Assembly (NCBI RefSeq): GCF_001096185.1
Contig: NZ_CRPU01000010.1
Coordinates: 1-64,000, forward strand
Direction of reading: 5' to 3'
Source of the DNA: Streptococcus pneumoniae
GTDB lineage: Bacteria; Bacillota; Bacilli; Lactobacillales; Streptococcaceae
Length of the DNA stretch: 64,000 nucleotides
Below are positions 1 through 64,000 of the stretch, piece by piece. A model generated the notes under the pieces. That model did not search any database and was not told the DNA's origin. It saw only the letters and a program-made list of their open reading frames with translations. The number at the start of each line of letters is the position of its first letter. Position 1 is the stretch's first letter. The position numbers and the translations under genes are program-made.

Positions 1-1
1 A

Positions 2-631
2 AATGGCAATACTGTTGGTAAACAAGGTCAAGCTTTAATCGATCAGCTTCGTGCTAATGGTACTCAAACTTATAAAGCTACTGTTAAAGTTTACGGAAAT
101 AAAGACGGTAAAGCAGATTTGACAAACATCGTAGCAACTAAACAAGTTACTATTAAGATAAATGTTAAAGAAACATCAGGCACAGCAAATGGTTCATTCT
201 CACCTTCTAACTCTGGTTCTGGCGTGACTCCGATGAATCACAATCATGCTACAGGTGCGACTCATCAAACAGCTACTGACCATAAGGACATGATGGCACC
301 AGCCAAAGAGACTGATAAAGCAATGCCAGCAAATGACCAAATGGAAAAATCAGGTATGAAGACTGAGACTCCAGCTCCAAGTACTACAGATAGCATGCCT
401 GCTGACACCATGGCAAGCTCTACCAATACGATGGCAGGTGAAAACATGGCTGCTTCTGCTAACAAGATGTCTGATACGATGATGTCAGACAAGATGATGT
501 CAGATGATAAAGCTATGCTACCAAATACTGGTGAAGCTCAAACATCAATGGCAAGTATTGGTTTCCTTGGACTTGCACTTGCAGGTTTACTTGGTGGTCT
601 AGGTTTGAAAAACAAAAAAGAAGAAAACTAA
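2..631 (+). CDS. pavB: PavB-like LPXTG surface adhesin, C-terminal part (5' end outside window)
   Basis: This open frame enters from the left edge and is the end of a sortase-anchored surface protein. The first ~55 codons read like the end of an SSURE repeat, the fibronectin- and plasminogen-binding unit of pneumococcal PavB. A low-complexity wall-spanning stretch rich in Met, His, Ser and Thr follows. It ends in LPNTG, a hydrophobic segment and the charged tail KNKKEEN, the usual sorting signal. The stretch between the repeat and LPNTG has about 16 Met residues in roughly 95 positions, plus an HNH cluster, which is unusual for a wall linker. The next genes are rr08 and hk08, as in pneumococcus, which supports PavB. 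The number of repeats cannot be seen. Confidence 0.85.
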   Translation, partial: NGNTVGKQGQALIDQLRANGTQTYKATVKVYGNKDGKADLTNIVATKQVTIKINVKETSGTANGSFSPSNSGSGVTPMNHNHATGATHQTATDHKDMMAPAKETDKAMPANDQMEKSGMKTETPAPSTTDSMPADTMASSTNTMAGENMAASANKMSDTMMSDKMMSDDKAMLPNTGEAQTSMASIGFLGLALAGLLGGLGLKNKKEEN

Positions 632-747
632 TCAGCTAAGGAAATAAATGATGGATAGTGGACTGACTAAGGCTAGTTTACCAACTCAATCAGCAATCAG
701 GACTTTCTTTCAATAGCAGATTAAAATCATCGTAAAACAATAAAAAT

Positions 748-779
748 AGTGTTATACTTAAAGCAGTATAGCACTGTTT
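748..779 (+). promoter_or_regulatory. Extended -10 promoter of rr08 inside an inverted repeat
   Basis: TATACT at 753-758 preceded by TG makes an extended -10, about 40 bases before rr08. The same bases form the left arm of an inverted repeat (748-758 with 764-774) followed by GTTTTT. The repeat could therefore end pavB transcripts as a hairpin, or act as an operator over the rr08 start. Confidence 0.55.
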
Positions 780-797
780 TTATCAAAGGAGAGACAG

Positions 798-1496
798 ATG
801 GGAAAGACAATTTTACTCGTCGATGACGAGGTAGAAATCACAGATATTCATCAGAGATACTTAATTCAGGCAGGTTATCAGGTCTTGGTAGCCCATGATG
901 GACTGGAAGCGCTAGAGCTGTTCAAGAAAAAACCGATTGATTTGATTATCACAGATGTCATGATGCCTCGGATGGATGGTTATGATTTAATCAGTGAGGT
1001 TCAATACTTATCACCAGAGCAGCCTTTCCTATTTATTACTGCTAAGACCAGTGAACAGGACAAGATTTACGGTCTGAGCTTGGGAGCAGATGATTTTATT
1101 GCTAAGCCCTTTAGCCCTCGTGAGCTGGTTTTGCGTGTACACAATATTTTGCGCCGCCTTCATCGTGGGGGCGAAACAGAGCTGATTTCCCTTGGTAATC
1201 TGAAAATGAATCATAGTAGTCATGAAGTTCAAATAGGAGAAGAAATGCTGGATTTGACTGTTAAATCATTTGAATTGCTGTGGATTTTAGCTAGCAATCC
1301 AGAGCGAGTTTTCTCCAAGACAGACCTCTATGAAAAGGTCTGGCAAGAAGACTATGTGGATGACACCAATACCTTGAATGTGCATATCCATGCTCTTCGA
1401 CAGGAGTTGGCAAAATATAGTAGTGACCAAACGCCCACTATTAAGACAGTTTGGGGGTTGGGATATAAGATAGAGAAACCGAGAGGACAAACATGA
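798..1496 (+). CDS. rr08: OmpR-family response regulator RR08
   Basis: This is a DNA-binding response regulator of 232 residues, the usual OmpR-family length. The receiver domain (about 1-120) has the acidic pair at 9-10, the phospho-acceptor Asp53 in ITDVMMPRMDG and the conserved Lys in FITAK. A winged-helix DNA-binding domain follows, ending in TVWGLGYKIEK. It is preceded by AAAGGAGAG. The kinase gene starts inside its stop codon (ATGA overlap), so the two are translated together. The position after pavB and before rpsD matches pneumococcal TCS08, which has been reported to influence surface adhesins including PavB. Confidence 0.92.
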   Translation: MGKTILLVDDEVEITDIHQRYLIQAGYQVLVAHDGLEALELFKKKPIDLIITDVMMPRMDGYDLISEVQYLSPEQPFLFITAKTSEQDKIYGLSLGADDFIAKPFSPRELVLRVHNILRRLHRGGETELISLGNLKMNHSSHEVQIGEEMLDLTVKSFELLWILASNPERVFSKTDLYEKVWQEDYVDDTNTLNVHIHALRQELAKYSSDQTPTIKTVWGLGYKIEKPRGQT

Positions 1497-2545
1497 AACT
1501 AAAAAGTTATATTTTGGTTGGATATATTATTTCAACCCTCTTAACCATTTTGGTTGTTTTTTGGGCTGTTCAAAAAATGCTGATTGAGAAAAGCGAGATT
1601 TACTTTTTGCTTGGAATGACCATCGTTGCCAGCCTTGTCGGTGCTGGGATTAGTCTCTTTCTCCTATCGCCGGTCTTTACGTCGTTGGGCAAACTCAAGG
1701 AGCATGCCAAGCGGGTAGCGGACAAGGATTTTCCTTCAAATCTGGAGGTTCAAGGCCCTTTAGAATTTCAACAATTAGGCCAAGCTTTTAATGAAATGTC
1801 CCATGATTTGCAGGCCAGCTTTGATTCCTTGGAAGAAAGCGAACGAGAAAAGGGCTTGATGATTGCCCAGTTGTCGCATGATATTAAGACTCCTATCACT
1901 TCAATCCAAGCGACGGTAGAAGGGATTTTGGATGGGGTTATCAAGGAGTCGGAGCAAGCTCATTATCTAGCAACCATTGGACGCCAGACGGAAAGGCTCA
2001 ATAAACTGGTTGAGGAGTTGAATTTTTTGACTCTAAACACAGCCAGAAATCAGGCGGATATGACCAGTAAAGATAGTATTTTTCTGGACCAGCTCTTGAT
2101 TGAGTGCATGAGTGAATTTCAGTTCTTGATTGAGCAAGAGAGAAGAGATGTCCACTTACAGGTAATCCCAGAGTCTGCCCGGATTGAGGGAGATTATGCT
2201 AAGCTTTCTCGTATCTTGGTAAATCTGGTCAATAACGCTTTTAAATACTCTGCTCCAGGAACCAAGTTGGAAGTGGTGGCTAAGCTGGAGAAGAGCCAGC
2301 TTTCAATCAGTGTGACCGATGAGGGGCAGGGGATTGCCCCAGAGGATTTGGAGAATATTTTCAAACGCCTTTATCGTGTAGAGACTTCGCGTAACATGAA
2401 AACAGGTGGTCATGGCTTGGGTCTTGCGATTGCGCGTGAATTGGCCCATCAATTGGGTGGAGAAATCACAGTTACCAGCCAGTACGGCATTGGAAGCACC
2501 TTTACCCTCGTTCTCAATCTCTCTGGCAGTGAAAATAAAGCTTAA
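1493..2545 (+). CDS. hk08: Sensor histidine kinase HK08, intramembrane-sensing type
   Basis: This is the membrane kinase partner of RR08, 350 residues. Two N-terminal membrane helices (about 7-27 and 36-58) are joined by a very short outer loop, as in the SaeS class, so sensing is probably within the membrane rather than through an outer domain. A HAMP-like linker, the H-box with His129 in AQLSHDIKTP, an N-box (NLVNNAFKYS) and G-boxes (DEGQGI, GGHGLGLAI) follow in order. The start overlaps the rr08 stop. The likely signal is envelope stress or a small amphipathic compound, which is inference from SaeS. Confidence 0.92.
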   Translation: MKLKSYILVGYIISTLLTILVVFWAVQKMLIEKSEIYFLLGMTIVASLVGAGISLFLLSPVFTSLGKLKEHAKRVADKDFPSNLEVQGPLEFQQLGQAFNEMSHDLQASFDSLEESEREKGLMIAQLSHDIKTPITSIQATVEGILDGVIKESEQAHYLATIGRQTERLNKLVEELNFLTLNTARNQADMTSKDSIFLDQLLIECMSEFQFLIEQERRDVHLQVIPESARIEGDYAKLSRILVNLVNNAFKYSAPGTKLEVVAKLEKSQLSISVTDEGQGIAPEDLENIFKRLYRVETSRNMKTGGHGLGLAIARELAHQLGGEITVTSQYGIGSTFTLVLNLSGSENKA

Positions 2546-2551
2546 AACCCC

Positions 2552-2580
2552 TTTACAAATCCAGCTATTCATGGTAGAAT
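2552..2580 (+). promoter_or_regulatory. rpsD promoter
   Basis: TTTACA at 2552-2557 and TAGAAT at 2575-2580 are separated by 17 bases, a good sigma-A promoter. It begins just after hk08 stops and gives rpsD its own transcript with a leader of about 150 bases. Confidence 0.75.
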
Positions 2581-2586
2581 GGATTT

Positions 2587-2739
2587 TGTGCGAAATATCA
2601 GCAGGAAAGCATGAAGCTCGTCAACAGGTGTCTTATGATAAGTAACCTTGGCTGTTTAGGCGAAGGGCATCTGCACGAATCAGGGCTTTCTAAGTGACTA
2701 TTTCCACCGAAATATTATTTATATCAGGAGGACATTCAC
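2587..2739 (+). ncRNA. Probable S4-binding autoregulatory leader of rpsD
   Basis: About 150 untranslated bases separate the promoter from the rpsD start codon. In Firmicutes, ribosomal protein S4 represses its own mRNA through a structured 5' leader that mimics its 16S rRNA site. Position and length fit that family. I did not compute a fold, so the assignment rests on context. Confidence 0.5.
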
Positions 2740-3351
2740 ATGTCACGTTATACAGGACCATCTTGGAAACAAGCTCGTCGCCTTGGCCTTTCACTTACAG
2801 GTACAGGTAAAGAATTGGCACGTCGTAACTACGTACCAGGACAACACGGACCAAACAACCGTTCTAAATTGTCAGAATACGGTTTGCAATTGGCTGAAAA
2901 ACAAAAACTTCGTTTCACTTACGGTGTAGGTGAAAAACAATTCCGTAACTTGTTCGTACAAGCTACAAAAATCAAAGGCGGCATCCTAGGTTTTAACTTC
3001 ATGCTTCTTTTGGAACGTCGTTTGGATAACGTTGTTTACCGTCTTGGTCTTGCAACTACTCGTCGTCAAGCTCGTCAATTCGTAAACCACGGTCACATCC
3101 TTGTTGACGGAAAACGCGTTGATATCCCATCATACCGCGTAACTCCAGGTCAAGTGATCTCAGTTCGTGAAAAATCATTGAAAGTTCCAGCTATCCTTGA
3201 AGCAGTAGAAGCTACTCTTGGACGTCCAGCATTCGTATCATTCGATGCTGAAAAATTGGAAGGTTCATTGACTCGCTTGCCAGAGCGCGACGAAATCAAC
3301 CCAGAAATCAACGAAGCACTTGTCGTTGAATTCTACAACAAAATGTTGTAA
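2740..3351 (+). CDS. rpsD: 30S ribosomal protein S4
   Basis: S4 of 203 residues starts [19 protein letters not shown], typical for streptococci. It nucleates 30S assembly by binding the 5' domain of 16S rRNA. The S4 RNA-binding domain lies at about 94-157 ([15 protein letters not shown], then [19 protein letters not shown]). A strong ribosome site (CAGGAGG) precedes the ATG. Codon use is that of a highly expressed gene, with many CGT, GGT and CCA codons. It is a single-gene unit with its own promoter and terminator. Confidence 0.98.
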
Positions 3352-3390
3352 TATTTTATTGAATCAGATAGGCTTTAGAGCCTTGATATT

Positions 3391-3427
3391 AAGCACTTTG
3401 GGGCGCTTTCCCTTAGTGCTTTTTTTG
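3391..3427 (+). terminator. rpsD terminator
   Basis: AAGCACT (3391) pairs with AGTGCTT (3415-3421), followed by a run of seven T. It is a standard Rho-independent terminator. Confidence 0.85.
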
Positions 3428-3465
3428 TTTTTACAATAGCTTTTAAGCATACAGCTATAAGTATC

Positions 3466-3504
3466 TATACGCGACTAGACTCGTATACTTTAAAGTGATA
3501 TAAT
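3466..3504 (+). promoter_or_regulatory. relBE promoter with palindromic operator
   Basis: The inverted repeat TATACG/CGTATA (3466-3471 with 3482-3487) lies just upstream of TATAAT at 3499-3504. Toxin-antitoxin operons are commonly autorepressed by the antitoxin at such a site. Confidence 0.55.
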
Positions 3505-3525
3505 GGTCTAAAAGGAGGTACTACT

Positions 3526-3813
3526 ATGGATGTTTTAGAAAAAAACACACAGGTAAACTTTAAGACTAACAAAGACTTGTTAGAGAAGGCTAAAGCTATT
3601 ATCACAGCGCAAAATCTTGATATGACAGCCAGTTTTAACTTGTTTTTAGAACACATTGTAGAAAATAAAGCCTTGCCATTTGAAACTCAAGTAGATAAAG
3701 AAAGAGAAGAACTTCTGTCAGGGTTGCGTGCTGAAATTGCCCGTAGCTTTGACGATTTAGAACATGGAAGAACTTACAGCCTTGATGAAGTGAGGGCTAA
3801 CCTTGGAATTTAA
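3526..3813 (+). CDS. relB: RelB/DinJ-family antitoxin
   Basis: This 95-residue protein resembles the RelB/DinJ antitoxins. A ribbon-helix-helix-like N-terminus (VNFKTNKDLLEKAKAII, DMTASFNLFLEHIV) is followed by an acidic flexible C-terminal part ending LDEVRANLGI, which in the family wraps the toxin. A good ribosome site (AAAGGAGG) lies before the ATG. The toxin reading frame overlaps its last 11 bases, the usual layout for coupled translation. The pair sits exactly between rpsD and the ribosomal L33/L32 block. Confidence 0.85.
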   Translation: MDVLEKNTQVNFKTNKDLLEKAKAIITAQNLDMTASFNLFLEHIVENKALPFETQVDKEREELLSGLRAEIARSFDDLEHGRTYSLDEVRANLGI

Positions 3814-4150
3814 CGAGAACTCATATAGCCTGATTATCTCAGAAACAGTACAAGAACAGCTAAGAGGTATTAAAGATTATATCTCAGCTAACTACTTTTC
3901 AGAACAGGCAGGAGCAAACACAGTTAAGAATATTCTTTACGGATTGGAACGTCTTGAAGTTTTCCCGGAAGCAGGATTTGATGCTGATGAAAGAGTAGGA
4001 GTTATTATATACCCACCCCACAAAACTCGATGCATCATTTTAGGCGATTACCTAGCCTTCTATCATATTTTAGAGGACAGAAAAGCTGTCTTTGTATCAG
4101 ATATTATTCATAGCAAACAGGATTACATTCGCTTGTTCAAGAAAAAATAG
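3803..4150 (+). CDS. relE: RelE/ParE-superfamily toxin
   Basis: This 115-residue protein has the RelE/ParE fold pattern: an N-terminal helix pair (VQEQLRGIKDYI), then RLEVFPEAG, then strands ending in VFVSDIIHSKQDYIRLF. In the family such proteins cleave ribosome-bound mRNA (RelE) or poison gyrase (ParE). The sequence alone does not tell which. The only usable start is TTG at 3803, inside the antitoxin gene, with GAGGG upstream. A weak start is common for toxins and keeps them below the antitoxin level. The frame is intact. Confidence 0.82.
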   Translation: MEFNENSYSLIISETVQEQLRGIKDYISANYFSEQAGANTVKNILYGLERLEVFPEAGFDADERVGVIIYPPHKTRCIILGDYLAFYHILEDRKAVFVSDIIHSKQDYIRLFKKK

Positions 4151-4238
4151 TGCATATTATTGAACTGCGTTTTGGATTCCAAAAATTTTAGAAAAGATTA
4201 CTCTATTTCAAAAATTTTTAGGAATGAAAATATAAAAA

Positions 4239-4274
4239 AAGAGAAACCTCATAATGAAGTTTCTCTTGCTTTTA
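4239..4274 (+). terminator. relBE terminator
   Basis: AAGAGAAAC (4239-4247) pairs with GTTTCTCTT (4259-4267), followed by a T-rich tail, about 90 bases after the toxin stop. Confidence 0.75.
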
Positions 4275-4359
4275 ATCGTCCGAATCAATATTCTTATTTC
4301 AAAAAAATATAGTCATTCGAATGATTTCCCTTGCAATGTACTAAAATTAACCAAAAGAA

Positions 4360-4383
4360 AAAAACGCTTGAATCAGCGTTTTT
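4360..4383. terminator. Bidirectional terminator after rpmG
   Basis: AAAAACGCT pairs with AGCGTTTTT around a six-base loop, with A-runs on one side and T-runs on the other. It should stop leftward ribosomal-protein transcription and back up the relBE terminator. Confidence 0.75.
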
Positions 4384-4409
4384 CTTCTGTATTGATTCGT
4401 ATTGAATGC

Positions 4410-4559
4410 TTACTTAACTTCTGTAAACACAACGTGTTTGCGAAGTTTTGGTGAGTATTTCTTCAATTGAAGACGGTCTGGAGTGTTACGTTTGTTTTTA
4501 GAAGTAAGGTACAAGCGTTCACCAGATTCTTTGTGTTCAAGTGTAATATTTACGCGCAT
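4410..4559 (-). CDS. rpmG: 50S ribosomal protein L33
   Basis: This is a 49-codon gene on the minus strand that reads [17 protein letters not shown] and ends HVVFTEVK. It encodes a small basic large-subunit protein near the E site. There is no CxxC zinc pair, so it is the zinc-independent form of L33, which in other bacteria is favoured under zinc limitation. It follows rpmF by 15 bases in the same operon. Confidence 0.95.
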
Positions 4560-4574
4560 GGTATCTCCCTTCTA

Positions 4575-4757
4575 TTATTCAGCTGATGCAGCTTTAGCGA
4601 TTTTACGTCCTTTGTAGTATCCTTTAAGTGATACACGGTGAGAACGTGAGTAATCTCCAGTAGTTTCGTCAAAGTTTACAGATGGAGCTGTTACTTTGTA
4701 GTGTGTACGACGTTTGTTTTTCTTCGCTTTTGAAGTGCGACGTGCAGGTACTGCCAT
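4575..4757 (-). CDS. rpmF: 50S ribosomal protein L32
   Basis: This 60-residue basic protein begins [20 protein letters not shown], the signature of bacterial L32, and ends KIAKAASAE. The usual paired cysteines are absent, so it is also a zinc-free form, like the neighbouring L33. A ribosome site (AAAGGAG) lies before the ATG. It leads a two-gene unit with rpmG, an arrangement seen in streptococci. Confidence 0.97.
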
Positions 4758-4874
4758 TTTGATTTCTCCTTTAGGTATTTATATTCGATTCAATCTACTG
4801 ATTTTCATCAACCATACTAGGATAACACATTTTTTTTGTAAAGTAAAGTTACTTGACAAAAAAAGATGAAAAAA

Positions 4875-4904
4875 TTCTCCTGTCAGACCTAGCAGACAGG
4901 AGAA
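4875..4904 (-). terminator. Terminator after the RHH gene
   Basis: On the minus strand, TTCTCCTGTC pairs with GACAGGAGAA and is followed by TTTTTTC. It closes the small two-gene operon to its right. Confidence 0.85.
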
Positions 4905-4908
4905 GGTC

Positions 4909-5108
4909 TTAAATATCAATCTCAAATGGTTCGTCAATGGTTTCTGATACGTATTTTCCGTCTTTCTTCCGTTGTTTGACACACTCTGTGAGGAGATACT
5001 CGATTTGCCCATTGACTGAACGAAAATCATCTTCTGCCCATGATGCGAGTGCAGCGTATAACTTTGTTGAGAGTCGAAGGGGGATCTGCTTTTTTTAGCT
5101 TCAGCCAT
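4909..5108 (-). pseudogene. Ribbon-helix-helix regulator with a frameshift in an A7 tract
   Basis: The ATG (MAEAKK) is followed by seven A, after which the frame is wrong. One base over, the frame reads [20 protein letters not shown], then VNGQIEYLL, and ends EPFEIDI. That is an Arc/CopG-like ribbon-helix-helix domain with a short acidic tail, about 65 residues in all. With eight A the two parts would join as [14 protein letters not shown]. The correct frame has a TAA just upstream of the domain, so it cannot start on its own. This is either a simple pseudogene, a phase-variable tract, or a protein made by slippage on the A run. It lies 2 bases after the 49-residue gene upstream. Confidence 0.7.
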
Positions 5109-5110
5109 CT

Positions 5111-5260
5111 TTAGTAAAGACTTCCTGTGTTGACAATTGGTTGTGCATCATGATTGCCGCAGAGAACGACTAGGAGATTTGAAACCATGGCAGCTTTTCG
5201 TTCTTCGTCAAGTTCTACCAATTCCCCTTCATTGAGACGTTCCAGTGCCATTTCAACCAT
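5111..5260 (-). CDS. Small hypothetical protein, first gene of the RHH operon
   Basis: This 49-residue reading frame begins [20 protein letters not shown] and ends [10 protein letters not shown] do not recognise a family. The N-terminal half is acidic and helical, and the second half is mildly hydrophobic. A second Met at codon 4 is an equally possible start. It stops 2 bases before the RHH gene, so the two are one operon, perhaps antitoxin-like. No toxin is visible beside it. Confidence 0.6.
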
Positions 5261-5264
5261 TCCT

Positions 5265-5285
5265 ATTATTTGATATCTAAATAAT
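5265..5285. promoter_or_regulatory. Palindrome in front of the RHH operon
   Basis: ATTATTT and AAATAAT face each other around GATATCT directly upstream of the small operon. A ribbon-helix-helix protein could use it for autoregulation, but no binding data exist here. Confidence 0.45.
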
Positions 5286-5441
5286 ATCGCTTTAATTTAT
5301 AAATTCAAGAAAAAGTAGAAAAATCATTACTAAAAACTTTCAGCCCAATAATTTCTTTTAAAAGGTGAGATTATATTGTGCTCAAATACTCTTTTATTCT
5401 TATAACTTTTACACTATAATTGTAGTTAGAAAGGAAGAGAA

Positions 5442-7472
5442 ATGTTTGATTATAGAGCACTAGTTATTTTGATGACTTTGATGGATCATTGTGAGCTATC
5501 ATTATATGAATTATCTGTTAAGGTGAGCTTGCCTATAAAGGAAGTCAAAGAAGGAATAGATTATTTAGTGCCTTATCTAGCTAATAAAGGGATAGTGCTG
5601 GATAAAAAGCAAGGTCGCTATAGTTTATCAAATCGTACGAAGCAGTCTTTGACAGATATTATTAAGTCGGATGAATTGGTTTTACCAAAGTCGACTCGCT
5701 TAGCTTTAATCTATCTTTACACTTTTTGCCGATTAGATTTTATATCGAATAATCATTACCAAGACTTTTTGAAAGTAAGTAAGAATACAACCTTATCTGA
5801 TATTCAATCATTAAGAAAGATTATGTTAGATAATGATTTGGAGCTAGGGTATAGTAGAGCAAAAGGCTATACTTTACACGGTTCAGAGTGGAATAAGCAC
5901 CGCTTAGCTTTTCAAATGGTTAGTGAGCTGCTGGAATCCTCCATAGGGATTTGGGGTTTGGATTATGTTTTATCCAGTTGGGGGTATTCATTAACTTATG
6001 ATTTGATAAATCAGGTAGTTAAAGATTATTATGAGAAGCTACAGCTAGTACCTATTGTTAATCAATTAAAAGTTTGCCTTTTCGGTTTAGTATTCATTCT
6101 GTGTAGGTATCAAAGGGATGTTGAAAGAGTATGTCTTTCAGAGACATTAGTATCTCCTGTTATTCAAGATATAACCACTATTTTATTGGATACAGTGGTT
6201 GATTTGGGAATTATAGATACAGTGTTTTCTGAGGATGATTATCGCTATATCACCGTTTTATTATCAAGTTGCTTTGAAGGTGAAGTAGATGTTGCTCCGG
6301 TTTACTTTAATCAATTAACAGAGGCTATTATAAGTAGAATGGAAGATATTTCTTTGTTACATTTTAAACAAAGGGAAGGATTGAGAGAAAATCTTCGCCG
6401 CCACCTTATACCGGCTTACTATAGATTAAAGTTCGGCCTACCTAGTTCAAATGAATATGTATTGCATGTTAAAGAACATTATCCTGATTTATTTGAATTA
6501 GTCAAAGATTCTTTGATGCCCTTGATGGACGCTATTGACAATCCCATACCTGATAGTGAAACAGCATATTTTGTTATCCATTTCGGAGGTTATTTAAAGA
6601 AAGCAGATACTTTGCCTCAAAAATGCTATAAAGCAGCAATCATTTGTCCTAATGGTGTTAGTTCTTCATTGATGTTAAAAGAGAATCTATTAGCATTATT
6701 TCCTCAAATTGAGTTTATAGGAACCTCAAAGATTGATGATTTACAGGTGAAAGCTAGTAGTGACTATGATATGGTTTTTTCTACCATAAAGGTGGAGACA
6801 GAAAAGCCAAATTATCTAGTTTCGGTTATGATGACTGAAGAGCAAGCAATACAACTAGTAGAACTAGTGTTAAAAGATTTTCCGAATTTAGAGTATGGGG
6901 ATTTTGAGATTGAACAAATCCTGAATATTGTCAAAAGATATGGAATTATTACACAAGAATTGGAATTAAGATTGGCGTTAAAGAATTATCTTTATCAAAA
7001 AAATGATAGAAAGGAAATTGTACCAGTGCTAGAACAACTTATTACCAAAGAAACCTATCAGGTTAGTTCGCAAAAATTAGGATGGAAGGAGGCGATTCGT
7101 TTAGCAGCTAAACCGCTTTTGGATCAAGATAAGATAACTGAGAACTACCCTGAGGCAATGATTCAAAAAGTAGAAGAGTTTGGGCCTTTTATTAATTTAG
7201 GGAAGGGAGTAGCAATTCCTCACGCTCGGCCAGATGAAGGTGTGAATGAAATAGGAATGTCAATGTTAGTTTTGGAAGAACCGATTTATTTATTGGATAA
7301 TCCAGAACAAGAGGTAAGATTGTTGATTTGTATTGCAGCCATTGATAATGAGAGTCATTTAAAGGCTTTGTCACATTTAACAACAATTTTAAGAGATAAA
7401 AATCATGTTCAAACTTTAATATCATCAAAAAACTATGATGACATTAAAATGATAATTAAACAGGAGGATTAG
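5442..7472 (+). CDS. PRD-containing transcriptional activator with EIIB- and EIIA-like domains
   Basis: This 676-residue regulator is of the BglG/MtlR class. Order: N-terminal winged-helix segments (about 1-170), two PTS regulation domains (about 180-390), an EIIB-like domain with Cys402 in AAIICPNGVSSSL, and an EIIA-like domain with the phospho-acceptor His594 in VAIPHARPDEG. Phosphorylation of these sites by PTS proteins sets activity according to sugar supply. It precedes the IIB gene by 3 bases, so it belongs to the operon it presumably controls. A TATAAT at 5415-5420 is its likely -10. Products of this family are DNA-binding activators, not antiterminators, when the HTH is present. Confidence 0.88.
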   Translation: MFDYRALVILMTLMDHCELSLYELSVKVSLPIKEVKEGIDYLVPYLANKGIVLDKKQGRYSLSNRTKQSLTDIIKSDELVLPKSTRLALIYLYTFCRLDFISNNHYQDFLKVSKNTTLSDIQSLRKIMLDNDLELGYSRAKGYTLHGSEWNKHRLAFQMVSELLESSIGIWGLDYVLSSWGYSLTYDLINQVVKDYYEKLQLVPIVNQLKVCLFGLVFILCRYQRDVERVCLSETLVSPVIQDITTILLDTVVDLGIIDTVFSEDDYRYITVLLSSCFEGEVDVAPVYFNQLTEAIISRMEDISLLHFKQREGLRENLRRHLIPAYYRLKFGLPSSNEYVLHVKEHYPDLFELVKDSLMPLMDAIDNPIPDSETAYFVIHFGGYLKKADTLPQKCYKAAIICPNGVSSSLMLKENLLALFPQIEFIGTSKIDDLQVKASSDYDMVFSTIKVETEKPNYLVSVMMTEEQAIQLVELVLKDFPNLEYGDFEIEQILNIVKRYGIITQELELRLALKNYLYQKNDRKEIVPVLEQLITKETYQVSSQKLGWKEAIRLAAKPLLDQDKITENYPEAMIQKVEEFGPFINLGKGVAIPHARPDEGVNEIGMSMLVLEEPIYLLDNPEQEVRLLICIAAIDNESHLKALSHLTTILRDKNHVQTLISSKNYDDIKMIIKQED

Positions 7473-7475
7473 ATA

Positions 7476-7760
7476 ATGTTAAAAATTGGTACAGCTTGTG
7501 GTTCAGGATTAGGTTCAAGTTTTATGGTACAGATGAATATTGAATCTGTATTGAGTGATTTGAATGTTTCGGATGTAGAAGTTGAACATTATGATTTAGG
7601 TGGAGCAGATCCAAATGCAGCTGATATTTGGATTGTTGGTCGTGATCTAGCTGATTCAGCTAGTCATCTTGGAGATGTTCGTATCTTAAATAGTATTATT
7701 GATATGGATGAACTACGAGAATTAATTACTAAACTTTGTGAAGAAAAAGGACTTATATAG
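7476..7760 (+). CDS. PTS enzyme IIB, ascorbate/SgaB type
   Basis: This is a stand-alone EIIB of 94 residues. The active Cys8 lies in GTACGSGLGSSF, the P-loop-like signature of lactose/ascorbate-type IIB proteins. It takes the phosphoryl group from an EIIA and gives it to the sugar bound by the IIC next door. No separate IIA gene is present. The EIIA-like domain of the regulator is normally a sensor rather than a donor, so the phosphoryl source may be elsewhere in the genome. Confidence 0.9.
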   Translation: MLKIGTACGSGLGSSFMVQMNIESVLSDLNVSDVEVEHYDLGGADPNAADIWIVGRDLADSASHLGDVRILNSIIDMDELRELITKLCEEKGLI

Positions 7761-7772
7761 GAGGCTAGCGTC

Positions 7773-9119
7773 ATGATGAAGTTCATATTGGATATTGTTA
7801 GTACACCAGCTATTTTAGTAGCTTTAATTGCAATCTTAGGATTAGTTCTTCAGAAGAAGAAATTACCTGATATTATTAAAGGTGGAATTAAGACCTTTGT
7901 TGGTTTCTTAGTTGTATCTGGTGGTGCAGGAATTGTACAAAATTCTTTAAATCCATTTGGTACCATGTTTGAGCATGCTTTTCATTTATCTGGCGTTGTG
8001 CCGAATAATGAAGCAATTGTAGCTGTAGCTTTAACAACATATGGCTCAGCTACTGCAATGATTATGTTTGCAGGCATGGTGTTCAATATCTTAATCGCTC
8101 GTTTTACTCGATTTAAATATATTTTTTTAACAGGGCACCACACTCTATATATGGCATGTATGATTGCGGTCATTTTATCAGTTGCTGGCTTTACTAGCTT
8201 GCCTCTCATCTTACTAGGAGGATTAGCACTCGGTATTATTATGAGTATTTCCCCAGCATTTGTGCAAAAATATATGGTTCAATTAACTGGAAATGACAAG
8301 GTAGCTTTAGGTCATTTCAGTTCTTTGGGATATTGGTTGAGTGGTTTTACTGGTAGCCTTATCGGTGACAAATCAAAATCAACAGAGGACATTAAATTTC
8401 CAAAGAGTTTAGCTTTTTTACGTGATAGTACTGTTAGTATCACTTTATCCATGGCAGTTATTTACATTATTGTAGCTATCTTTGCAGGGTCAGAATATAT
8501 AGAAAAAGAAATCAGTAGTGGTACAAGTGGTCTAGTTTATGCTTTACAATTAGCAGGTCAATTTGCAGCAGGGGTATTTGTTATTTTAGCAGGTGTTCGC
8601 CTTATTTTGGGTGAAATTGTTCCAGCCTTTAAAGGTATTTCAGAGCGTCTTGTACCTAATTCAAAACCTGCTTTGGATTGTCCGATTGTTTATACTTATG
8701 CACCCAATGCAGTTCTAATTGGATTTATCTCTAGTTTTGTTGGTGGTTTAGTAAGTATGGCAATTATGATTGCTTCAGGAACGGTTGTTATCTTACCAGG
8801 TGTTGTGCCTCATTTCTTCTGTGGAGCGACTGCAGGTGTCATTGGGAATGCATCTGGTGGTGTTCGTGGAGCCACTATTGGAGCATTTTTACAAGGTATT
8901 TTAATCAGTTTTCTTCCAGTCTTTTTAATGCCAGTTTTGGGAGGACTTGGTTTCCAAGGATCAACTTTCTCAGATGCAGATTTTGGTCTATCAGGAATTA
9001 TTTTAGGAATGTTAAATCAATTTGGCTCACAAGCAGGCATTGTGATTGGTCTTGTTCTTATTCTAGCAGTTATGTTTGGAGTATCCTTTATTAAAAAGCC
9101 ATCTGCAAAGGAGGAATAA
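7773..9119 (+). CDS. PTS enzyme IIC, UlaA/SgaT family
   Basis: This 448-residue integral membrane permease has about 10-12 helices and the UlaA fold signatures (GGIKTFVGFLVVSGGAGI near the start, HFFCGATAGVIGNASGG in the second half). The family carries L-ascorbate or related sugar acids and pentitols. The substrate here is not known, and the neighbours differ from the ula operon, which has lactonase and decarboxylase genes. A ribosome site (AGGAGG) lies 8 bases before the ATG. It follows IIB by 12 bases. Confidence 0.9.
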   Translation: MMKFILDIVSTPAILVALIAILGLVLQKKKLPDIIKGGIKTFVGFLVVSGGAGIVQNSLNPFGTMFEHAFHLSGVVPNNEAIVAVALTTYGSATAMIMFAGMVFNILIARFTRFKYIFLTGHHTLYMACMIAVILSVAGFTSLPLILLGGLALGIIMSISPAFVQKYMVQLTGNDKVALGHFSSLGYWLSGFTGSLIGDKSKSTEDIKFPKSLAFLRDSTVSITLSMAVIYIIVAIFAGSEYIEKEISSGTSGLVYALQLAGQFAAGVFVILAGVRLILGEIVPAFKGISERLVPNSKPALDCPIVYTYAPNAVLIGFISSFVGGLVSMAIMIASGTVVILPGVVPHFFCGATAGVIGNASGGVRGATIGAFLQGILISFLPVFLMPVLGGLGFQGSTFSDADFGLSGIILGMLNQFGSQAGIVIGLVLILAVMFGVSFIKKPSAKEE

Positions 9120-9122
9120 GGG

Positions 9123-9980
9123 ATGATTTTAAGTAAAAATAGAGAAGATGAGTTAAGAAAATTTGCGACTAACATCCGATTAAATACTCTTAGAACATTG
9201 AATCATCTTGGATTCGGACATTACGGAGGAAGTCTGTCTATCGTAGAAGTTTTAGCGGTGCTTTATGGTGAAATAATGCCAATGACTCCAGAAATATTTA
9301 CAGCACGAGATAGAGATTATTTCATATTATCAAAAGGCCACGGAGGACCAGCTCTATACAGTACACTCTATTTGAATGGTTTCTTTGACAAAGAATTCTT
9401 ATATTCTTTAAATACAAATGGAACCAAATTACCGTCTCATCCTGATAGAAATCTAACGCCAGGCATAGATATGACAACGGGCTCTTTAGGACAAGGAATT
9501 AGTGTTGCAACTGGACTTGCATATGGTCAGAGAATAAGAAAGAGTCCCTTTTATACTTACGCTATTGTTGGAGATGGTGAGTTAAATGAGGGACAATGTT
9601 GGGAGGCTATGCAGTTTGCTTCTCATCAACAGTTATCCAACTTAATTGTGTTTGTTGATGATAACAAAAAACAATTAGATGGTTTTACAAAGGATATTTG
9701 TAATCCAGGTGATTTCGTAGAAAAATTTTCAGCATTTGGATTTGAATCCATTAGGGTCAAGGGTTCAGATATTAGAGAAATTTATGAAGGGATTGTCCAA
9801 TTAAAACAGTCAAATAATTCATCTCCTAAGTGTATTGTATTAGACACTATTAAAGGTCAAGGAGTTAGAGAGCTGGAAGAAATGAAATCCAATCATCATC
9901 TTCGCCCTACTGTAGAGGAGAGACAAATGTTAACTTCAGTTGTAGAAAGATTAAGTCAGGAATTGGAGGAAACAGAATGA
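9123..9980 (+). CDS. Transketolase, N-terminal subunit
   Basis: This 285-residue protein equals the thiamine-diphosphate-binding half of transketolase. SKGHGGPALY holds the family His, and the cofactor motif GDGELNEGQ starts near residue 150. Transketolase moves two-carbon units between sugar phosphates. Here the enzyme is split, and the other half is the next gene, which overlaps by 4 bases (ATGA). Split transketolases are widespread in such PTS or sugar operons and are thought to be functional as heterodimers. Confidence 0.92.
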   Translation: MILSKNREDELRKFATNIRLNTLRTLNHLGFGHYGGSLSIVEVLAVLYGEIMPMTPEIFTARDRDYFILSKGHGGPALYSTLYLNGFFDKEFLYSLNTNGTKLPSHPDRNLTPGIDMTTGSLGQGISVATGLAYGQRIRKSPFYTYAIVGDGELNEGQCWEAMQFASHQQLSNLIVFVDDNKKQLDGFTKDICNPGDFVEKFSAFGFESIRVKGSDIREIYEGIVQLKQSNNSSPKCIVLDTIKGQGVRELEEMKSNHHLRPTVEERQMLTSVVERLSQELEETE

Positions 9981-10909
9981 TGAGAAGTACGAAGGAATTA
10001 CGGCATGTATATAGAGACTTCCTTTTAGAGGCTAACCAAAGTTATTCTGATATAGTAGTTTTAGAAGCAGATTTGTCAAGTTCGATGGCTACTAATAATC
10101 TTGAAAAGGACTTTGGAGATCGTTATGTGAATGTTGGGATCATGGAAGCAGAGATGGTCGGACTTGCAGCAGGTTTATCTATTCAGGGGTTTAGACCTTA
10201 TCTTCATACATTTGGCCCTTTTGCTTCACGAAGAGTATTTGATCAATTATTTATTTCTCTTGGATACGCACAATTGGATGCCACTGTGATTGGATCAGAT
10301 GCAGGAGTAACTGCAGAAATGAATGGTGGGACACATATGCCATTTGAAGAAATTGGATTGTTACGTTTAATTCCTAAATCAATCATTTTCGAAGCAACTG
10401 ATGATATCCAATTTCGTGAAATCTTGAACCAGACATTAGACTTAAAAGGACTAAAATATATTCGAACAATTCGAAAAGCTCCAGAGGCTGTATATCAAGG
10501 TGGAGAAGATTTTTCTAAAGGCTACGTTGAGTTAAGACATGGTGAAGATGTTGTAATCGTTGCTTCTGGCATAATGGTTGCTCCAAGTATTCGAGTTGCA
10601 GATGAACTATCTAAATTAGGTTATTCAGTAGGTATGATAGATTTATTTAGAATCAAACCGATACCAGAACAGATAAAAACAATGTTAAGTGGAAAAACTA
10701 TATTTACTGTAGAAAACCACAATCAGATAGGTGGAATTGGCAGTGCTTTATGTGAATTATTCTCTGATGATGGAATGACAAAAATTCATCGGATGGGTGT
10801 TCAAGAAAGATTCGGTCAAGTAGGGAAAATGGATTATCTTCTTAATGAATATGGTTTGAGTGAATCGAATATAAAAGAGAAGGTTCTAGAAATTTATAAT
10901 GCAAGATAG
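9977..10909 (+). CDS. Transketolase, C-terminal subunit
   Basis: This 310-residue protein carries the pyrimidine-binding domain (with the catalytic Glu region VNVGIMEAEMVGLAAGL) and the C-terminal transketolase domain. It completes the enzyme begun by the preceding gene, and their overlap suggests equal production. With the UlaA-type PTS it implies that the imported compound feeds the pentose-phosphate pathway. The exact phosphorylated substrate cannot be named from sequence. Confidence 0.92.
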   Translation: MMRSTKELRHVYRDFLLEANQSYSDIVVLEADLSSSMATNNLEKDFGDRYVNVGIMEAEMVGLAAGLSIQGFRPYLHTFGPFASRRVFDQLFISLGYAQLDATVIGSDAGVTAEMNGGTHMPFEEIGLLRLIPKSIIFEATDDIQFREILNQTLDLKGLKYIRTIRKAPEAVYQGGEDFSKGYVELRHGEDVVIVASGIMVAPSIRVADELSKLGYSVGMIDLFRIKPIPEQIKTMLSGKTIFTVENHNQIGGIGSALCELFSDDGMTKIHRMGVQERFGQVGKMDYLLNEYGLSESNIKEKVLEIYNAR

Positions 10910-10967
10910 ATGTTAAATACACTGTTCTGAAAGAATTTTTGTAACAATTACAGTACGTTATTTAAAG

Positions 10968-11029
10968 AAAGCGGATTAAAAAGCATATTCTGGTCATCAG
11001 AAAGTGCACTAATCCGCTTTGTTGTTTTT
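10968..11029 (+). terminator. PTS-transketolase operon terminator
   Basis: AAAGCGGATTA (10968-10978) pairs with TAATCCGCTTT (11010-11020), followed by GTTGTTTTT. Confidence 0.8.
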
Positions 11030-11141
11030 AGTTTTAAATATTTCATATGTATATAGAATTTTCTGAAAATTCAAGAATTTTCTTCTGTTCATTGCTTTTA
11101 AAATGTGCTATAATAGTAAAAACTGAAATGGGAGGGAACAA

Positions 11142-12845
11142 ATGACTGAATTAGATAAACGTCACCGCAGTAGCATTTATGACAGTATGGTTAAATCACC
11201 AAACCGTGCCATGCTTCGTGCGACTGGTATGACAGATAAGGACTTTGAAACACCGATTGTGGGAGTGATTTCGACTTGGGCGGAAAATACACCATGTAAT
11301 ATCCACTTGCATGATTTTGGGAAATTAGCCAAAGAAGGTGTCAAATCAGCAGGTGCTTGGCCTGTGCAGTTTGGGACTATCACTGTAGCGGACGGGATTG
11401 CCATGGGAACGCCTGGTATGCGTTTCTCTTTGACATCTCGTGATATTATTGCGGACTCAATCGAGGCAGCTATGGGTGGTCACAATGTGGATGCCTTTGT
11501 TGCTATCGGTGGCTGTGACAAGAACATGCCTGGTTCTATGATTGCTATTGCTAATATGGATATTCCAGCCATTTTCGCCTATGGTGGAACTATTGCACCG
11601 GGAAATCTTGATGGTAAAGATATCGACTTGGTTTCTGTCTTTGAAGGTATCGGAAAATGGAATCACGGTGATATGACAGCTGAGGACGTGAAACGTCTTG
11701 AATGTAATGCCTGCCCTGGCCCTGGTGGCTGTGGTGGTATGTATACTGCTAATACCATGGCGACTGCTATCGAAGTTCTAGGGATGAGTTTGCCAGGCTC
11801 TTCATCTCACCCAGCTGAATCAGCTGACAAGAAAGAAGACATCGAAGCAGCAGGACGTGCTGTTGTCAAGATGCTGGAACTTGGTCTCAAACCGTCAGAT
11901 ATCTTGACTCGTGAAGCCTTTGAAGATGCCATCACTGTAACCATGGCTCTCGGTGGTTCTACAAACGCCACTCTTCACTTGCTTGCTATTGCCCATGCTG
12001 CCAATGTTGATTTGTCACTTGAGGACTTCAATACAATCCAAGAACGTGTGCCTCACTTGGCTGACTTGAAACCATCTGGTCAGTATGTCTTCCAAGATCT
12101 CTATGAAGTCGGTGGTGTGCCTGCGGTTATGAAGTACTTGTTGGCGAATGGTTTCCTTCATGGCGACCGCATCACATGTACTGGTAAGACAGTTGCTGAG
12201 AACTTGGCTGACTTTGCAGACTTAACCCCAGGTCAAAAAGTCATCATGCCACTTGAAAATCCAAAACGTGCAGATGGTCCGCTTATCATCTTGCACGGGA
12301 ACCTTGCCCCTGATGGAGCGGTTGCCAAGGTATCAGGTGTTAAAGTGCGTCGTCACGTTGGGCCAGCTAAGGTCTTTGACTCAGAAGAAGATGCGATTCA
12401 GGCTGTTCTGACAGATGAAATCGTTGATGGCGATGTAGTCGTTGTTCGTTTCGTTGGACCTAAAGGTGGTCCTGGTATGCCTGAGATGCTGTCACTTTCA
12501 TCCATGATTGTTGGTAAAGGTCAAGGAGACAAGGTTGCCCTCTTGACGGATGGCCGTTTCTCTGGTGGTACTTATGGTCTGGTTGTTGGACATATCGCTC
12601 CTGAGGCTCAGGATGGTGGACCGATTGCCTACCTTCGTACAGGTGATATCGTTACGGTCGACCAAGATACTAAAGAAATTTCCATGGCCGTATCCGAAGA
12701 AGAACTTGAAAAACGCAAGGCAGAAACAACCTTGCCACCACTTTACAGCCGTGGTGTCCTCGGTAAATATGCCCACATCGTATCATCTGCTTCACGCGGA
12801 GCCGTGACAGACTTCTGGAATATGGACAAGTCAGGTAAAAAATAA
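11142..12845 (+). CDS. ilvD: Dihydroxy-acid dehydratase
   Basis: IlvD (567 residues) removes water from dihydroxy acids in isoleucine and valine synthesis. The iron-sulfur cysteines are visible: Cys125 in GGCDKNMPG and the cluster [12 protein letters not shown] at about 188-196. The C-terminal region [19 protein letters not shown] is conserved. An extended -10 (TATAAT at 11109-11114 with upstream TG) and the ribosome site GGAGGG precede it. It stands alone here, away from the other ilv genes. The gene is GC-richer and better codon-adapted than the PTS island to its left, which marks the edge between core and accessory DNA. Confidence 0.97.
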
Positions 12846-12850
12846 ACTCA

Positions 12851-12881
12851 AAAAGCAAGCCAACTTCGGCTTGCTTTTTTT
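12851..12881 (+). terminator. ilvD terminator
   Basis: AAAAGCAAGCC pairs with GGCTTGCTTTT around a short loop, followed by a T run. Confidence 0.88.
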
Positions 12882-12905
12882 CATCTTCAAGAGTAATTTG
12901 GCTGC

Positions 12906-13247
12906 TTAACGAGGTGGTAGTCCAAGGGCAATACGGCCGTAGCGACTGATTCGTGTGATTTTCCAAGCAGGCGACCAGGTGACTTCAACCTTGACATCTT
13001 CGATACCTTCGATTTGTTTCAGACCTGCCACGATTTCGATAGGCAGACTTTCGGCACAATCACAGGCAGTATCGGTGAAGGTCATGACAATCTTGCAAAG
13101 ACCTGTTTCGTCCAGATTGATTTCATAAATCAGCCCTAGATTGTAAACATCCAATTCCACATCTGTATCAAAAACCTTCTCTAGTTTTTCGATAATTTGG
13201 TCTTGCAAGGCCAAAGCACGGTCATTGATTTTGATATCCTCTCTCAT
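12906..13247 (-). CDS. Metal-sulfur cluster assembly factor (MIP18/DUF59 family)
   Basis: This 113-residue MIP18-family protein has the conserved core LGLIYEINLD, MTFTDTACDCAESLP and VEVTWSPAW. Relatives such as SufT and PaaD help mature iron-sulfur proteins. The single conserved Cys region (ACDC) is present. It faces ilvD, an iron-sulfur enzyme, in convergent orientation; the pairing is suggestive but not proof of a link. Its promoter region is shared with the divergent Rgg gene. Confidence 0.85.
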   Translation of the reverse strand: MREDIKINDRALALQDQIIEKLEKVFDTDVELDVYNLGLIYEINLDETGLCKIVMTFTDTACDCAESLPIEIVAGLKQIEGIEDVKVEVTWSPAWKITRISRYGRIALGLPPR

Positions 13248-13370
13248 TACAGTCCCTCCACGTGATAAATATCCTCTATTTTCTCATAATTCTGACAATT
13301 TGGCAAGTTTTTGATGAATTTTCTGAAAAATATGATAAAATGAAGAAAATACTGAATCAAGGGGAAGCCT

Positions 13371-14222
13371 ATGGAGCAGATTGGAAAAGTCTTTAGACAA
13401 TTACGAGAGTCAAGAAATATCTCGCTGAGACAAGCAACTGGGGGACAATTTTCGCCGTCTATGTTGTCCCGCTTTGAAACAGGTCAGAGTGAGCTTTCGG
13501 TGGAAAAGTTTCTATTTGCCCTAGAAAACATATCTGCCAGTGTGGAGGAGATCCTCTTTCTGGCGAGAGGTTTTCAGTATGATACAGATTCTGAGTTGAG
13601 AAAAGAAATCATAGATGTCTTGGATCCAAAGAATATAGCTCCACTTGAGGACTTGTATCGCAAGGAGTATCAAAAGCAAGCCCATTCTCAAAATAAACAG
13701 AAACATATTCTAAATGCCATTATTATCAAGTCTTATATGAAGAGTATGGATGATACGGTAGAGTTAACGGCAGAGGAAGGGAAAGTTCTTCATGATTATT
13801 TGTTTTCCACTGAGATTTGGGGAATCTATGAACTCAATTTATTTTCAGTCAGTTCACCATTTTTATCTGTTTCTCTTTTCACTAGGTATGTTAGAGAGAT
13901 GGTACGAAAATCTGATTTTCTAATGGAAATGTCTGGTAATCGAAACCTTTTTCACACTATACTATTGAATGGTTTTTTGGCCAGCATCGAGTGTGAAGAA
14001 TTTACTAATGCCTCTTATTTTAAACGTGTTATCGAAGAGCATTTCTACAATGAAAATGAAACCTATTTCCGAATTGTCTATTTGTGGGCGGAAGGTCTCC
14101 TTGATAGCAAGCAAGGCAGAGTCAAGGAAGGCCAGAAAAAGATGGAGGATGCTGTCCGTATTTTTGAGATGCTTGGTTGTAATAAATCTGCCGAATACTA
14201 TAGAAAAACCCCCGATTGTTGA
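13371..14222 (+). CDS. Rgg/GadR/MutR-family transcriptional regulator
   Basis: This 283-residue protein has an N-terminal helix-turn-helix (about 5-60: VFRQLRESRNISLRQATGGQ, LSRFETGQSELSV) and an all-helical C-terminal domain, as in Rgg regulators. Many Rgg proteins bind short hydrophobic peptides. I searched both strands of the flanking gaps for such a peptide gene and saw none with a good ribosome site. The MFS exporter gene follows by 200 bases and is the likely target. A -10 (TAAAAT) lies about 30 bases upstream of the ATG. Confidence 0.85.
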   Translation: MEQIGKVFRQLRESRNISLRQATGGQFSPSMLSRFETGQSELSVEKFLFALENISASVEEILFLARGFQYDTDSELRKEIIDVLDPKNIAPLEDLYRKEYQKQAHSQNKQKHILNAIIIKSYMKSMDDTVELTAEEGKVLHDYLFSTEIWGIYELNLFSVSSPFLSVSLFTRYVREMVRKSDFLMEMSGNRNLFHTILLNGFLASIECEEFTNASYFKRVIEEHFYNENETYFRIVYLWAEGLLDSKQGRVKEGQKKMEDAVRIFEMLGCNKSAEYYRKTPDC

Positions 14223-14422
14223 ATATCTGCAAACTACGAAAATAATTTGAAATTTTAAGCGATAGAACTGTTGGGCTCTCTCGTGCCACTGGAGAAGTTC
14301 TCTCGATTCTTTTTGATCATTTCATTTGTTGCATATATTCAAAAGTTCTCCCTTTCAAATTTCTAAGTGCTATACTATAGTCATACTTCATATAGAACTT
14401 CGAACAAGAAGGGAGATTATTT

Positions 14423-15670
14423 ATGAAACTATTGTTCAGAAATCAAGCTTATCGTCTCTTGACTTTGTCACGCTTCTTCAATGCTTTTGGTGCTTCGATT
14501 TTCAACCTGGTATTTATCGTCTATGCATCGACCTTGCCACAAGCCTCTTTTGCGGTTGCTATGGCGAATATTGTCATGCTTCTTCCGACTCTCTTTACAG
14601 TTTTTGTAGGGATTCGGGCAGATTACACGAGGGACAAGGTCAAATGGATGGTCTATAGTGGCTTGTTTCAGGCGGTTTTATTTTTTCTAGCAGCCCTAGT
14701 TGTCCAGCAAGCGAGTCTCTTTGCCTTTTCTAGTCTGTGTTTAATCAATGTCATTAGTGATGTCATTAGTGATTTTGCAGGTGGTTTGCGCATGCCTCTT
14801 ATTAAGGAAAAAGTAGCTGAAGATGATTTGATGGAGGCTTACTCTTTTTCTCAGTTCATCACCTATATTTCAGCTATTGGGGGTCAAGCTTTCGGAGTCT
14901 GGCTCTTAGGGCTATCGGTCAACAATTTTTCCCTCGTTGCGGGAATCAATGCCTGTTTCTTCCTCGTATCAGCCTCTATTCTCTTTTTAGGAAAAAGCAA
15001 ATTGAGCCTGTCGATTTCATCTGCTGATGGTGAATCACTAAAAAATGAGAAACTTTCTATCAAAGACCAATTTCTAACGATTTATCGAAATTTACGCCTC
15101 GTTTTTCTTAAAAGTGGACAGAAAAACTTTGGTTTTATGCTCTTTGCTGTCTTGCTTATCAATGCCTTGGGTGGCGCTTTGGGTGGAATTTATAATATCT
15201 TCTTTTTGAGCCATTCTCTCTTGAATTTTTCTTACACAGAGACACTATTTATCAATCAAGTCTGTGTTTTGTTAGCAATCATCATCAGTAGCCTTACGGG
15301 CAATGATTATTTTGGGAAGCAGTCCTTGTCTAGATTGATGATGTGGGCTACCATAGGGCTCACTCTAATTGGTCTGGCTAACGTATTCAATCAAGTCGTG
15401 CTTGGTTTGCTATTTCTCTTTTTAACTCTGTATGTGTCTGGTAAAGTTCAACCAAAGATTAGTGCCATGCTCATGAAAAATCTAGCTCCAGAGGTTCTAG
15501 CTCGTACCAGTAATTTTTTAGGTCTCTTGTTCACCTTATCCATACCTGTTGGAACAGCCTGTTTTTCACTTGTTGCCGTATGGAATATACAGTTGACTTG
15601 GATGCTATTTGTTGGTCTTTCCTTGCTGGCTATTCTTTTGACAGGTCTTAATCTCAAAAATGATATCTAA
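14423..15670 (+). CDS. MFS-family transporter
   Basis: This 415-residue membrane protein has about 12 helices, and the charged loop after helix 2 (GIRADYTRDKVKWMV) resembles motif A of drug/proton antiporters. The substrate is unknown. An extended -10 (TGCTATACT, about 14370) lies upstream, with several GTTCT/AGAAC half sites that could be read by the Rgg protein. The stop codon TAA coincides with the first bases of a BOX repeat. Confidence 0.85.
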   Translation: MKLLFRNQAYRLLTLSRFFNAFGASIFNLVFIVYASTLPQASFAVAMANIVMLLPTLFTVFVGIRADYTRDKVKWMVYSGLFQAVLFFLAALVVQQASLFAFSSLCLINVISDVISDFAGGLRMPLIKEKVAEDDLMEAYSFSQFITYISAIGGQAFGVWLLGLSVNNFSLVAGINACFFLVSASILFLGKSKLSLSISSADGESLKNEKLSIKDQFLTIYRNLRLVFLKSGQKNFGFMLFAVLLINALGGALGGIYNIFFLSHSLLNFSYTETLFINQVCVLLAIIISSLTGNDYFGKQSLSRLMMWATIGLTLIGLANVFNQVVLGLLFLFLTLYVSGKVQPKISAMLMKNLAPEVLARTSNFLGLLFTLSIPVGTACFSLVAVWNIQLTWMLFVGLSLLAILLTGLNLKNDI

Positions 15671-15774
15671 TACTCTTCGAAAATCTCTTCAAACCACGTC
15701 AGCGTCGCCTTACCGTACTCAAGTACAGCTTGCGGCTAGCTTCCTAGTTTGCTCTTTGATTTTCATTGAGTATA
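15670..15774 (+). repeat. BOX element (boxA-boxC, no boxB)
   Basis: A boxA start (ATACTCTTCGAAAATCTC, then GTCAGCGTCGCCTTACCGTA) joins directly to boxC (TGCGGCTAGCTTCCTAG, ending CATTGAGTATA). The order AC without boxB is a known minimal form. Its first bases form the stop codon of the MFS gene. hisS starts 77 bases downstream. Confidence 0.92.
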
Positions 15775-15851
15775 AATCCTAATTTTTTCTTACTGTTTTA
15801 ATCCCTCTATTTATGGTAAAATAAGACTATTAAGTTTAAAGAGGATTCCCT

Positions 15852-17132
15852 ATGAAATTACAAAAACCAAAAGGAACGCAGGATATTTTACCTGCTGAGT
15901 CTGCCAAGTGGCAGTACGTTGAGGGCTTTGCCCGTGAAATTTTCAAGCGCTATAACTACGCAGAAGTGCGCACGCCCATTTTTGAGCATTACGAGGTTAT
16001 CAGTCGCTCTGTCGGAGATACAACGGATATCGTAACCAAGGAAATGTACGATTTCTATGACAAGGGTGACCGTCATATTACCCTCCGTCCAGAAGGAACA
16101 GCGCCCGTTGTCCGTTCCTACGTGGAAAATAAACTCTTCGCCCCAGAAGTGCAAAAGCCAAGTAAGTTCTACTACATGGGCCCTATGTTCCGTTATGAGC
16201 GTCCGCAAGCAGGACGTTTGCGCCAGTTCCACCAGATTGGTGTTGAGTGTTTTGGCTCTAGCAATCCAGCTACCGATGTGGAAACAATCGCGATGGCAGC
16301 TCATTTCTTGAAAGAAATTGGCATCCAAGGTGTCAAACTACACCTCAATACGCTTGGAAATCCTGAGAGCCGTGCGGCTTATCGTCAAGCCTTGATTGAC
16401 TATTTGACACCGCTTAAGGAGACCTTGTCTAAGGATAGCCAGCGTCGCTTGGAGGAAAACCCTCTCCGTGTCTTGGACTCTAAGGAAAAAGAAGACAAGG
16501 TGGCAGTGGAGAATGCACCGTCTATCTTGGATTTCCTTGATGAAGAAAGCCAAGCTCATTTTGATGCTGTGCGTCAGATGTTGGAAAATCTAGGTGTAGA
16601 CTATATCATCGATACCAATATGGTGCGTGGTCTGGACTACTACAACCACACCATTTTCGAGTTTATCACTGAGATCGAGGGCAATGACTTGACCGTCTGT
16701 GCGGGTGGTCGCTACGATGGCTTGGTTGCCTATTTTGGAGGCCCTGAGACTGCTGGATTTGGTTTTGGACTTGGTGTAGAGCGCCTACTTCTCATCCTTG
16801 AAAAGCAAGGTGTGTCTCTCCCTATCGAAAACGCCCTAGATGTTTATATTGCAGTCTTGGGAGAAGGAGCAAATGTTAAGGCCTTGGAATTGGTACAGGC
16901 TCTTCGCCAACAAGGATTCAAAGCAGAGCGTGATTACCTTAACCGTAAACTCAAAGCTCAGTTCAAGTCAGCTGATGTCTTTGCAGCTAAGACCCTCATC
17001 ACCCTAGGTGAGAGTGAAGTCGAAAGCGGACAAGTGACGGTCAAGAACAACCAAACCCGAGAAGAAGTTCAAGTGTCACTTGAGACAATCAGCCAAAACT
17101 TCTCAGAAATCTTTGAAAAACTAGGATTTTAA
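15852..17132 (+). CDS. hisS: Histidyl-tRNA synthetase
   Basis: This class II synthetase (426 residues) charges tRNA-His. Motif 1 is near the start ([18 protein letters not shown]). Motif 2 is [18 protein letters not shown], the histidine-specific loops are [12 protein letters not shown] and AGGRYDGL, and motif 3 is [15 protein letters not shown]-terminal anticodon-binding domain follows. The -10 TAAAAT lies about 30 bases before the ATG, right after a BOX repeat. No T-box leader is visible. Confidence 0.97.
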
Positions 17133-17145
17133 TGATAGATAAGCT

Positions 17146-17176
17146 GGTCAGGAACCTACTCCTGACCTTTTTCTTT
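17146..17176 (+). terminator. hisS terminator
   Basis: GGTCAGGA pairs with TCCTGACC, followed by TTTTTCTTTT, just after the hisS stop. Confidence 0.85.
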
Positions 17177-17198
17177 TGCAAAATGACAAAAATCATAA

Positions 17199-17244
17199 AC
17201 TTTTTGACAAATATGCTTGTCAAAAAGAAAAAGATGTGTTACAA
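17199..17244 (+). promoter_or_regulatory. Promoter with an 11-bp inverted repeat over the -35
   Basis: CTTTTTGACAA and TTGTCAAAAAG (17199-17226) form a perfect inverted repeat around ATATGC. The right arm supplies the -35 (TTGTCA, 17216-17221). TACAAT at 17239-17244 is the -10 after 17 bases. It is a natural operator for the Cro-like regulator encoded downstream. Confidence 0.65.
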
Positions 17245-17276
17245 TGTAAGCAAGTTAAGAAATAGGAGGGAGCCAC

Positions 17277-17591
17277 ATGTGGGTATGGATTTTGTTTCCT
17301 TTTCTCGTCTTGATTTATATGAGTCAATCTAAGAAAATCAAGCGGTTAGAGAAGAGGTTAAAGGTAATCGAAAGAAAAGAGAAAGGAAATATAGAAATGT
17401 CAAGATTATTGCAAGAAATGATTGGAAAGAAACCAACAATCATTGGAGAACTATTTGGAACAAATTTTTGGGAAGTTGTGGATGTTGATGAGGAATGGGT
17501 CAAGCTACGATATGTAGACAAGACGGGAAAAGAAAAAATCAAGTTGCAACGTATTGAGGATATCCAAACAGTTGAATTTGACGGAGAGTAG
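17277..17591 (+). CDS. Small membrane-anchored hypothetical protein
   Basis: This 104-residue protein has one N-terminal membrane helix (about 2-14), a basic coiled-coil-like stretch (about 15-50) and a C-terminal region WVKLRYVDKTGKEKIKLQRI that looks like a small beta domain. I do not recognise a named family. The ribosome site GGAGGG is good. It is the first gene of an operon running to 21347 and precedes the regulator by 9 bases. Confidence 0.75.
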   Translation: MWVWILFPFLVLIYMSQSKKIKRLEKRLKVIERKEKGNIEMSRLLQEMIGKKPTIIGELFGTNFWEVVDVDEEWVKLRYVDKTGKEKIKLQRIEDIQTVEFDGE

Positions 17592-17600
17592 GTGTGTAAC

Positions 17601-17807
17601 ATGCAACTAAAAAATCGTCTAAAAGAGCTTCGAGCTCGCGATGGCCTCAATCAAACCGAACTAGCCAAGCTAGCAGAGGTTTCCAGACAGACCATTAGCC
17701 TATTAGAACGGGACGAATACACCCCGTCCGTTGTGATTGCCTTGAAAATATCTCAAATTTTCAACGAAACAGTCGAATCGGTATTTCGCTTGGAGGAGGA
17801 CGAGTGA
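17601..17807 (+). CDS. XRE-family regulator, YozG-like
   Basis: This 68-residue Cro/C1 helix-turn-helix protein consists of a single domain: LKELRARDGLNQTELAKLAE, then VSRQTISLLER. ATG at 17601 is preferred over the upstream GTG because the family begins MQLKNRLKE. It is typical of small regulators that lead bacteriocin-immunity or ABC operons. The inverted repeat at the promoter is its probable site. Its stop codon overlaps the next ATG (TGATG). Confidence 0.88.
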   Translation: MQLKNRLKELRARDGLNQTELAKLAEVSRQTISLLERDEYTPSVVIALKISQIFNETVESVFRLEEDE

Positions 17808-17995
17808 TGAACAAGTATAAAGTGATTTATTACATGAGTGTTCTTGCCCTCATTGTGAATGCTTTCGCTATGATTGGAACATTACTGGGGTGGTTCTATT
17901 TTGTTGACAGTAAGTATTTATTTTGGGTTAACTTAGTCCTCTTGTCCATTTTCAACTGGTTGAAGAAGAAGGAGAAAAATGATGAACAAGTATAA
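17807..17995 (+). CDS. Small two-helix membrane protein, copy 1
   Basis: This is a 62-residue protein starting MNKYKVIYY, with two hydrophobic segments (about 10-28 and 35-50) and a Lys-rich end. The next gene has the same start and length, so the two are tandem paralogs. The ATG overlaps the regulator stop codon, which decides this start. Function is unknown. Confidence 0.72.
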   Translation: MNKYKVIYYMSVLALIVNAFAMIGTLLGWFYFVDSKYLFWVNLVLLSIFNWLKKKEKNDEQV

Positions 17996-18179
17996 AGTGA
18001 TCTATTATGTAGTTGCCATAGCTCTATTAGTCAGCCTGTGTCTACTAATTGGAACAAATCTAGGATGGTTTGATCTCTATTACAGCGACCAATTTATCTG
18101 GGCCTACTTTGCTCTTATCCCAGTCGTTGACTGGATTGAAAAGAAATCCAAAAATCTAGCAAGTGAAAAAGGAGAATGA
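17982..18179 (+). CDS. Small two-helix membrane protein, copy 2
   Basis: This 65-residue paralog of the preceding protein (MNKYKVIYY, IGTNLGW) overlaps its end in another frame. ATG at 17979 is an alternative that adds one Met. Two membrane helices and a charged tail suggest a partner or immunity-type membrane protein. The duplication with divergence (VVDWIEKK against IFNWLKKK) is clear in the protein sequence. Confidence 0.72.
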   Translation: MNKYKVIYYVVAIALLVSLCLLIGTNLGWFDLYYSDQFIWAYFALIPVVDWIEKKSKNLASEKGE

Positions 18180-18181
18180 AT

Positions 18182-18922
18182 ATGAAAAAGAAAAAGAAAC
18201 GTGGATTGTTATTTTTAATGTCTGTTGTCTTGGGAGGTTTCTTGGGCGGTTTTGTAGGGATGTTTAAGGCTGCTACCGAATCCCACGGAATTATGTTAGA
18301 TGTAAAAGTCTTGATACCATGGATATCAGCTATTTGTTTAGTGTTAGGTTTCATTAGCATTCTTTTGACATTCAATTTCTTAAAGAAAAGCAGAAAATTT
18401 CATTCCTTGTACCAAGAGGAAATGGATGATGATCTGAATGAAACCTATTATGTGCAAATGTATCGGAATCTCGAGTTTGGAACCATTGCTTTTAATATTG
18501 CAAGTGTAGCGATTTTATTGGCTCTTTTCATCTCAGGTAGTGAAGCGGTTGTACTAAATGGAAGCCATATAACCTTATCTCTTTCTTTTTTGGCATTAGT
18601 GATGATTTTCAGTGTTCAAAAATATCTTTTCAAGACGATTTCGATTGTTCGTCAGTTTGATTTGGCATTTTTCTCTATTCCAAAGGATATGTTAGATTAT
18701 GTCAATTCTTACGATGAAGGAGAACGACAAGCTAATTTGGAACAGAGTTTTCGGATTTTATTTCAATTAAACCAATATGTTTTGCCAGGTCTCTACATTC
18801 TAATTGATCTCTTTTCCTTACTGACAGGAGAGATTCAGTTACTAGCTTTCTTGCTTGTCGGAGCCATTCATGTTTATATCAATGTGATGCAGTTACCTAT
18901 GGTAAAACGCTATTTCAAATAA
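18182..18922 (+). CDS. DUF3169-family membrane protein
   Basis: This 246-residue protein has six or so membrane helices and a basic N-terminus (MKKKKKRG). ATG at 18182 is favoured because the ribosome site GGAG is too close to the ATG at 18176. It resembles the DUF3169 proteins that accompany small XRE regulators and NatA-like ABC transporters in Firmicutes. The role is unknown; the context suggests resistance to membrane-active peptides. Confidence 0.75.
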   Translation: MKKKKKRGLLFLMSVVLGGFLGGFVGMFKAATESHGIMLDVKVLIPWISAICLVLGFISILLTFNFLKKSRKFHSLYQEEMDDDLNETYYVQMYRNLEFGTIAFNIASVAILLALFISGSEAVVLNGSHITLSLSFLALVMIFSVQKYLFKTISIVRQFDLAFFSIPKDMLDYVNSYDEGERQANLEQSFRILFQLNQYVLPGLYILIDLFSLLTGEIQLLAFLLVGAIHVYINVMQLPMVKRYFK

Positions 18923-18932
18923 AGGAGTTTCT

Positions 18933-19757
18933 ATGATTCGTGTTGAAAATGTAAGCAAAAGTTTTGGGAGCAAAAAAGCTCTTCATCAGATTTCTTTTGA
19001 GATTAAGGAAGGTGAAATCTTTGGTTTTCTTGGTCCTTCTGGCTCAGGTAAAACAACCATGATCAACGTCTTGACAGGTCAGTTGCCTGCGGATCAAGGT
19101 AAAACAGTTTTGTTAGGCAAGAATTCTCAAGATTTAACCTCAAATGATTTGGAACAGATCGGTATAGTTAGTGATGGCAGTGGTTTTTATGAAAAGATGA
19201 GTCTTTATAAAAATCTTCTCATCTATGCTAAGTTATATGGCCTCAAGTCAGATAGAGTAAATCAGGTGCTCCAACAGGTTGGATTGGCAGATGCTAAAGA
19301 TATTATCGCAGAAAAACTATCTACAGGAATGAAACAACGAATGTTCTTGGCTCGTGCTCTTCTGAATGCACCTAAGATTCTCTTTCTAGATGAGCCAACC
19401 AGTGGCTTAGACCCTACAACATCCAAGATGATTCATACCCTACTCCAAGAATTAAAGCAGGCGGGGACAACTATCTTTCTGACCACGCATGATATGAATG
19501 AAGCAACTCTGCTTTGTGATCGCTTATCTCTTTTAAATAAGGGTAATTTAATAGAGTATGGAAGTCCGCAAGATATTATCCAGAAGTACCATGTGGATAA
19601 GAAAGTACGTGTGGTTTATAACGATGGACGAGAACAGATAGTTCCATTTGAAGAGTTACCACATTTAGACACGACAGATTTGATGGTGGTTCACTCTTGT
19701 GAGCCGACTTTAGAAGAGATCTTTATCAGATTGACAGGAGAAAAGTTAGATGTTTAG
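18933..19757 (+). CDS. ABC transporter ATP-binding protein
   Basis: This 274-residue ATPase has Walker A (GPSGSGKTT), the signature LSTGMKQR, Walker B (ILFLDEPTSGLD) and the switch His in TTHD. The C-terminal extension resembles NatA/CcmA-type export ATPases. It overlaps the permease gene by 8 bases, so the two form one transporter. Confidence 0.92.
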   Translation: MIRVENVSKSFGSKKALHQISFEIKEGEIFGFLGPSGSGKTTMINVLTGQLPADQGKTVLLGKNSQDLTSNDLEQIGIVSDGSGFYEKMSLYKNLLIYAKLYGLKSDRVNQVLQQVGLADAKDIIAEKLSTGMKQRMFLARALLNAPKILFLDEPTSGLDPTTSKMIHTLLQELKQAGTTIFLTTHDMNEATLLCDRLSLLNKGNLIEYGSPQDIIQKYHVDKKVRVVYNDGREQIVPFEELPHLDTTDLMVVHSCEPTLEEIFIRLTGEKLDV

Positions 19758-20448
19758 AAAATTAAATGCCCTACTATGGTTAAGATTACAAGTTCTTATT
19801 AGTAATTCAACTTTGTTAGCGACTTTATTGATGCCTTTTGGTATTGCTGTTTTATATAATGAATTTTTAAATAAGAATGGACAATTGAGCCTATTTTTAC
19901 TATCTGCTAGCTTGACGATGGTCTTGAGCATGGGAAGTGGTTATATGGTATCGATTATGATGGCAGAAGATAAGGAAAAGCGCAATCTTAAATCACTCAT
20001 CCTAAGTGGTGTGACAGCAACAGAATATACTTTTAGTATGCTCGTTCTCCCTATTTTGATAATGTTGGTTGCTATGATTGTACTTCCCATCTATCTTAAA
20101 GTAGATGTATCTGGTTATTTATTTGCCTACGTTATCTATTTGCTCCTAGCAACTATTAGTATTATTTTTCTCAACCTTCTAATCGGTGCGGTGTCAGATA
20201 CTCAATCTAAAGCGCAAGTTTATAGTATCTTCCCTATGCTAATCGTATCTTTTTTACCCATAATTGCTCTTCAAAATGATACGGCTCAGAAAGTGTTGGA
20301 TTACTCGTTCGTTGGTCCTATTGTAAATCTTTTAAATAAAAAAGGTGGGGAAATATCTTTTTCTAATATTGGTATGTTACTTGCATGGGTACTTGTGTTA
20401 GGGATAGCAAACCTCTTTGTATTGAAAAACAGCTATAAAGCAAGATAG
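19750..20448 (+). CDS. ABC transporter permease, ABC-2 type
   Basis: This 232-residue protein has about six membrane helices and an ABC-2 layout (VSIMMAEDKEKRNLKSLILSG between helices 2 and 3). It is the partner of the ATPase just upstream. The pair probably exports a peptide or lipid, or protects against one. The substrate is not known. Confidence 0.85.
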   Translation: MFRKLNALLWLRLQVLISNSTLLATLLMPFGIAVLYNEFLNKNGQLSLFLLSASLTMVLSMGSGYMVSIMMAEDKEKRNLKSLILSGVTATEYTFSMLVLPILIMLVAMIVLPIYLKVDVSGYLFAYVIYLLLATISIIFLNLLIGAVSDTQSKAQVYSIFPMLIVSFLPIIALQNDTAQKVLDYSFVGPIVNLLNKKGGEISFSNIGMLLAWVLVLGIANLFVLKNSYKAR

Positions 20449-20457
20449 GAGAATTTT

Positions 20458-21099
20458 ATGAAACTACTTAAAAACCTCGGCTGGTTTCTTCTAGCCATTC
20501 TATCCTTTTTATTCATCTATGGCTTCATTCAGGGGCTCGCGACTACTTCGCTTGCCTTAGGCGCTTCACCCTATGCTGTGACCTTGCTCTATGTGGCCTT
20601 GGCTGGAGTTTATGTGTACGGCATTTACAAATGGTACCAGAAAGGTTCTGTTCGTATTGAGAAGAGTGGCTTTAACCGATTTATTTGGCTTCCTGCCTTG
20701 GTTTGGTTCTTATCTCTGGTTGTCCAGTTTTTCTTGCCAAATGACCCTTCAGTAAATCAGCAAATAGCGATAGACTTGACCTTGTCTCAACCACTTTTCT
20801 CATTCTTTGCGGTCGTTATTTTTGCTCCTTTGACGGAAGAACTTATCTTTAGAGGGATGTTAGCACGCTACCTCTTTCCTAAGCAGGACAATAGTAAACA
20901 AACTCTGATTTTTCTTCTGGTATCTAGTGTTCTGTTTGCCTTGATTCATTTCCCAGGTGATGTGCAACAATTTTTTGTCTATTTTAGCCTTGGTTTTAGT
21001 TTGGGCTTGGCTTATATTAGCAGAAAAGGTCTGGTCTACAGTATTTCTCTCCACGCTTTGAATAATTTAGTCGGCTTTTTAATGATTCTCATGCTATAA
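20458..21099 (+). CDS. CPBP-family intramembrane metalloprotease
   Basis: This 213-residue membrane protein carries the CPBP (CAAX protease and bacteriocin-processing) motifs EELIFRG near residue 125 and a second motif His in ALIHFPGD. Family members cleave proteins within the membrane or give self-immunity to bacteriocins. It follows the ABC permease by 9 bases, which supports a membrane-defence theme for the operon. Confidence 0.88.
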   Translation: MKLLKNLGWFLLAILSFLFIYGFIQGLATTSLALGASPYAVTLLYVALAGVYVYGIYKWYQKGSVRIEKSGFNRFIWLPALVWFLSLVVQFFLPNDPSVNQQIAIDLTLSQPLFSFFAVVIFAPLTEELIFRGMLARYLFPKQDNSKQTLIFLLVSSVLFALIHFPGDVQQFFVYFSLGFSLGLAYISRKGLVYSISLHALNNLVGFLMILML

Positions 21100-21116
21100 T
21101 AGAGTCAGGAGGTCAC

Positions 21117-21347
21117 ATGAAACGAGTAATTTTATTAGCAGTGATTCAAGCAGTTGTTCTATTTTTCATCATTGGAGCGCTAGCTTATGCCTTCAAGGGC
21201 GATTTCTTCTACAACTATCTAGCAGTGGTCTTTGCTCCTATTGCAGGTGTCTTGCGTTTTGGGACGGCTTACATAACGGAAATCGTCTTGCCTCGAAAGG
21301 CAGCTGAAATCGCTGAAAAGCGTAAAGCAGGCAACAATTCAAAATAA
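21117..21347 (+). CDS. Small membrane protein
   Basis: This 76-residue protein has two hydrophobic segments (about 4-25 and 33-57) and a basic C-terminus (AEKRKAGNNSK). It is the last gene of the operon and ends at a terminator. I do not recognise a family. Confidence 0.75.
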   Translation: MKRVILLAVIQAVVLFFIIGALAYAFKGDFFYNYLAVVFAPIAGVLRFGTAYITEIVLPRKAAEIAEKRKAGNNSK

Positions 21348-21350
21348 AAG

Positions 21351-21378
21351 AGTCCGGTGAAGTTCATCGGATTTTTTA
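21351..21378 (+). terminator. Terminator of the XRE/ABC/CPBP operon
   Basis: TCCGGTGA pairs with TCATCGGA with one mismatch-like step, followed by TTTTTT. Confidence 0.75.
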
Positions 21379-21500
21379 TTGGTGCTAATTTTTAGGGACT
21401 TTACCTGATTTTTAAAGACTGACAAACTTTTCTGCTGATTTTCATGAAGAGCCTGCGCTTTTATGGTAAAATAGTAACAGAATAAAAGAGGAGAGAAAAC

Positions 21501-23264
21501 ATGAAACGTAGTATGTATGCTGGTCGTGTTCGTGAGGAACACATCGGACAAGAAATGACCTTGAAAGGATGGGTTGGCCGTCGTCGTGACCTTGGTGGTT
21601 TGATCTTTATCGATCTTCGTGACCGTGAAGGAATCATGCAGTTGGTTATCAATCCTGAAAAAGTATCTGCAGAGGTCATGGCAACAGCTGAAAGCCTTCG
21701 TAGCGAATTTGTTATCGAGGTGACAGGTCAGGTCGCTGCGCGTGAGCAAGCAAATGATAAGTTACCAACTGGTGCAGTTGAGTTAAACGTGACAGCTCTG
21801 ACAGTGCTTAATACAGCTAAAACAACACCATTTGAGATTAAGGATGGGATTGAGGCCAATGACGATACGCGTTTGCGTTACCGTTACCTTGACCTTCGCC
21901 GTCCAGAAATGTTGGAAAATCTTAAACTTCGTGCTAAGGTGACCCACTCTATCCGCAACTACTTGGATGAGTTGGAGTTTATCGACGTGGAGACACCATT
22001 CCTTTCTAAGTCAACGCCAGAAGGGGCGCGTGACTACTTGGTGCCATCTCGTGTTAATAGAGGGCATTTCTATGCTCTTCCTCAAAGTCCACAAATCACG
22101 AAACAACTCTTGATGAATGCTGGTTTTGACCGTTACTACCAAATTGTCAAATGTTTCCGTGATGAGGACTTGCGTGGAGACCGCCAACCTGAGTTTACCC
22201 AGGTCGACTTGGAAACGTCTTTCCTTACTGAGCAAGAAATCCAAGATATCACAGAAGGCTTGATTGCGCGCGTGATGAAAGAAACTAAAGGCATCGAAGT
22301 GACGCTGCCATTCCCTCGTATGAAATACGATGACGCTATGGCTCTTTATGGTTCTGACAAACCTGATACGCGTTTTGACATGTTGCTTCAGGACTTGACA
22401 GAAGTGGTCAAAGGTGTAGACTTCAAAGTCTTTTCAGAAGCACCTGCTGTAAAAGCAATTGTAGTCAAAGGAGCTGCTGACAACTATTCACGTAAAGACA
22501 TCGATAAGATGACTGAAGTAGCCAAGCAGTACGGTGCCAAAGGTCTTGCTTGGGTCAAGGTGGTTGATGGAGAATTAAACGGACCAGTTGCTAAGTTCTT
22601 GACTGGCATCCAAGCAGAATTGACAGTAGCACTTGCTCTTGAAGATAAGGACTTGGTTCTCTTTGTGGCAGATACGCTTGAAGTGGCCAATGCAACACTG
22701 GGTGCTCTTCGTGGACGTATTGCCAAAGAGCTTGGCTTGATTGATAACGATAAATTCAACTTCCTTTGGGTGGTTGATTGGCCAATGTTTGAATGGTCTG
22801 AAGAAGAAGGTCGCTACATGAGCGCCCACCATCCGTTCACCCTTCCACAGGAAGAGACTGCTCACGAATTAGAAGGTGATTTGGCTAAGGTTCGTGCCAT
22901 TGCTTACGATATTGTCTTGAACGGTTATGAGCTTGGTGGTGGTAGTCTTCGTATCAACCAAAAAGACCTTCAAGAACGCATGTTCAAGGCTCTTGGTTTC
23001 TCAGCCGAAGAAGCAAATGACCAGTTTGGCTTCCTTCTTGAAGCCATGGACTATGGTTTCCCACCACACGGTGGCTTGGCTATCGGGCTTGACCGCTTTG
23101 TAATGCTCTTAGCAGGAGAAGAAAATATCCGTGAAGTCATTGCCTTTCCTAAGAACAACAAGGCAAGTGACCCAATGACACAAGCTCCTTCAACAGTCGC
23201 TCTCAAACAACTAGAGGAACTCAGCTTACAAGTAGAAGAAGATGAAACAAGCAAAACGAATTAA
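21501..23264 (+). CDS. aspS: Aspartyl-tRNA synthetase
   Basis: This class IIb synthetase (587 residues) charges tRNA-Asp, or tRNA-Asp and tRNA-Asn in non-discriminating forms. The OB-fold anticodon domain is at about 15-100, motif 2 is [18 protein letters not shown], a bacterial GAD insert lies in the middle, and motif 3 is [13 protein letters not shown]. The -10 TAAAAT with upstream TG precedes GAGGAG. Its last 23 bases overlap the next gene. Confidence 0.97.
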
Positions 23265-24183
23265 GCGGTGGCGCTATTATCTGCGCCGCTTTGCTTATCA
23301 GATAAAAATTTTACGTGTCTTACAAAGCATCTCTCGAGAGAAGTATGATGAGAAGATTTCGGCCTCTCTGGTCTATGGATTTTTATCAGCAGTGGCGGTC
23401 AATTTCTTTTTCCAACCAGGGCATGTGTATTCGAGTGGTGCGACAGGTTTGGCACAGATTATCTCTGCCTTGAGTAATCACTGGTTTGGTTTTCATATTC
23501 CGATTTCGCTAACTTTCTACGCCATTAACTTCCCTTTGATGGTCTTAGCTTGGTATCAGATTGGCCATAAGTTCACCGTCTTTACCTTTATCACGGTATC
23601 TATGAGTTCCTTCTTTATCCAGTTTGTCCCTGTGGCGACCTTGACGGAGGATCCCATTATCAATGCCCTTTTTGGGGGCGTTGTCATGGGCTTGGGGATT
23701 GGTTTTGCTCTTCGAAACAATATCTCCAGTGGTGGGACGGATATTGTCAGTTTGACTATTCGCAAGAAAACGGGTAAGAATGTCGGTAGTATTTCTTTCT
23801 TGGTCAATGGGACTATCATGCTGATAGCAGGTTTGACCTTTGGTTGGAAATACGCTCTCTACTCTATGATTACCATCTTTGTCTCTAGCCGTGTGACAGA
23901 TGCGGTCTTTACCAAGCAAAAACGGATGCAGGCTATGATTGTGACCAATCATCCAGATAAAGTAATTGAGAAAATCCATAAAAAATTGCACCGCGGAGCA
24001 ACCATGATCCACGATGCAGAAGGAACCTATAATCACGAGAGAAAGGCAGTTTTAATCACTGTCATTACACGTGCAGAGTTTAATGAATTTAAACAGATTA
24101 TGAAACAGGTGGATCCGGGCGCCTTTGTCTCTGTATCTGAGAATGTTCATATTCTAGGAAGATTTGTTGAGATAGATAACTAG
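23242..24183 (+). CDS. YitT-family membrane protein (DUF2179 C-terminus)
   Basis: This 313-residue protein has a basic N-terminus, five to six membrane helices (about 38-215) and a C-terminal cytoplasmic DUF2179 domain ([32 protein letters not shown]). The function of the family is unresolved. The ATG lies inside aspS with the ribosome site AGAAGA, so translation is coupled. Confidence 0.88.
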
Positions 24184-24215
24184 TGACTAGTACTTAAAAT
24201 GAGTCTTCCCACAAT

Positions 24216-24262
24216 AAAACGCAGACTATCAAGTTTTCAACACCTGATAGTCTGCGTTTTTT
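24216..24262. terminator. Bidirectional terminator between yitT-like gene and malR
   Basis: AAAACGCAGACTATCA (24216-24231) pairs with its complement at 24247-24262, giving T-runs on both strands. It serves the two convergent genes. Confidence 0.9.
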
Positions 24263-24289
24263 GCTTTTAACGACTTTTTGCCTAGTCTC

Positions 24290-25276
24290 TTATTTTTCAA
24301 TAATTTTGTGGGCAATCAACTGGCGGTAGCAGATTTGTCTATTTTCTTTAGAATCATTGATGATGCAGAGAATAGTTTCTAAAGAAGTGCGTCCGAGGGC
24401 TAGGCTATTGATATCTATATAGGCTGCCAAATTAAGCTTGGGATTAACCGAGTCAAAGCTGAGAACAGGGACATCCAGTTGGTGTTTGGCAATATAGTCA
24501 CAGACCCCTTCAGCTAGGAGGCTATCGGTTGTGATGATAGCATCAATTTGTGGATCGTGCTTGAATAATCGCTTGCTAAATTTATAGCCCTTTTCTTCCA
24601 GAAACTCGTCTGCAAAGTAGATGCGATTGTTGTCAGTGGTAAGTTTGTAATGTTTAAGCGCCTGTTCATAGCCGGTTAAACGGTCTTTGGTCACGAAGAG
24701 CTTTTTACTTCCTCCGATAAAGGCAATGCGTTTGCAGCCTTTTTTGATGAAATATTCGGTTGCATCAAAACCAGCTTGAACATTGTCGTTGTCGACAAGT
24801 GGGATGAAAGGAGATAGAGATTTACCTAAGATAAGGAAGGGGAACTGTTCTTCTGCTACGAGTTTTACGAGAGGGTCTTCTTCTTGGGCATAGAGAAAGA
24901 TTAGCCCATCTACACGCTTGCCGTAGACCATTTGTGAAATAGCGTTGAGACGCTCCTTCTCATCTTTTCCTGTTGCTATCTGAATGGCATAGTGATTTTC
25001 AGATGCGACTTGAGAGATGCCACGTAGAACCGATGGAAAGAAAGGATTCTGGTAGAAGGCATCTGAGTCATCAGGAAGAACCAAACCAATCACCTGAGTA
25101 TAGCTACTTACCAAGCTGCGAGCGTTGAGGTTGGGGTGATAATTGAGCTCCTTCATAGCCTTGCGAACGCGTTTTTTTGTTTCATCGCTAATGGTTGATT
25201 TATTTTGAATAACACGGGTTACGGTTGAAGGTGAAACACCAGCAGCCTTGGCCACGTCTTTAATCGTAACGGGCAT
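24290..25276 (-). CDS. malR: Maltose/maltodextrin repressor MalR
   Basis: This is a LacI-family repressor of 328 residues. The helix-turn-helix (TIKDVAKAAGVSPSTVTRVIQ) and hinge helix (NARSLVSSYT) are followed by a periplasmic-binding-type sugar domain. In pneumococcus MalR represses malXCD and malMP. Two matching palindromes are present at those promoters in this window. It follows malA by 9 bases in the same transcript, which starts near 26120. Confidence 0.95.
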   Translation of the reverse strand: MPVTIKDVAKAAGVSPSTVTRVIQNKSTISDETKKRVRKAMKELNYHPNLNARSLVSSYTQVIGLVLPDDSDAFYQNPFFPSVLRGISQVASENHYAIQIATGKDEKERLNAISQMVYGKRVDGLIFLYAQEEDPLVKLVAEEQFPFLILGKSLSPFIPLVDNDNVQAGFDATEYFIKKGCKRIAFIGGSKKLFVTKDRLTGYEQALKHYKLTTDNNRIYFADEFLEEKGYKFSKRLFKHDPQIDAIITTDSLLAEGVCDYIAKHQLDVPVLSFDSVNPKLNLAAYIDINSLALGRTSLETILCIINDSKENRQICYRQLIAHKIIEK

Positions 25277-25285
25277 AAAAATCTC

Positions 25286-26086
25286 CTATTTATGGTAATC
25301 TGGATCACGAAAATGCGTTTTATAAAAGATAGTAACCAGATAAAGGACAAAAAGAATGTTTTGTACAGTAATGAGAGTTGTCATATTTTGGCCAAATAGT
25401 CCCAAAATAAGCGTAATCAGAGTTGGTAATCCTAAACAGTTCAAGATAAAATGGTAGCACTCTTTAAAGGACCTAAATGAAAAGAGGCGTGATTTCTTAG
25501 TGATATAAAGGAGAAGACTAGCCCCTAGAGAGACGATAAAGAAATTCAAACCAAAGAGGAAGCTGGCACCGAGAACTAGGAAGAGACTGATATAGACACG
25601 ATTTTGTTGGTACCAGTCTTTAGAAATCGCTTGGGTTAAGCTGTCCTTGCTTTTGAAACTCTCAGTCTGAATAGCTCGGTAATAGATGCGTGTCAACTCT
25701 TTACTTTCCTTGCTGATGACTAGCTCATTTGTATCGAAATGCAGTTGCAAGTCCTTCGGGAACTCCTTACTTGGGCTTGGACCAATCACAACAGAAGGCG
25801 CTTGACTAGCTGTACCTGTATAAGTTAGCTTACCATCGACAATTCTAGCATGCTCAGAAAGATCTTGGACAACCTCATCTGTCAATGGTTCATAGACATT
25901 ATCGATAAAGGTTTCTAGCGGATAAGTCTCCTGGGAGCTGTTTTGGATGGCAATGGGTACCATCGACAAGCTGATAAGGAAGATACTGGTAAAGAGAAGC
26001 TGAAACCAGTTGAGCCCGAAACGTTTGGACAGGGGCTTACGAAATCCCCAAATACTTGAAAAATAGGAAAATGGATATGGAAGCAT
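25286..26086 (-). CDS. malA: Maltodextrin-locus membrane protein MalA (DUF1189)
   Basis: This 266-residue protein has four to five membrane helices and an extracellular domain of about 120 residues between helices 1 and 2, the DUF1189 layout. The locus order malA-malR beside malXCD identifies it as MalA. The biochemical role is not established. The ribosome site before the ATG is weak. Confidence 0.85.
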
Positions 26087-26123
26087 AGGTATCTTTCTAA
26101 AAGGTGTTTTCTATATGAGTATT

Positions 26124-26152
26124 ATTATATAGAGAAATGTGCTTTATTTCAA
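26124..26152 (-). promoter_or_regulatory. malAR promoter
   Basis: Read on the minus strand, TTGAAA (26147-26152) and TATAAT (26124-26129) are 17 bases apart. This gives malA-malR a start about 35 bases upstream of the malA ATG, separate from malXCD. Confidence 0.7.
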
Positions 26153-26206
26153 GTCTAGGAGACAAATTGCTTGTTGTAAGGACATTACTTACAGTAACAA
26201 TCGCTA

Positions 26207-26321
26207 ATACTCAATGAAAATCAAAGTTCAAACTAGGAAGCTAGCCGCAGGTTGCTCAAAATACTGTTTTGAGGTTGCAGATGGAAGCTGATGTGGTTTG
26301 AAGAGATTTTCGAAGAGTATA
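26207..26321 (-). repeat. BOX element (boxC-boxB-shortened boxA)
   Basis: Read left to right, it begins with the boxC end (ATACTCAATGAAAATCAAAG) and GCTAGCCGCAG. Then comes a boxB hairpin (CAAAATACTGTTTTG), and it ends with GTGGTTTGAAGAGATTTTCG. The middle of boxA is shortened. It lies in the 262-base gap between malA and malD, so it can form a hairpin at the end of the malXCD transcript. Confidence 0.88.
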
Positions 26322-26348
26322 AAATGAAAAAGGGTGGCGGGGGATATA

Positions 26349-27191
26349 TTATCCCTTGTCGCCACCACTTGTAAGTCCTGAAACAAAGTTCTTTTGTAGG
26401 AAGAAGAAGAGAATACTGATTGGAAGGGCGATGAGGATAGCACCTGCTGAGAAGTAGGCAATCTTCATGTTTTTCGCATTGTTAACGAAGGTTTGGAGAC
26501 CTACGGCAACAGTAAAGTATTCTTTCTCACGAAGCAAGAAACTAGAGAGGATGTAGTCCCCGAAAGGTCCCATGAAGGCCCAGAGAGCTTGTACGGCAAC
26601 CATTGGGCGAACAAGTGGAAGAACAATTTGCCAGAAGCGGCGGAAGTGTCCTGCACCGTCTAGTTTTGCAGATTCGTCTAAAGACATTGGTACTGTATCG
26701 AAGTAGCCTTTCATGAGCCAAGCATTCATCGGGATACCACCACCAACGTAGAGGAAGATGAGGAACCAGCTGTGGTTAAGGGCGTTCAACATAAGCGCCA
26801 TAACGAAGAAGGCTGTCAAAGCGGCCATGGTTGGCACCATTTGAATAATCAAGAAGAAGATCAAACTTTGTTTACGAGCCAAGAAGTTGTAACGGCTATA
26901 GGCATAACCAGCAAGTACGATGATACTTGTTTGAACAGCCATGGTAATTAAGGCGATAATCAAAGTGTTGAGGTACCAAGTACCGTACAAGGTTTCCGTG
27001 AAGAGTCCTTGGAAGTTAGCAAAACTAAAGTCGACGTTATTGTCTAGTTTAAAGGCTACTACGTTACCAGTCTTGAAGGCTGACATGATGGTAATCAACA
27101 ATGGATAGATAATCACGATTGAGAGACCAATCAAGTAGAGGTAAGTGAGGGTTTGAGTCAGTCTACGTTTGAGTTTAATTGAGTTATTCAT
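26349..27191 (-). CDS. malD: Maltodextrin ABC transporter permease MalD
   Basis: This 280-residue MalG-type permease has six membrane helices. The EAA loop that docks on the ATPase is [27 protein letters not shown] at 27189-27191 is chosen because GGAGG lies upstream and the longer frame runs into malC. It acts with MalC and MalX. No ATPase gene is in this operon; in pneumococcus the shared ATPase MsmK energises the transporter. Confidence 0.96.
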
Positions 27192-27192
27192 C

Positions 27193-28485
27193 TTAGACGT
27201 CCTCCATATCAAATGCGTGTAGTTTCTTGAATGCAATCATAGAGATTGAGATGACAATGATAGAGATAATCAAGGTAACAGCTGCCGCCATTGAGTATTG
27301 AGGAGATGTACCTGTTGTCAAACGGTAAATCCATGAGATCAAGATATCGGTTGAACCAGCTCCACCACCGACACTACCAGGTCCTCCAGCATTGAAGAGG
27401 TACATGATAGAGAAGTTGTTAAAGTTGAAGGTGTATTGGCTAATCAAAGTAGGTGCCGCAACGGCCAAGATCATTGGGAAAGTGATGTTGCGGAATTTTT
27501 GCCAAGCATTGGCACCGTCAATATAAGCTGCTTCGTAAAGGTCGTTAGGAATAGATTGCAAGATACCCAAGGTTAAAACGTAGATGTATGGGAATCCAAG
27601 CCAACCTTGCATCATAATCAAGGCAATCTTAGTCCAAGTTGGGTCTGTTTTCCAAGGAATAAGAGCCCCATCAAGGAAAGGAAGGAATTTAGCCAAGATT
27701 GGCAATACTTGAGTGTTGATAGCTCCGACACTATCGTTAAACATGTTTGAGAATGTCAAGATAGTGATGAAGGCTGGGACAGCCCAAGGAAGAAGGAAAA
27801 TAACACCGAAGATACGTTTTCCTTTGATAAATGGTTGGTTAGCAATGATAGCTGTGAAGATACCGATGACGATCTGTAAAGTTGAGGCAGCCAAAGCCCA
27901 GATGATAGTCCAAGAAAGAACGGCACCGAAGGCAGAACGGAAGGTACTCAAACTCCAGATATTACTAAAGTTTGTTAAACCAACCCAGTCCAACAATTTG
28001 TTTGGTGGTAAGTGTTGGAAGTCATAGTTAGTAAAGGCGATCATCAAGGTTACGATAACTGGGAAGATAATCGCGAAGGTCATGGCAACATAAGATGGAA
28101 TAATCAAGAGGTAAGGGAAGCCATTTTCATAAATCCCTTTGATCATGTCTTTGAGGGTACGTGGAACTGGAATTCCATTGTTAATGCGTTTTGCAATTGT
28201 ATGTGCATCTTTGATATTTGAGAAATAAAAGAGTACATAAACGACTACAAAGATTAAATGGAAGGCACCACGAATCAGCATAAAGAGGGAATTATCACGA
28301 CCTGGTTTGTCACCAAGAGTGATGAGATTGCTCAATTCAGGGGCTGCAAGTGCTAGGAAGTAAAGGACAAATACGATGGTTACACCAAGGAAGATAAAAC
28401 CTTTGGCTTTTTGTTTATTGTAAATCTGTCCTAACCCAGGAATGATAGACAGCAGGGCTGCTTTACTAGGTTGTTGCTTTTCCAT
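27193..28485 (-). CDS. malC: Maltodextrin ABC transporter permease MalC
   Basis: This 430-residue MalF-type permease has an extended N-terminal part with extra helices and the EAA loop [21 protein letters not shown] near the C-terminal third. The start [12 protein letters not shown] follows AAAGGAG, so the upstream Met in the same frame is not used. Its stop and the malD start are one base apart. The product forms the membrane channel with MalD. Confidence 0.96.
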
Positions 28486-28595
28486 AATAACTCCTTTCAT
28501 AGGATACTGCTTTTTTATAAGAAAGCTAAATTATTTGTGTTTCTATTGATAAATTCAAAGGGGGATTTGATTTCCACCCCCCTTGAACAAATTTT

Positions 28596-29867
28596 TTATT
28601 CACCAAATTTTTGTTTGATTGTTTCTTTGATCAATGTTACAGCATCGTTAGCAGCTGTTTTAGCATCTTTCTTACCACTTACAGCATCAAAGAGCATGTT
28701 AGCAGCTGGTTCCCAAACTGCAGACATTTGAGAGATGTTTGGAATTGGTTGAGCGTTCTTGAATTGTTTGATAACAGCTGTTGTCAACTCATCGTTTTTA
28801 CCTTCAGCGTATGAACGAGCTTCAGTGTTAGCTGGGATTTCGTTAGTTGCATCGTAGAAGGCTTTTTGTTGTTCAGTTGAAACAAGGAAGTCTACAAATT
28901 TTTGTGCGCCTTCAAGGTTCTTAGTACTTGATGGAATGATCCAAGCTTTACCACCACCGAATGCTGCGTAGTTTTTCCCGTTTGGAAGAGTTGGGATAGT
29001 TGCAACACCGTAGTTTACTTTAGCATCTTTGAATGCTTGAGCTTTCCAAGGCCCATCAATGATAGCAGCTGTTTTACCTTCTTGGAATGAAGTTTGAATC
29101 AAGTTTCCAGCAGCTGTACCATCTTGCATACCTTTAGGCCATTTTTCATACCAAGATTTAGCGTAGTTGATACCTGCGATAGAACCGTCGTTTGCAAGAC
29201 CGATGTCTTTAGGGTCTTTACCGTTTTGTCCGAATACGTAAGCGCCGTTACCAGCAAGAAGTCCGTATGCATAGTAGAAGTTTGTCCAGTCAGCTAGGAA
29301 AGCAGAAGTTTTTCCATCTTCTCCAGCGAAGGCATATTTGCTATCTTTAGCAAGTTCTTCTAGTTCAGCAAAAGTTTTTGGAGCTTCTTTTACCAAGTCT
29401 TTGTTGTAGTACATAACAAGTGACTCGATAACGGCAGGAGCACCGTAAACTTTACCGTCAGCAGCTGTTACAAGAGATTTAGTTGTATCTTCTGTTTTAG
29501 CACCATCGCTCAATTTCACTTCTGAAAGTTGTCCGTCAGAACCAAGGCTACCCACACGGTCGTATGGTGCCATCATAACGTCAGCAGCTTGACCAGATTG
29601 GTTGTCAAGAGAAAGTTTGTCAAGTCCACCAAGTTGGTCACCAGATTTGATGTTAATTGTTGTGCCTGATTGCTCTTTATAAGCTTTGGCAACTGTTTCA
29701 GCATAAGCTTTGTATTGGTCCTCAACGTAGAAAGTGAGTTCTTTGGCTTCAGATGAACCAGAATCAGCAGGCTTATCAGCAGTTTTGCTTCCGCAAGCTA
29801 CCAAAAGCAAGCTAGCAAGTGTAACAGTTCCAAGCACAGCAGCGCTCTTCATGAATTTAGATGACAT
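28596..29867 (-). CDS. malX: Maltodextrin-binding lipoprotein MalX
   Basis: This is a solute-binding protein of 423 residues. The lipoprotein signal ends LLLVACGS with lipid Cys25. The mature part is a family-1 binding fold (PYDRVGSLGSDGQL, AAIIDGPWKAQAFKDA, FGGGKAWIIPSSTKN). It captures linear maltooligosaccharides outside the cell for MalC-MalD. The gap of 110 bases before malC may let it be made in excess, but I see no clear hairpin there. Confidence 0.96.
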   Translation of the reverse strand: MSSKFMKSAAVLGTVTLASLLLVACGSKTADKPADSGSSEAKELTFYVEDQYKAYAETVAKAYKEQSGTTINIKSGDQLGGLDKLSLDNQSGQAADVMMAPYDRVGSLGSDGQLSEVKLSDGAKTEDTTKSLVTAADGKVYGAPAVIESLVMYYNKDLVKEAPKTFAELEELAKDSKYAFAGEDGKTSAFLADWTNFYYAYGLLAGNGAYVFGQNGKDPKDIGLANDGSIAGINYAKSWYEKWPKGMQDGTAAGNLIQTSFQEGKTAAIIDGPWKAQAFKDAKVNYGVATIPTLPNGKNYAAFGGGKAWIIPSSTKNLEGAQKFVDFLVSTEQQKAFYDATNEIPANTEARSYAEGKNDELTTAVIKQFKNAQPIPNISQMSAVWEPAANMLFDAVSGKKDAKTAANDAVTLIKETIKQKFGE

Positions 29868-29910
29868 AGTGTATTCCTCCTAAAGAATAACAAGTTTTAT
29901 TGACAAGAAA

Positions 29911-29966
29911 AACGCAAACGTTTTCCTTTATGAGCTTAGTATAGCACAAATAGAAAACGGTTGCAA
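29911..29966 (-). promoter_or_regulatory. malXCD promoter with MalR operator and cre-like site
   Basis: On the minus strand, TTGCAA (29961-29966) and TATACT (29938-29943) are 17 bases apart. An AACGCAAACGTTTT operator lies at 29911-29924, downstream of the start. TTGCAACCGTTTTCTA (29951-29966) matches 14 of 16 positions of the CcpA consensus and overlaps the -35. MalR and CcpA would both block transcription. Confidence 0.78.
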
Positions 29967-30107
29967 GTGTTTTTGTCAAAAATTTTAAAAAAATTTTAAG
30001 CTTGATTTGATAGCATGATTTTGCTTTTTAATAGAAGAAAAGTGTGAAATAGATAAGAATACAGTATTTTTAATAAAAAATAGATGGAATCTGTCTAAAG
30101 AGGGAAA

Positions 30108-30127
30108 TCAGGAGGGGTTACCTCCCT
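30108..30127. other. Hairpin in the malX-malM gap
   Basis: The 667-base gap between malX and malM holds two promoters, a BOX repeat and little else. This short inverted repeat (AGGAGG and CCTCCCT around GGTTA) is the only other structure I see. There is no T run, so a terminator is unlikely. Confidence 0.3.
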
Positions 30128-30254
30128 GTTTCTAATTCCTATCTATTTTCTATAGACCTTTGTGCCCTTTACATATAAATTAAAGTTTTCTAAGGAGGTT
30201 TTGCACTTTGTAGACTGTCCCGTGAGAGTCAAACTTTAGGATTAGATAGTTTTA

Positions 30255-30367
30255 ATACTCTTCGAAAATCTCTTCAAACCGCGTCAACTTTATCTGCAAC
30301 CTCAAAGCTGTGCTTTGAGCAACCTGCGGCTAGTTTCCTAGTTTGCTCTTTGATTTTCATTGAGTAT
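30255..30367 (+). repeat. BOX element (boxA-boxB-boxC, shortened)
   Basis: It begins ATACTCTTCGAAAATCTC, has a reduced boxA and a boxB stem (CTCAAAGCTGTGCTTTGAG). It ends in boxC (TGCGGCTAGTTTCCTAG, CATTGAGTATA). It sits between the divergent malX and malM promoters, 56 bases before the malM cre site. Confidence 0.9.
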
Positions 30368-30422
30368 AAGTTATCTTTGCTAAAATGAGTTAGTCTCCTT
30401 AAAAATAATCCAAAAAGTTTTT

Positions 30423-30484
30423 TTAAAAACGCTTGCAATTATGCTTGAAAAGGAGTATACTTATAAGTAGCGCAAACGTTTGCG
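30423..30484 (+). promoter_or_regulatory. malMP promoter with cre-like site and MalR operator
   Basis: TTGCAA (30433-30438) and TATACT (30456-30461) are 17 bases apart. The perfect palindrome CGCAAACGTTTGCG lies at 30471-30484, over the transcription start. TTAAAAACGCTTGCAA (30423-30438) matches 14 of 16 cre positions and covers the -35. The design mirrors the malX promoter. Confidence 0.8.
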
Positions 30485-30534
30485 TCTGCAAAAATACGCA
30501 ACGTTCCATTATTTTAATACACGAGGTGTTATTT

Positions 30535-32052
30535 ATGAAAAAACGTCAAAGTGGTGTGTTGATGCACATCTCTTCTCTTCCAGGAGCATACGGAATCGGA
30601 TCATTTGGTCAAAGTGCCTACGACTTCGTTGATTTCTTGGTTCGCACGAAACAACGTTACTGGCAAATCCTTCCATTAGGAACAACTAGTTATGGGGATT
30701 CTCCTTACCAATCTTTCTCAGCCTTCGCAGGAAACACTCATTTTATCGATTTAGATATCTTGGTGGAGCAAGGTTTGTTGGAAGCAAGTGACCTTGAAGG
30801 AGTTGACTTTGGTAGCGATGCGTCTGAAGTTGACTATGCTAAAATCTACTATGCACGTCGTCCTCTTTTAGAAAAAGCTGTGAAACGTTTCTTTGAAGTC
30901 GGAGATGTTAAAGATTTTGAGAAATTTGCTCAAGATAACCAATCATGGCTTGAGCTCTTTGCTGAGTATATGGCTATCAAAGAGCATTTTGAAAATCTTG
31001 CTTGGACTGAATGGCCAGATGCGGATGCTCGTGCTCGTAAAGCTTCAGTACTTGAAAGCTACCGTGAGCAATTGGCAGACAAATTGGTTTACCACCGTGT
31101 GACTCAGTACTTCTTCTTCCAACAATGGTTGAAATTGAAAACTTACGCTAACGACAACCACATCGAAATCGTTGGGGACATGCCAATCTACGTAGCGGAA
31201 GATTCAAGCGATATGTGGGCAAATCCACATCTCTTCAAGACAGATGTCAACGGTAAGGCTACTTGCATCGCAGGATGCCCACCAGATGAGTTCTCTGCAA
31301 CTGGTCAGCTTTGGGGTAACCCAATCTATGACTGGGAAGCAATGGATAAAGACGGCTACAAATGGTGGATTGAACGCTTGCGTGAAAGCTTCAAAATCTA
31401 CGACATCGTTCGTATCGACCACTTCCGTGGTTTCGAATCTTACTGGGAAATCCCTGCTGGTTCTGATACAGCAGCACCTGGTGAGTGGGTGAAAGGTCCT
31501 GGCTACAAGCTCTTTGCAGCCGTTAAGGAAGAACTTGGTGAGTTAAACATCATCGCAGAAGACCTTGGCTTCATGACTGATGAAGTTATCGAATTGCGTG
31601 AACGTACTGGCTTCCCAGGAATGAAGATTCTTCAATTTGCCTTCAACCCAGAAGACGAAAGCATCGATAGCCCACACTTGGCACCTGCTAACTCAGTTAT
31701 GTACACAGGAACTCACGATAACAATACGGTCCTTGGTTGGTACCGTAACGAGATCGATGATGCGACTCGTGAGTACATGGCTCGCTACACGAACCGTAAA
31801 GAATATGAAACAGTGCCACATGCTATGCTTCGTACAGTCTTTTCATCAGTTAGCTTCATGGCAATTGCAACTATGCAAGATTTGCTAGAATTGGATGAGA
31901 CAGCTCGTATGAACTTCCCATCTACCCTTGGTGGAAACTGGTCTTGGCGTATGACTGAAGAGCAATTGACACCAGCTGTCGAGGAAGGTTTGCTTGACTT
32001 GACAACAATCTATCGCCGAATCAATGAAAATTTGGTAGAATTAAAGAAATAA
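30535..32052 (+). CDS. malM: 4-alpha-glucanotransferase (amylomaltase)
   Basis: MalM (505 residues) is a GH77 enzyme that transfers glucan segments between maltodextrins, releasing glucose and longer chains. Family blocks are [15 protein letters not shown] near the start, the nucleophile region [17 protein letters not shown], the acid/base Glu region NIIAEDLG and the last motif [16 protein letters not shown] at 30535 is chosen over the in-frame upstream start because that one lies before the operator. malP follows by 25 bases. Confidence 0.97.
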
Positions 32053-32077
32053 TACAATATCAGGAGACACCTTAAAC

Positions 32078-34336
32078 ATGTTATCACTACAAGAATTTGT
32101 ACAAAATCGTTACAATAAAACCATTGCAGAATGTAGCAATGAAGAGCTTTACCTTGCTCTTCTTAACTACAGCAAGCTTGCAAGCAGCCAAAAACCAGTT
32201 AACACTGGTAAGAAAAAAGTTTACTACATCTCAGCTGAGTTTTTGATTGGTAAACTCTTGTCAAACAACTTGATTAACCTTGGTCTTTACGACGATGTCA
32301 AAAAAGAACTTGCAGCTGCAGGTAAAGACTTGATCGAAGTTGAAGAAGTTGAATTGGAACCATCTCTTGGTAATGGTGGTTTGGGACGTTTGGCTGCCTG
32401 CTTTATCGACTCAATTGCTACTCTTGGTTTGAATGGTGACGGTGTTGGTCTTAACTACCACTTTGGTCTTTTCCAACAAGTTCTTAAAAACAACCAACAA
32501 GAAACAATTCCAAATGCATGGTTGACAGAGCAAAACTGGTTGGTTCGCTCAAGCCGTAGCTACCAAGTACCATTTGCAGACTTTACTTTGACATCAACTC
32601 TTTATGATATTGATGTTCCTGGTTACAAGACAGAAACGAAGAACCGCTTGCGTTTGTTTGACTTGGATTCAGTTGATTCTTCTATTATTAAAGACGGTAT
32701 CAGCTTTGACAAGACAGATATCGCTCGCAACTTGACTCTCTTCCTTTACCCAGATGATAGTGACCGTCAAGGTGAATTGCTCCGTATCTTCCAACAATAC
32801 TTCATGGTTTCAAACGGTGCGCAATTGATCATCGACGAAGCAATCGAAAAAGGAAGCAACTTGCATGACCTTGCTGACTACGCAGTTGTCCAAATCAACG
32901 ATACTCACCCATCAATGGTGATTCCTGAATTGATCCGTCTTTTGACTGCACGTGGTATCGAGCTTGACGAAGCAATCTCAATCGTTCGTAGCATGACTGC
33001 TTATACTAACCACACAATCCTTGCTGAAGCCCTTGAAAAATGGCCTCTTGAATTCTTGCAAGAAGTGGTTCCTCACTTGGTACCAATCATTAAAGAATTG
33101 GACCGTCGCGTGAAAGCAGAAGTGAAAGATCCAGCTGTTCAAATTATCGACGAGAGCGGACGTGTTCACATGGCTCACATGGATATTCATTACGGATACA
33201 GCGTTAACGGGGTAGCAGCACTTCACACTGAAATTTTGAAAAATTCTGAGTTGAAAGCCTTCTACGACCTTTACCCAGAAAAATTCAACAACAAAACAAA
33301 CGGTATCACTTTCCGTCGTTGGCTCATGCATGCTAATCCAAGACTTTCTCACTACTTGGATGAGATTATTGGAGAAGGTTGGCACCATGAAGCAGATGAG
33401 CTTGAAAAACTCTTGTCTTACGAAGACAAAGCAGCTGTCAAAGAAAAATTGGAAAGTATCAAGGCTCACAACAAACGTAAATTGGCTCGTCACTTGAAAG
33501 AACATCAAGGTGTGGAAATCAATACAAACTCTATCTTTGATATCCAAATCAAACGTCTTCACGAGTACAAACGCCAACAAATGAACGCTTTGTACGTGAT
33601 CCACAAATACCTTGACATCAAAGCTGGTAACATCCCTGCTCGCCCAATCACAATCTTCTTTGGTGGTAAAGCAGCTCCAGCCTACACAATCGCTCAAGAC
33701 ATTATCCACTTGATCCTTTGCATGTCAGAAGTTATTGCTAACGATCCAGCAGTAGCTCCACACTTGCAAGTTGTTATGGTTGAAAACTACAACGTTACTG
33801 CAGCAAGCTTCCTTATCCCAGCATGTGATATCTCAGAACAAATCTCACTTGCTTCTAAAGAAGCTTCAGGTACTGGTAACATGAAATTCATGTTGAACGG
33901 AGCTTTGACTCTTGGTACTATGGACGGTGCTAACGTGGAAATCGCTGAGTTGGTTGGCGACGAAAATATCTACATCTTTGGTGAAGATTCAGAAACTGTT
34001 ATCGACCTTTACGAAAAAGCAGCTTACAAATCAAGCGAATTCTACGCTCGTGAAGCTATCAAACCATTGGTTGACTTCATCGTTAGCGATGCAGTTCTTG
34101 CAGCTGGAAACAAAGAGCGCTTGGAACGTCTTTACAATGAATTGATCAACAAAGACTGGTTCATGACTCTTCTTGATTTGGAAGACTACATCAAAGTCAA
34201 AGAGCAAATGTTGGCTGACTACGAAGACCGTGACGCATGGTTGGATAAAGTTATCGTTAACATTTCTAAAGCAGGATTCTTCTCATCTGACCGTACAATC
34301 GCTCAGTATAACGAAGATATCTGGCACTTGAACTAA
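32078..34336 (+). CDS. malP: Maltodextrin (glycogen) phosphorylase
   Basis: MalP (752 residues) releases glucose-1-phosphate from maltodextrins with pyridoxal phosphate as cofactor. The cofactor Lys lies in [20 protein letters not shown], and the substrate regions [16 protein letters not shown] and NGITFRRWL are clear. It works on the long chains made by MalM, so the two genes together break down imported starch fragments. Codon use is strongly optimised. Confidence 0.97.
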
Positions 34337-34364
34337 GATACAAATTCATACTAATACATTTTGT

Positions 34365-34398
34365 AAAAAAGCGAGTTTCGATTGAAATTCGCTTTTTT
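34365..34398 (+). terminator. malMP terminator
   Basis: AAAAAAGCGA pairs with TCGCTTTTTT, with an inner TTTC/GAAA step. It lies about 30 bases after malP. Confidence 0.87.
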
Positions 34399-34578
34399 AA
34401 ATGCTGTGGATTTGGGTCAATCTTGTCTAAAAATAGGGAAATCCTAGATACAGTGAACGCTTTAAATGCTGGTTTTTACGGTCTTTCAGCTTCAAAATCT
34501 ACTTAAAAATCACCTCAAATTTCTTGTATTCGCTTACATAGAGTGTTATAATATGATTATAGGAAAGAAGGTGTTCTT

Positions 34579-34785
34579 ATGTGGAAAAAATATTTTTCAA
34601 AATATAAATGGACGGATTTATTTTGGATTTTATTTGTTATTTTGACCTGCTTCTATATAGGTAACCATGATTTGTTTCCTCTCAATCAGCAAGAAATCTC
34701 TCTTCGAGGTAGTTTCTGGGGGTCTGTACTTGCCTTATATCAATTGCTATTTATTGATAAGTTTGTTATCTCGAATCGAAAATAA
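34579..34785 (+). CDS. Small membrane protein, cassette copy 1
   Basis: This 68-residue protein (MWKKYFSKYKWTDLFW) has a basic start and two hydrophobic segments (about 12-29 and 45-60). A TATAAT near 34550 and the ribosome site AGAAGG support expression. The same gene, about nine-tenths identical by eye, recurs at 36536 on the far side of an insertion element. The family is unknown to me. Confidence 0.62.
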   Translation: MWKKYFSKYKWTDLFWILFVILTCFYIGNHDLFPLNQQEISLRGSFWGSVLALYQLLFIDKFVISNRK

Positions 34786-34839
34786 AGATTAGAACTATGC
34801 TTGACTGCCTACTTTTATGATTGATTTTGGAGGAAGATT

Positions 34840-35010
34840 TTGTCTCTGTTATTTATTATTTTAAATTTGTTTATCTTGTACAAGATTTATTCTTTGAGGC
34901 GGGAGAAATCGAAATACTTGATTTATACGGCCTATATCATATTTGGGGTAAATGTAGTATATGGTATTCAATGGTTATTAAAAGAACTGGTTTCAAAGAT
35001 TTCCACTTAA
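34840..35010 (+). CDS. Small membrane protein, second cassette gene, copy 1
   Basis: The reading frame MSLLFIILNLFILYKIYSL encodes 56 residues with two hydrophobic helices. The start is TTG at 34840, set by GGAGG six bases upstream. A one-base deletion (four T instead of five, before that ribosome site) separates it from an upstream ATG. The twin at 36807 shares the TTG start, so the deletion does not break the gene if this start is right. Confidence 0.55.
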   Translation: MSLLFIILNLFILYKIYSLRREKSKYLIYTAYIIFGVNVVYGIQWLLKELVSKIST

Positions 35011-35098
35011 TGTGTATAGAAACTCCAGTGATTTTTGCATAACAAAACGCATAAGATTAAGGTTTTTGAGTACTGACCCCAAAAAGTTGGACAAATAA

Positions 35099-35932
35099 TT
35101 ATTGCAAGGATTTAGTTCTGTATTGCACAGGACTGAGTCCTTTTAGTTTTACTTTAATTCGTTTGTTATTGTAACAATCAATATAGTTTACAATAGCTTG
35201 TTCCAATTGCTTAAGCGACTGAAACGACTTCTCATAACCATAAAACATCTCCGATTTCAGAATGCCAAAGAAGGACTCCATCATACCATTGTCTGGGCTG
35301 TTACCCTTACGTGACATGGATGCTTGAATTCCCTTACCCTCAAGAAACTGATGATAAGAATCGTGTTGATATTGCCAGCCTTGGTCACTATGGAGAATCG
35401 TATTCTCGTAATGCTTCTCTGTGAATGCCTGTTCCAACATTGTTTTTACTTGTTCTAAGTTGGGTGAAGTTGAAAGATTATAGGCGATAATTTCGCTATT
35501 AAAGCCATCTAAAACTGGTGATAAGTAAAGCTTTTGAGTACTTGCTGGAATGGCAAATTCTGTCACATCTGTGTAGCACTTTTCCATTGTTTTAGAGCTT
35601 TCAAATTGACGTTGAATGAGATTCTCTGCCTTTTTGCCAACGTCTCCTTTATGAGAAGAATATTTTCGTTTCTGTCGCATTTTAGCTTGTAAATTGAGTA
35701 CTTTCATCAAGCGTTGAACTCTTTTATGATTTACCAGATAACCACGATTTCTTAGTTCTAAATGAATCCGACGATAACCATAATTTCCCTTGTGTTCGAT
35801 AAAAATGGATTGAATTTCAGCTTTAAGCTCTTGGTCCTTATCTGGTTTGTCTAGCTGTTTCAAGTGATAGTAGTAGGTCGAACGAGCTAGTTTAATGGCT
35901 TTTAGAAGAATATCTAACGAAAACTCAGTCAT
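35099..35932 (-). CDS. IS3-family transposase OrfB
   Basis: This 277-residue integrase-type protein has a helix-turn-helix-like start, then the DDE catalytic residues: Asp in CYTDVTEF, Asp in LHSDQGWQY and Glu in GMMESFFG. The end NNKRIKVKLKGLSPVQYR is typical. In this family the active enzyme is an OrfAB fusion made by frameshift. OrfA is broken here, so this copy is probably inactive. Confidence 0.9.
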   Translation of the reverse strand: MTEFSLDILLKAIKLARSTYYYHLKQLDKPDKDQELKAEIQSIFIEHKGNYGYRRIHLELRNRGYLVNHKRVQRLMKVLNLQAKMRQKRKYSSHKGDVGKKAENLIQRQFESSKTMEKCYTDVTEFAIPASTQKLYLSPVLDGFNSEIIAYNLSTSPNLEQVKTMLEQAFTEKHYENTILHSDQGWQYQHDSYHQFLEGKGIQASMSRKGNSPDNGMMESFFGILKSEMFYGYEKSFQSLKQLEQAIVNYIDCYNNKRIKVKLKGLSPVQYRTKSLQ

Positions 35933-36167
35933 TAGTTCTTGAATAATTTCTGTCTTTCTTCTTTCTCTTTTCCCTCCTTCAATCGGAGTTCTTTTAACTT
36001 TTTTAGGATAGCATTCTCCGCTCTCAGGTACTCATTTTCTGCTTGAAGACGTTCTAATTCTGTCCTCTCTTCAGGTCTCTTTTTTGGCTTACGTCCCATT
36101 TTAGGTACTCTCCCTCTTGTTTTCTAAGTTCATAGATCTGAACTTTATCATCATGAGTTAATTTCAT
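35932..36167 (-). pseudogene. OrfA remnant of the IS3-family element
   Basis: The start MKLTHDDKVQIYELRKQEGEY matches the beginning of group OrfA proteins. The sequence then jumps, out of frame, to the C-terminal part GRKPKKRPEERTELERLQAE, which has the leucine-zipper-like NEYLRAENAIL. Most of the helix-turn-helix region is missing, so an internal deletion of a few hundred bases is inferred. Confidence 0.8.
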
Positions 36168-36266
36168 AATAAAAACACCCCAAAAGTTAGATTTTTTCTG
36201 TCTAACTTTTGGGGTGCAGTTCATTCACTAAATTACCGTTTTTTATTTGAATTCTATTGCTATTAA

Positions 36267-36467
36267 CTACCTATTATTACTAATATTAGTACTAATATTA
36301 TTACCAACAGTACTAATATTAGTACTAATTACCCTGAGGCCATCGTTTGTAAATTGACCCAAAACGTCAAATCCGTCATAAATTCCTTTATAAATAAAGA
36401 GTCCTAAAATTATAGATGAAATAATAATACTTGCACAAATAAAATATGTATGTTTTTTTTCGTTCAT
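36267..36467 (-). CDS. Small membrane protein with an ISTN-repeat tail
   Basis: This 66-residue protein starts MNEKKHTYFICASIII, after GGAGG on the minus strand, and has one membrane helix (about 8-27). Its tail repeats ISTNIST and ISTNIS. The repeats are encoded by two 18-base perfect DNA palindromes. The longer frame upstream lacks a ribosome site. It lies between the insertion element and the second cassette copy. No family is recognised. Confidence 0.6.
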   Translation of the reverse strand: MNEKKHTYFICASIIISSIILGLFIYKGIYDGFDVLGQFTNDGLRVISTNISTVGNNISTNISNNR

Positions 36468-36535
36468 AATATCAATCCTCCTTTTTATTTGTATCCGCTT
36501 ACATTTTATCATATAATGTTATTGTAGTCAAGAAA

Positions 36536-36751
36536 ATGTGCTATTATGTTAAAAAATATTTTTCAAAATATAAATGGACGGATTTATTTTGGATTTTATT
36601 TGTTATTTTGATCTGCCTCTATATAGGTAACCATGATTTGTTTCCTCTCAATCATCAAGAAATCTCTTTTCGTGGTAGCGTTTGGGGTCTGGTACTGGCC
36701 TTATATCACTTATTGTTCATTGATAAGTTTGTAATTTCGAATCGAAAATAA
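36536..36751 (+). CDS. Small membrane protein, cassette copy 2
   Basis: This near-duplicate of the 34579 gene (71 residues, SKYKWTDLFWILFVIL) differs at its start. The ATG matching copy 1 is out of frame by one base, and an upstream ATG (MCYYVKK) restores the frame without a clear ribosome site. The original start has therefore been damaged and expression is uncertain. Confidence 0.5.
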   Translation: MCYYVKKYFSKYKWTDLFWILFVILICLYIGNHDLFPLNHQEISFRGSVWGLVLALYHLLFIDKFVISNRK

Positions 36752-36806
36752 AGATTAGAACTATGCTTGACTGCCTACTTTTATGATTGATTTTTGGAGG
36801 AAGATT

Positions 36807-36977
36807 TTGTCTCTATTATTTATTATTTTAAATTTGTTTATCTTGTACAAGATCTATTCTTTGAGATGGGAGAAATCGAAATACTTGATTTATACAGCCT
36901 ATATCATATTTGGGGTAAATGTACTATATGGTATTCAATGGTTATTGAAAGAACTGGTTTCAAAGATTTCCACTTAA
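36807..36977 (+). CDS. Small membrane protein, second cassette gene, copy 2
   Basis: This is the 56-residue twin of the 34840 gene, with the same TTG start six bases after GGAGG. An upstream ATG at 36783 is also in frame and would add eight residues, but it lacks a ribosome site. The protein is two membrane helices joined by a basic loop (LRWEKSKYL). Differences from copy 1 are conservative, for example L for V near residue 40. Confidence 0.55.
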   Translation: MSLLFIILNLFILYKIYSLRWEKSKYLIYTAYIIFGVNVLYGIQWLLKELVSKIST

Positions 36978-37015
36978 TGTGTATAGAAACTCCAGTGATT
37001 TTTGCATAACAAAAT

Positions 37016-37056
37016 GCATAAGATTAAGGTTTGAGTCCCTGTTCTTATGCGTTTTT
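37016..37056 (+). terminator. Terminator of cassette copy 2
   Basis: GCATAAGA pairs with TCTTATGC, followed by GTTTTTG. Copy 1 keeps only the left arm, because the insertion element starts where the right arm should be. Confidence 0.72.
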
Positions 37057-37104
37057 GTAATATTGGAGATTTTCGGTAAGTTTTATACCTTTGGGAAGTA
37101 TAGT

Positions 37105-37953
37105 TTAGAGTACTTTCCCAACCAGAATCTCAGCCTCAATAGTAATCTCTGTCAGTTGCCTCCAGTCAATTTTGCTCTGGTCGATGTGAAAGAGGAGAGG
37201 AGTCATACTGAGTAGGGCTTGAAGTTGCTCTGTTGTGATAGTCTTAGTCAGAGAGGATGTTTGGCTAGATAGGATGGTAAAGTGTTCTTGGAAATGATTT
37301 TTAATATCTCGGTTGGAATAGTCCTTGTTTGTCAGCTGGTCTTGTACCTTCTGACGGATTTCTTTGAGGTGATTTTCAGTTGGGATGACCTTTATCAAAA
37401 TACCGTCTTTGGATAAAACGCGACGAAATTCTCCATAGTTTGCAGGTGAGAAGATATCAAGCAGGATATCCATGCTGGCGTCTTTTATAGGAAGACGAGC
37501 CAAGTCGCCAACGAACCAATTGACTGCCCAGTTGGGTTCGCTCTTGGCAGCGATTTGGACGGAATCTTTGGAAATGTCAAAGGCATAGAAAGTTTTTTCA
37601 GAGTGACTTTCTTGGAGTTTTCGAGAATAGAATCCTTCGCCACAACCGATATCTAAGACTGTGGTGCTAGTTTCTGAACTGGCTAGCAAGTCAGATACAG
37701 CCTCTAAGATAGCTTGATAAAATCCAGCTTCTAGGATTTGTTGACGGTTTTGAAAATTTTCCTTGTCATAGTTAGCAGATTGCTTGATTTGGGGAGCTAG
37801 ATTGACATAGCCGAATTTTGCCAAGTCAAAAGAATGACGATTGCAGCACTTGAGACTAGTCTCTAGCAGAGTCAGATTTTCTTGACAGATAGGGCAGGCA
37901 AAGGCAGTCGCAGAAGCAAAACGCTGAAGTTTGGGTTTGAGATTTGTATTCAT
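37105..37953 (-). CDS. rlmA: 23S rRNA (guanine-N1) methyltransferase, RlmA family
   Basis: This 282-residue enzyme has a zinc-ribbon start (CPICQENL, then CCNRHSFD) and a SAM-binding methyltransferase domain (TVLDIGCGEGFYSRKL). It matches the RlmA family. In Gram-positives the RlmA(II) form methylates G748 of 23S rRNA, which affects macrolide and ketolide binding. The minus-strand start is just before a divergent gap with the P-ATPase operon. Confidence 0.9.
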   Translation of the reverse strand: MNTNLKPKLQRFASATAFACPICQENLTLLETSLKCCNRHSFDLAKFGYVNLAPQIKQSANYDKENFQNRQQILEAGFYQAILEAVSDLLASSETSTTVLDIGCGEGFYSRKLQESHSEKTFYAFDISKDSVQIAAKSEPNWAVNWFVGDLARLPIKDASMDILLDIFSPANYGEFRRVLSKDGILIKVIPTENHLKEIRQKVQDQLTNKDYSNRDIKNHFQEHFTILSSQTSSLTKTITTEQLQALLSMTPLLFHIDQSKIDWRQLTEITIEAEILVGKVL

Positions 37954-38103
37954 AGTTTAAGTGTATCAAAAGAGGCAAATGAAAGCAACTTTAGGATGAG
38001 TTGTAATAGAATTAAATAGTAGTATCATTACTTTTCAAAGTACCAAAATTAAATTGCTTTTATATCCAAAATGCTATATAATAATGATAAGGAGGAAATA
38101 AGT

Positions 38104-38382
38104 ATGTTAAAAGAAGTATTAACCGTTGCAAAAGTTGCGAAAAAATCATCACTCTTTTTAGGTGGTGTCGCATTTGGTACCCTTGGTTTGAAAATCTTAG
38201 CAAGTAAGGAAGCTAAAAAAGGTTATTCTAAAGCCTTGGCTAAGGCTTACAAGTTGAAAGACGGGCTAGATGCATCTGTTTCTGTTGTGAAACAACATGG
38301 AGACGATGTCTTGCAAGATGCCAAATATTTGTACGAGCAAGAGAAAAAAGAAGAGCAATTAGATAGCCTTATAGGAGAATAA
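38104..38382 (+). CDS. DUF6110-like small membrane protein
   Basis: This 92-residue protein starts MLKEVLTVAKVAKKSSLFLGG, with one hydrophobic stretch (about 15-32) and a long charged helix. ATG at 38104 is set by AAGGAGG. It stops 1 base before the P-type ATPase gene, so it is probably a partner or accessory subunit. Such small proteins accompany this ATPase class in Firmicutes. Confidence 0.75.
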   Translation: MLKEVLTVAKVAKKSSLFLGGVAFGTLGLKILASKEAKKGYSKALAKAYKLKDGLDASVSVVKQHGDDVLQDAKYLYEQEKKEEQLDSLIGE

Positions 38383-38383
38383 T

Positions 38384-40447
38384 ATGTCTTTTAAAGTGCT
38401 ACATAGAGGATACCAACATATCCGACTATCATCTTCTTTTTCACTCACCTTGGATATTCAAGACTATCTTCGTTCCTTGGCGAGAGATGAAAAGGGGATT
38501 GAGTCTATCCAGTTTTACATGGATCAACAGCACTTTACTCTACGCATAAAAGAAGGCTTTTCTGTATTAGATAATGCAGAAGCCTTTTTAAAAAGAATTG
38601 ATAAAGGTAAAGTTTCTGAGTTGATGACTCTTCCCATTCGTAGAGAAGAGAGTGCTTATTCTATTGTTTCAGGTGCAGCGATTAAGCGTATACTTTTTCG
38701 TAGTTTTGTGCCGTATCCTATTCGCTATATATGGACTTGTTATCAGGCTTTTGGCTATATTAGAGAAGCCTATCAAACACTAGCGCGTAAGGAACTAACG
38801 ATGGAGGTCTTGGACTGTTCGGCGATTTTATTGTCCTTGTTTATGAACCAATCCAAGACAGCTAGCAATATCATGTTTATGCTTGATTTGGGGAATCATT
38901 TAGATCGGTGGTCCTTGAAAAAAACTGCAACAGATTTAGAACAGAGTCTTCTTGCAAAAGAGAGCGACGTATTCTTAGTGCAGGGCGATACGGTCGTTAG
39001 TATCAAGAGTTCCGATGTTCAAATAGGAGATGTCTTGATCTTATCTCAAGGAAATGAAATTCTGTTTGATGGACAAGTGGTTTCAGGTTTAGGTATGGTC
39101 AACGAAAGTTCCTTGACGGGAGAGAGTTTTCCAGTTGAAAAAAGAGAGTCTGATTCGGTTTGTGCAAATACAGTATTAGAAACTGGAGAGTTACGCATTC
39201 GTGTAACCGATAATCAGATGAACAGCCGGATTTTACAACTGATTGAGTTGATGAAGAAATCTGAAGAAAACAAGAAAACGAAACAACGCTATTTCATCAA
39301 GATGGCGGATAAGGTCGTCAAATATAATTTCTTGGGGGCTGGTCTGACTTACCTATTAACAGGTTCTTTTTCTAAGGCTATTTCTTTCCTATTGGTCGAT
39401 TTCTCCTGCGCTTTGAAAATCTCTACTCCTGTAGCTTATTTGACAGCTATCAAGGAGGGGTTGAATCGTGAAATGGTGATTAAGGATGGGGATGTTCTGG
39501 AGAAATATCTGGAAGTTGATACGTTCTTGTTTGATAAGACGGGAACAATCACAACTAGTTATCCGATAGTTGAAAAGGTGTTACCTTTTGGGGACTATAG
39601 TGAGGAAGATATTCTCAGAATCAGTGCCTGTCTTGAGGAACACATTTATCATCCTATCGCTAATGCCATCGTCAAGCAAGCTGAGATAGAGGGGATTGAA
39701 CATGAGGAAATGCATGGGAAACTCCAATATATCGCAAGTAAGGGAATCAAATCCCATATCGATGGCCAACCAGTTCTTATTGGGAATTATGTTTTGATGC
39801 AGGATGAGCAGATTCATATCAGTTCGGAGCAAAATGCTTTAATTGAAGAGTACAAGAGTCACTACAATCTCTTATTCTTGGCTTATCAGAATGAATTGAT
39901 TGGAATGTTCTGTATTCATACTCCTTTGAGAAAAGAAGCAAAAGCAGCCTTGGAGAAACTTAAGGCACAAGGGAAAAAATTGATTCTGGCAACAGGGGAT
40001 ACCCTGGTTAGGACAGAGGAATTAGTCAAAGATTTGCCCTTTGATCAGGTCTATACAGACTTGAAACCTGATGGAAAATTTGAGTTAGTAGAGGAACTGC
40101 AGAAAGCAGGTCACACTATTTTGATGGTTGGAGATGGATTGAATGACTCAGCGGCTCTAACCCTATCAGATATCGGTGTGGTGATGAATGAGAGTGCAGA
40201 TATTTCTAAGCAGATGAGTGATATCTTATTGTTAGATAATCGCTTGGATTTCTTCCAAGAGTTGGATTGGCTATCATCATCTTTGCAAACACTCATCAAG
40301 AAGAATATTCAAGATACCGTCGTCGTAAATAGTAGTTTGATTGGCTTTGGCTTGTTTAATTGGCTCAGTCCTTCAAATCTCTCTATCTTACATAATCTAA
40401 CAACCTTACGCATAGTCCTGCGTAGCCTGTCTATTAAGGCTAGATAG
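38384..40447 (+). CDS. P1B-type heavy-metal ATPase without a CPC motif
   Basis: This is a 687-residue cation pump. The actuator motif LTGESFP, phosphorylated Asp384 in FDKTGTIT, HP motif region (YHPIANAIVKQA) and hinge VGDGLND (about 580-590) are all present. The metal-site helix reads DFSCALKISTP with Cys342, where typical Cu or Zn pumps have CPC. The N-terminus has no CxxC metal domain. The substrate cannot be named; relatives with SC or SP variants have been tied to Mn, Fe or Zn export. Confidence 0.88.
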   Translation: MSFKVLHRGYQHIRLSSSFSLTLDIQDYLRSLARDEKGIESIQFYMDQQHFTLRIKEGFSVLDNAEAFLKRIDKGKVSELMTLPIRREESAYSIVSGAAIKRILFRSFVPYPIRYIWTCYQAFGYIREAYQTLARKELTMEVLDCSAILLSLFMNQSKTASNIMFMLDLGNHLDRWSLKKTATDLEQSLLAKESDVFLVQGDTVVSIKSSDVQIGDVLILSQGNEILFDGQVVSGLGMVNESSLTGESFPVEKRESDSVCANTVLETGELRIRVTDNQMNSRILQLIELMKKSEENKKTKQRYFIKMADKVVKYNFLGAGLTYLLTGSFSKAISFLLVDFSCALKISTPVAYLTAIKEGLNREMVIKDGDVLEKYLEVDTFLFDKTGTITTSYPIVEKVLPFGDYSEEDILRISACLEEHIYHPIANAIVKQAEIEGIEHEEMHGKLQYIASKGIKSHIDGQPVLIGNYVLMQDEQIHISSEQNALIEEYKSHYNLLFLAYQNELIGMFCIHTPLRKEAKAALEKLKAQGKKLILATGDTLVRTEELVKDLPFDQVYTDLKPDGKFELVEELQKAGHTILMVGDGLNDSAALTLSDIGVVMNESADISKQMSDILLLDNRLDFFQELDWLSSSLQTLIKKNIQDTVVVNSSLIGFGLFNWLSPSNLSILHNLTTLRIVLRSLSIKAR

Positions 40448-40464
40448 ATGTGGTTATCAACAAC

Positions 40465-40503
40465 AAAAAGGAGTTACCTTTCTCGAGGGTAACTCCTTTT
40501 TTT
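40465..40503. terminator. Bidirectional terminator between the P-ATPase and tyrS
   Basis: AAAAAGGAGTTACC pairs with GGTAACTCCTTTTT around TTTCTCGAG, serving two convergent genes. Confidence 0.9.
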
Positions 40504-40523
40504 ATAGGTAAATGTTGAACAGT

Positions 40524-41780
40524 TTAGTAAGTCAATACAAAGTATTTTTTCTTTCCACGACGGATAACAGTCAGTTCGTTCTCCAACTTATCTGCGTCAC
40601 TCAAGACATAGTCAAGGTCTTGGATACGGTCGCCGTTGACGTAGATAGCTCCGTTTTGGACATCTTCACGGGCTTGGCGTTTTGAGTTAACCACACCAGA
40701 TGACACGAGAAGTTCTACGATATTGTGGTTTTCATCCGCTTGAACTTGGTAGTTTGGTACTCCACGAAGTCCTTGTTTGAGTTCTTTGACAGAAAGGTTT
40801 TTGATGTTTCCTGCAAAGAGTTGCTCAGTGATGTTGAGGGCTTCTTTGTAAGCTTCTTCTCCGTGAACAAGTGTAACGACTTCACGAGCCAAGACTTTTT
40901 GAGCCAAGCGTTCGTGTGGCGCTGCTTCAAATTGTTTACGAATTTCTTCAATCTCATCAAGTGATAAGAAAGTAAAGATCTTCAAGAAGCGAACAGCGTC
41001 AGCGTCCATAACGTTCATCCAGAATTGGTACATTTCATATGGGGAAGTCTTTTCAGGATTGAGCCAGACGGCATTTCCTTCTGATTTACCAAATTTCTTA
41101 CCAGTTGCATCTGTGATCAGTGGAACAGTTATAACGTGGCCAGTCTTGTCAGCTTTACGCCGAAGCAATTCGGTACCAGCTGTCATATTTCCCCACTGGT
41201 CAGAACCACCGATTTGAAGAGTGACATTATGGTCTTGGTTAAGGACGAAGAAGTCGTACCCTTGCATGATTTGGTAGGCAAACTCAGTGTAAGAAATCCC
41301 AGTTTCAATCCGTTTTTTAACAGATTCCTTACTCATCATGTAGTTGACCGTGAAGTATTTTCCAATGTCACGGAGGAAGTCAATGAAGCTGATGCTGCCA
41401 AACCAGTCGTAGTTGTTGACCATGACAGCTTTATTTTCGCCATTTTCAAAGTCAAGAAAACGAGAAAGTTGTCCTTGGATAGACTTGACCCAGCCATTTA
41501 CTGTGTCTTTTGTTTGGAGACTACGTTCAGCATCTTTGAAGGACGGATCTCCGATGAGACCTGTGGCACCGCCAACGAGCGCATAAGGTTTGTGACCTGC
41601 TAGTTGCAAGCGACGACTTGTCAAGATTGCGACAAGATGGCCTAGGTGAAGGCTGTCAGCAGTTGGATCGTAGCCAGTATAATAAGAAACTTGACCTTCT
41701 TCTAGGGCTTTACGCAAAGCTTCTTCATCAGTCGTTTGAAAAATCAAACCACGCTCTTTTAGCTCATCAAAAATGTGCAT
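40524..41780 (-). CDS. tyrS: Tyrosyl-tRNA synthetase
   Basis: This class I synthetase (418 residues) charges tRNA-Tyr. The HIGH-type motif is HLGHL near residue 46, the KMSKS-type motif is [11 protein letters not shown], and the C-terminal S4-like domain is [23 protein letters not shown] lies before the ATG. The leader on the minus strand is short, so there is no T-box. Confidence 0.97.
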
Positions 41781-41879
41781 GTGTCTTTTCTCCTTTTTAA
41801 AATTATTGTTTCTACCTATTGTATCACAAACTTGGGCAATAGCCTAGCAGAATAGGGAAGAAAGTGGCTATTTTATTGA

Positions 41880-44396
<2,517 letters not shown>

Positions 44397-44418
44397 GTTC
44401 TATAAACTGTGCTAAATG

Positions 44419-44449
44419 AAGTGGCTAATCAATGGATTGCCACTTTTTT
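44419..44449 (+). terminator. pbp1b terminator
   Basis: AAGTGGC pairs with GCCACTT, followed by TTTTTC. It lies inside the longest open frame of the next gene and shows that the true start of that gene is downstream. Confidence 0.8.
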
Positions 44450-44478
44450 CTTTTTTCCTTTCGTGTTACAATAAAGGT

Positions 44479-45390
44479 ATGAATCAGTATCAGAAAAAGA
44501 TTGTTAAAGGAACCATTTATTCGCTTCTATCCGGCCTAATCTGGGGAATCTGTGGAATTTTAGGAGAATATTTCTTTACTCATTATCAAGTGTCCTCTGG
44601 CTGGATTACCTCTATGCGTTTGACACTGGCAGGGAGTCTTGTGCTCGTTTGGTCTGCAATACAATTAAAATCGCAAGTGCTAGATATTTGGCGAGATAAG
44701 AAAAATTACCTTCCCTTTTTGGCCTATGCTATTTTGGGAATTTTCTCAGTCCAGTATTTTTTCTATCTCTGTGTAGAATTTTCTAATGCTGCTACAGCGA
44801 CTATTTTACAGTTTATCAGCCCTGTCTTTATCCTCTTTTACAATCGCTTGGTTTATCAAAAACGAGCGTCAAAAAGCGCTATTTTTTATGTTTTGGTTGC
44901 CATGTTGGGTGTTTGCCTGATGGCGACAAAGGGAGATCTCTCTCAATTATCCATGACACCACTAGCACTTGTGACGGGGTTGCTGAGTGCCATGGGGGTC
45001 ATGTTTAATGTTATCTTGCCCCAACCTTTCGCGAAGCGTTATGGTTTTGTTCCCACGGTTGGGTGGGGGATGATTTTGGCAGGTTTGTTTAGCAATGTCC
45101 TTTCGCCGGTTTATCAGCTTTCCTTTACTCTTGATATTTGGAGTATCTTGATTTGTCTCATTATCGCTTTCTTTGGTACGGCTTTTGCTTTTTTTATTTC
45201 CATGAAGGCTGTGTCCTTGGTTTCTCCTTTAGTGGTTTCCGTTATCAGTGCCAGTGAACCTCTCTCTTCTGCCCTTTTGAGTGTTTTATTTTTAGGCTTG
45301 GTAGTGGATTGGTCCCTTCTTCTAGCTATGGCCCTGATTATTTTGCCCATGATTTTCCTATCGGTAGAAGAAGCGAAAGAAAGTAAATAA
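44479..45390 (+). CDS. EamA-family (DMT) transporter
   Basis: This 303-residue protein has ten membrane helices in two EamA repeats (SLLSGLIWGICGILGE near the start, SASEPLSSALLSVLFLG near the end). The start MNQYQKKIVKG follows AAAGG and lies after the pbp1b terminator. The substrate is unknown; relatives export amino acids or take up nucleosides or choline-like compounds. Confidence 0.87.
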   Translation: MNQYQKKIVKGTIYSLLSGLIWGICGILGEYFFTHYQVSSGWITSMRLTLAGSLVLVWSAIQLKSQVLDIWRDKKNYLPFLAYAILGIFSVQYFFYLCVEFSNAATATILQFISPVFILFYNRLVYQKRASKSAIFYVLVAMLGVCLMATKGDLSQLSMTPLALVTGLLSAMGVMFNVILPQPFAKRYGFVPTVGWGMILAGLFSNVLSPVYQLSFTLDIWSILICLIIAFFGTAFAFFISMKAVSLVSPLVVSVISASEPLSSALLSVLFLGLVVDWSLLLAMALIILPMIFLSVEEAKESK

Positions 45391-45431
45391 AAAGTCTTTT
45401 CTTAATTCTAAAAGTGTGCTATACTAGAATA

Positions 45432-45583
45432 GTCAATAAAACACGGGGAGATAGTTGTGAAGAGTGTTTTTAGGTTGTATCGGTAGGAGCTTGCTTTTAC
45501 CGACAGCACGTTTTATCTCACATCCCTAAAAAATCATACCTAAAAACAGACAAAAAGGCTTCAAATTTGAGGCCTTTTTTGGT
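45432..45583 (+). ncRNA. Probable small RNA gene upstream of dapH
   Basis: A region of about 150 bases has its own extended -10 (TGCTATACT, 45417-45425) and a terminator at 45552-45580 (AAAAAGGC with GCCTTTTT). No open frame of useful length lies inside. GTTTTTAGGT (near 45467) can pair with ACCTAAAAAC (45538-45547), and TCGGTA with TACCGA forms an inner hairpin. dapH has its own extended -10 right after (TGGTAGAAT, 45580-45588), so this is not simply its leader. The family is not recognised. Confidence 0.6.
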
Positions 45584-45619
45584 AGAATAGTTATCATTAT
45601 AAAGAATGAGAGGCCTTTT

Positions 45620-46318
45620 ATGACTGCTACAAAAATGAACGCACAAGAAATTATCCAATTTATCGCCAATGCTGAAAAGAAAACCAGTGTGAAAGTAACC
45701 TTTGAGGGACAACTCGCAACTACTGTACCTAGCTCTGTTGTCAAATTAGGGAATGTTCTATTCGGAGACTGGAAGGACGTGGCTCCGCTTCTCGATGGTT
45801 TGGTAGAAAATCAAGACTATGTTGTTGAGCAAGATGCTCGTAATTCTGCCGTTCCTTTGCTAGATAAACGTGCTATCAACGCTCGTATCGAGCCAGGTGC
45901 TATTATCCGTGATCAGGTTGAAATTGGTGACAATGCTGTTATCATGATGGGAGCCGTTATCAATATCGGTGCTGAAATCGGTGCAGGAACCATGATTGAC
46001 ATGGGGGCTATCCTTGGTGGCCGTGCTATCGTTGGGAAAAACAGTCACGTTGGTGCAGGTGCCGTTCTTGCAGGTGTGATTGAGCCAGCTAGCGCAGAAC
46101 CAGTCCGTGTTGGGGATAATGTTCTTATCGGCGCTAATGCAGTGGTCATCGAAGGAGTTCAAATCGGAAGTGGTTCAGTTGTCGCAGCAGGAGCTATTGT
46201 TACCCAAGATGTCCCAGAAAACGTGGTGGTGGCAGGCGTTCCAGCTCGTATTATCAAAGAGATTGATGCCCAAACCCAACAAAAAACAGCGCTAGAGGAT
46301 GCGCTTCGTACCTTATAA
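45620..46318 (+). CDS. dapH: Tetrahydrodipicolinate N-acetyltransferase
   Basis: DapH (232 residues) acetylates tetrahydrodipicolinate in the acetyl branch of lysine and diaminopimelate synthesis. After an N-terminal helical domain (about 1-85) come hexapeptide repeats forming a left-handed beta helix ([20 protein letters not shown] and on). The deacetylase of the same pathway follows by 67 bases. The ribosome site is GAGAGG. Confidence 0.93.
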
Positions 46319-46331
46319 TTGTAAAAGTAAT

Positions 46332-46362
46332 AAAGAGGCGGAACCCTTCTTCCAGCCTCTTT
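46332..46362 (+). terminator. Hairpin between dapH and the deacetylase gene
   Basis: AAAGAGGC pairs with GCCTCTTT, but the T-run after it is short. It may be a weak terminator that lowers, but does not stop, expression of the downstream genes. Confidence 0.5.
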
Positions 46363-46385
46363 CTGCTATATCGGAGGATAGATAG

Positions 46386-47516
46386 ATGTTAGATTTGATT
46401 CAGACTAGACGAGATTTGCACCAGATTCCAGAGATTGGCTTGGAGGAGTTCAAGACTCAGGCTTATCTGTTGGATGTGATTGAGAAATTGACTGTGGGCA
46501 AGAATTTTGTCCAAGTTCGTACTTGGCAGACAGGGATTTTGGTTTATTTGCAGGGAAGTCAACCAGAGCGAACCATTGGTTGGCGAACAGATATTGATGG
46601 TCTGCCTATTGTTGAACAAACAGCCCTTCCTTTTGCTTCTCAGCACCAAGGTCGCATGCATGCTTGTGGCCATGATTTTCATATGACCATTGCCTTGGGC
46701 TGTCTTGAGCGAGCCCTTGAGGAGCAACCTAAAAATAATCTACTCTTCCTATTTCAGCCTGCTGAAGAAAATGAGGCTGGTGGTATGCTCATGTATGAGG
46801 ATGGCGCTTTTGGAGACTGGTTGCCAGATCAATTTTATGGCCTCCATGTTCGGCCAGATCTGAAGGTTGGACAGATTGCGACTAATACTCATACACTCTT
46901 TGCAGGGACTTGCGAGGTGAAGATCCGTTTCAAAGGCAAAGGTGGCCACGCAGCCTTTCCGCATGAAGCCAATGATGCCTTGGTGGCGGCTAGTTACTTT
47001 GTGACCCAGGTGCAGTCAGTTGTCAGCCGCAATGTTAACCCAATCGAGGGAGCAGTGGTGACCTTTGGCGTTTTTCAAGCTGGAACAACCAACAATGTTA
47101 TCACAGATACAGCCTTTTTACATGGAACTATTCGGGCCTTGACACAGGATATGAGTCTCTTGGTGCAAAAGAGGGTCAAAACAGTTGCAGAAGGAGTTGC
47201 AGCTGCCTTTGATATGGAAGTTGAAGTGGAACTCAAGCAAGGTGGTTATCTGCCTGTTGAGAACAATCCAGCCTTGGCGCGTGAACTGATGGACTTCTTT
47301 GAAGAAAAAGATGGAATTGAGTTGATTGATATCGAACCTGCTATGACAGGTGAGGACTTTGGTTATCTCCTTTCAAAGGTTGATGGCGTGATGTTTTGGC
47401 TAGGTATCGATAGTCCCTACGCACTTCATCACCCTCAGATGAGTCCCAAGGAAGAGGCTTTAGCTATTGGGGTGGATGCGGTCTCTAGTTTCCTGAAAAA
47501 GAAGGCAGCAGAGTAG
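46386..47516 (+). CDS. N-acetyldiaminopimelate deacetylase (M20 amidohydrolase)
   Basis: This 376-residue M20D enzyme has metal-site motifs [20 protein letters not shown] and PAEENEAGG, and a dimerisation domain ([16 protein letters not shown]). The position after dapH makes N-acetyl-LL-diaminopimelate the likely substrate, though annotations often call it hippurate hydrolase. It ends 11 bases before the next gene. Confidence 0.88.
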
Positions 47517-47527
47517 AGGGCTTGTCT

Positions 47528-48067
47528 ATGAAAGCAGAACTACGCAAGAAAATTTTGCAAGAAATGAAGGCTATCCCTCGAGAGCAAAAACAGTTTATAG
47601 ACCAAGCTTTAACCGAGCGACTTTTACACCATCCCTTTTACCAAGAAGCGAAAGTCATCGCAACCTATCTCTCTTTTCCGCACGAATTTCAAACGCAGGA
47701 ACTGATTGAGCAGGTACTGAAGGACGGCAAGAAGGTTCTGATACCTAAAACCTATCCCAAGGGGTGCATGGAGTTTGTGGTCTATAATCCGCAGCAATTA
47801 GTAAAAACTTCCTTTGGCTTACTGGAGCCACAGGGAGAGTTGGAAGTAGTGGAGGCCTCTCAGATTGATTTGATTCATGTTCCTGGCTTGGCTTTTACAA
47901 CGGAAGGATGTCGGATTGGATACGGTGGAGGTTATTATGATCGCTATCTGGAACATTTTACTGGCCATACTTTGAGTACGGTTTATCCTTGTCAAGTTCA
48001 GGACTTTATCCCTGAAAACCATGATATTCCTGTTGAGGAGGTTCTGATTGATGAAAGAAATCTTTGA
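47528..48067 (+). CDS. 5-formyltetrahydrofolate cyclo-ligase
   Basis: This 179-residue enzyme converts 5-formyl-THF to methenyl-THF with ATP. Conserved parts are ATYLSFPHEFQTQEL, the folate/ATP region VPGLAFTTEGCRIGYGGGYYDRYL and the basic N-terminus KAELRKKIL. ATG at 47528 is used rather than the TTG six bases upstream. Its last 17 bases overlap the rhomboid gene. Confidence 0.92.
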   Translation: MKAELRKKILQEMKAIPREQKQFIDQALTERLLHHPFYQEAKVIATYLSFPHEFQTQELIEQVLKDGKKVLIPKTYPKGCMEFVVYNPQQLVKTSFGLLEPQGELEVVEASQIDLIHVPGLAFTTEGCRIGYGGGYYDRYLEHFTGHTLSTVYPCQVQDFIPENHDIPVEEVLIDERNL

Positions 48068-48725
48068 TAGGCGTTACCCTGTGACGAGTTTCTTCCTCTT
48101 AGTGACGGCCTTGGTATTTCTACTAATGTTGGTGACCACAGGAGGAAACTTTTACAGGGCGGATACCTTATTTCGATTTGGAGCCATGTATGGCCCTGCC
48201 ATTCGTCTCTTTCCCGAGCAAGTTTGGCGTCTCTTCTCTGCCATCTTTGTCCATATTGGTTGGGAGCATTTCATTGTCAATATGCTTTCGCTTTATTATC
48301 TTGGTAGGCAAGTAGAGGAAATTTTTGGATCCAAGAAGTTTTTCTTTCTCTATCTCTTATCAGGAATGATGGGCAATCTCTTTGTTTTTGTATTTAGTCC
48401 CAAATCCTTAGCCGCAGGAGCCTCTACTTCTCTCTATGGACTATTTGCTGCAATTATAGTTCTTCGCTATGCAACACGTAATTCTTATATCCAACAGCTA
48501 GGGCAATCTTATCTGACACTTTTTGTGGTTAATATTATTGGAAGTGTTCTGATTCCAGGAATCAGCCTAGCAGGCCATATCGGGGGAGCAGTTGGTGGAG
48601 CATTTCTAGCAATTATCTTTCCAGTTCGAGGAGAAAGACGGATGTATAGCGCTAGTCAGAGACTGGTAGCATTAGTGTTGTTCGTAGGACTCGCAGTTTT
48701 GCTTTTCTACAAGGGAATGGGATGA
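48051..48725 (+). CDS. Rhomboid-family intramembrane serine protease
   Basis: This 224-residue protein has six or seven helices. The catalytic pair is Ser125 in AAGASTSLYG and His176 in LAGHIGGAVGG, and the loop helix has WEHFIVNM. Rhomboids cut single-pass membrane proteins within the bilayer. A GGAGG nine bases upstream selects ATG at 48051 over the TTG before it. Confidence 0.93.
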   Translation: MKEIFDRRYPVTSFFLLVTALVFLLMLVTTGGNFYRADTLFRFGAMYGPAIRLFPEQVWRLFSAIFVHIGWEHFIVNMLSLYYLGRQVEEIFGSKKFFFLYLLSGMMGNLFVFVFSPKSLAAGASTSLYGLFAAIIVLRYATRNSYIQQLGQSYLTLFVVNIIGSVLIPGISLAGHIGGAVGGAFLAIIFPVRGERRMYSASQRLVALVLFVGLAVLLFYKGMG

Positions 48726-48740
48726 AAATTTGTGTAATGA

Positions 48741-48775
48741 AAAAAGATAAGGCATTTTTTGAACCTTATCTTTTT
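48741..48775 (+). terminator. Terminator after the rhomboid gene
   Basis: AAAAAGATAAGG pairs with CCTTATCTTTTT, followed by ATTTT. A BOX repeat starts 5 bases later. Confidence 0.88.
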
Positions 48776-48779
48776 ATTT

Positions 48780-48975
48780 TATACTCAATGAAAATCAAAA
48801 AGCAAACTAGGAAACTAGCAGCAGGTTGCTCAAAGCATGCTTTGAGGTTGTAGATAGAACTGACGAAGTCAGCTCAAAACACTGTTTTGAGGTTGCAGAT
48901 AAGACTGACGAAGTCAGTAACCATATATACGGTAAGGCGACGCTAACGTGGTTTGAAGAGATTTTCAAAGAGTAT
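48780..48975 (-). repeat. BOX element (boxC-boxB-boxB-boxA)
   Basis: From left to right: boxC end (ATACTCAATGAAAATCAAA), two boxB units each with GACTGACGAAGTCAG-like arms and a CAAAA..TTTTG hairpin, and a full boxA (ATACGGTAAGGCGACGCTAA, then GTGGTTTGAAGAGATTTTC). Its right tip supplies the stop codon of galU. Confidence 0.94.
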
Positions 48976-49874
48976 TATTCCTTCTCAGCCAATTCTTTTC
49001 CAAGTTGGATGAGGTAATCCTTCAAGTCATCTTTGACTTGTGGATGTTTGAGGGCGTAGTCAATAGATGTTTTCATAAATCCAAACTTATCCCCAACGTC
49101 GTAACGAGCTCCTGTAAATTCACGGGCGAAAACACGTTGTGTTTTATTAAGAGTATCAATAGCGTCGGTAAGCTGGATTTCATTTCCAGCGCCAGGAGCT
49201 TGCTTTTCGAGAATCTCAAAAATTTCTGGTGTGAGCAGATAACGACCGATAATTGCTAAATCACTTGGTGCATCTTCGGGAGCTGGTTTTTCAACGAAAG
49301 TTTCAACGCTATAAAGACCGTTAATCCCCTCACCTTGAGGAGCGATAACTCCATATGATGAAACGTCTTCATGAGGGACAGGCATGACAGCAATGGTTGA
49401 TGCGTGTGTCTTTTCGTAATCATTCATCAGTTGTTTTGTCAAAGGAACAGCGTTCTCGTCTGTGATATCCATAAGGTCATCGCCCAGCATAACAACGAAG
49501 GGCTCATTCCCCACAAAAGCTTTGGCTTGTAAGACAGCGTCTCCAAGACCACGAGGGTGAGTTTGGCGGATGAAATGAAGGCGCATACCAGTTGCTTCAT
49601 CTACTAATTTTAACAGATCTGTTTTACCTTTCTCCTTAAGATTGTATTCAAGCTCAAAGTTTGAGTCAAAGTGGTCCTCAATAGAACGTTTTGATTTACC
49701 AGTGACAACTAGAATATCTTCAATACCTGATTTGAGAGCTTCTTCCACGATAAACTGGATAGTTGGTTTGTCTACAATTGGCAACATTTCTTTGGCAAGA
49801 GCCTTGGTTGCTGGTAAAAATCGAGTTCCTAGTCCAGCGGCAGGAATGACTGCTTTTCTCACTTTCAGTGCCAT
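48975..49874 (-). CDS. galU: UTP-glucose-1-phosphate uridylyltransferase
   Basis: GalU (299 residues) makes UDP-glucose for capsule, teichoic acid and glycolipid synthesis. The nucleotide motif is [20 protein letters not shown], followed by the sugar-binding stretch [11 protein letters not shown]. It ends GKELAEKE with its TAA lying on the tip of a BOX repeat. gpsA lies 21 bases upstream in the same operon. Confidence 0.97.
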
Positions 49875-49895
49875 AAGAATCCTTTCTTTAGAGGG

Positions 49896-50912
49896 TTAAG
49901 ACCACTCATTTTCTGCTTTAAATTCATTGTTCATGATGTCATAAATGGCATCTTTGATATTGGTTCCGTGGTAGATAACTTGGTAAATGGCCTGCGTAAT
50001 CGGCATATAGACTCCAAGTTCTTGCGCTAGTTCGTAGGCTGCTCGAGTCGTTGAAATTCCTTCAATCACCATGCCCATATTGGCTTCGATATCAGCTAGG
50101 GATTCTCCACGACCAAGGGCATCTCCAGCTCTCCAGTTACGAGAGTGGATGGAAGTTCCCGTTACGATCAAATCTCCCACACCAGATAAGCCACTATAGG
50201 TCAGTGGATTGGCCCCGAGTGCTACCCCTAGGCGGGTAATTTCTGCCAAGCCTCGAGCGATGATGGCTGCCTTGGCATTGTCACCAAATCCCAGACCATG
50301 TAAAGCTCCGGCACCGACAGCGATAATATTTTTAAGAGCACCAGCAGTTTCAACTCCAATAACATCCGTATTGGTATAAAGTCGGAAGTAGTGATTACTA
50401 AAGAGCTCTTGAACGTATTGAGCTGTTTGTAAATCTTTAGAAGCAGCAGTGATTAAAGTCAGGTCACGCACAATGGTTTCTTCTGCATGACTAGGACCTG
50501 AAACAACGACAATATCACTGCGGAGATGTTCAGGAATTTCTTCTTCAAGGATGGTTGATAATCGTTTATGGCTATCAGGTTCTAATCCCTTTGATGCGTG
50601 CATGATGATAGCCTTATGGTCTAAGGTTTGTGCAACTTGCTGGGCAACAAGTCGTGTCACTTTTGTTGGGACAACAAATAAAATCGCATCTACATCTTTC
50701 AGTGCCTCTGCTAAGTCGGTGTAGGCAATGATATTTTCATCTAGGACGACATCTTTAAAGTAGTGCTTATTAGTATGATAGGTATTAATTTCATTGATTT
50801 GCTCGGGAAGATTTCCCCAAATACGTACCTCGTGTCCATTGTCATTTAAGACTTGTGAAAGGGCAGTTCCCCAAGAACCAGGCCCCAAGACGGCGATGGT
50901 TTGTTTTTCCAT
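49896..50912 (-). CDS. gpsA: Glycerol-3-phosphate dehydrogenase, NAD(P)+
   Basis: GpsA (338 residues) reduces dihydroxyacetone phosphate to sn-glycerol-3-phosphate for phospholipid synthesis. The dinucleotide motif GPGSWGTAL, the substrate motif [11 protein letters not shown] and the catalytic Lys region [17 protein letters not shown] are present. GGAGG lies before the ATG. It leads a two-gene operon with galU. Confidence 0.97.
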
Positions 50913-51014
50913 GATTTCCTCCTTAATAGAGTTCTTTCTCTTATTCTATCATATTCTAGGGGATTTTGCACTTGCATTGCTGGGGAGTGGTGGCTTTGTG
51001 ACTTGAAAAATATA

Positions 51015-51049
51015 TAAAAACCGAGACGAAGTGATAAACTCTTAGTCTC
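51015..51049. repeat. Left 35-bp direct repeat bounding the ABC cassette
   Basis: TAAAAACCGAG and ACTCTTAGTCTC lie in a 35-base unit that recurs at 55140-55174 with four mismatches. Each unit can form a hairpin; the right one is a full terminator while this one has lost its T-run. Confidence 0.6.
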
Positions 51050-51141
51050 TAGTCTTTAGTTAAAGTGAGAAGAAATCTGATAGATAGTTTGATTCAATAT
51101 ATGCTATAATAGAGGTAAACAACTCAGGAGGTTCTTGTAGG

Positions 51142-52062
51142 TTGCGAGAGTTTGGCGAAAAAATTAAAAGATTACGTTTGGCTAAAAAAATCAGTCGTTC
51201 AGAATTTTGTGGTGATGAGTCTGAATTAAGTATTCGTCAATTAATTAGAATTGAAAATGGAGAATCTAGACCAACACTAACAAAGTTAAAATATATCGCT
51301 GAACGTTTGGGGGTTGAAGATTACAAGTTGATGCCAAGTTATATAGAGTTGGATAAGGAATACCTAGAATTGAAGTATTTCTTGATGAGGACTCCTACAT
51401 ACGAAGATGAAACTATCGCCCAAAAGAAAGAGAGTGTTTTTGATAAGATTTTTGAAGAATATTATGATAGACTTCCTGAGGAAGAAAGGTTTATCGTAGA
51501 TGTTTTACAAGCATATGATGACTTTGGTTGGTGGAATGATGATAGCAATTTAGGAATGATTTTACAAGAGTATTTCGATCACATTTTGTTGAAATCAAAA
51601 TATGAAGTTAACGATATTTTAATCATAAAGCTATTTTTGGTAAGATTAGTACACCAAGATACGATAATAGATGAGATTGAAGTGAATACCTTCTTAGTAA
51701 TAGCTGATAAAATTTTACAACAAGTTGAGATGTTTGATATTGAATATTCATTTCTAATCAGAGATTCATTACTTTTGTTGTTAGGAATATTTGAAAAAAT
51801 TGCTAATTACAGTCAATTTGAAGATATTCTTTATAAATTAAATGAAATTACCTCAAAATCATACGACTATCAGAAAAAACCAATTATTCGACTATGGGAG
51901 TGGCGCTATGCATTATTTGTAAAAAAAGATTACCCAGTAGCTGAAAATTATTTTCAAGAAGCAAAAATATTTGCTAGAATGATTGATAATCGTCATTTGA
52001 TAGAACAGCTAGAAAAACAATGGCAACATGACCTCCAGGATTTTTTTAAAAATAAACATTAG
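51142..52062 (+). CDS. RRNPP-like peptide-responsive regulator (PlcR/Rgg type)
   Basis: This 306-residue protein has an N-terminal helix-turn-helix (about 5-62: KIKRLRLAKKISRSEFCGDE, IRQLIRIENGESRPTLTKL) and a long all-helical, TPR-like C-terminal domain, the layout of PlcR and Rgg sensors. The start is TTG at 51142, with CAGGAGG upstream and an extended -10 (TATAAT) at about 51104. A tiny hydrophobic peptide ORF and an ABC transporter follow on the same strand after a terminator. It probably binds a short peptide, but no ligand is proven. Confidence 0.8.
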   Translation: MREFGEKIKRLRLAKKISRSEFCGDESELSIRQLIRIENGESRPTLTKLKYIAERLGVEDYKLMPSYIELDKEYLELKYFLMRTPTYEDETIAQKKESVFDKIFEEYYDRLPEEERFIVDVLQAYDDFGWWNDDSNLGMILQEYFDHILLKSKYEVNDILIIKLFLVRLVHQDTIIDEIEVNTFLVIADKILQQVEMFDIEYSFLIRDSLLLLLGIFEKIANYSQFEDILYKLNEITSKSYDYQKKPIIRLWEWRYALFVKKDYPVAENYFQEAKIFARMIDNRHLIEQLEKQWQHDLQDFFKNKH

Positions 52063-52126
52063 AAAATAAAAAAGTGACAAAAATGTCATTAGTTAAAAAG
52101 ACCGAGAGAAAGTTTTCAAAATCATA

Positions 52127-52172
52127 AAAACGCATGATATCAGGTGTTTAAAAACTTGATATTATGCGTTTT
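52127..52172 (+). terminator. Terminator of the RRNPP-like regulator gene
   Basis: AAAACGCATGATATCA (52127-52142) pairs with its near-complement at 52157-52172. It is almost the same hairpin type as that at 24216-24262. Confidence 0.85.
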
Positions 52173-52233
52173 ATCGTTTAAAGAGTTATTATGTTTTTCC
52201 CTTAGATTTAGCTCGGATCGAGTTCCTTTTTAT

Positions 52234-52317
52234 ACTAATTGAGTACTCATTAGTAGATAAGTTGTTGAAATTAGTGACATTTATGACCTTGGCGAATGTG
52301 TAACATAGAAGTATAAT
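52234..52317 (+). promoter_or_regulatory. Promoter and operator of the peptide-ABC operon
   Basis: TTGGCG (52289-52294) and TATAAT (52312-52317) are 17 bases apart. Upstream lies a near-palindrome around TGAGTACTCA (52234-52254) with ACTAA/TTAGT arms, and a GTGACATTTATGAC element (52273-52286). A related TGACAAAAATGTCA palindrome is at 52074-52087. One of these may be the regulator's site. Confidence 0.6.
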
Positions 52318-52347
52318 AATCCTGTAGAAAAAATAAGGAGAGAAAAT

Positions 52348-52389
52348 ATGTTAGTGCTAGTTGTTGCCATTTTTTGGATTTATAAATAA
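52348..52389 (+). CDS. 13-residue hydrophobic leaderless peptide candidate
   Basis: The frame reads MLVLVVAIFWIYK. AAGGAG lies seven bases before the ATG, an excellent ribosome site. The operon promoter starts about 25 bases upstream, and the ABC ATPase begins 22 bases after the stop. It has no signal peptide. It resembles the class of leaderless hydrophobic signals such as SIP (MWLLLLFL) that act on RopB, an Rgg protein. Alternatively it is a translated leader that couples to the ABC genes. Confidence 0.5.
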   Translation: MLVLVVAIFWIYK

Positions 52390-52411
52390 TAAAGATAGAA
52401 TGGGAAGGTCT

Positions 52412-53092
52412 ATGTTAGAACTAAAAAATATTAGCAAAAGTTACGGACAAGGGACGCTAAAAAATAATGTCTTAAGAGAAATAAATTTTAAGGTAGTTGA
52501 AGGAGAATTTGTATCGATAATGGGACCATCAGGTTCGGGCAAATCGACATTTATCAATATTTTGGGACTGATTGATTCTGAATTTGAAGGAGAATATATA
52601 TTAGACGGAAAAAGTATTGAGAAGTTAAATGAAAATCAACAAGCAAGTTACCGTAATCGTGATATTGGATTTGTTTTTCAACAATTTCATCTTATTGATG
52701 AATATACTGTTAAAGAAAATATTTTATTATCATTCCTATATTCTGACCAACAGCCAGATATAGAATACATTGATAGTTTATTACAAGACTTAGGGCTTAT
52801 AGATAAGATGAATGAGTACCCAAGTCATTTATCAGGCGGACAGAAGCAACGAGTTGCTTTAATTAGAGCTCTTGCTCATAAACCTAGATTTCTTATAGCG
52901 GATGAACCTACAGGTGCATTAGATGAGAAAAATAGGAATGAGATATTGCAAATTCTACAAAATTTGAATCATTCTGGAACGACAATTATTGTAGTAACTC
53001 ACGATGAGTTTGTTGCTAGTCATTGTAGAACAAGGTATCGAATGAAAAATGGGTATCTAACATCTGAAGGAGAAGGATTACATGAAGTTTAA
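52412..53092 (+). CDS. MacB/LolD-type ABC ATP-binding protein
   Basis: This 226-residue ATPase starts MLELKNISKSYG. Walker A is GPSGSGKST, the signature LSGGQKQR, Walker B FLIADEPTGALD and the switch TTIIVVTHD. It belongs to the MacB-like group that exports peptides or lipoproteins, or confers peptide resistance. ATG at 52412 is chosen because GGGAAGG precedes it. It overlaps the permease gene by 11 bases. Confidence 0.93.
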   Translation: MLELKNISKSYGQGTLKNNVLREINFKVVEGEFVSIMGPSGSGKSTFINILGLIDSEFEGEYILDGKSIEKLNENQQASYRNRDIGFVFQQFHLIDEYTVKENILLSFLYSDQQPDIEYIDSLLQDLGLIDKMNEYPSHLSGGQKQRVALIRALAHKPRFLIADEPTGALDEKNRNEILQILQNLNHSGTTIIVVTHDEFVASHCRTRYRMKNGYLTSEGEGLHEV

Positions 53093-54236
53093 AAAGCTGT
53101 TAATAGATACTCTAAAGCTGTTAAAGAGGAATAAAAGACAAAGCATTCTGACGTCCTTAGCCATCACAGTGGCAACATTTGTTTTATTAGTAATACTATC
53201 AAGTTCTTCCTATACAACTTCTACATTAGGGAATGATTTAAAGATAGAAGAAGACACAGCAACAATGACTTATACTCCTCAGAATATGTTGGATATTAGA
53301 GGGTTTACACAGGAAGATAAACAATTGGTTGAGCAAACTATTGGAAAACCTGCAAGACTTTCTTCCAGTTCTTATGCTTTGTATGCTGAAACGTATTTTA
53401 ATGATTCTAAGCAGAATCTTAGTTTTCGAACATTAGGCGATTTGAATAAGAATGGTTTAGTTGTGCCTGCTTTATTAAAAGGAAGAGCATTAGAGGAACT
53501 AGATGGAGGTGTCGCTATTAGCGATAAGGCTCTTATGTCATTGACTCGAAAGGAAAATATTGAAACTTTTTTAGGAGAGACTATCAATATATCTGGGAAA
53601 GAATATTCAATTCAGGCAATATATTATGGATCAGCTGTTAATGAAAGATTACCTTCTTTATTGGTTACCAATGAAATCAAAGAGTTACTTTTAGGAGGAA
53701 GAGAATATTTTGATGAATTAGTAGTAGAAACTAATCAGTTGGAGAATATAAATAAGGCTTTATCTGCTTTAGATACTTATGGAACATTCCGTAAGGAAGG
53801 AACCTATGCATATGTAGATAATAGAAGGGTATATGAGGAAACAAAGGCCCAAGCTACTACAATATTAAATTTCATTGCACTTTTATCAAGCATTTCAATT
53901 TTTGTAGCTGGTTTTGGGGTTATGAATGCTATGTTGTCTTCTGTTAGCGAACGTAGCAAGGAGATAGCCATTCGTCGAGCTTTGGGAGCTAAAAAATCTG
54001 ATATTTATCAATCATATATGATGGAGGGGATTCTTTTATCGCTTCTGGGAGCTATAACTGGTATTGGAGTAGCGACATTATTTGTTGTTTTAATGAACAT
54101 GAGTGGTTTTGTTACGACACTAACTCTGGATCATATTTTGATTACTCTATTCACAACGGGTGTATTTGGAATTGTATTTAGTATTATGCCTGCAATGGTT
54201 GCAGCAAATAAAAATGTTATTGAAGGTCTAAGGTAA
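53082..54236 (+). CDS. MacB/FtsX-type ABC permease
   Basis: This 384-residue protein has one N-terminal helix, a large extracellular domain (about 45-265) and three C-terminal helices (SISIFVAGFGVMNAM region onward). The motif SSVSERSKEIAIRRALGAKK links helix 2 to the ATPase. No signal of degeneration. With the ATPase it forms a mechanotransmission-type transporter, possibly for a bacteriocin-like substrate. Confidence 0.92.
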   Translation: MKFKKLLIDTLKLLKRNKRQSILTSLAITVATFVLLVILSSSSYTTSTLGNDLKIEEDTATMTYTPQNMLDIRGFTQEDKQLVEQTIGKPARLSSSSYALYAETYFNDSKQNLSFRTLGDLNKNGLVVPALLKGRALEELDGGVAISDKALMSLTRKENIETFLGETINISGKEYSIQAIYYGSAVNERLPSLLVTNEIKELLLGGREYFDELVVETNQLENINKALSALDTYGTFRKEGTYAYVDNRRVYEETKAQATTILNFIALLSSISIFVAGFGVMNAMLSSVSERSKEIAIRRALGAKKSDIYQSYMMEGILLSLLGAITGIGVATLFVVLMNMSGFVTTLTLDHILITLFTTGVFGIVFSIMPAMVAANKNVIEGLR

Positions 54237-54264
54237 TGATGGATGTGAATTTAAAGGAGGTAGA

Positions 54265-54681
54265 ATGAAATTTACAAAAATAGATAGAGTATTTTCTCTA
54301 TTGCTAATTGTGGAATTTACAATATGTTTTTTTACACTAGATAATTTTAATCTTTTTCAATTTATGCTGTTTGTACAAATTATACCATCAATATTATTAG
54401 CTTTGTTATCGGGAAGTATTTCTTCTAGGAGTAAGCACAGCTGGGTGTTATTAATTATTTTTGGAATAATCTATGCCTTAATGATGTTTGGAATTTTCAG
54501 AGTTACTCCTATGACGCTTATAGAACAAAATACGATTCAATCTGAAACTTCCGTATTTACATTCAATAGAAATTTACAGTTAGGAACTTATTTTGGATTT
54601 TTCTTGCAGGAATTTTTACTAGGAGCTTTTATTTGCACTATTTCAAAATGTTTTGGGAGAATTAAACAAGGGAAATTTTAA
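54265..54681 (+). CDS. Hypothetical four-helix membrane protein
   Basis: This 138-residue protein has four hydrophobic segments (about 10-28, 32-50, 56-76 and 110-130) and a basic C-terminus. GGAGG precedes the ATG. It follows the ABC permease and looks like an immunity or accessory membrane protein. The family is not recognised. Confidence 0.7.
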   Translation: MKFTKIDRVFSLLLIVEFTICFFTLDNFNLFQFMLFVQIIPSILLALLSGSISSRSKHSWVLLIIFGIIYALMMFGIFRVTPMTLIEQNTIQSETSVFTFNRNLQLGTYFGFFLQEFLLGAFICTISKCFGRIKQGKF

Positions 54682-54725
54682 TGAAGCCTGCATTAAAAAG
54701 AAGAATTGCTTCTGCGGTTATTTAG
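54681..54725 (+). other. 14-residue basic ORF or gene remnant
   Basis: MKPALKRRIASAVI begins on the last base of the upstream stop (TAATG) and ends at TAG. It may be the tip of a lost gene. No ribosome site of its own is seen. Confidence 0.25.
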
Positions 54726-54754
54726 AAAATGATATTATTGAAATGGTGTAACAT

Positions 54755-55063
54755 TTGGAGAAAATTATTTTTGAACGAAAAAGATTTGAGTATATCAGTC
54801 CTAAAAGAAAGCAAGTAAAGGATTTTATGATTCTAAAAAATTTCATGTCTAAGACAATTCAAGTTGAAATCAGAGTGGAGGGATACTTGTTAGACCTTCT
54901 TATTTTAAAAGAGATGAGTACAGAATTTTATAAATTAGATTTTCTTTCTTTGCCCTATGATGTCAATATAGATGTGAAAGAAGTTGTAGAGGATGTTGAT
55001 TTAACAGTCTATAAGAATAGTAAATATAGGGAGTTTGATTTCTTTAAAAATATTTGTAAATGA
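54755..55063 (+). CDS. Hypothetical protein, probably a gene fragment
   Basis: This open frame of 102 codons starts at TTG (54755) without a ribosome site. It encodes a charged protein with segments MILKNFMSKTIQVEIRVEGY and LDFLSLPYDVNIDVKEVVED. It may be the 3' part of a gene whose 5' end was lost at the edge of the cassette. I do not recognise a family. Confidence 0.35.
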   Translation: MEKIIFERKRFEYISPKRKQVKDFMILKNFMSKTIQVEIRVEGYLLDLLILKEMSTEFYKLDFLSLPYDVNIDVKEVVEDVDLTVYKNSKYREFDFFKNICK

Positions 55064-55139
55064 TATTTTTGAAAGCCTATCCATCCTTATATTAGAATTG
55101 CTACAACAAGTTTTCAACACTTGTTTCAATTGAACATAC

Positions 55140-55180
55140 TAAAAACCGAGGCTAAGTATTAAACTCTTAGTCTCGGTTTT
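55140..55180 (+). terminator. Terminator and right 35-bp direct repeat of the ABC cassette
   Basis: AAAAACCGAG pairs with CTCGGTTTT, with GCTAAG/CTTAG extending the stem. Bases 55140-55174 repeat the sequence at 51015-51049. Confidence 0.75.
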
Positions 55181-55205
55181 GATATTCGTTATAGTATAGC
55201 TAGGT

Positions 55206-55451
55206 TTATTTCAATTGATCTGTAATGTCTTTTGATAGCAACATTCCCAGATGATACGTTTTATTGATATAAGCAATGACATCATTGATATTTTCAGTCG
55301 TGTGAATTTTTTCTTTGATGTCAGCCCTAAATGTTTCATCCTTCAACAGTTGTTCTTGGTAGAGTATTTGAAGTCGTTCTTTTTCGTACTTATTGAGCAG
55401 AAAAAGGAAAACCAAGCTAATCACAACGAGGATATAAGCATATTGGCTCAT
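55206..55451 (-). CDS. Small hypothetical membrane protein
   Basis: This 81-residue protein starts MSQYAYILVVISLVFLFLL, one N-terminal helix, then a long charged helix (NKYEKERLQILYQEQLLKDE) and a C-terminal region. The start is set by GGGAG on the minus strand. It lies downstream of the structured repeat array that follows argS. The family is unknown. Confidence 0.65.
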   Translation of the reverse strand: MSQYAYILVVISLVFLFLLNKYEKERLQILYQEQLLKDETFRADIKEKIHTTENINDVIAYINKTYHLGMLLSKDITDQLK

Positions 55452-55588
55452 AGGAAATCTCCCTGTATGATAAAGAAGTAGTAGTGAGTAGATTGAATTA
55501 GTCAATTCAAAGTAGCAGAGCAAGTTAGCAAAACTTGTTAAGATCTTTGATAGACTTCTAAACTAAAATCCGTATAGGCTTTAGTGTA

Positions 55589-56076
55589 AGTTACTTAGAT
55601 TACTTTGCAATCAAGTAATTTAAAATATTACGACATGAAACAAACCAAATCGATATTATTTGGTTTGATGAATTAGTAAATCGTTTAGGCAAGTGTCCCT
55701 GATTACGACGTCATGGCTCCTGAATCGATTATATTTAGGGACCATGACTAGTGAAGCAGTTAGCTAGTCCGCATATAAGCGCGGCTAGCGTCTAACAATT
55801 AGGAACTTTAGTTCCAATAACTTTAAGATTACGACGTTGTAGGACATAAATCGATCATATTTATGTCACAGAACTAGTGAAGCGCCTAGCCAAATACCTG
55901 ATAAGATTTGGCGTTAGTTACTTAGACTATTTTACAATAAAGTGATCAAAAGATTACGACATGAACCTAACCAAATCGATATTATTTGGTTAGGTGAATT
56001 AGTGAAGCGTTTAGGCAATTCGCCATATAGCGATTGCCGTCAAGAGACTAGGAACTTTAGTTCCAGTCTCTTGTAA
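55589..56076. repeat. Tandem array of structured hairpin units, possible RNA or mobile hairpin element
   Basis: The 629-base gap between the small gene and argS contains four units starting at 55628, 55701, 55827 and 55952, the complete ones about 125 bases apart. Each begins GATTACGAC, then has a hairpin whose loop is CGAT plus NAT. The arms differ between units but always pair: CAAACCAAAT/ATTTGGTTTG, GACATAAAT/ATTTATGTC, CCTAACCAAAT/ATTTGGTTAGG. A conserved TAGTGAAGC follows, then a second hairpin, for example GCCAAAT/ATTTGGC, and a third hairpin of two alternating types. Unit 1 is truncated. The strand that acts is not clear and no open frame is present. Confidence 0.75.
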
Positions 56077-56080
56077 CGAT

Positions 56081-57772
56081 TTACATCTTCTCTGGCGCCT
56101 CTACTCCAAGCAAGCGAAGGGCTTCTTTGAGAACGACTGCGGTTGCGTAGCTGAGGGCTAGACGGCTGTCGCGTTCTGGACTTTCATCCAAGATACGTGT
56201 ATGTGCATAATATTTGTTGAAGGCTTGAGCCAGGCTAATTGCAAATTTAGCAATGATAGAAGGTTCAAAGTTATCCGCCGCACGGTTAATAATACGTGGG
56301 AAATCTTGGATGAGTTTGATGATTTCCCAACTTTCAGCATCATTCAAGCTATAGTTACCAGCAGTTTCTGGTTTGAAATCTGCTTTGCGCAAGATAGATT
56401 GGATACGAGCGTAGGCGTATTGAACGTAAGGTCCAGTTTCTCCCTCGAAGGACACCATAGCCTCTAGGTCGAAGTCGTATCCATTTGTACGGTCGGTCTT
56501 GAGGTCATAGAATTTAATGGCTCCAACTCCAACAGCATGTGCTACCTGATCTTTGTTTTCAAGTTCAGGATTTTTAGCTTCGATTTGGGCTTTGGCACGA
56601 CTAATGGCCTCTGCGACAGTAGGCTCTAGCAAGATGACATTCCCTTTACGCGTAGAGAGTTTTTTCCCTTCTTTTGTAACCAAACCAAAAGGAACGTGAG
56701 TAATGTCGTCACTCCAATCGTAGCCCATCTCTTGCAAGACAGCTTTGAGCTGTTTAAAGTGGGCAGATTGCTCTTGACCAACTACGTAGATAGATTTGGC
56801 AAATTGGTATTCATTTTTACGGTAAAGGGCTGCAGCCAAGTCACGTGTGATATAGAGAGTAGCACCATCAGACTTCTTGATGAGGGCTGGATGTTCAATT
56901 CCATATTTCTCAAGATTCACAACTTGGGCACCTTCTGATTCAACAAGAAGGCCTTTTTCAGAAAGAATGTCTACAACGGCATCCATCTTATCGTTGTAGA
57001 AGGCTTCTCCGTTGTAGCTGTCAAATTCGACTTGTAATTCATTGTAAAGTCGGTTAAATTCCACCAAACTTTCATCACGGAACCATTGCCAAAGTGCGAG
57101 AGCTTCCTCGTCTCCATTTTCAAGCTTACGGAACCATTCGCGTGCTTCTTCATCCAAGCTAGGGTCATTTTCAGCCTCAGCATTGATGCGGACATAGAGT
57201 TTAAGAAGTTCATCGATTGGATGAGCTTTTACAGCTTCTTCGTCGCCCCATTTTTTGTAGGCCACAATCAACATCCCAAACTGTTTACCCCAGTCTCCCA
57301 AATGATTGACCTTGACTGTTTGATAACCGATTTTTTGGAAAATATGTGATAAGCTATCTCCGATGACAGTTGAGCGCAGATGACCAATAGAGAATGGTTT
57401 AGCGATATTGGGACTAGACATATCGATAACAACATTTTCTTGTTTACCAATATTTTGATCAGCATAGTGTTCTTTTTCAGTGATAACAGCTTGCAATACT
57501 TGAGCAGAAATGGCAGATTTATCAAGGAAAAAGTTAACGTAAGGTCCTGTTGCAACAACCTTTTCAAAGGCTTGGCTGTTAATTTTTTCAGCCAGTTCAG
57601 CTGCGATCATTTGAGGTGCTTTACGTTCGACTTTTGCAAGAGAAAAAGCAGGGAAAGCAATGTCTCCCATTTCTGAGTTTTTAGGGGTTTCCAGTAAATT
57701 TAAAATAGCCTCTTGGTCTAGGCTATCAATGACGCTAGCCAATTCGCTAGCAATCAATTCTTTTGTATTCAT
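56081..57772 (-). CDS. argS: Arginyl-tRNA synthetase
   Basis: This class I synthetase (563 residues) charges tRNA-Arg. The N-terminal Add-1 domain is followed by the HIGH-type motif [16 protein letters not shown] and the C-terminal DALR helical domain ([16 protein letters not shown] onward). The KMSKS position reads KKLSTRKGN, as usual in ArgRS. It is divergent from argR, 134 bases apart. A long hairpin at 56044-56075 lies 6 bases after its stop, without a T-run. Confidence 0.97.
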
Positions 57773-57857
57773 TAAGAGCTCCTTTTGGACTTTTCTACTA
57801 TTTTATCACAATTTTAAAGAAAGAAGAAAAAATTTTTGAAATCTCCTATTTTTTTGG

Positions 57858-57886
57858 TATAATATAGTTATAAAAATAGTTATAAA
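57858..57886 (+). promoter_or_regulatory. argR promoter with tandem ARG-box-like repeats
   Basis: An extended -10 (TGGTATAAT, 57855-57863) is followed by two copies of ATAGTTATAAA (57864-57874 and 57876-57886). AT-rich repeats of this kind are typical ArgR targets, so autoregulation is likely. Confidence 0.55.
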
Positions 57887-57906
57887 TATTCACATAAGAG
57901 GATTTT

Positions 57907-58353
57907 ATGAGAAAAAGAGATCGTCATCAGTTAATAAAAAAAATGATTACTGAGGAGAAATTAAGTACACAAAAAGAAATTCAAGATCGGTTGGAGGCGC
58001 ACAATGTATTTGTGACTCAGACAACCCTGTCTCGTGATTTGCGCGAAATCGGCTTGACCAAGGTCAAGAAAAATGATATGGTGTATTATGTACTAGCAAA
58101 TGAGACAGAAAAGATTGATTTGGTTGAATTTTTGTCTCATCATTTAGAAGGTGTTGCAAGAGCAGAGTTTACCTTGGTACTTCATACCAAATTGGGAGAA
58201 GCCTCTGTTTTGGCAAATATTGTAGATGCAAACAAGGATGAATGGATTTTAGGAACAGTTGCTGGTGCCAATACCTTATTGGTCATTTGTCGAGACCAGC
58301 ACGTTGCCAAACTCATGGAAGATCGTTTGCTAGATTTGATGAAAGATAAGTAA
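57907..58353 (+). CDS. argR: Arginine repressor ArgR
   Basis: ArgR (148 residues) has the winged-helix domain with [17 protein letters not shown] and the C-terminal arginine-binding and hexamer domain ([17 protein letters not shown]-like stretch, [15 protein letters not shown]). It senses arginine and controls arginine genes, and sits beside argS. The start follows AAGAGGA. Confidence 0.93.
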
Positions 58354-58403
58354 GGTCTTGGGAGTTGCTCTCAAGACTTATTTTTGACAAGGAGAGACGG
58401 ACA

Positions 58404-60938
58404 ATGGCGACAGAAAAGCTATCACCTGGCATGCAACAGTATGTGGATATTAAAAAGCAATATCCAGATGCTTTTTTGCTCTTTCGTATGGGTGATTTTT
58501 ATGAATTATTTTATGAGGATGCGGTCAATGCTGCGCAGATTCTGGAAATTTCCTTAACGAGTCGCAACAAGAATGCCGACAATCCGATTCCTATGGCGGG
58601 TGTCCCCTATCATTCTGCCCAACAGTACATCGATGTCTTGATTGAGCAGGGCTATAAGGTAGCCATTGCTGAACAGATGGAAGATCCTAAACAAGCAGTT
58701 GGGGTTGTGAAACGAGAGGTTGTTCAGGTTATTACGCCAGGGACAGTTGTCGATAGTAGTAAGCCGGATAGTCAGAACAATTTCTTGGTTGCCATAGACC
58801 GTGATGGCAGTCAATTTGGCCTCGCTTATATGGACCTAGTGACGGGTGATTTTTATGTGACAGGTCTTTTGGATTTTACGCTGGTTTGTGGGGAAATCCG
58901 CAATCTCAAGGCTCGAGAAGTGGTGCTGGGTTATGACTTGTCTGAGGAAGAGGAGCAAATCCTTAGTCGTCAGATGAATCTGGTACTTTCCTATGAAAAA
59001 GAAGGCTTTGAAGACCTTCATTTACTGGATTCACGATTGGCAGCTGTGGAGCAAGCTGCATCTAGTAAATTACTCCAGTATGTTCATCGGACCCAGATGC
59101 GGGAATTGAACCACCTCAAACCTGTTATCCGCTATGAAATTAAGGATTTCTTGCAGATGGATTATGCGACCAAGGCTAGTCTGGATTTGGTTGAGAATGC
59201 TCGTTCAGGCAAGAAGCAGGGCAGTCTTTTCTGGCTTTTGGATGAAACCAAGACAGCTATGGGAATGCGGCTCTTGCGTTCTTGGATTCATCGCCCCATG
59301 ATTGATAAGGAACGAATTATCCAACGTCAGGAAGTGGTGCAGGTCTTTCTCGACCATTTCTTTGAGCGCAGTGATTTGACAGACAGTCTCAAGGGTGTTT
59401 ATGACATTGAGCGCTTGGCTAGTCGGGTTTCTTTTGGTAAAACCAATCCCAAGGATCTCTTGCAGTTGGCGACTACCTTGTCTAGTGTGCCACGGATTCG
59501 TGCGATTTTAGAAGGGATGGAGCAACCTGCTCTAGCCTATCTCATCGCACAACTGGATGGAATCCCTGAGTTGGAGAGTTTGATTAGCGCAGCGATTGCT
59601 CCTGAAGCTCCTCATGTGATTACAGAAGGTGGCATTATCCGGACGGGATTTGATGAGACTTTGGATAAATATCGCCGAGTTCTCAGAGAAGGGACTAGCT
59701 GGATTGCTGAGATTGAGGCCAAGGAGCGAGAAAACTCTGGTATCAGTACGCTCAAGATTGATTATAATAAAAAGGATGGCTACTATTTCCATGTGACCAA
59801 TTCTCAACTGGGAAATGTACCTGCCCACTTTTTCCGCAAGGCGACGCTGAAAAACTCAGAACGCTTTGGAACTGAGGAATTAGCCCGTATCGAGGGAGAT
59901 ATGCTGGAGGCGCGTGAGAAGTCAGCCAACCTAGAGTATGAAATCTTTATGCGTATCCGTGAGGAAGTTAGCAAGTACATCCAGCGCTTGCAGGCTCTAG
60001 CTCAAGGAATTGCGACAGTTGATGTCTTGCAAAGTCTGGCGGTTGTGGCTGAAACCCAGCATTTGATTCGGCCAGAGTTCGGAGAGGATTCGCGAATTGA
60101 TATCCAGAAAGGGCGCCATGCTGTCGTTGAAAAGGTTATGGGGGCTCAGACCTATATTCCAAATACGATTCAGATGGCAGAAGATACCAGTATTCAACTG
60201 ATTACAGGGCCCAATATGAGCGGAAAGTCAACCTACATGCGCCAGCTGGCTATGACGACGGTTATGGCCCAGTTGGGTTCTTATGTGCCAGCAGAAAGCG
60301 CCCATTTACCGATTTTTGATGCGATTTTTACCCGTATCGGAGCAGCAGATGACTTGGTTTCAGGTCAGTCAACCTTTATGGTGGAGATGATGGAGGCCAA
60401 CAATGCCATTTCGCATGCGACCAAGAACTCTCTCATTCTCTTTGATGAGTTAGGTCGTGGAACTGCAACTTATGACGGGATGGCTCTTGCTCAGTCCATC
60501 ATCGAATACATTCATGAACATATCGGAGCCAAGACCCTCTTTGCGACCCACTACCATGAGTTGACTAGTCTGGAGTCTAGTTTACAACACTTGGTCAATG
60601 TCCACGTGGCAACTTTGGAACAGGATGGGCAGGTTACCTTCCTTCACAAGATTGAACCAGGGCCTGCTGATAAATCCTACGGTATCCATGTTGCCAAGAT
60701 TGCTGGCTTGCCAGCAGATCTCCTAGCAAGAGCGGATAAGATTTTGACTCAGTTAGAGAATCAAGACACAGAAAATCCTACTCCCGTGAGCCAAACAAGT
60801 GCTGTCACTGAACAAATTTCACTATTTGACACGCCTGCAGTGCATCCTATCCTAGCAGAATTAGCTAAACTGGATGTTTACAATATGACACCTATGCAGG
60901 CTATGAATGTCTTAGTTGAGTTAAAACAGAAACTATAA
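58404..60938 (+). CDS. mutS: DNA mismatch repair protein MutS (HexA)
   Basis: MutS (844 residues) binds mismatches and recruits MutL. The mismatch-contact motif [10 protein letters not shown] is near residue 30, the connector and lever domains follow, and the ATPase has Walker A (GPNMSGKST from about residue 602) and Walker B (LFDELGRGT). ATG at 58404 follows GGAGAG and gives the 844-residue length of pneumococcal HexA. The frame is intact, so the strain should not be a mutator at this locus. Confidence 0.97.
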
Positions 60939-60982
60939 AACCAAGACTCACTAGTTAGTCTAGCTGTATCAAGGAGACTTCT

Positions 60983-61011
60983 TTGACAATCACCCACTTT
61001 TTTGCTAGAAT
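60983..61011 (+). promoter_or_regulatory. patA promoter
   Basis: A perfect -35 TTGACA (60983-60988) and TAGAAT (61006-61011, with TG before it) are 17 bases apart, a strong promoter. Confidence 0.85.
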
Positions 61012-61031
61012 AACATCACACAAACAGAATG

Positions 61032-61073
61032 AAAAGGAGCTGACGCATTGTCGCTCCCTTTTGTCTATTTTTT
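61032..61073 (+). promoter_or_regulatory. patA transcription attenuator
   Basis: AAAAGGAGC pairs with GCTCCCTTTT and is followed by a T-rich run, between the strong promoter and the patA start. In pneumococcus, disruption of a terminator-like attenuator here has been linked to raised PatAB and fluoroquinolone resistance. The stem is intact in this sequence. Confidence 0.78.
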
Positions 61074-61084
61074 AAGGAGAAAGT

Positions 61085-62791
61085 ATGCTGATTCAGAAAA
61101 TAAAAACCTACAAGTGGCAGGCCTTGGCTTCGCTTCTGATGACAGGCTTGATGGTTGCTAGTTCACTTTTGCAACCGCGTTATCTGCAGGAAGTCTTAGA
61201 CGCCCTCCTTGCTGGGAAATATGAATCCATTTATAGTATCGGGGCTTGGTTGATTGGTGTGGCCGTGGTCGGTCTGGTTGCTGGTGGGTTCAATGTTGTC
61301 CTCGCAGCCTATATTGCCCAAGGAGTTTCATCTGACCTTCGGGAGGATGCCTTCCGTAAAATCCAAACCTTTTCTTATGCTAATATTGAACAATTTAATG
61401 CGGGAAATCTAGTCGTTCGCATGACAAATGACATCAACCAGATTCAGAACGTGGTCATGATGACCTTCCAAATTCTTTTCAGACTTCCTCTCTTGTTTAT
61501 CGGTTCCTTTATCTTGGCGGTTCAAACCCTACCTTCTCTGTGGTGGGTGATTGTTCTCATGGTAGTCTTAATTTTTGGCTTGACTGCTGTCATGATGGGA
61601 ATGATGGGGCCTCGTTTTGCCAAGTTTCAAACCCTTCTTGAACGCATCAATGCCATTGCCAAGGAAAATCTGCGTGGCGTTCGTGTGGTCAAGTCCTTTG
61701 TCCAAGAAAAAGAGCAGTTTGCTAAGTTTACGGAGGTTTCAGACGAGCTTCTCGGTCAAAATCTTTACATCGGTTATGCCTTTTCAGTAGTGGAACCTTT
61801 CATGATGTTGGTCGGTTATGGGGCGGTATTCCTCTCTATTTGGCTAGTTGCAGGGATGGTTCAATCGGATCCGTCGGTTGTTGGCTCCATTGCCTCCTTT
61901 GTTAATTACCTAAGCCAGATTATCTTTACTATTATTATGGTTGGATTTTTGGGAAATTCTGTCAGTCGTGCTATGATTTCGATGCGTCGTATTCGAGAAA
62001 TTCTTGACGCAGAGCCAGCTATGACCTTCAAGGATGTCCCAGATGAAGAGTTGGTCGGAAGTCTTAGCTTTGAAAATGTGACCTTTACCTATCCAATGGA
62101 CAAGGAACCGATGCTGAAAGATGTGAGCTTTACTATTGAACCTGGTCAGATGGTTGGTGTCGTTGGAGCGACTGGTGCAGGAAAATCAACCTTGGCTCAA
62201 TTGATTCCACGTCTCTTTGATCCACAGGAAGGGGCTATCAAAATCGGAGGCAAGGATATTCGAGAAGTGAGTGAAGGAACCCTGCGTAAAACAGTTTCTA
62301 TCGTTCTTCAACGTGCCATTCTCTTCAGTGGAACGATTGCAGATAACTTGAGACAGGGTAAAGGAGATGCTACTCTATTTGAAATGGAGCACGCAGCCAA
62401 TATTGCCCAAGCCAGTGAATTCATTCATCGTATGGAGAAAACCTTTGAAAGTCCAGTTGAGGAACGGGGAACCAATTTCTCAGGTGGACAAAAGCAAAGG
62501 ATGTCGATTGCGCGTGGGATTGTTAGCAATCCGCGTATTCTGATTTTTGACGATTCGACCTCAGCCTTGGATGCTAAGTCAGAGCGGCTGGTACAAGAAG
62601 CCTTGAATAAGGACTTGAAGGGAACAACAACCATTATCATCGCTCAAAAGATTAGCTCGGTTGTCCATGCAGATAAGATATTGGTGCTGGATCAAGGACG
62701 ATTGATTGGTCAAGGGACGCATGCAGACTTGGTTGCCAACAATGCCGTTTACCGTGAAATCTACGAAACACAGAAAGGAAAGGAGGAGTAA
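61085..62791 (+). CDS. patA: ABC multidrug exporter half-transporter PatA
   Basis: This 568-residue half-transporter has six membrane helices (about 15-290) and an ATPase domain (Walker A GATGAGKST, FSGGQKQR signature, Walker B ILIFDDSTSALD). The D-loop context DDSTSAL lacks the usual catalytic Glu (Asp in place), as in degenerate halves of heterodimeric exporters. With PatB it exports fluoroquinolones and dyes. The gene follows mutS. Confidence 0.93.
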   Translation: MLIQKIKTYKWQALASLLMTGLMVASSLLQPRYLQEVLDALLAGKYESIYSIGAWLIGVAVVGLVAGGFNVVLAAYIAQGVSSDLREDAFRKIQTFSYANIEQFNAGNLVVRMTNDINQIQNVVMMTFQILFRLPLLFIGSFILAVQTLPSLWWVIVLMVVLIFGLTAVMMGMMGPRFAKFQTLLERINAIAKENLRGVRVVKSFVQEKEQFAKFTEVSDELLGQNLYIGYAFSVVEPFMMLVGYGAVFLSIWLVAGMVQSDPSVVGSIASFVNYLSQIIFTIIMVGFLGNSVSRAMISMRRIREILDAEPAMTFKDVPDEELVGSLSFENVTFTYPMDKEPMLKDVSFTIEPGQMVGVVGATGAGKSTLAQLIPRLFDPQEGAIKIGGKDIREVSEGTLRKTVSIVLQRAILFSGTIADNLRQGKGDATLFEMEHAANIAQASEFIHRMEKTFESPVEERGTNFSGGQKQRMSIARGIVSNPRILIFDDSTSALDAKSERLVQEALNKDLKGTTTIIIAQKISSVVHADKILVLDQGRLIGQGTHADLVANNAVYREIYETQKGKEE

Positions 62792-62792
62792 T

Positions 62793-64000
62793 ATGAAGAC
62801 AGTTCAATTTTTTTGGAATTATTTTAAAGTCTATAAGCTATCATTTGTAATTGTCATCCTGATGATTGTTCTGGCAACTCTTGCCCAAGCTCTCTTTCCG
62901 GTCTTTTCTGGACAAGCAGTGACGCAGCTAGCTAATTTAGTTCAAGCTTATCAAAATGGAAATCCAGAACTTGTTTGGCAAAGCCTATCAGGAATCATGG
63001 TCAATCTTGGTTTGCTGGTTTTGGTTCTCTTTATCTCCAGTGTCATATACATGTGTCTTATGACGCGCGTGATTGCAGAATCGACCAACGAGATGCGCAA
63101 AGGCCTCTTTGGTAAACTTGCTCGGTTGACGGTTTCTTTCTTTGACCGCCGACAAGATGGAGATATCCTGTCTCGTTTCACCAGTGATTTGGATAATATC
63201 CTCCAAGCCTTTAACGAAAGCTTGATTCAGGTCATGAGCAATATTGTTTTATACATTGGTCTGATTCTCGTTATGTTTTCGAGAAATGTGACCCTGGCCC
63301 TCATCACCATTGCCAGCACACCAGTAGCCTTCCTCATGCTGATTTTCATCGTGAAAATGGCACGGAAATACACTAACCTCCAGCAAAAAGAGGTAGGGAA
63401 GCTCAACGCCTATATGGATGAGAGTATCTCAGGCCAAAAAGCCGTGATTGTGCAAGGAATTCAAGAGGATATGATGGCAGGATTTCTTGAGCAAAATGAG
63501 CGCGTGCGCAAGGCAACCTTTAAAGGAAGAATGTTCTCTGGAATTCTTTTTCCTGTCATGAATGGAATGAGTTTGGTTAATACAGCTATCGTCATCTTTG
63601 CTGGTTCAGCTGTACTTTTGAATGATAAGACTATTGAAACCAGTACAGCCCTAGGTTTGATTGTGATGTTTGCCCAATTTTCACAGCAGTACTACCAGCC
63701 TATTATCCAAGTTGCAGCTAGTTGGGGAAGTCTTCAGTTGGCCTTTACAGGTGCTGAACGGATTCAGGAAATGTTTGATGCAGAGGAAGAAATCCGACCT
63801 GAAAAGGCTCCAATCTTCACTCAGTTGCAAGAAGGTGTTGAAATCCGTCATATCGATTTTTCATACTTGCCTGATAAACCTATTTTGAAAGATGTCAGCA
63901 TTTCCGCTCCAAAAGGCCAGATGACAGCAGTTGTTGGTCCAACGGGTTCAGGAAAAACCACTATTATGAACCTTATCAATCGCTTTTATGATGTTGATGC
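62793..64000 (+). CDS. patB: ABC multidrug exporter half-transporter PatB (3' end outside window)
   Basis: The open frame begins with ATG at 62793, one base after the patA stop, and reaches the window edge in frame. It encodes six helices and the start of the ATPase domain (VVGPTGSGKTT, then NLINRFYDVDA). GGAGGAG lies upstream. Direct adjacency implies a single patAB transcript and translational coupling. Confidence 0.92.
   Translation, partial: MKTVQFFWNYFKVYKLSFVIVILMIVLATLAQALFPVFSGQAVTQLANLVQAYQNGNPELVWQSLSGIMVNLGLLVLVLFISSVIYMCLMTRVIAESTNEMRKGLFGKLARLTVSFFDRRQDGDILSRFTSDLDNILQAFNESLIQVMSNIVLYIGLILVMFSRNVTLALITIASTPVAFLMLIFIVKMARKYTNLQQKEVGKLNAYMDESISGQKAVIVQGIQEDMMAGFLEQNERVRKATFKGRMFSGILFPVMNGMSLVNTAIVIFAGSAVLLNDKTIETSTALGLIVMFAQFSQQYYQPIIQVAASWGSLQLAFTGAERIQEMFDAEEEIRPEKAPIFTQLQEGVEIRHIDFSYLPDKPILKDVSISAPKGQMTAVVGPTGSGKTTIMNLINRFYDVD

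Follow-up and report, generated by a model that had tools for sequence, protein, structure and literature searches.

A tandem array of covarying hairpins ending on the argS stop codon of Streptococcus pneumoniae, and its relatives as a candidate family of small mobile repeats

In the window, by which we refer to the whole 64,000-nt stretch of Streptococcus pneumoniae DNA analysed here, four tandem units of a hairpin-rich repeat have been found beside argS, covering positions 55565-56083 on the (+) strand and ending on the argS stop codon. The compensating structure of these hairpins is real and beyond chance, and with moderate confidence we read the array, from sequence comparison, as a tandem cluster of a new non-autonomous family of mobile repeats (~125 bp) in Streptococcaceae. 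The family would most likely be of the same general kind as the BOX, REP and MITE repeats, membership in none of which has been demonstrated. As a structured repeat of Streptococcaceae the family appears to be unregistered; its covariation is unusually clear, and at nine core genes with roles in translation, as topoisomerase, as chaperone, in Fe-S metabolism and others it shows an exact stop-codon junction. No description of it has been found in the open-licence literature, as judged on titles and the start of abstracts.

The repeat unit starts with a hairpin, H1, which is followed by a three-way junction made of two further hairpins (H2, H3) and a closing helix (P), and it usually ends with TTA or TCA (Table 1). 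Written in full, the layout is TTA/CGAC-H1-TA-guide-P5'-TA-H2-GT-H3-P3'-..TTA/, with slashes for the unit boundaries, and H1 itself consists of ATTACGAC, a 16-nt arm, the 7-nt loop CGATNNN, the complementary arm and TAGTGAAGC. The start-to-start spacing of H1 in the argS array is 75, 126 and 125 bp, and the internal units of argS arrays lack the 3' strand of P and have degenerate right ends. The first-pass annotation of this DNA, made from the letters alone, had reported four tandem hairpin units with differing but paired stems and two alternating forms of the third hairpin, all of which are present in the sequence. Its treatment of the four units as comparable is correct for B, C and D and fails for the truncated first unit, A, which is degenerate (AATATTACGAC, TAGTAAATC) and folds on the (+) strand with a z-score of only -0.79 (36 of 200 shuffles as good). 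The core units had been placed correctly; a further linker remnant extends the array to the left (55565-55626), and its right edge is the argS stop codon.

Table 1. Features of the argS-side array and BOX elements in the window.
Feature	Position	Strand	Basis
Degenerate left remnant of the array, c-type linker, without intact H1	55565-55626	+	Direct repeat D3: 55565-55624 with 55892-55951, 73%
Unit A, H1; variable stem, loop CGATNNN	55627-55682	+	R1 match, 58.2 bits, E 3.2e-10
Unit B, H1	55702-55757	+	R1 match, 70.4 bits
Unit B, linker, H2 and H3; internal copy without P 3' strand	55758-55827	+	Sequence, fold
Unit C, H1; arms resemble a chimera of two stem types	55828-55883	+	R1 match, 66.6 bits; stem table
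Unit C, linker, H2 and alternative H3; internal copy without P 3' strand	55884-55952	+	Sequence, fold
Unit D, H1; tandem G.A mismatches in the stem	55953-56008	+	R1 match, 72.0 bits; stem table
Putative guide GTGA, can pair with TTAC left of H1 or with right-end TTTAC	56002-56005	+	Covariation, fold, shuffle tests
Three-way junction: P CGTT 56008-56011 / AACG 56075-56078; H2 56014-56038; H3 56041-56073	56008-56078	+	RNAfold of the unit; P helices in relatives; shuffle control
Right-end TTA of the array = argS stop codon TAA on the minus strand	56081-56083	+	Sequence, ORF list, junction count
argS (arginine--tRNA ligase), host gene abutted by the array	56081-57772	-	ORF; TIGR00456, 539.8 bits
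Four BOX elements (starts)	26207, 48781; 30367, 15773 (all in (+) coordinates)	+, +; -, -	Ends of the BOX consensus

According to the ORF list of the window, no ORF of at least 60 aa lies inside the array, which had been described as having no open frame. The promoter scan of the array has returned 5 promoter-like sites versus 2.7 expected (sd 1.8), so that the earlier wording, no clear promoter, stands. In the Rfam scan of the array no family has reached threshold, the only match at E<=1 being symR with 20 bits versus 61 needed, and a scan of four relatives (L107, L263, L258, L009) has given no family at its curated score. Like Rfam structured RNAs, the units combine a conserved secondary structure with covariation, but the array contains no family at threshold. 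A small minus-strand ORF at 55206-55523 (81-105 aa depending on the start) adjoins the array; many of the listed argS loci have a relative of this ORF bordering their array, and its 81-aa form in the window has no match in Pfam or NCBIfam.

Compared with dinucleotide shuffles, the (+) strand of units B, C and D folds with z-scores of -5.13, -3.30 and -7.89, and 0 of 200 shuffles have been as good for each of them. As the minus strand also folds well (A -2.50, B -3.91, C -1.48, and for D -8.98 versus -7.89), the choice of strand is not settled by folding energy alone. The mismatch types in H1 favour the (+) strand of the array: counted on this strand over 1536 cells of 96 sequences, G.T occurs 73 times versus 35 for A.C, and A.G 73 times versus 9 for C.T, including the tandem G.A of the stem type of unit D. 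In a set of 28 distinct H1 sequences gathered over many strains, which like those behind the stem-type, guide and junction counts include related, non-independent sequences, 95.9% of the stem cells have been found paired versus 68.9% in shuffled sets and 28-47% in slid controls, the covariation score is 0.731 versus 0.194 (0 of 500 shuffles as high), and double-sided changes occur at 13 of the 16 stem pairs.

The part of the unit to the right of H1 is structured as well. A three-way junction has been seen in 11 of 16 hand-picked units, for which the printed RNAfold structures were judged by eye, the remaining ones being two internal units of the window, the lacE and metK units and one unit of genome G199. 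An automatic search has recognised strong junctions in 103 of 327 distinct right parts (115 including weaker ones), versus 0, 0, 3, 0 and 0 in five dinucleotide-shuffled sets of right parts, and a separate junction scan has found the junction in 123 of 337 units. The closing helices P differ wholly between lineages yet pair in each of them (CGTT/AACG, CGCC/GGCG, CAGT/ACTG, GTAGC/GCTAC, GTACC/GGTAC). Together with the double-sided changes in H1, these junctions bear out the view that the compensating changes mark a selected structure. The three-way junction goes beyond the first-pass annotation, as do the stop-codon junction and the sister loci described below.

A covariance-model search over streptococcal genomes, as had been proposed, has recovered relatives widely. 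The model, R1, was built on H1 and matches 191 of 295 Streptococcaceae genomes (E<=0.001), from 3 of 10 genera, with 30 copies in G199, 17 in G033 and 14 in G217 at the same threshold. In an order-wide sample, 24 of 198 genomes match (E<=1e-4), all of them belonging to the genus of the window; the sample covered 53 other genera, none of which has given a match. The genome of the window holds 8 matches, as counted from the 150 of 1275 first-look candidates that were scored: the four argS units, two units at prfC, one ahead of metK in its leader, and a weak match elsewhere (L108, E 0.007). A pattern search for H1 has given 67 of 284 genomes of the genus and, among GTDB contigs, 60 stretches, of which 59 are streptococcal (S. 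mitis, oralis, pseudopneumoniae, infantis, cristatus and others); 31 of these lie at the argS end and 25 at the prfC end, with 3 stopping before the gene is readable, and the argS-end loci number 32 once the window is counted in. The sixtieth match, in Sporosarcina (L055), has been taken as chance, its arms pairing poorly and its surrounding sequence being unrelated. The H1 pattern scan of IMG/VR viral contigs has given 0 matches, and phage and plasmid sequences searched with blastn have given none either.

Among strains, a small set of H1 stem types recurs (stem table), and because so few types recur, the proposal of a guide-like array is unsupported. Chimeric H1 stems and a shuffled order of modules among strains, together with internal units that have degenerate right ends, are what would be expected of a plain tandem satellite, in which template switching during replication and homologous recombination keep the hairpins of competent streptococci alike with no transposition. 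We regard this explanation as improbable, since it accounts neither for the dispersed single copies at unrelated genes, nor for the abutment of stop codons, nor for the guide and junction features that are conserved outside the palindromes.

The abutment of stop codons has been followed over the units with strong junctions, which were drawn from loci chosen for matching R1 or the H1 pattern. A triplet TTA, TCA or CTA is present within 8 nt after P in 97 of these 110 units and lacking in 13. Merging the 97 units by gene and leaving out three tandem-internal junctions results in 13 sites, and at 9 of them the right end coincides exactly with a stop codon, the triplet closing an ORF on the minus strand that is longer than 200 codons; these are argS, prfC, pheS, parE, nrdE, sufB, groL, a gene for a GlnQ-like ABC ATPase, and obg. 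The sites away from stop codons are the metK leader, the G199-type context, L138 and L247. When the G199-type copies are counted one by one (eight, of which seven come from G199 and one from G052), the proportion becomes 9 of 20, and in the strictest count, in which 12 non-tandem units without the triplet are added as misses, 9 of 32. As a background, 84 of 7065 such triplets in the window (1.2%) abut an open frame of at least 100 codons, a rate per triplet in the window and not per insertion. The stop codon of a gene follows its terminal unit, being TAA or TGA in argS and TAA, TGA or TAG in prfC, which suggests that the stop codon arrives with the repeat. At the lacE end of the same genome as the window (L009, 5680-5935, G000:C4), two 124-bp units of a second lineage have been observed; judged by eye, the unit boundary seems to lie 9 nt inside the end of the gene, in which case the final QFD codons and the stop of lacE would belong to the repeat, and lacE has been kept apart from the site counts.

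Loci that lack units inform about the state before their arrival. Of 20 argS loci read in other streptococci, which were chosen mostly where the alignment did not run on past the stop codon of argS and are thus biased to unfilled ends, R1 matches 2 and one (L332) carries a degenerate remnant. The remaining 17 of 17 unfilled ends read TTACAT, in the orientation of the array, and the sequence in front of it is unrelated to the units; the presence of TTAC at all of them indicates that the target predates the unit. Among 30 argS loci listed, many carry arrays. At metK, units occur in 9 of 30 loci, these being the ones listed out of 57 matching genomes, and G093 has three tandem units. In the genome of the window, the SAM-III riboswitch leader of metK contains one of the units (L107, 1440-1650, G000:C5). 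The unfilled metK leader of G121 (L263) matches SAM-III with 38.1 bits, where 45 is the gathering score, and the filled leader gives no SAM-III match at E<=0.1; the unit in this leader looks like an insertion.

These loci bear on the question of whether the units serve the host. Structured RNA of this kind would be a (+) strand transcript, acting as a small RNA or in antisense, or else it would terminate transcription from both sides where highly expressed core genes end, with selection keeping the helices. Such a role would agree with the strong covariation of H1, with the (+) strand bias of its G.T and G.A mismatches and with the 3 terminator-like sites at the array versus 0.5 expected. Furthermore, units recur at particular host genes in more than one genome (prfC in mitis-type loci and in G199, parE in G217 and G176, and, in four genomes each, the vicinity of parE/parC and of nrdF), a recurrence that could reflect ancient retention or host function. 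However, no clear promoter has been seen, the host genes are unrelated to each other, and the same genes are often without units, R1 being found in 9 of 30 metK loci and in 2 of 20 argS loci, the latter picked mostly as unfilled-looking. The insertion-like unit in the metK leader and the G199 copies dispersed away from stop codons point in the same direction, and we consider a host-serving RNA unlikely; if it were correct, a new class of structured RNA would be at hand. The family to which the regulatory RNA suggested by the first-pass annotation would belong is not confined to one gene.

Among the three meanings that had been offered there (regulatory RNA, guide-like array, hairpin-dependent mobile element), the mobile element fits best, supported by dispersed copies, empty sites and fixed junctions. 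Against this reading, many copies lie away from stop codons, the 13 strong units mentioned above do not have the expected triplet, the 3' strand of P is gone from the internal argS units, TTAC does not precede every H1, the minus strand folds about equally well, and the recurrence at particular host genes is also what a host function would lead one to expect. The junctions take the form TTA/CGAC...TTA/C, and in one relative the tandem units at metK meet at GCGAGTTA/C; insertion into TTA/C would keep the target at both ends, so that a second copy could insert alongside, and tandem arrays would be explained with no special machinery. In the proposed mechanism, the element would insert at TTA, the complement of TAA, and could thereby give the gene an equivalent stop codon and leave the protein unchanged. 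Both ends would remake the target, and further copies could stack as tandem arrays, which may later recombine.

The short segment between H1 and the junction offers a candidate for target recognition. These 4 nt, GTGA or GTAA, can pair with the left TTAC, giving a basal extension of H1, or with the right end, giving a basal extension of the junction. TTAC stands directly before H1 in 137 of 225 units. The pairing of the guide with the left target is nearly invariant across units, and for this reason left-side covariation has been dropped as evidence. For the right end, the mean pairing is 3.00 of 4 versus 2.57 when permuted (0 of 2000 permutations as high), in a set of 22 distinct combinations only. 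The unit would probably be recognised as a folded single strand in the array (+) orientation by a putative mobilising enzyme, and the guide may pair alternately with the left and the right TTAC, by analogy with IS608. As IS608 uses TTAC and base-paired guides (PMC5934647), the logic here resembles single-strand transposition. The units resemble IS200/IS605 elements (IS608) and their derivatives in their predicted folded single-strand ends, the TTAC at the left end and a short guide able to pair with the ends; the short fixed target in the left flank is present in those 137 of 225 units and at all 17 unfilled argS ends. Unlike in IS608, whose right end is TCAA, the guide here lies 3' of the hairpin and is seemingly common to both ends, the right end reads TTA(C) or TCA(C), and no Y1 transposase is linked.

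A link to the Y1 transposase (PF01797) has been rejected as unsupported. The enzyme is present in 12 of 17 copy-carrying genomes and absent from G033, G247, G176 and G265, with several copies each, as well as from G300, and in the 21 of 30 fetched Y1 loci that were scanned no credible H1 has been found, R1 giving only a 13-bit partial match. Across 92 loci, the 40 largest groups of neighbouring ORFs, inspected by eye, contain no recurrent transposase-like ORF and read as orthologous host genes or translated repeat DNA. If the family is mobile, it shows how a selfish element can occupy the ends of essential genes at no cost to them, some streptococcal gene ends (the stop codon TAA, TGA or TAG and the 3' flank) would have been written by a repeat, and a tractable system for single-strand target recognition would be available. 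A stronger version, in which the element homes to stop codons, its folded single strand carrying a guide that pairs in turn with the target and with its own end, so that it lands on essential genes, replaces the stop by an equivalent one and stacks copies, appears unlikely; it would represent a transposition logic whose choice of target is harmless by design.

Among the small repeats already described, BOX is one of those close to the mobile family considered here. The units could be thought of as a diverged member of the BOX-type repeats, i.e., of pneumococcal BOX or the BOX-like families of S. suis. The four window copies of BOX were recognised by the consensus ends ATACTC...GAGTAT, and such ends have not been seen in the units. 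None of the 8 R1 matches of the genome falls on these four copies, in line with the earlier statement that the array matches no BOX pattern. Like BOX of S. pneumoniae and S. suis (PMC3049150), the units are small, modular, intergenic and stem-loop forming, look mobile, have no known transposase and often provide the stop codon of a neighbour, BOX encoding it in 36 of 58 overlapping pneumococcal CDSs. The units differ from BOX in sequence and ends and possess a fixed H1, a three-way junction and a right end of TTA or TCA. We judge it improbable that they are diverged BOX-type repeats.

The REP sequences (GTAG and CGTC classes) share with the units short palindromes and a tag at one end, and those of the CGTC class are likewise without a known transposase (PMC3733652); the bottom strand of the units reads GTCGTAA after the stem. 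In contrast to the 16-bp stems and the three-way junction found here, CGTC REPs are reported with stems of 8-9 bp, in five phyla, Firmicutes not among them (PMC3733652).

Elsewhere in the window, Rfam matches have been obtained for the SpF01 sRNA (3353-3432), the SpR10 sRNA (58361-58407) and the patAB leader (61018-61074). In G033 (L214-L228) and G217 (L235-L240), most H1 copies have been found inside a longer dispersed repeat with GGAAAGTATC or a similar end, which has a different right half and is possibly a separate composite element.
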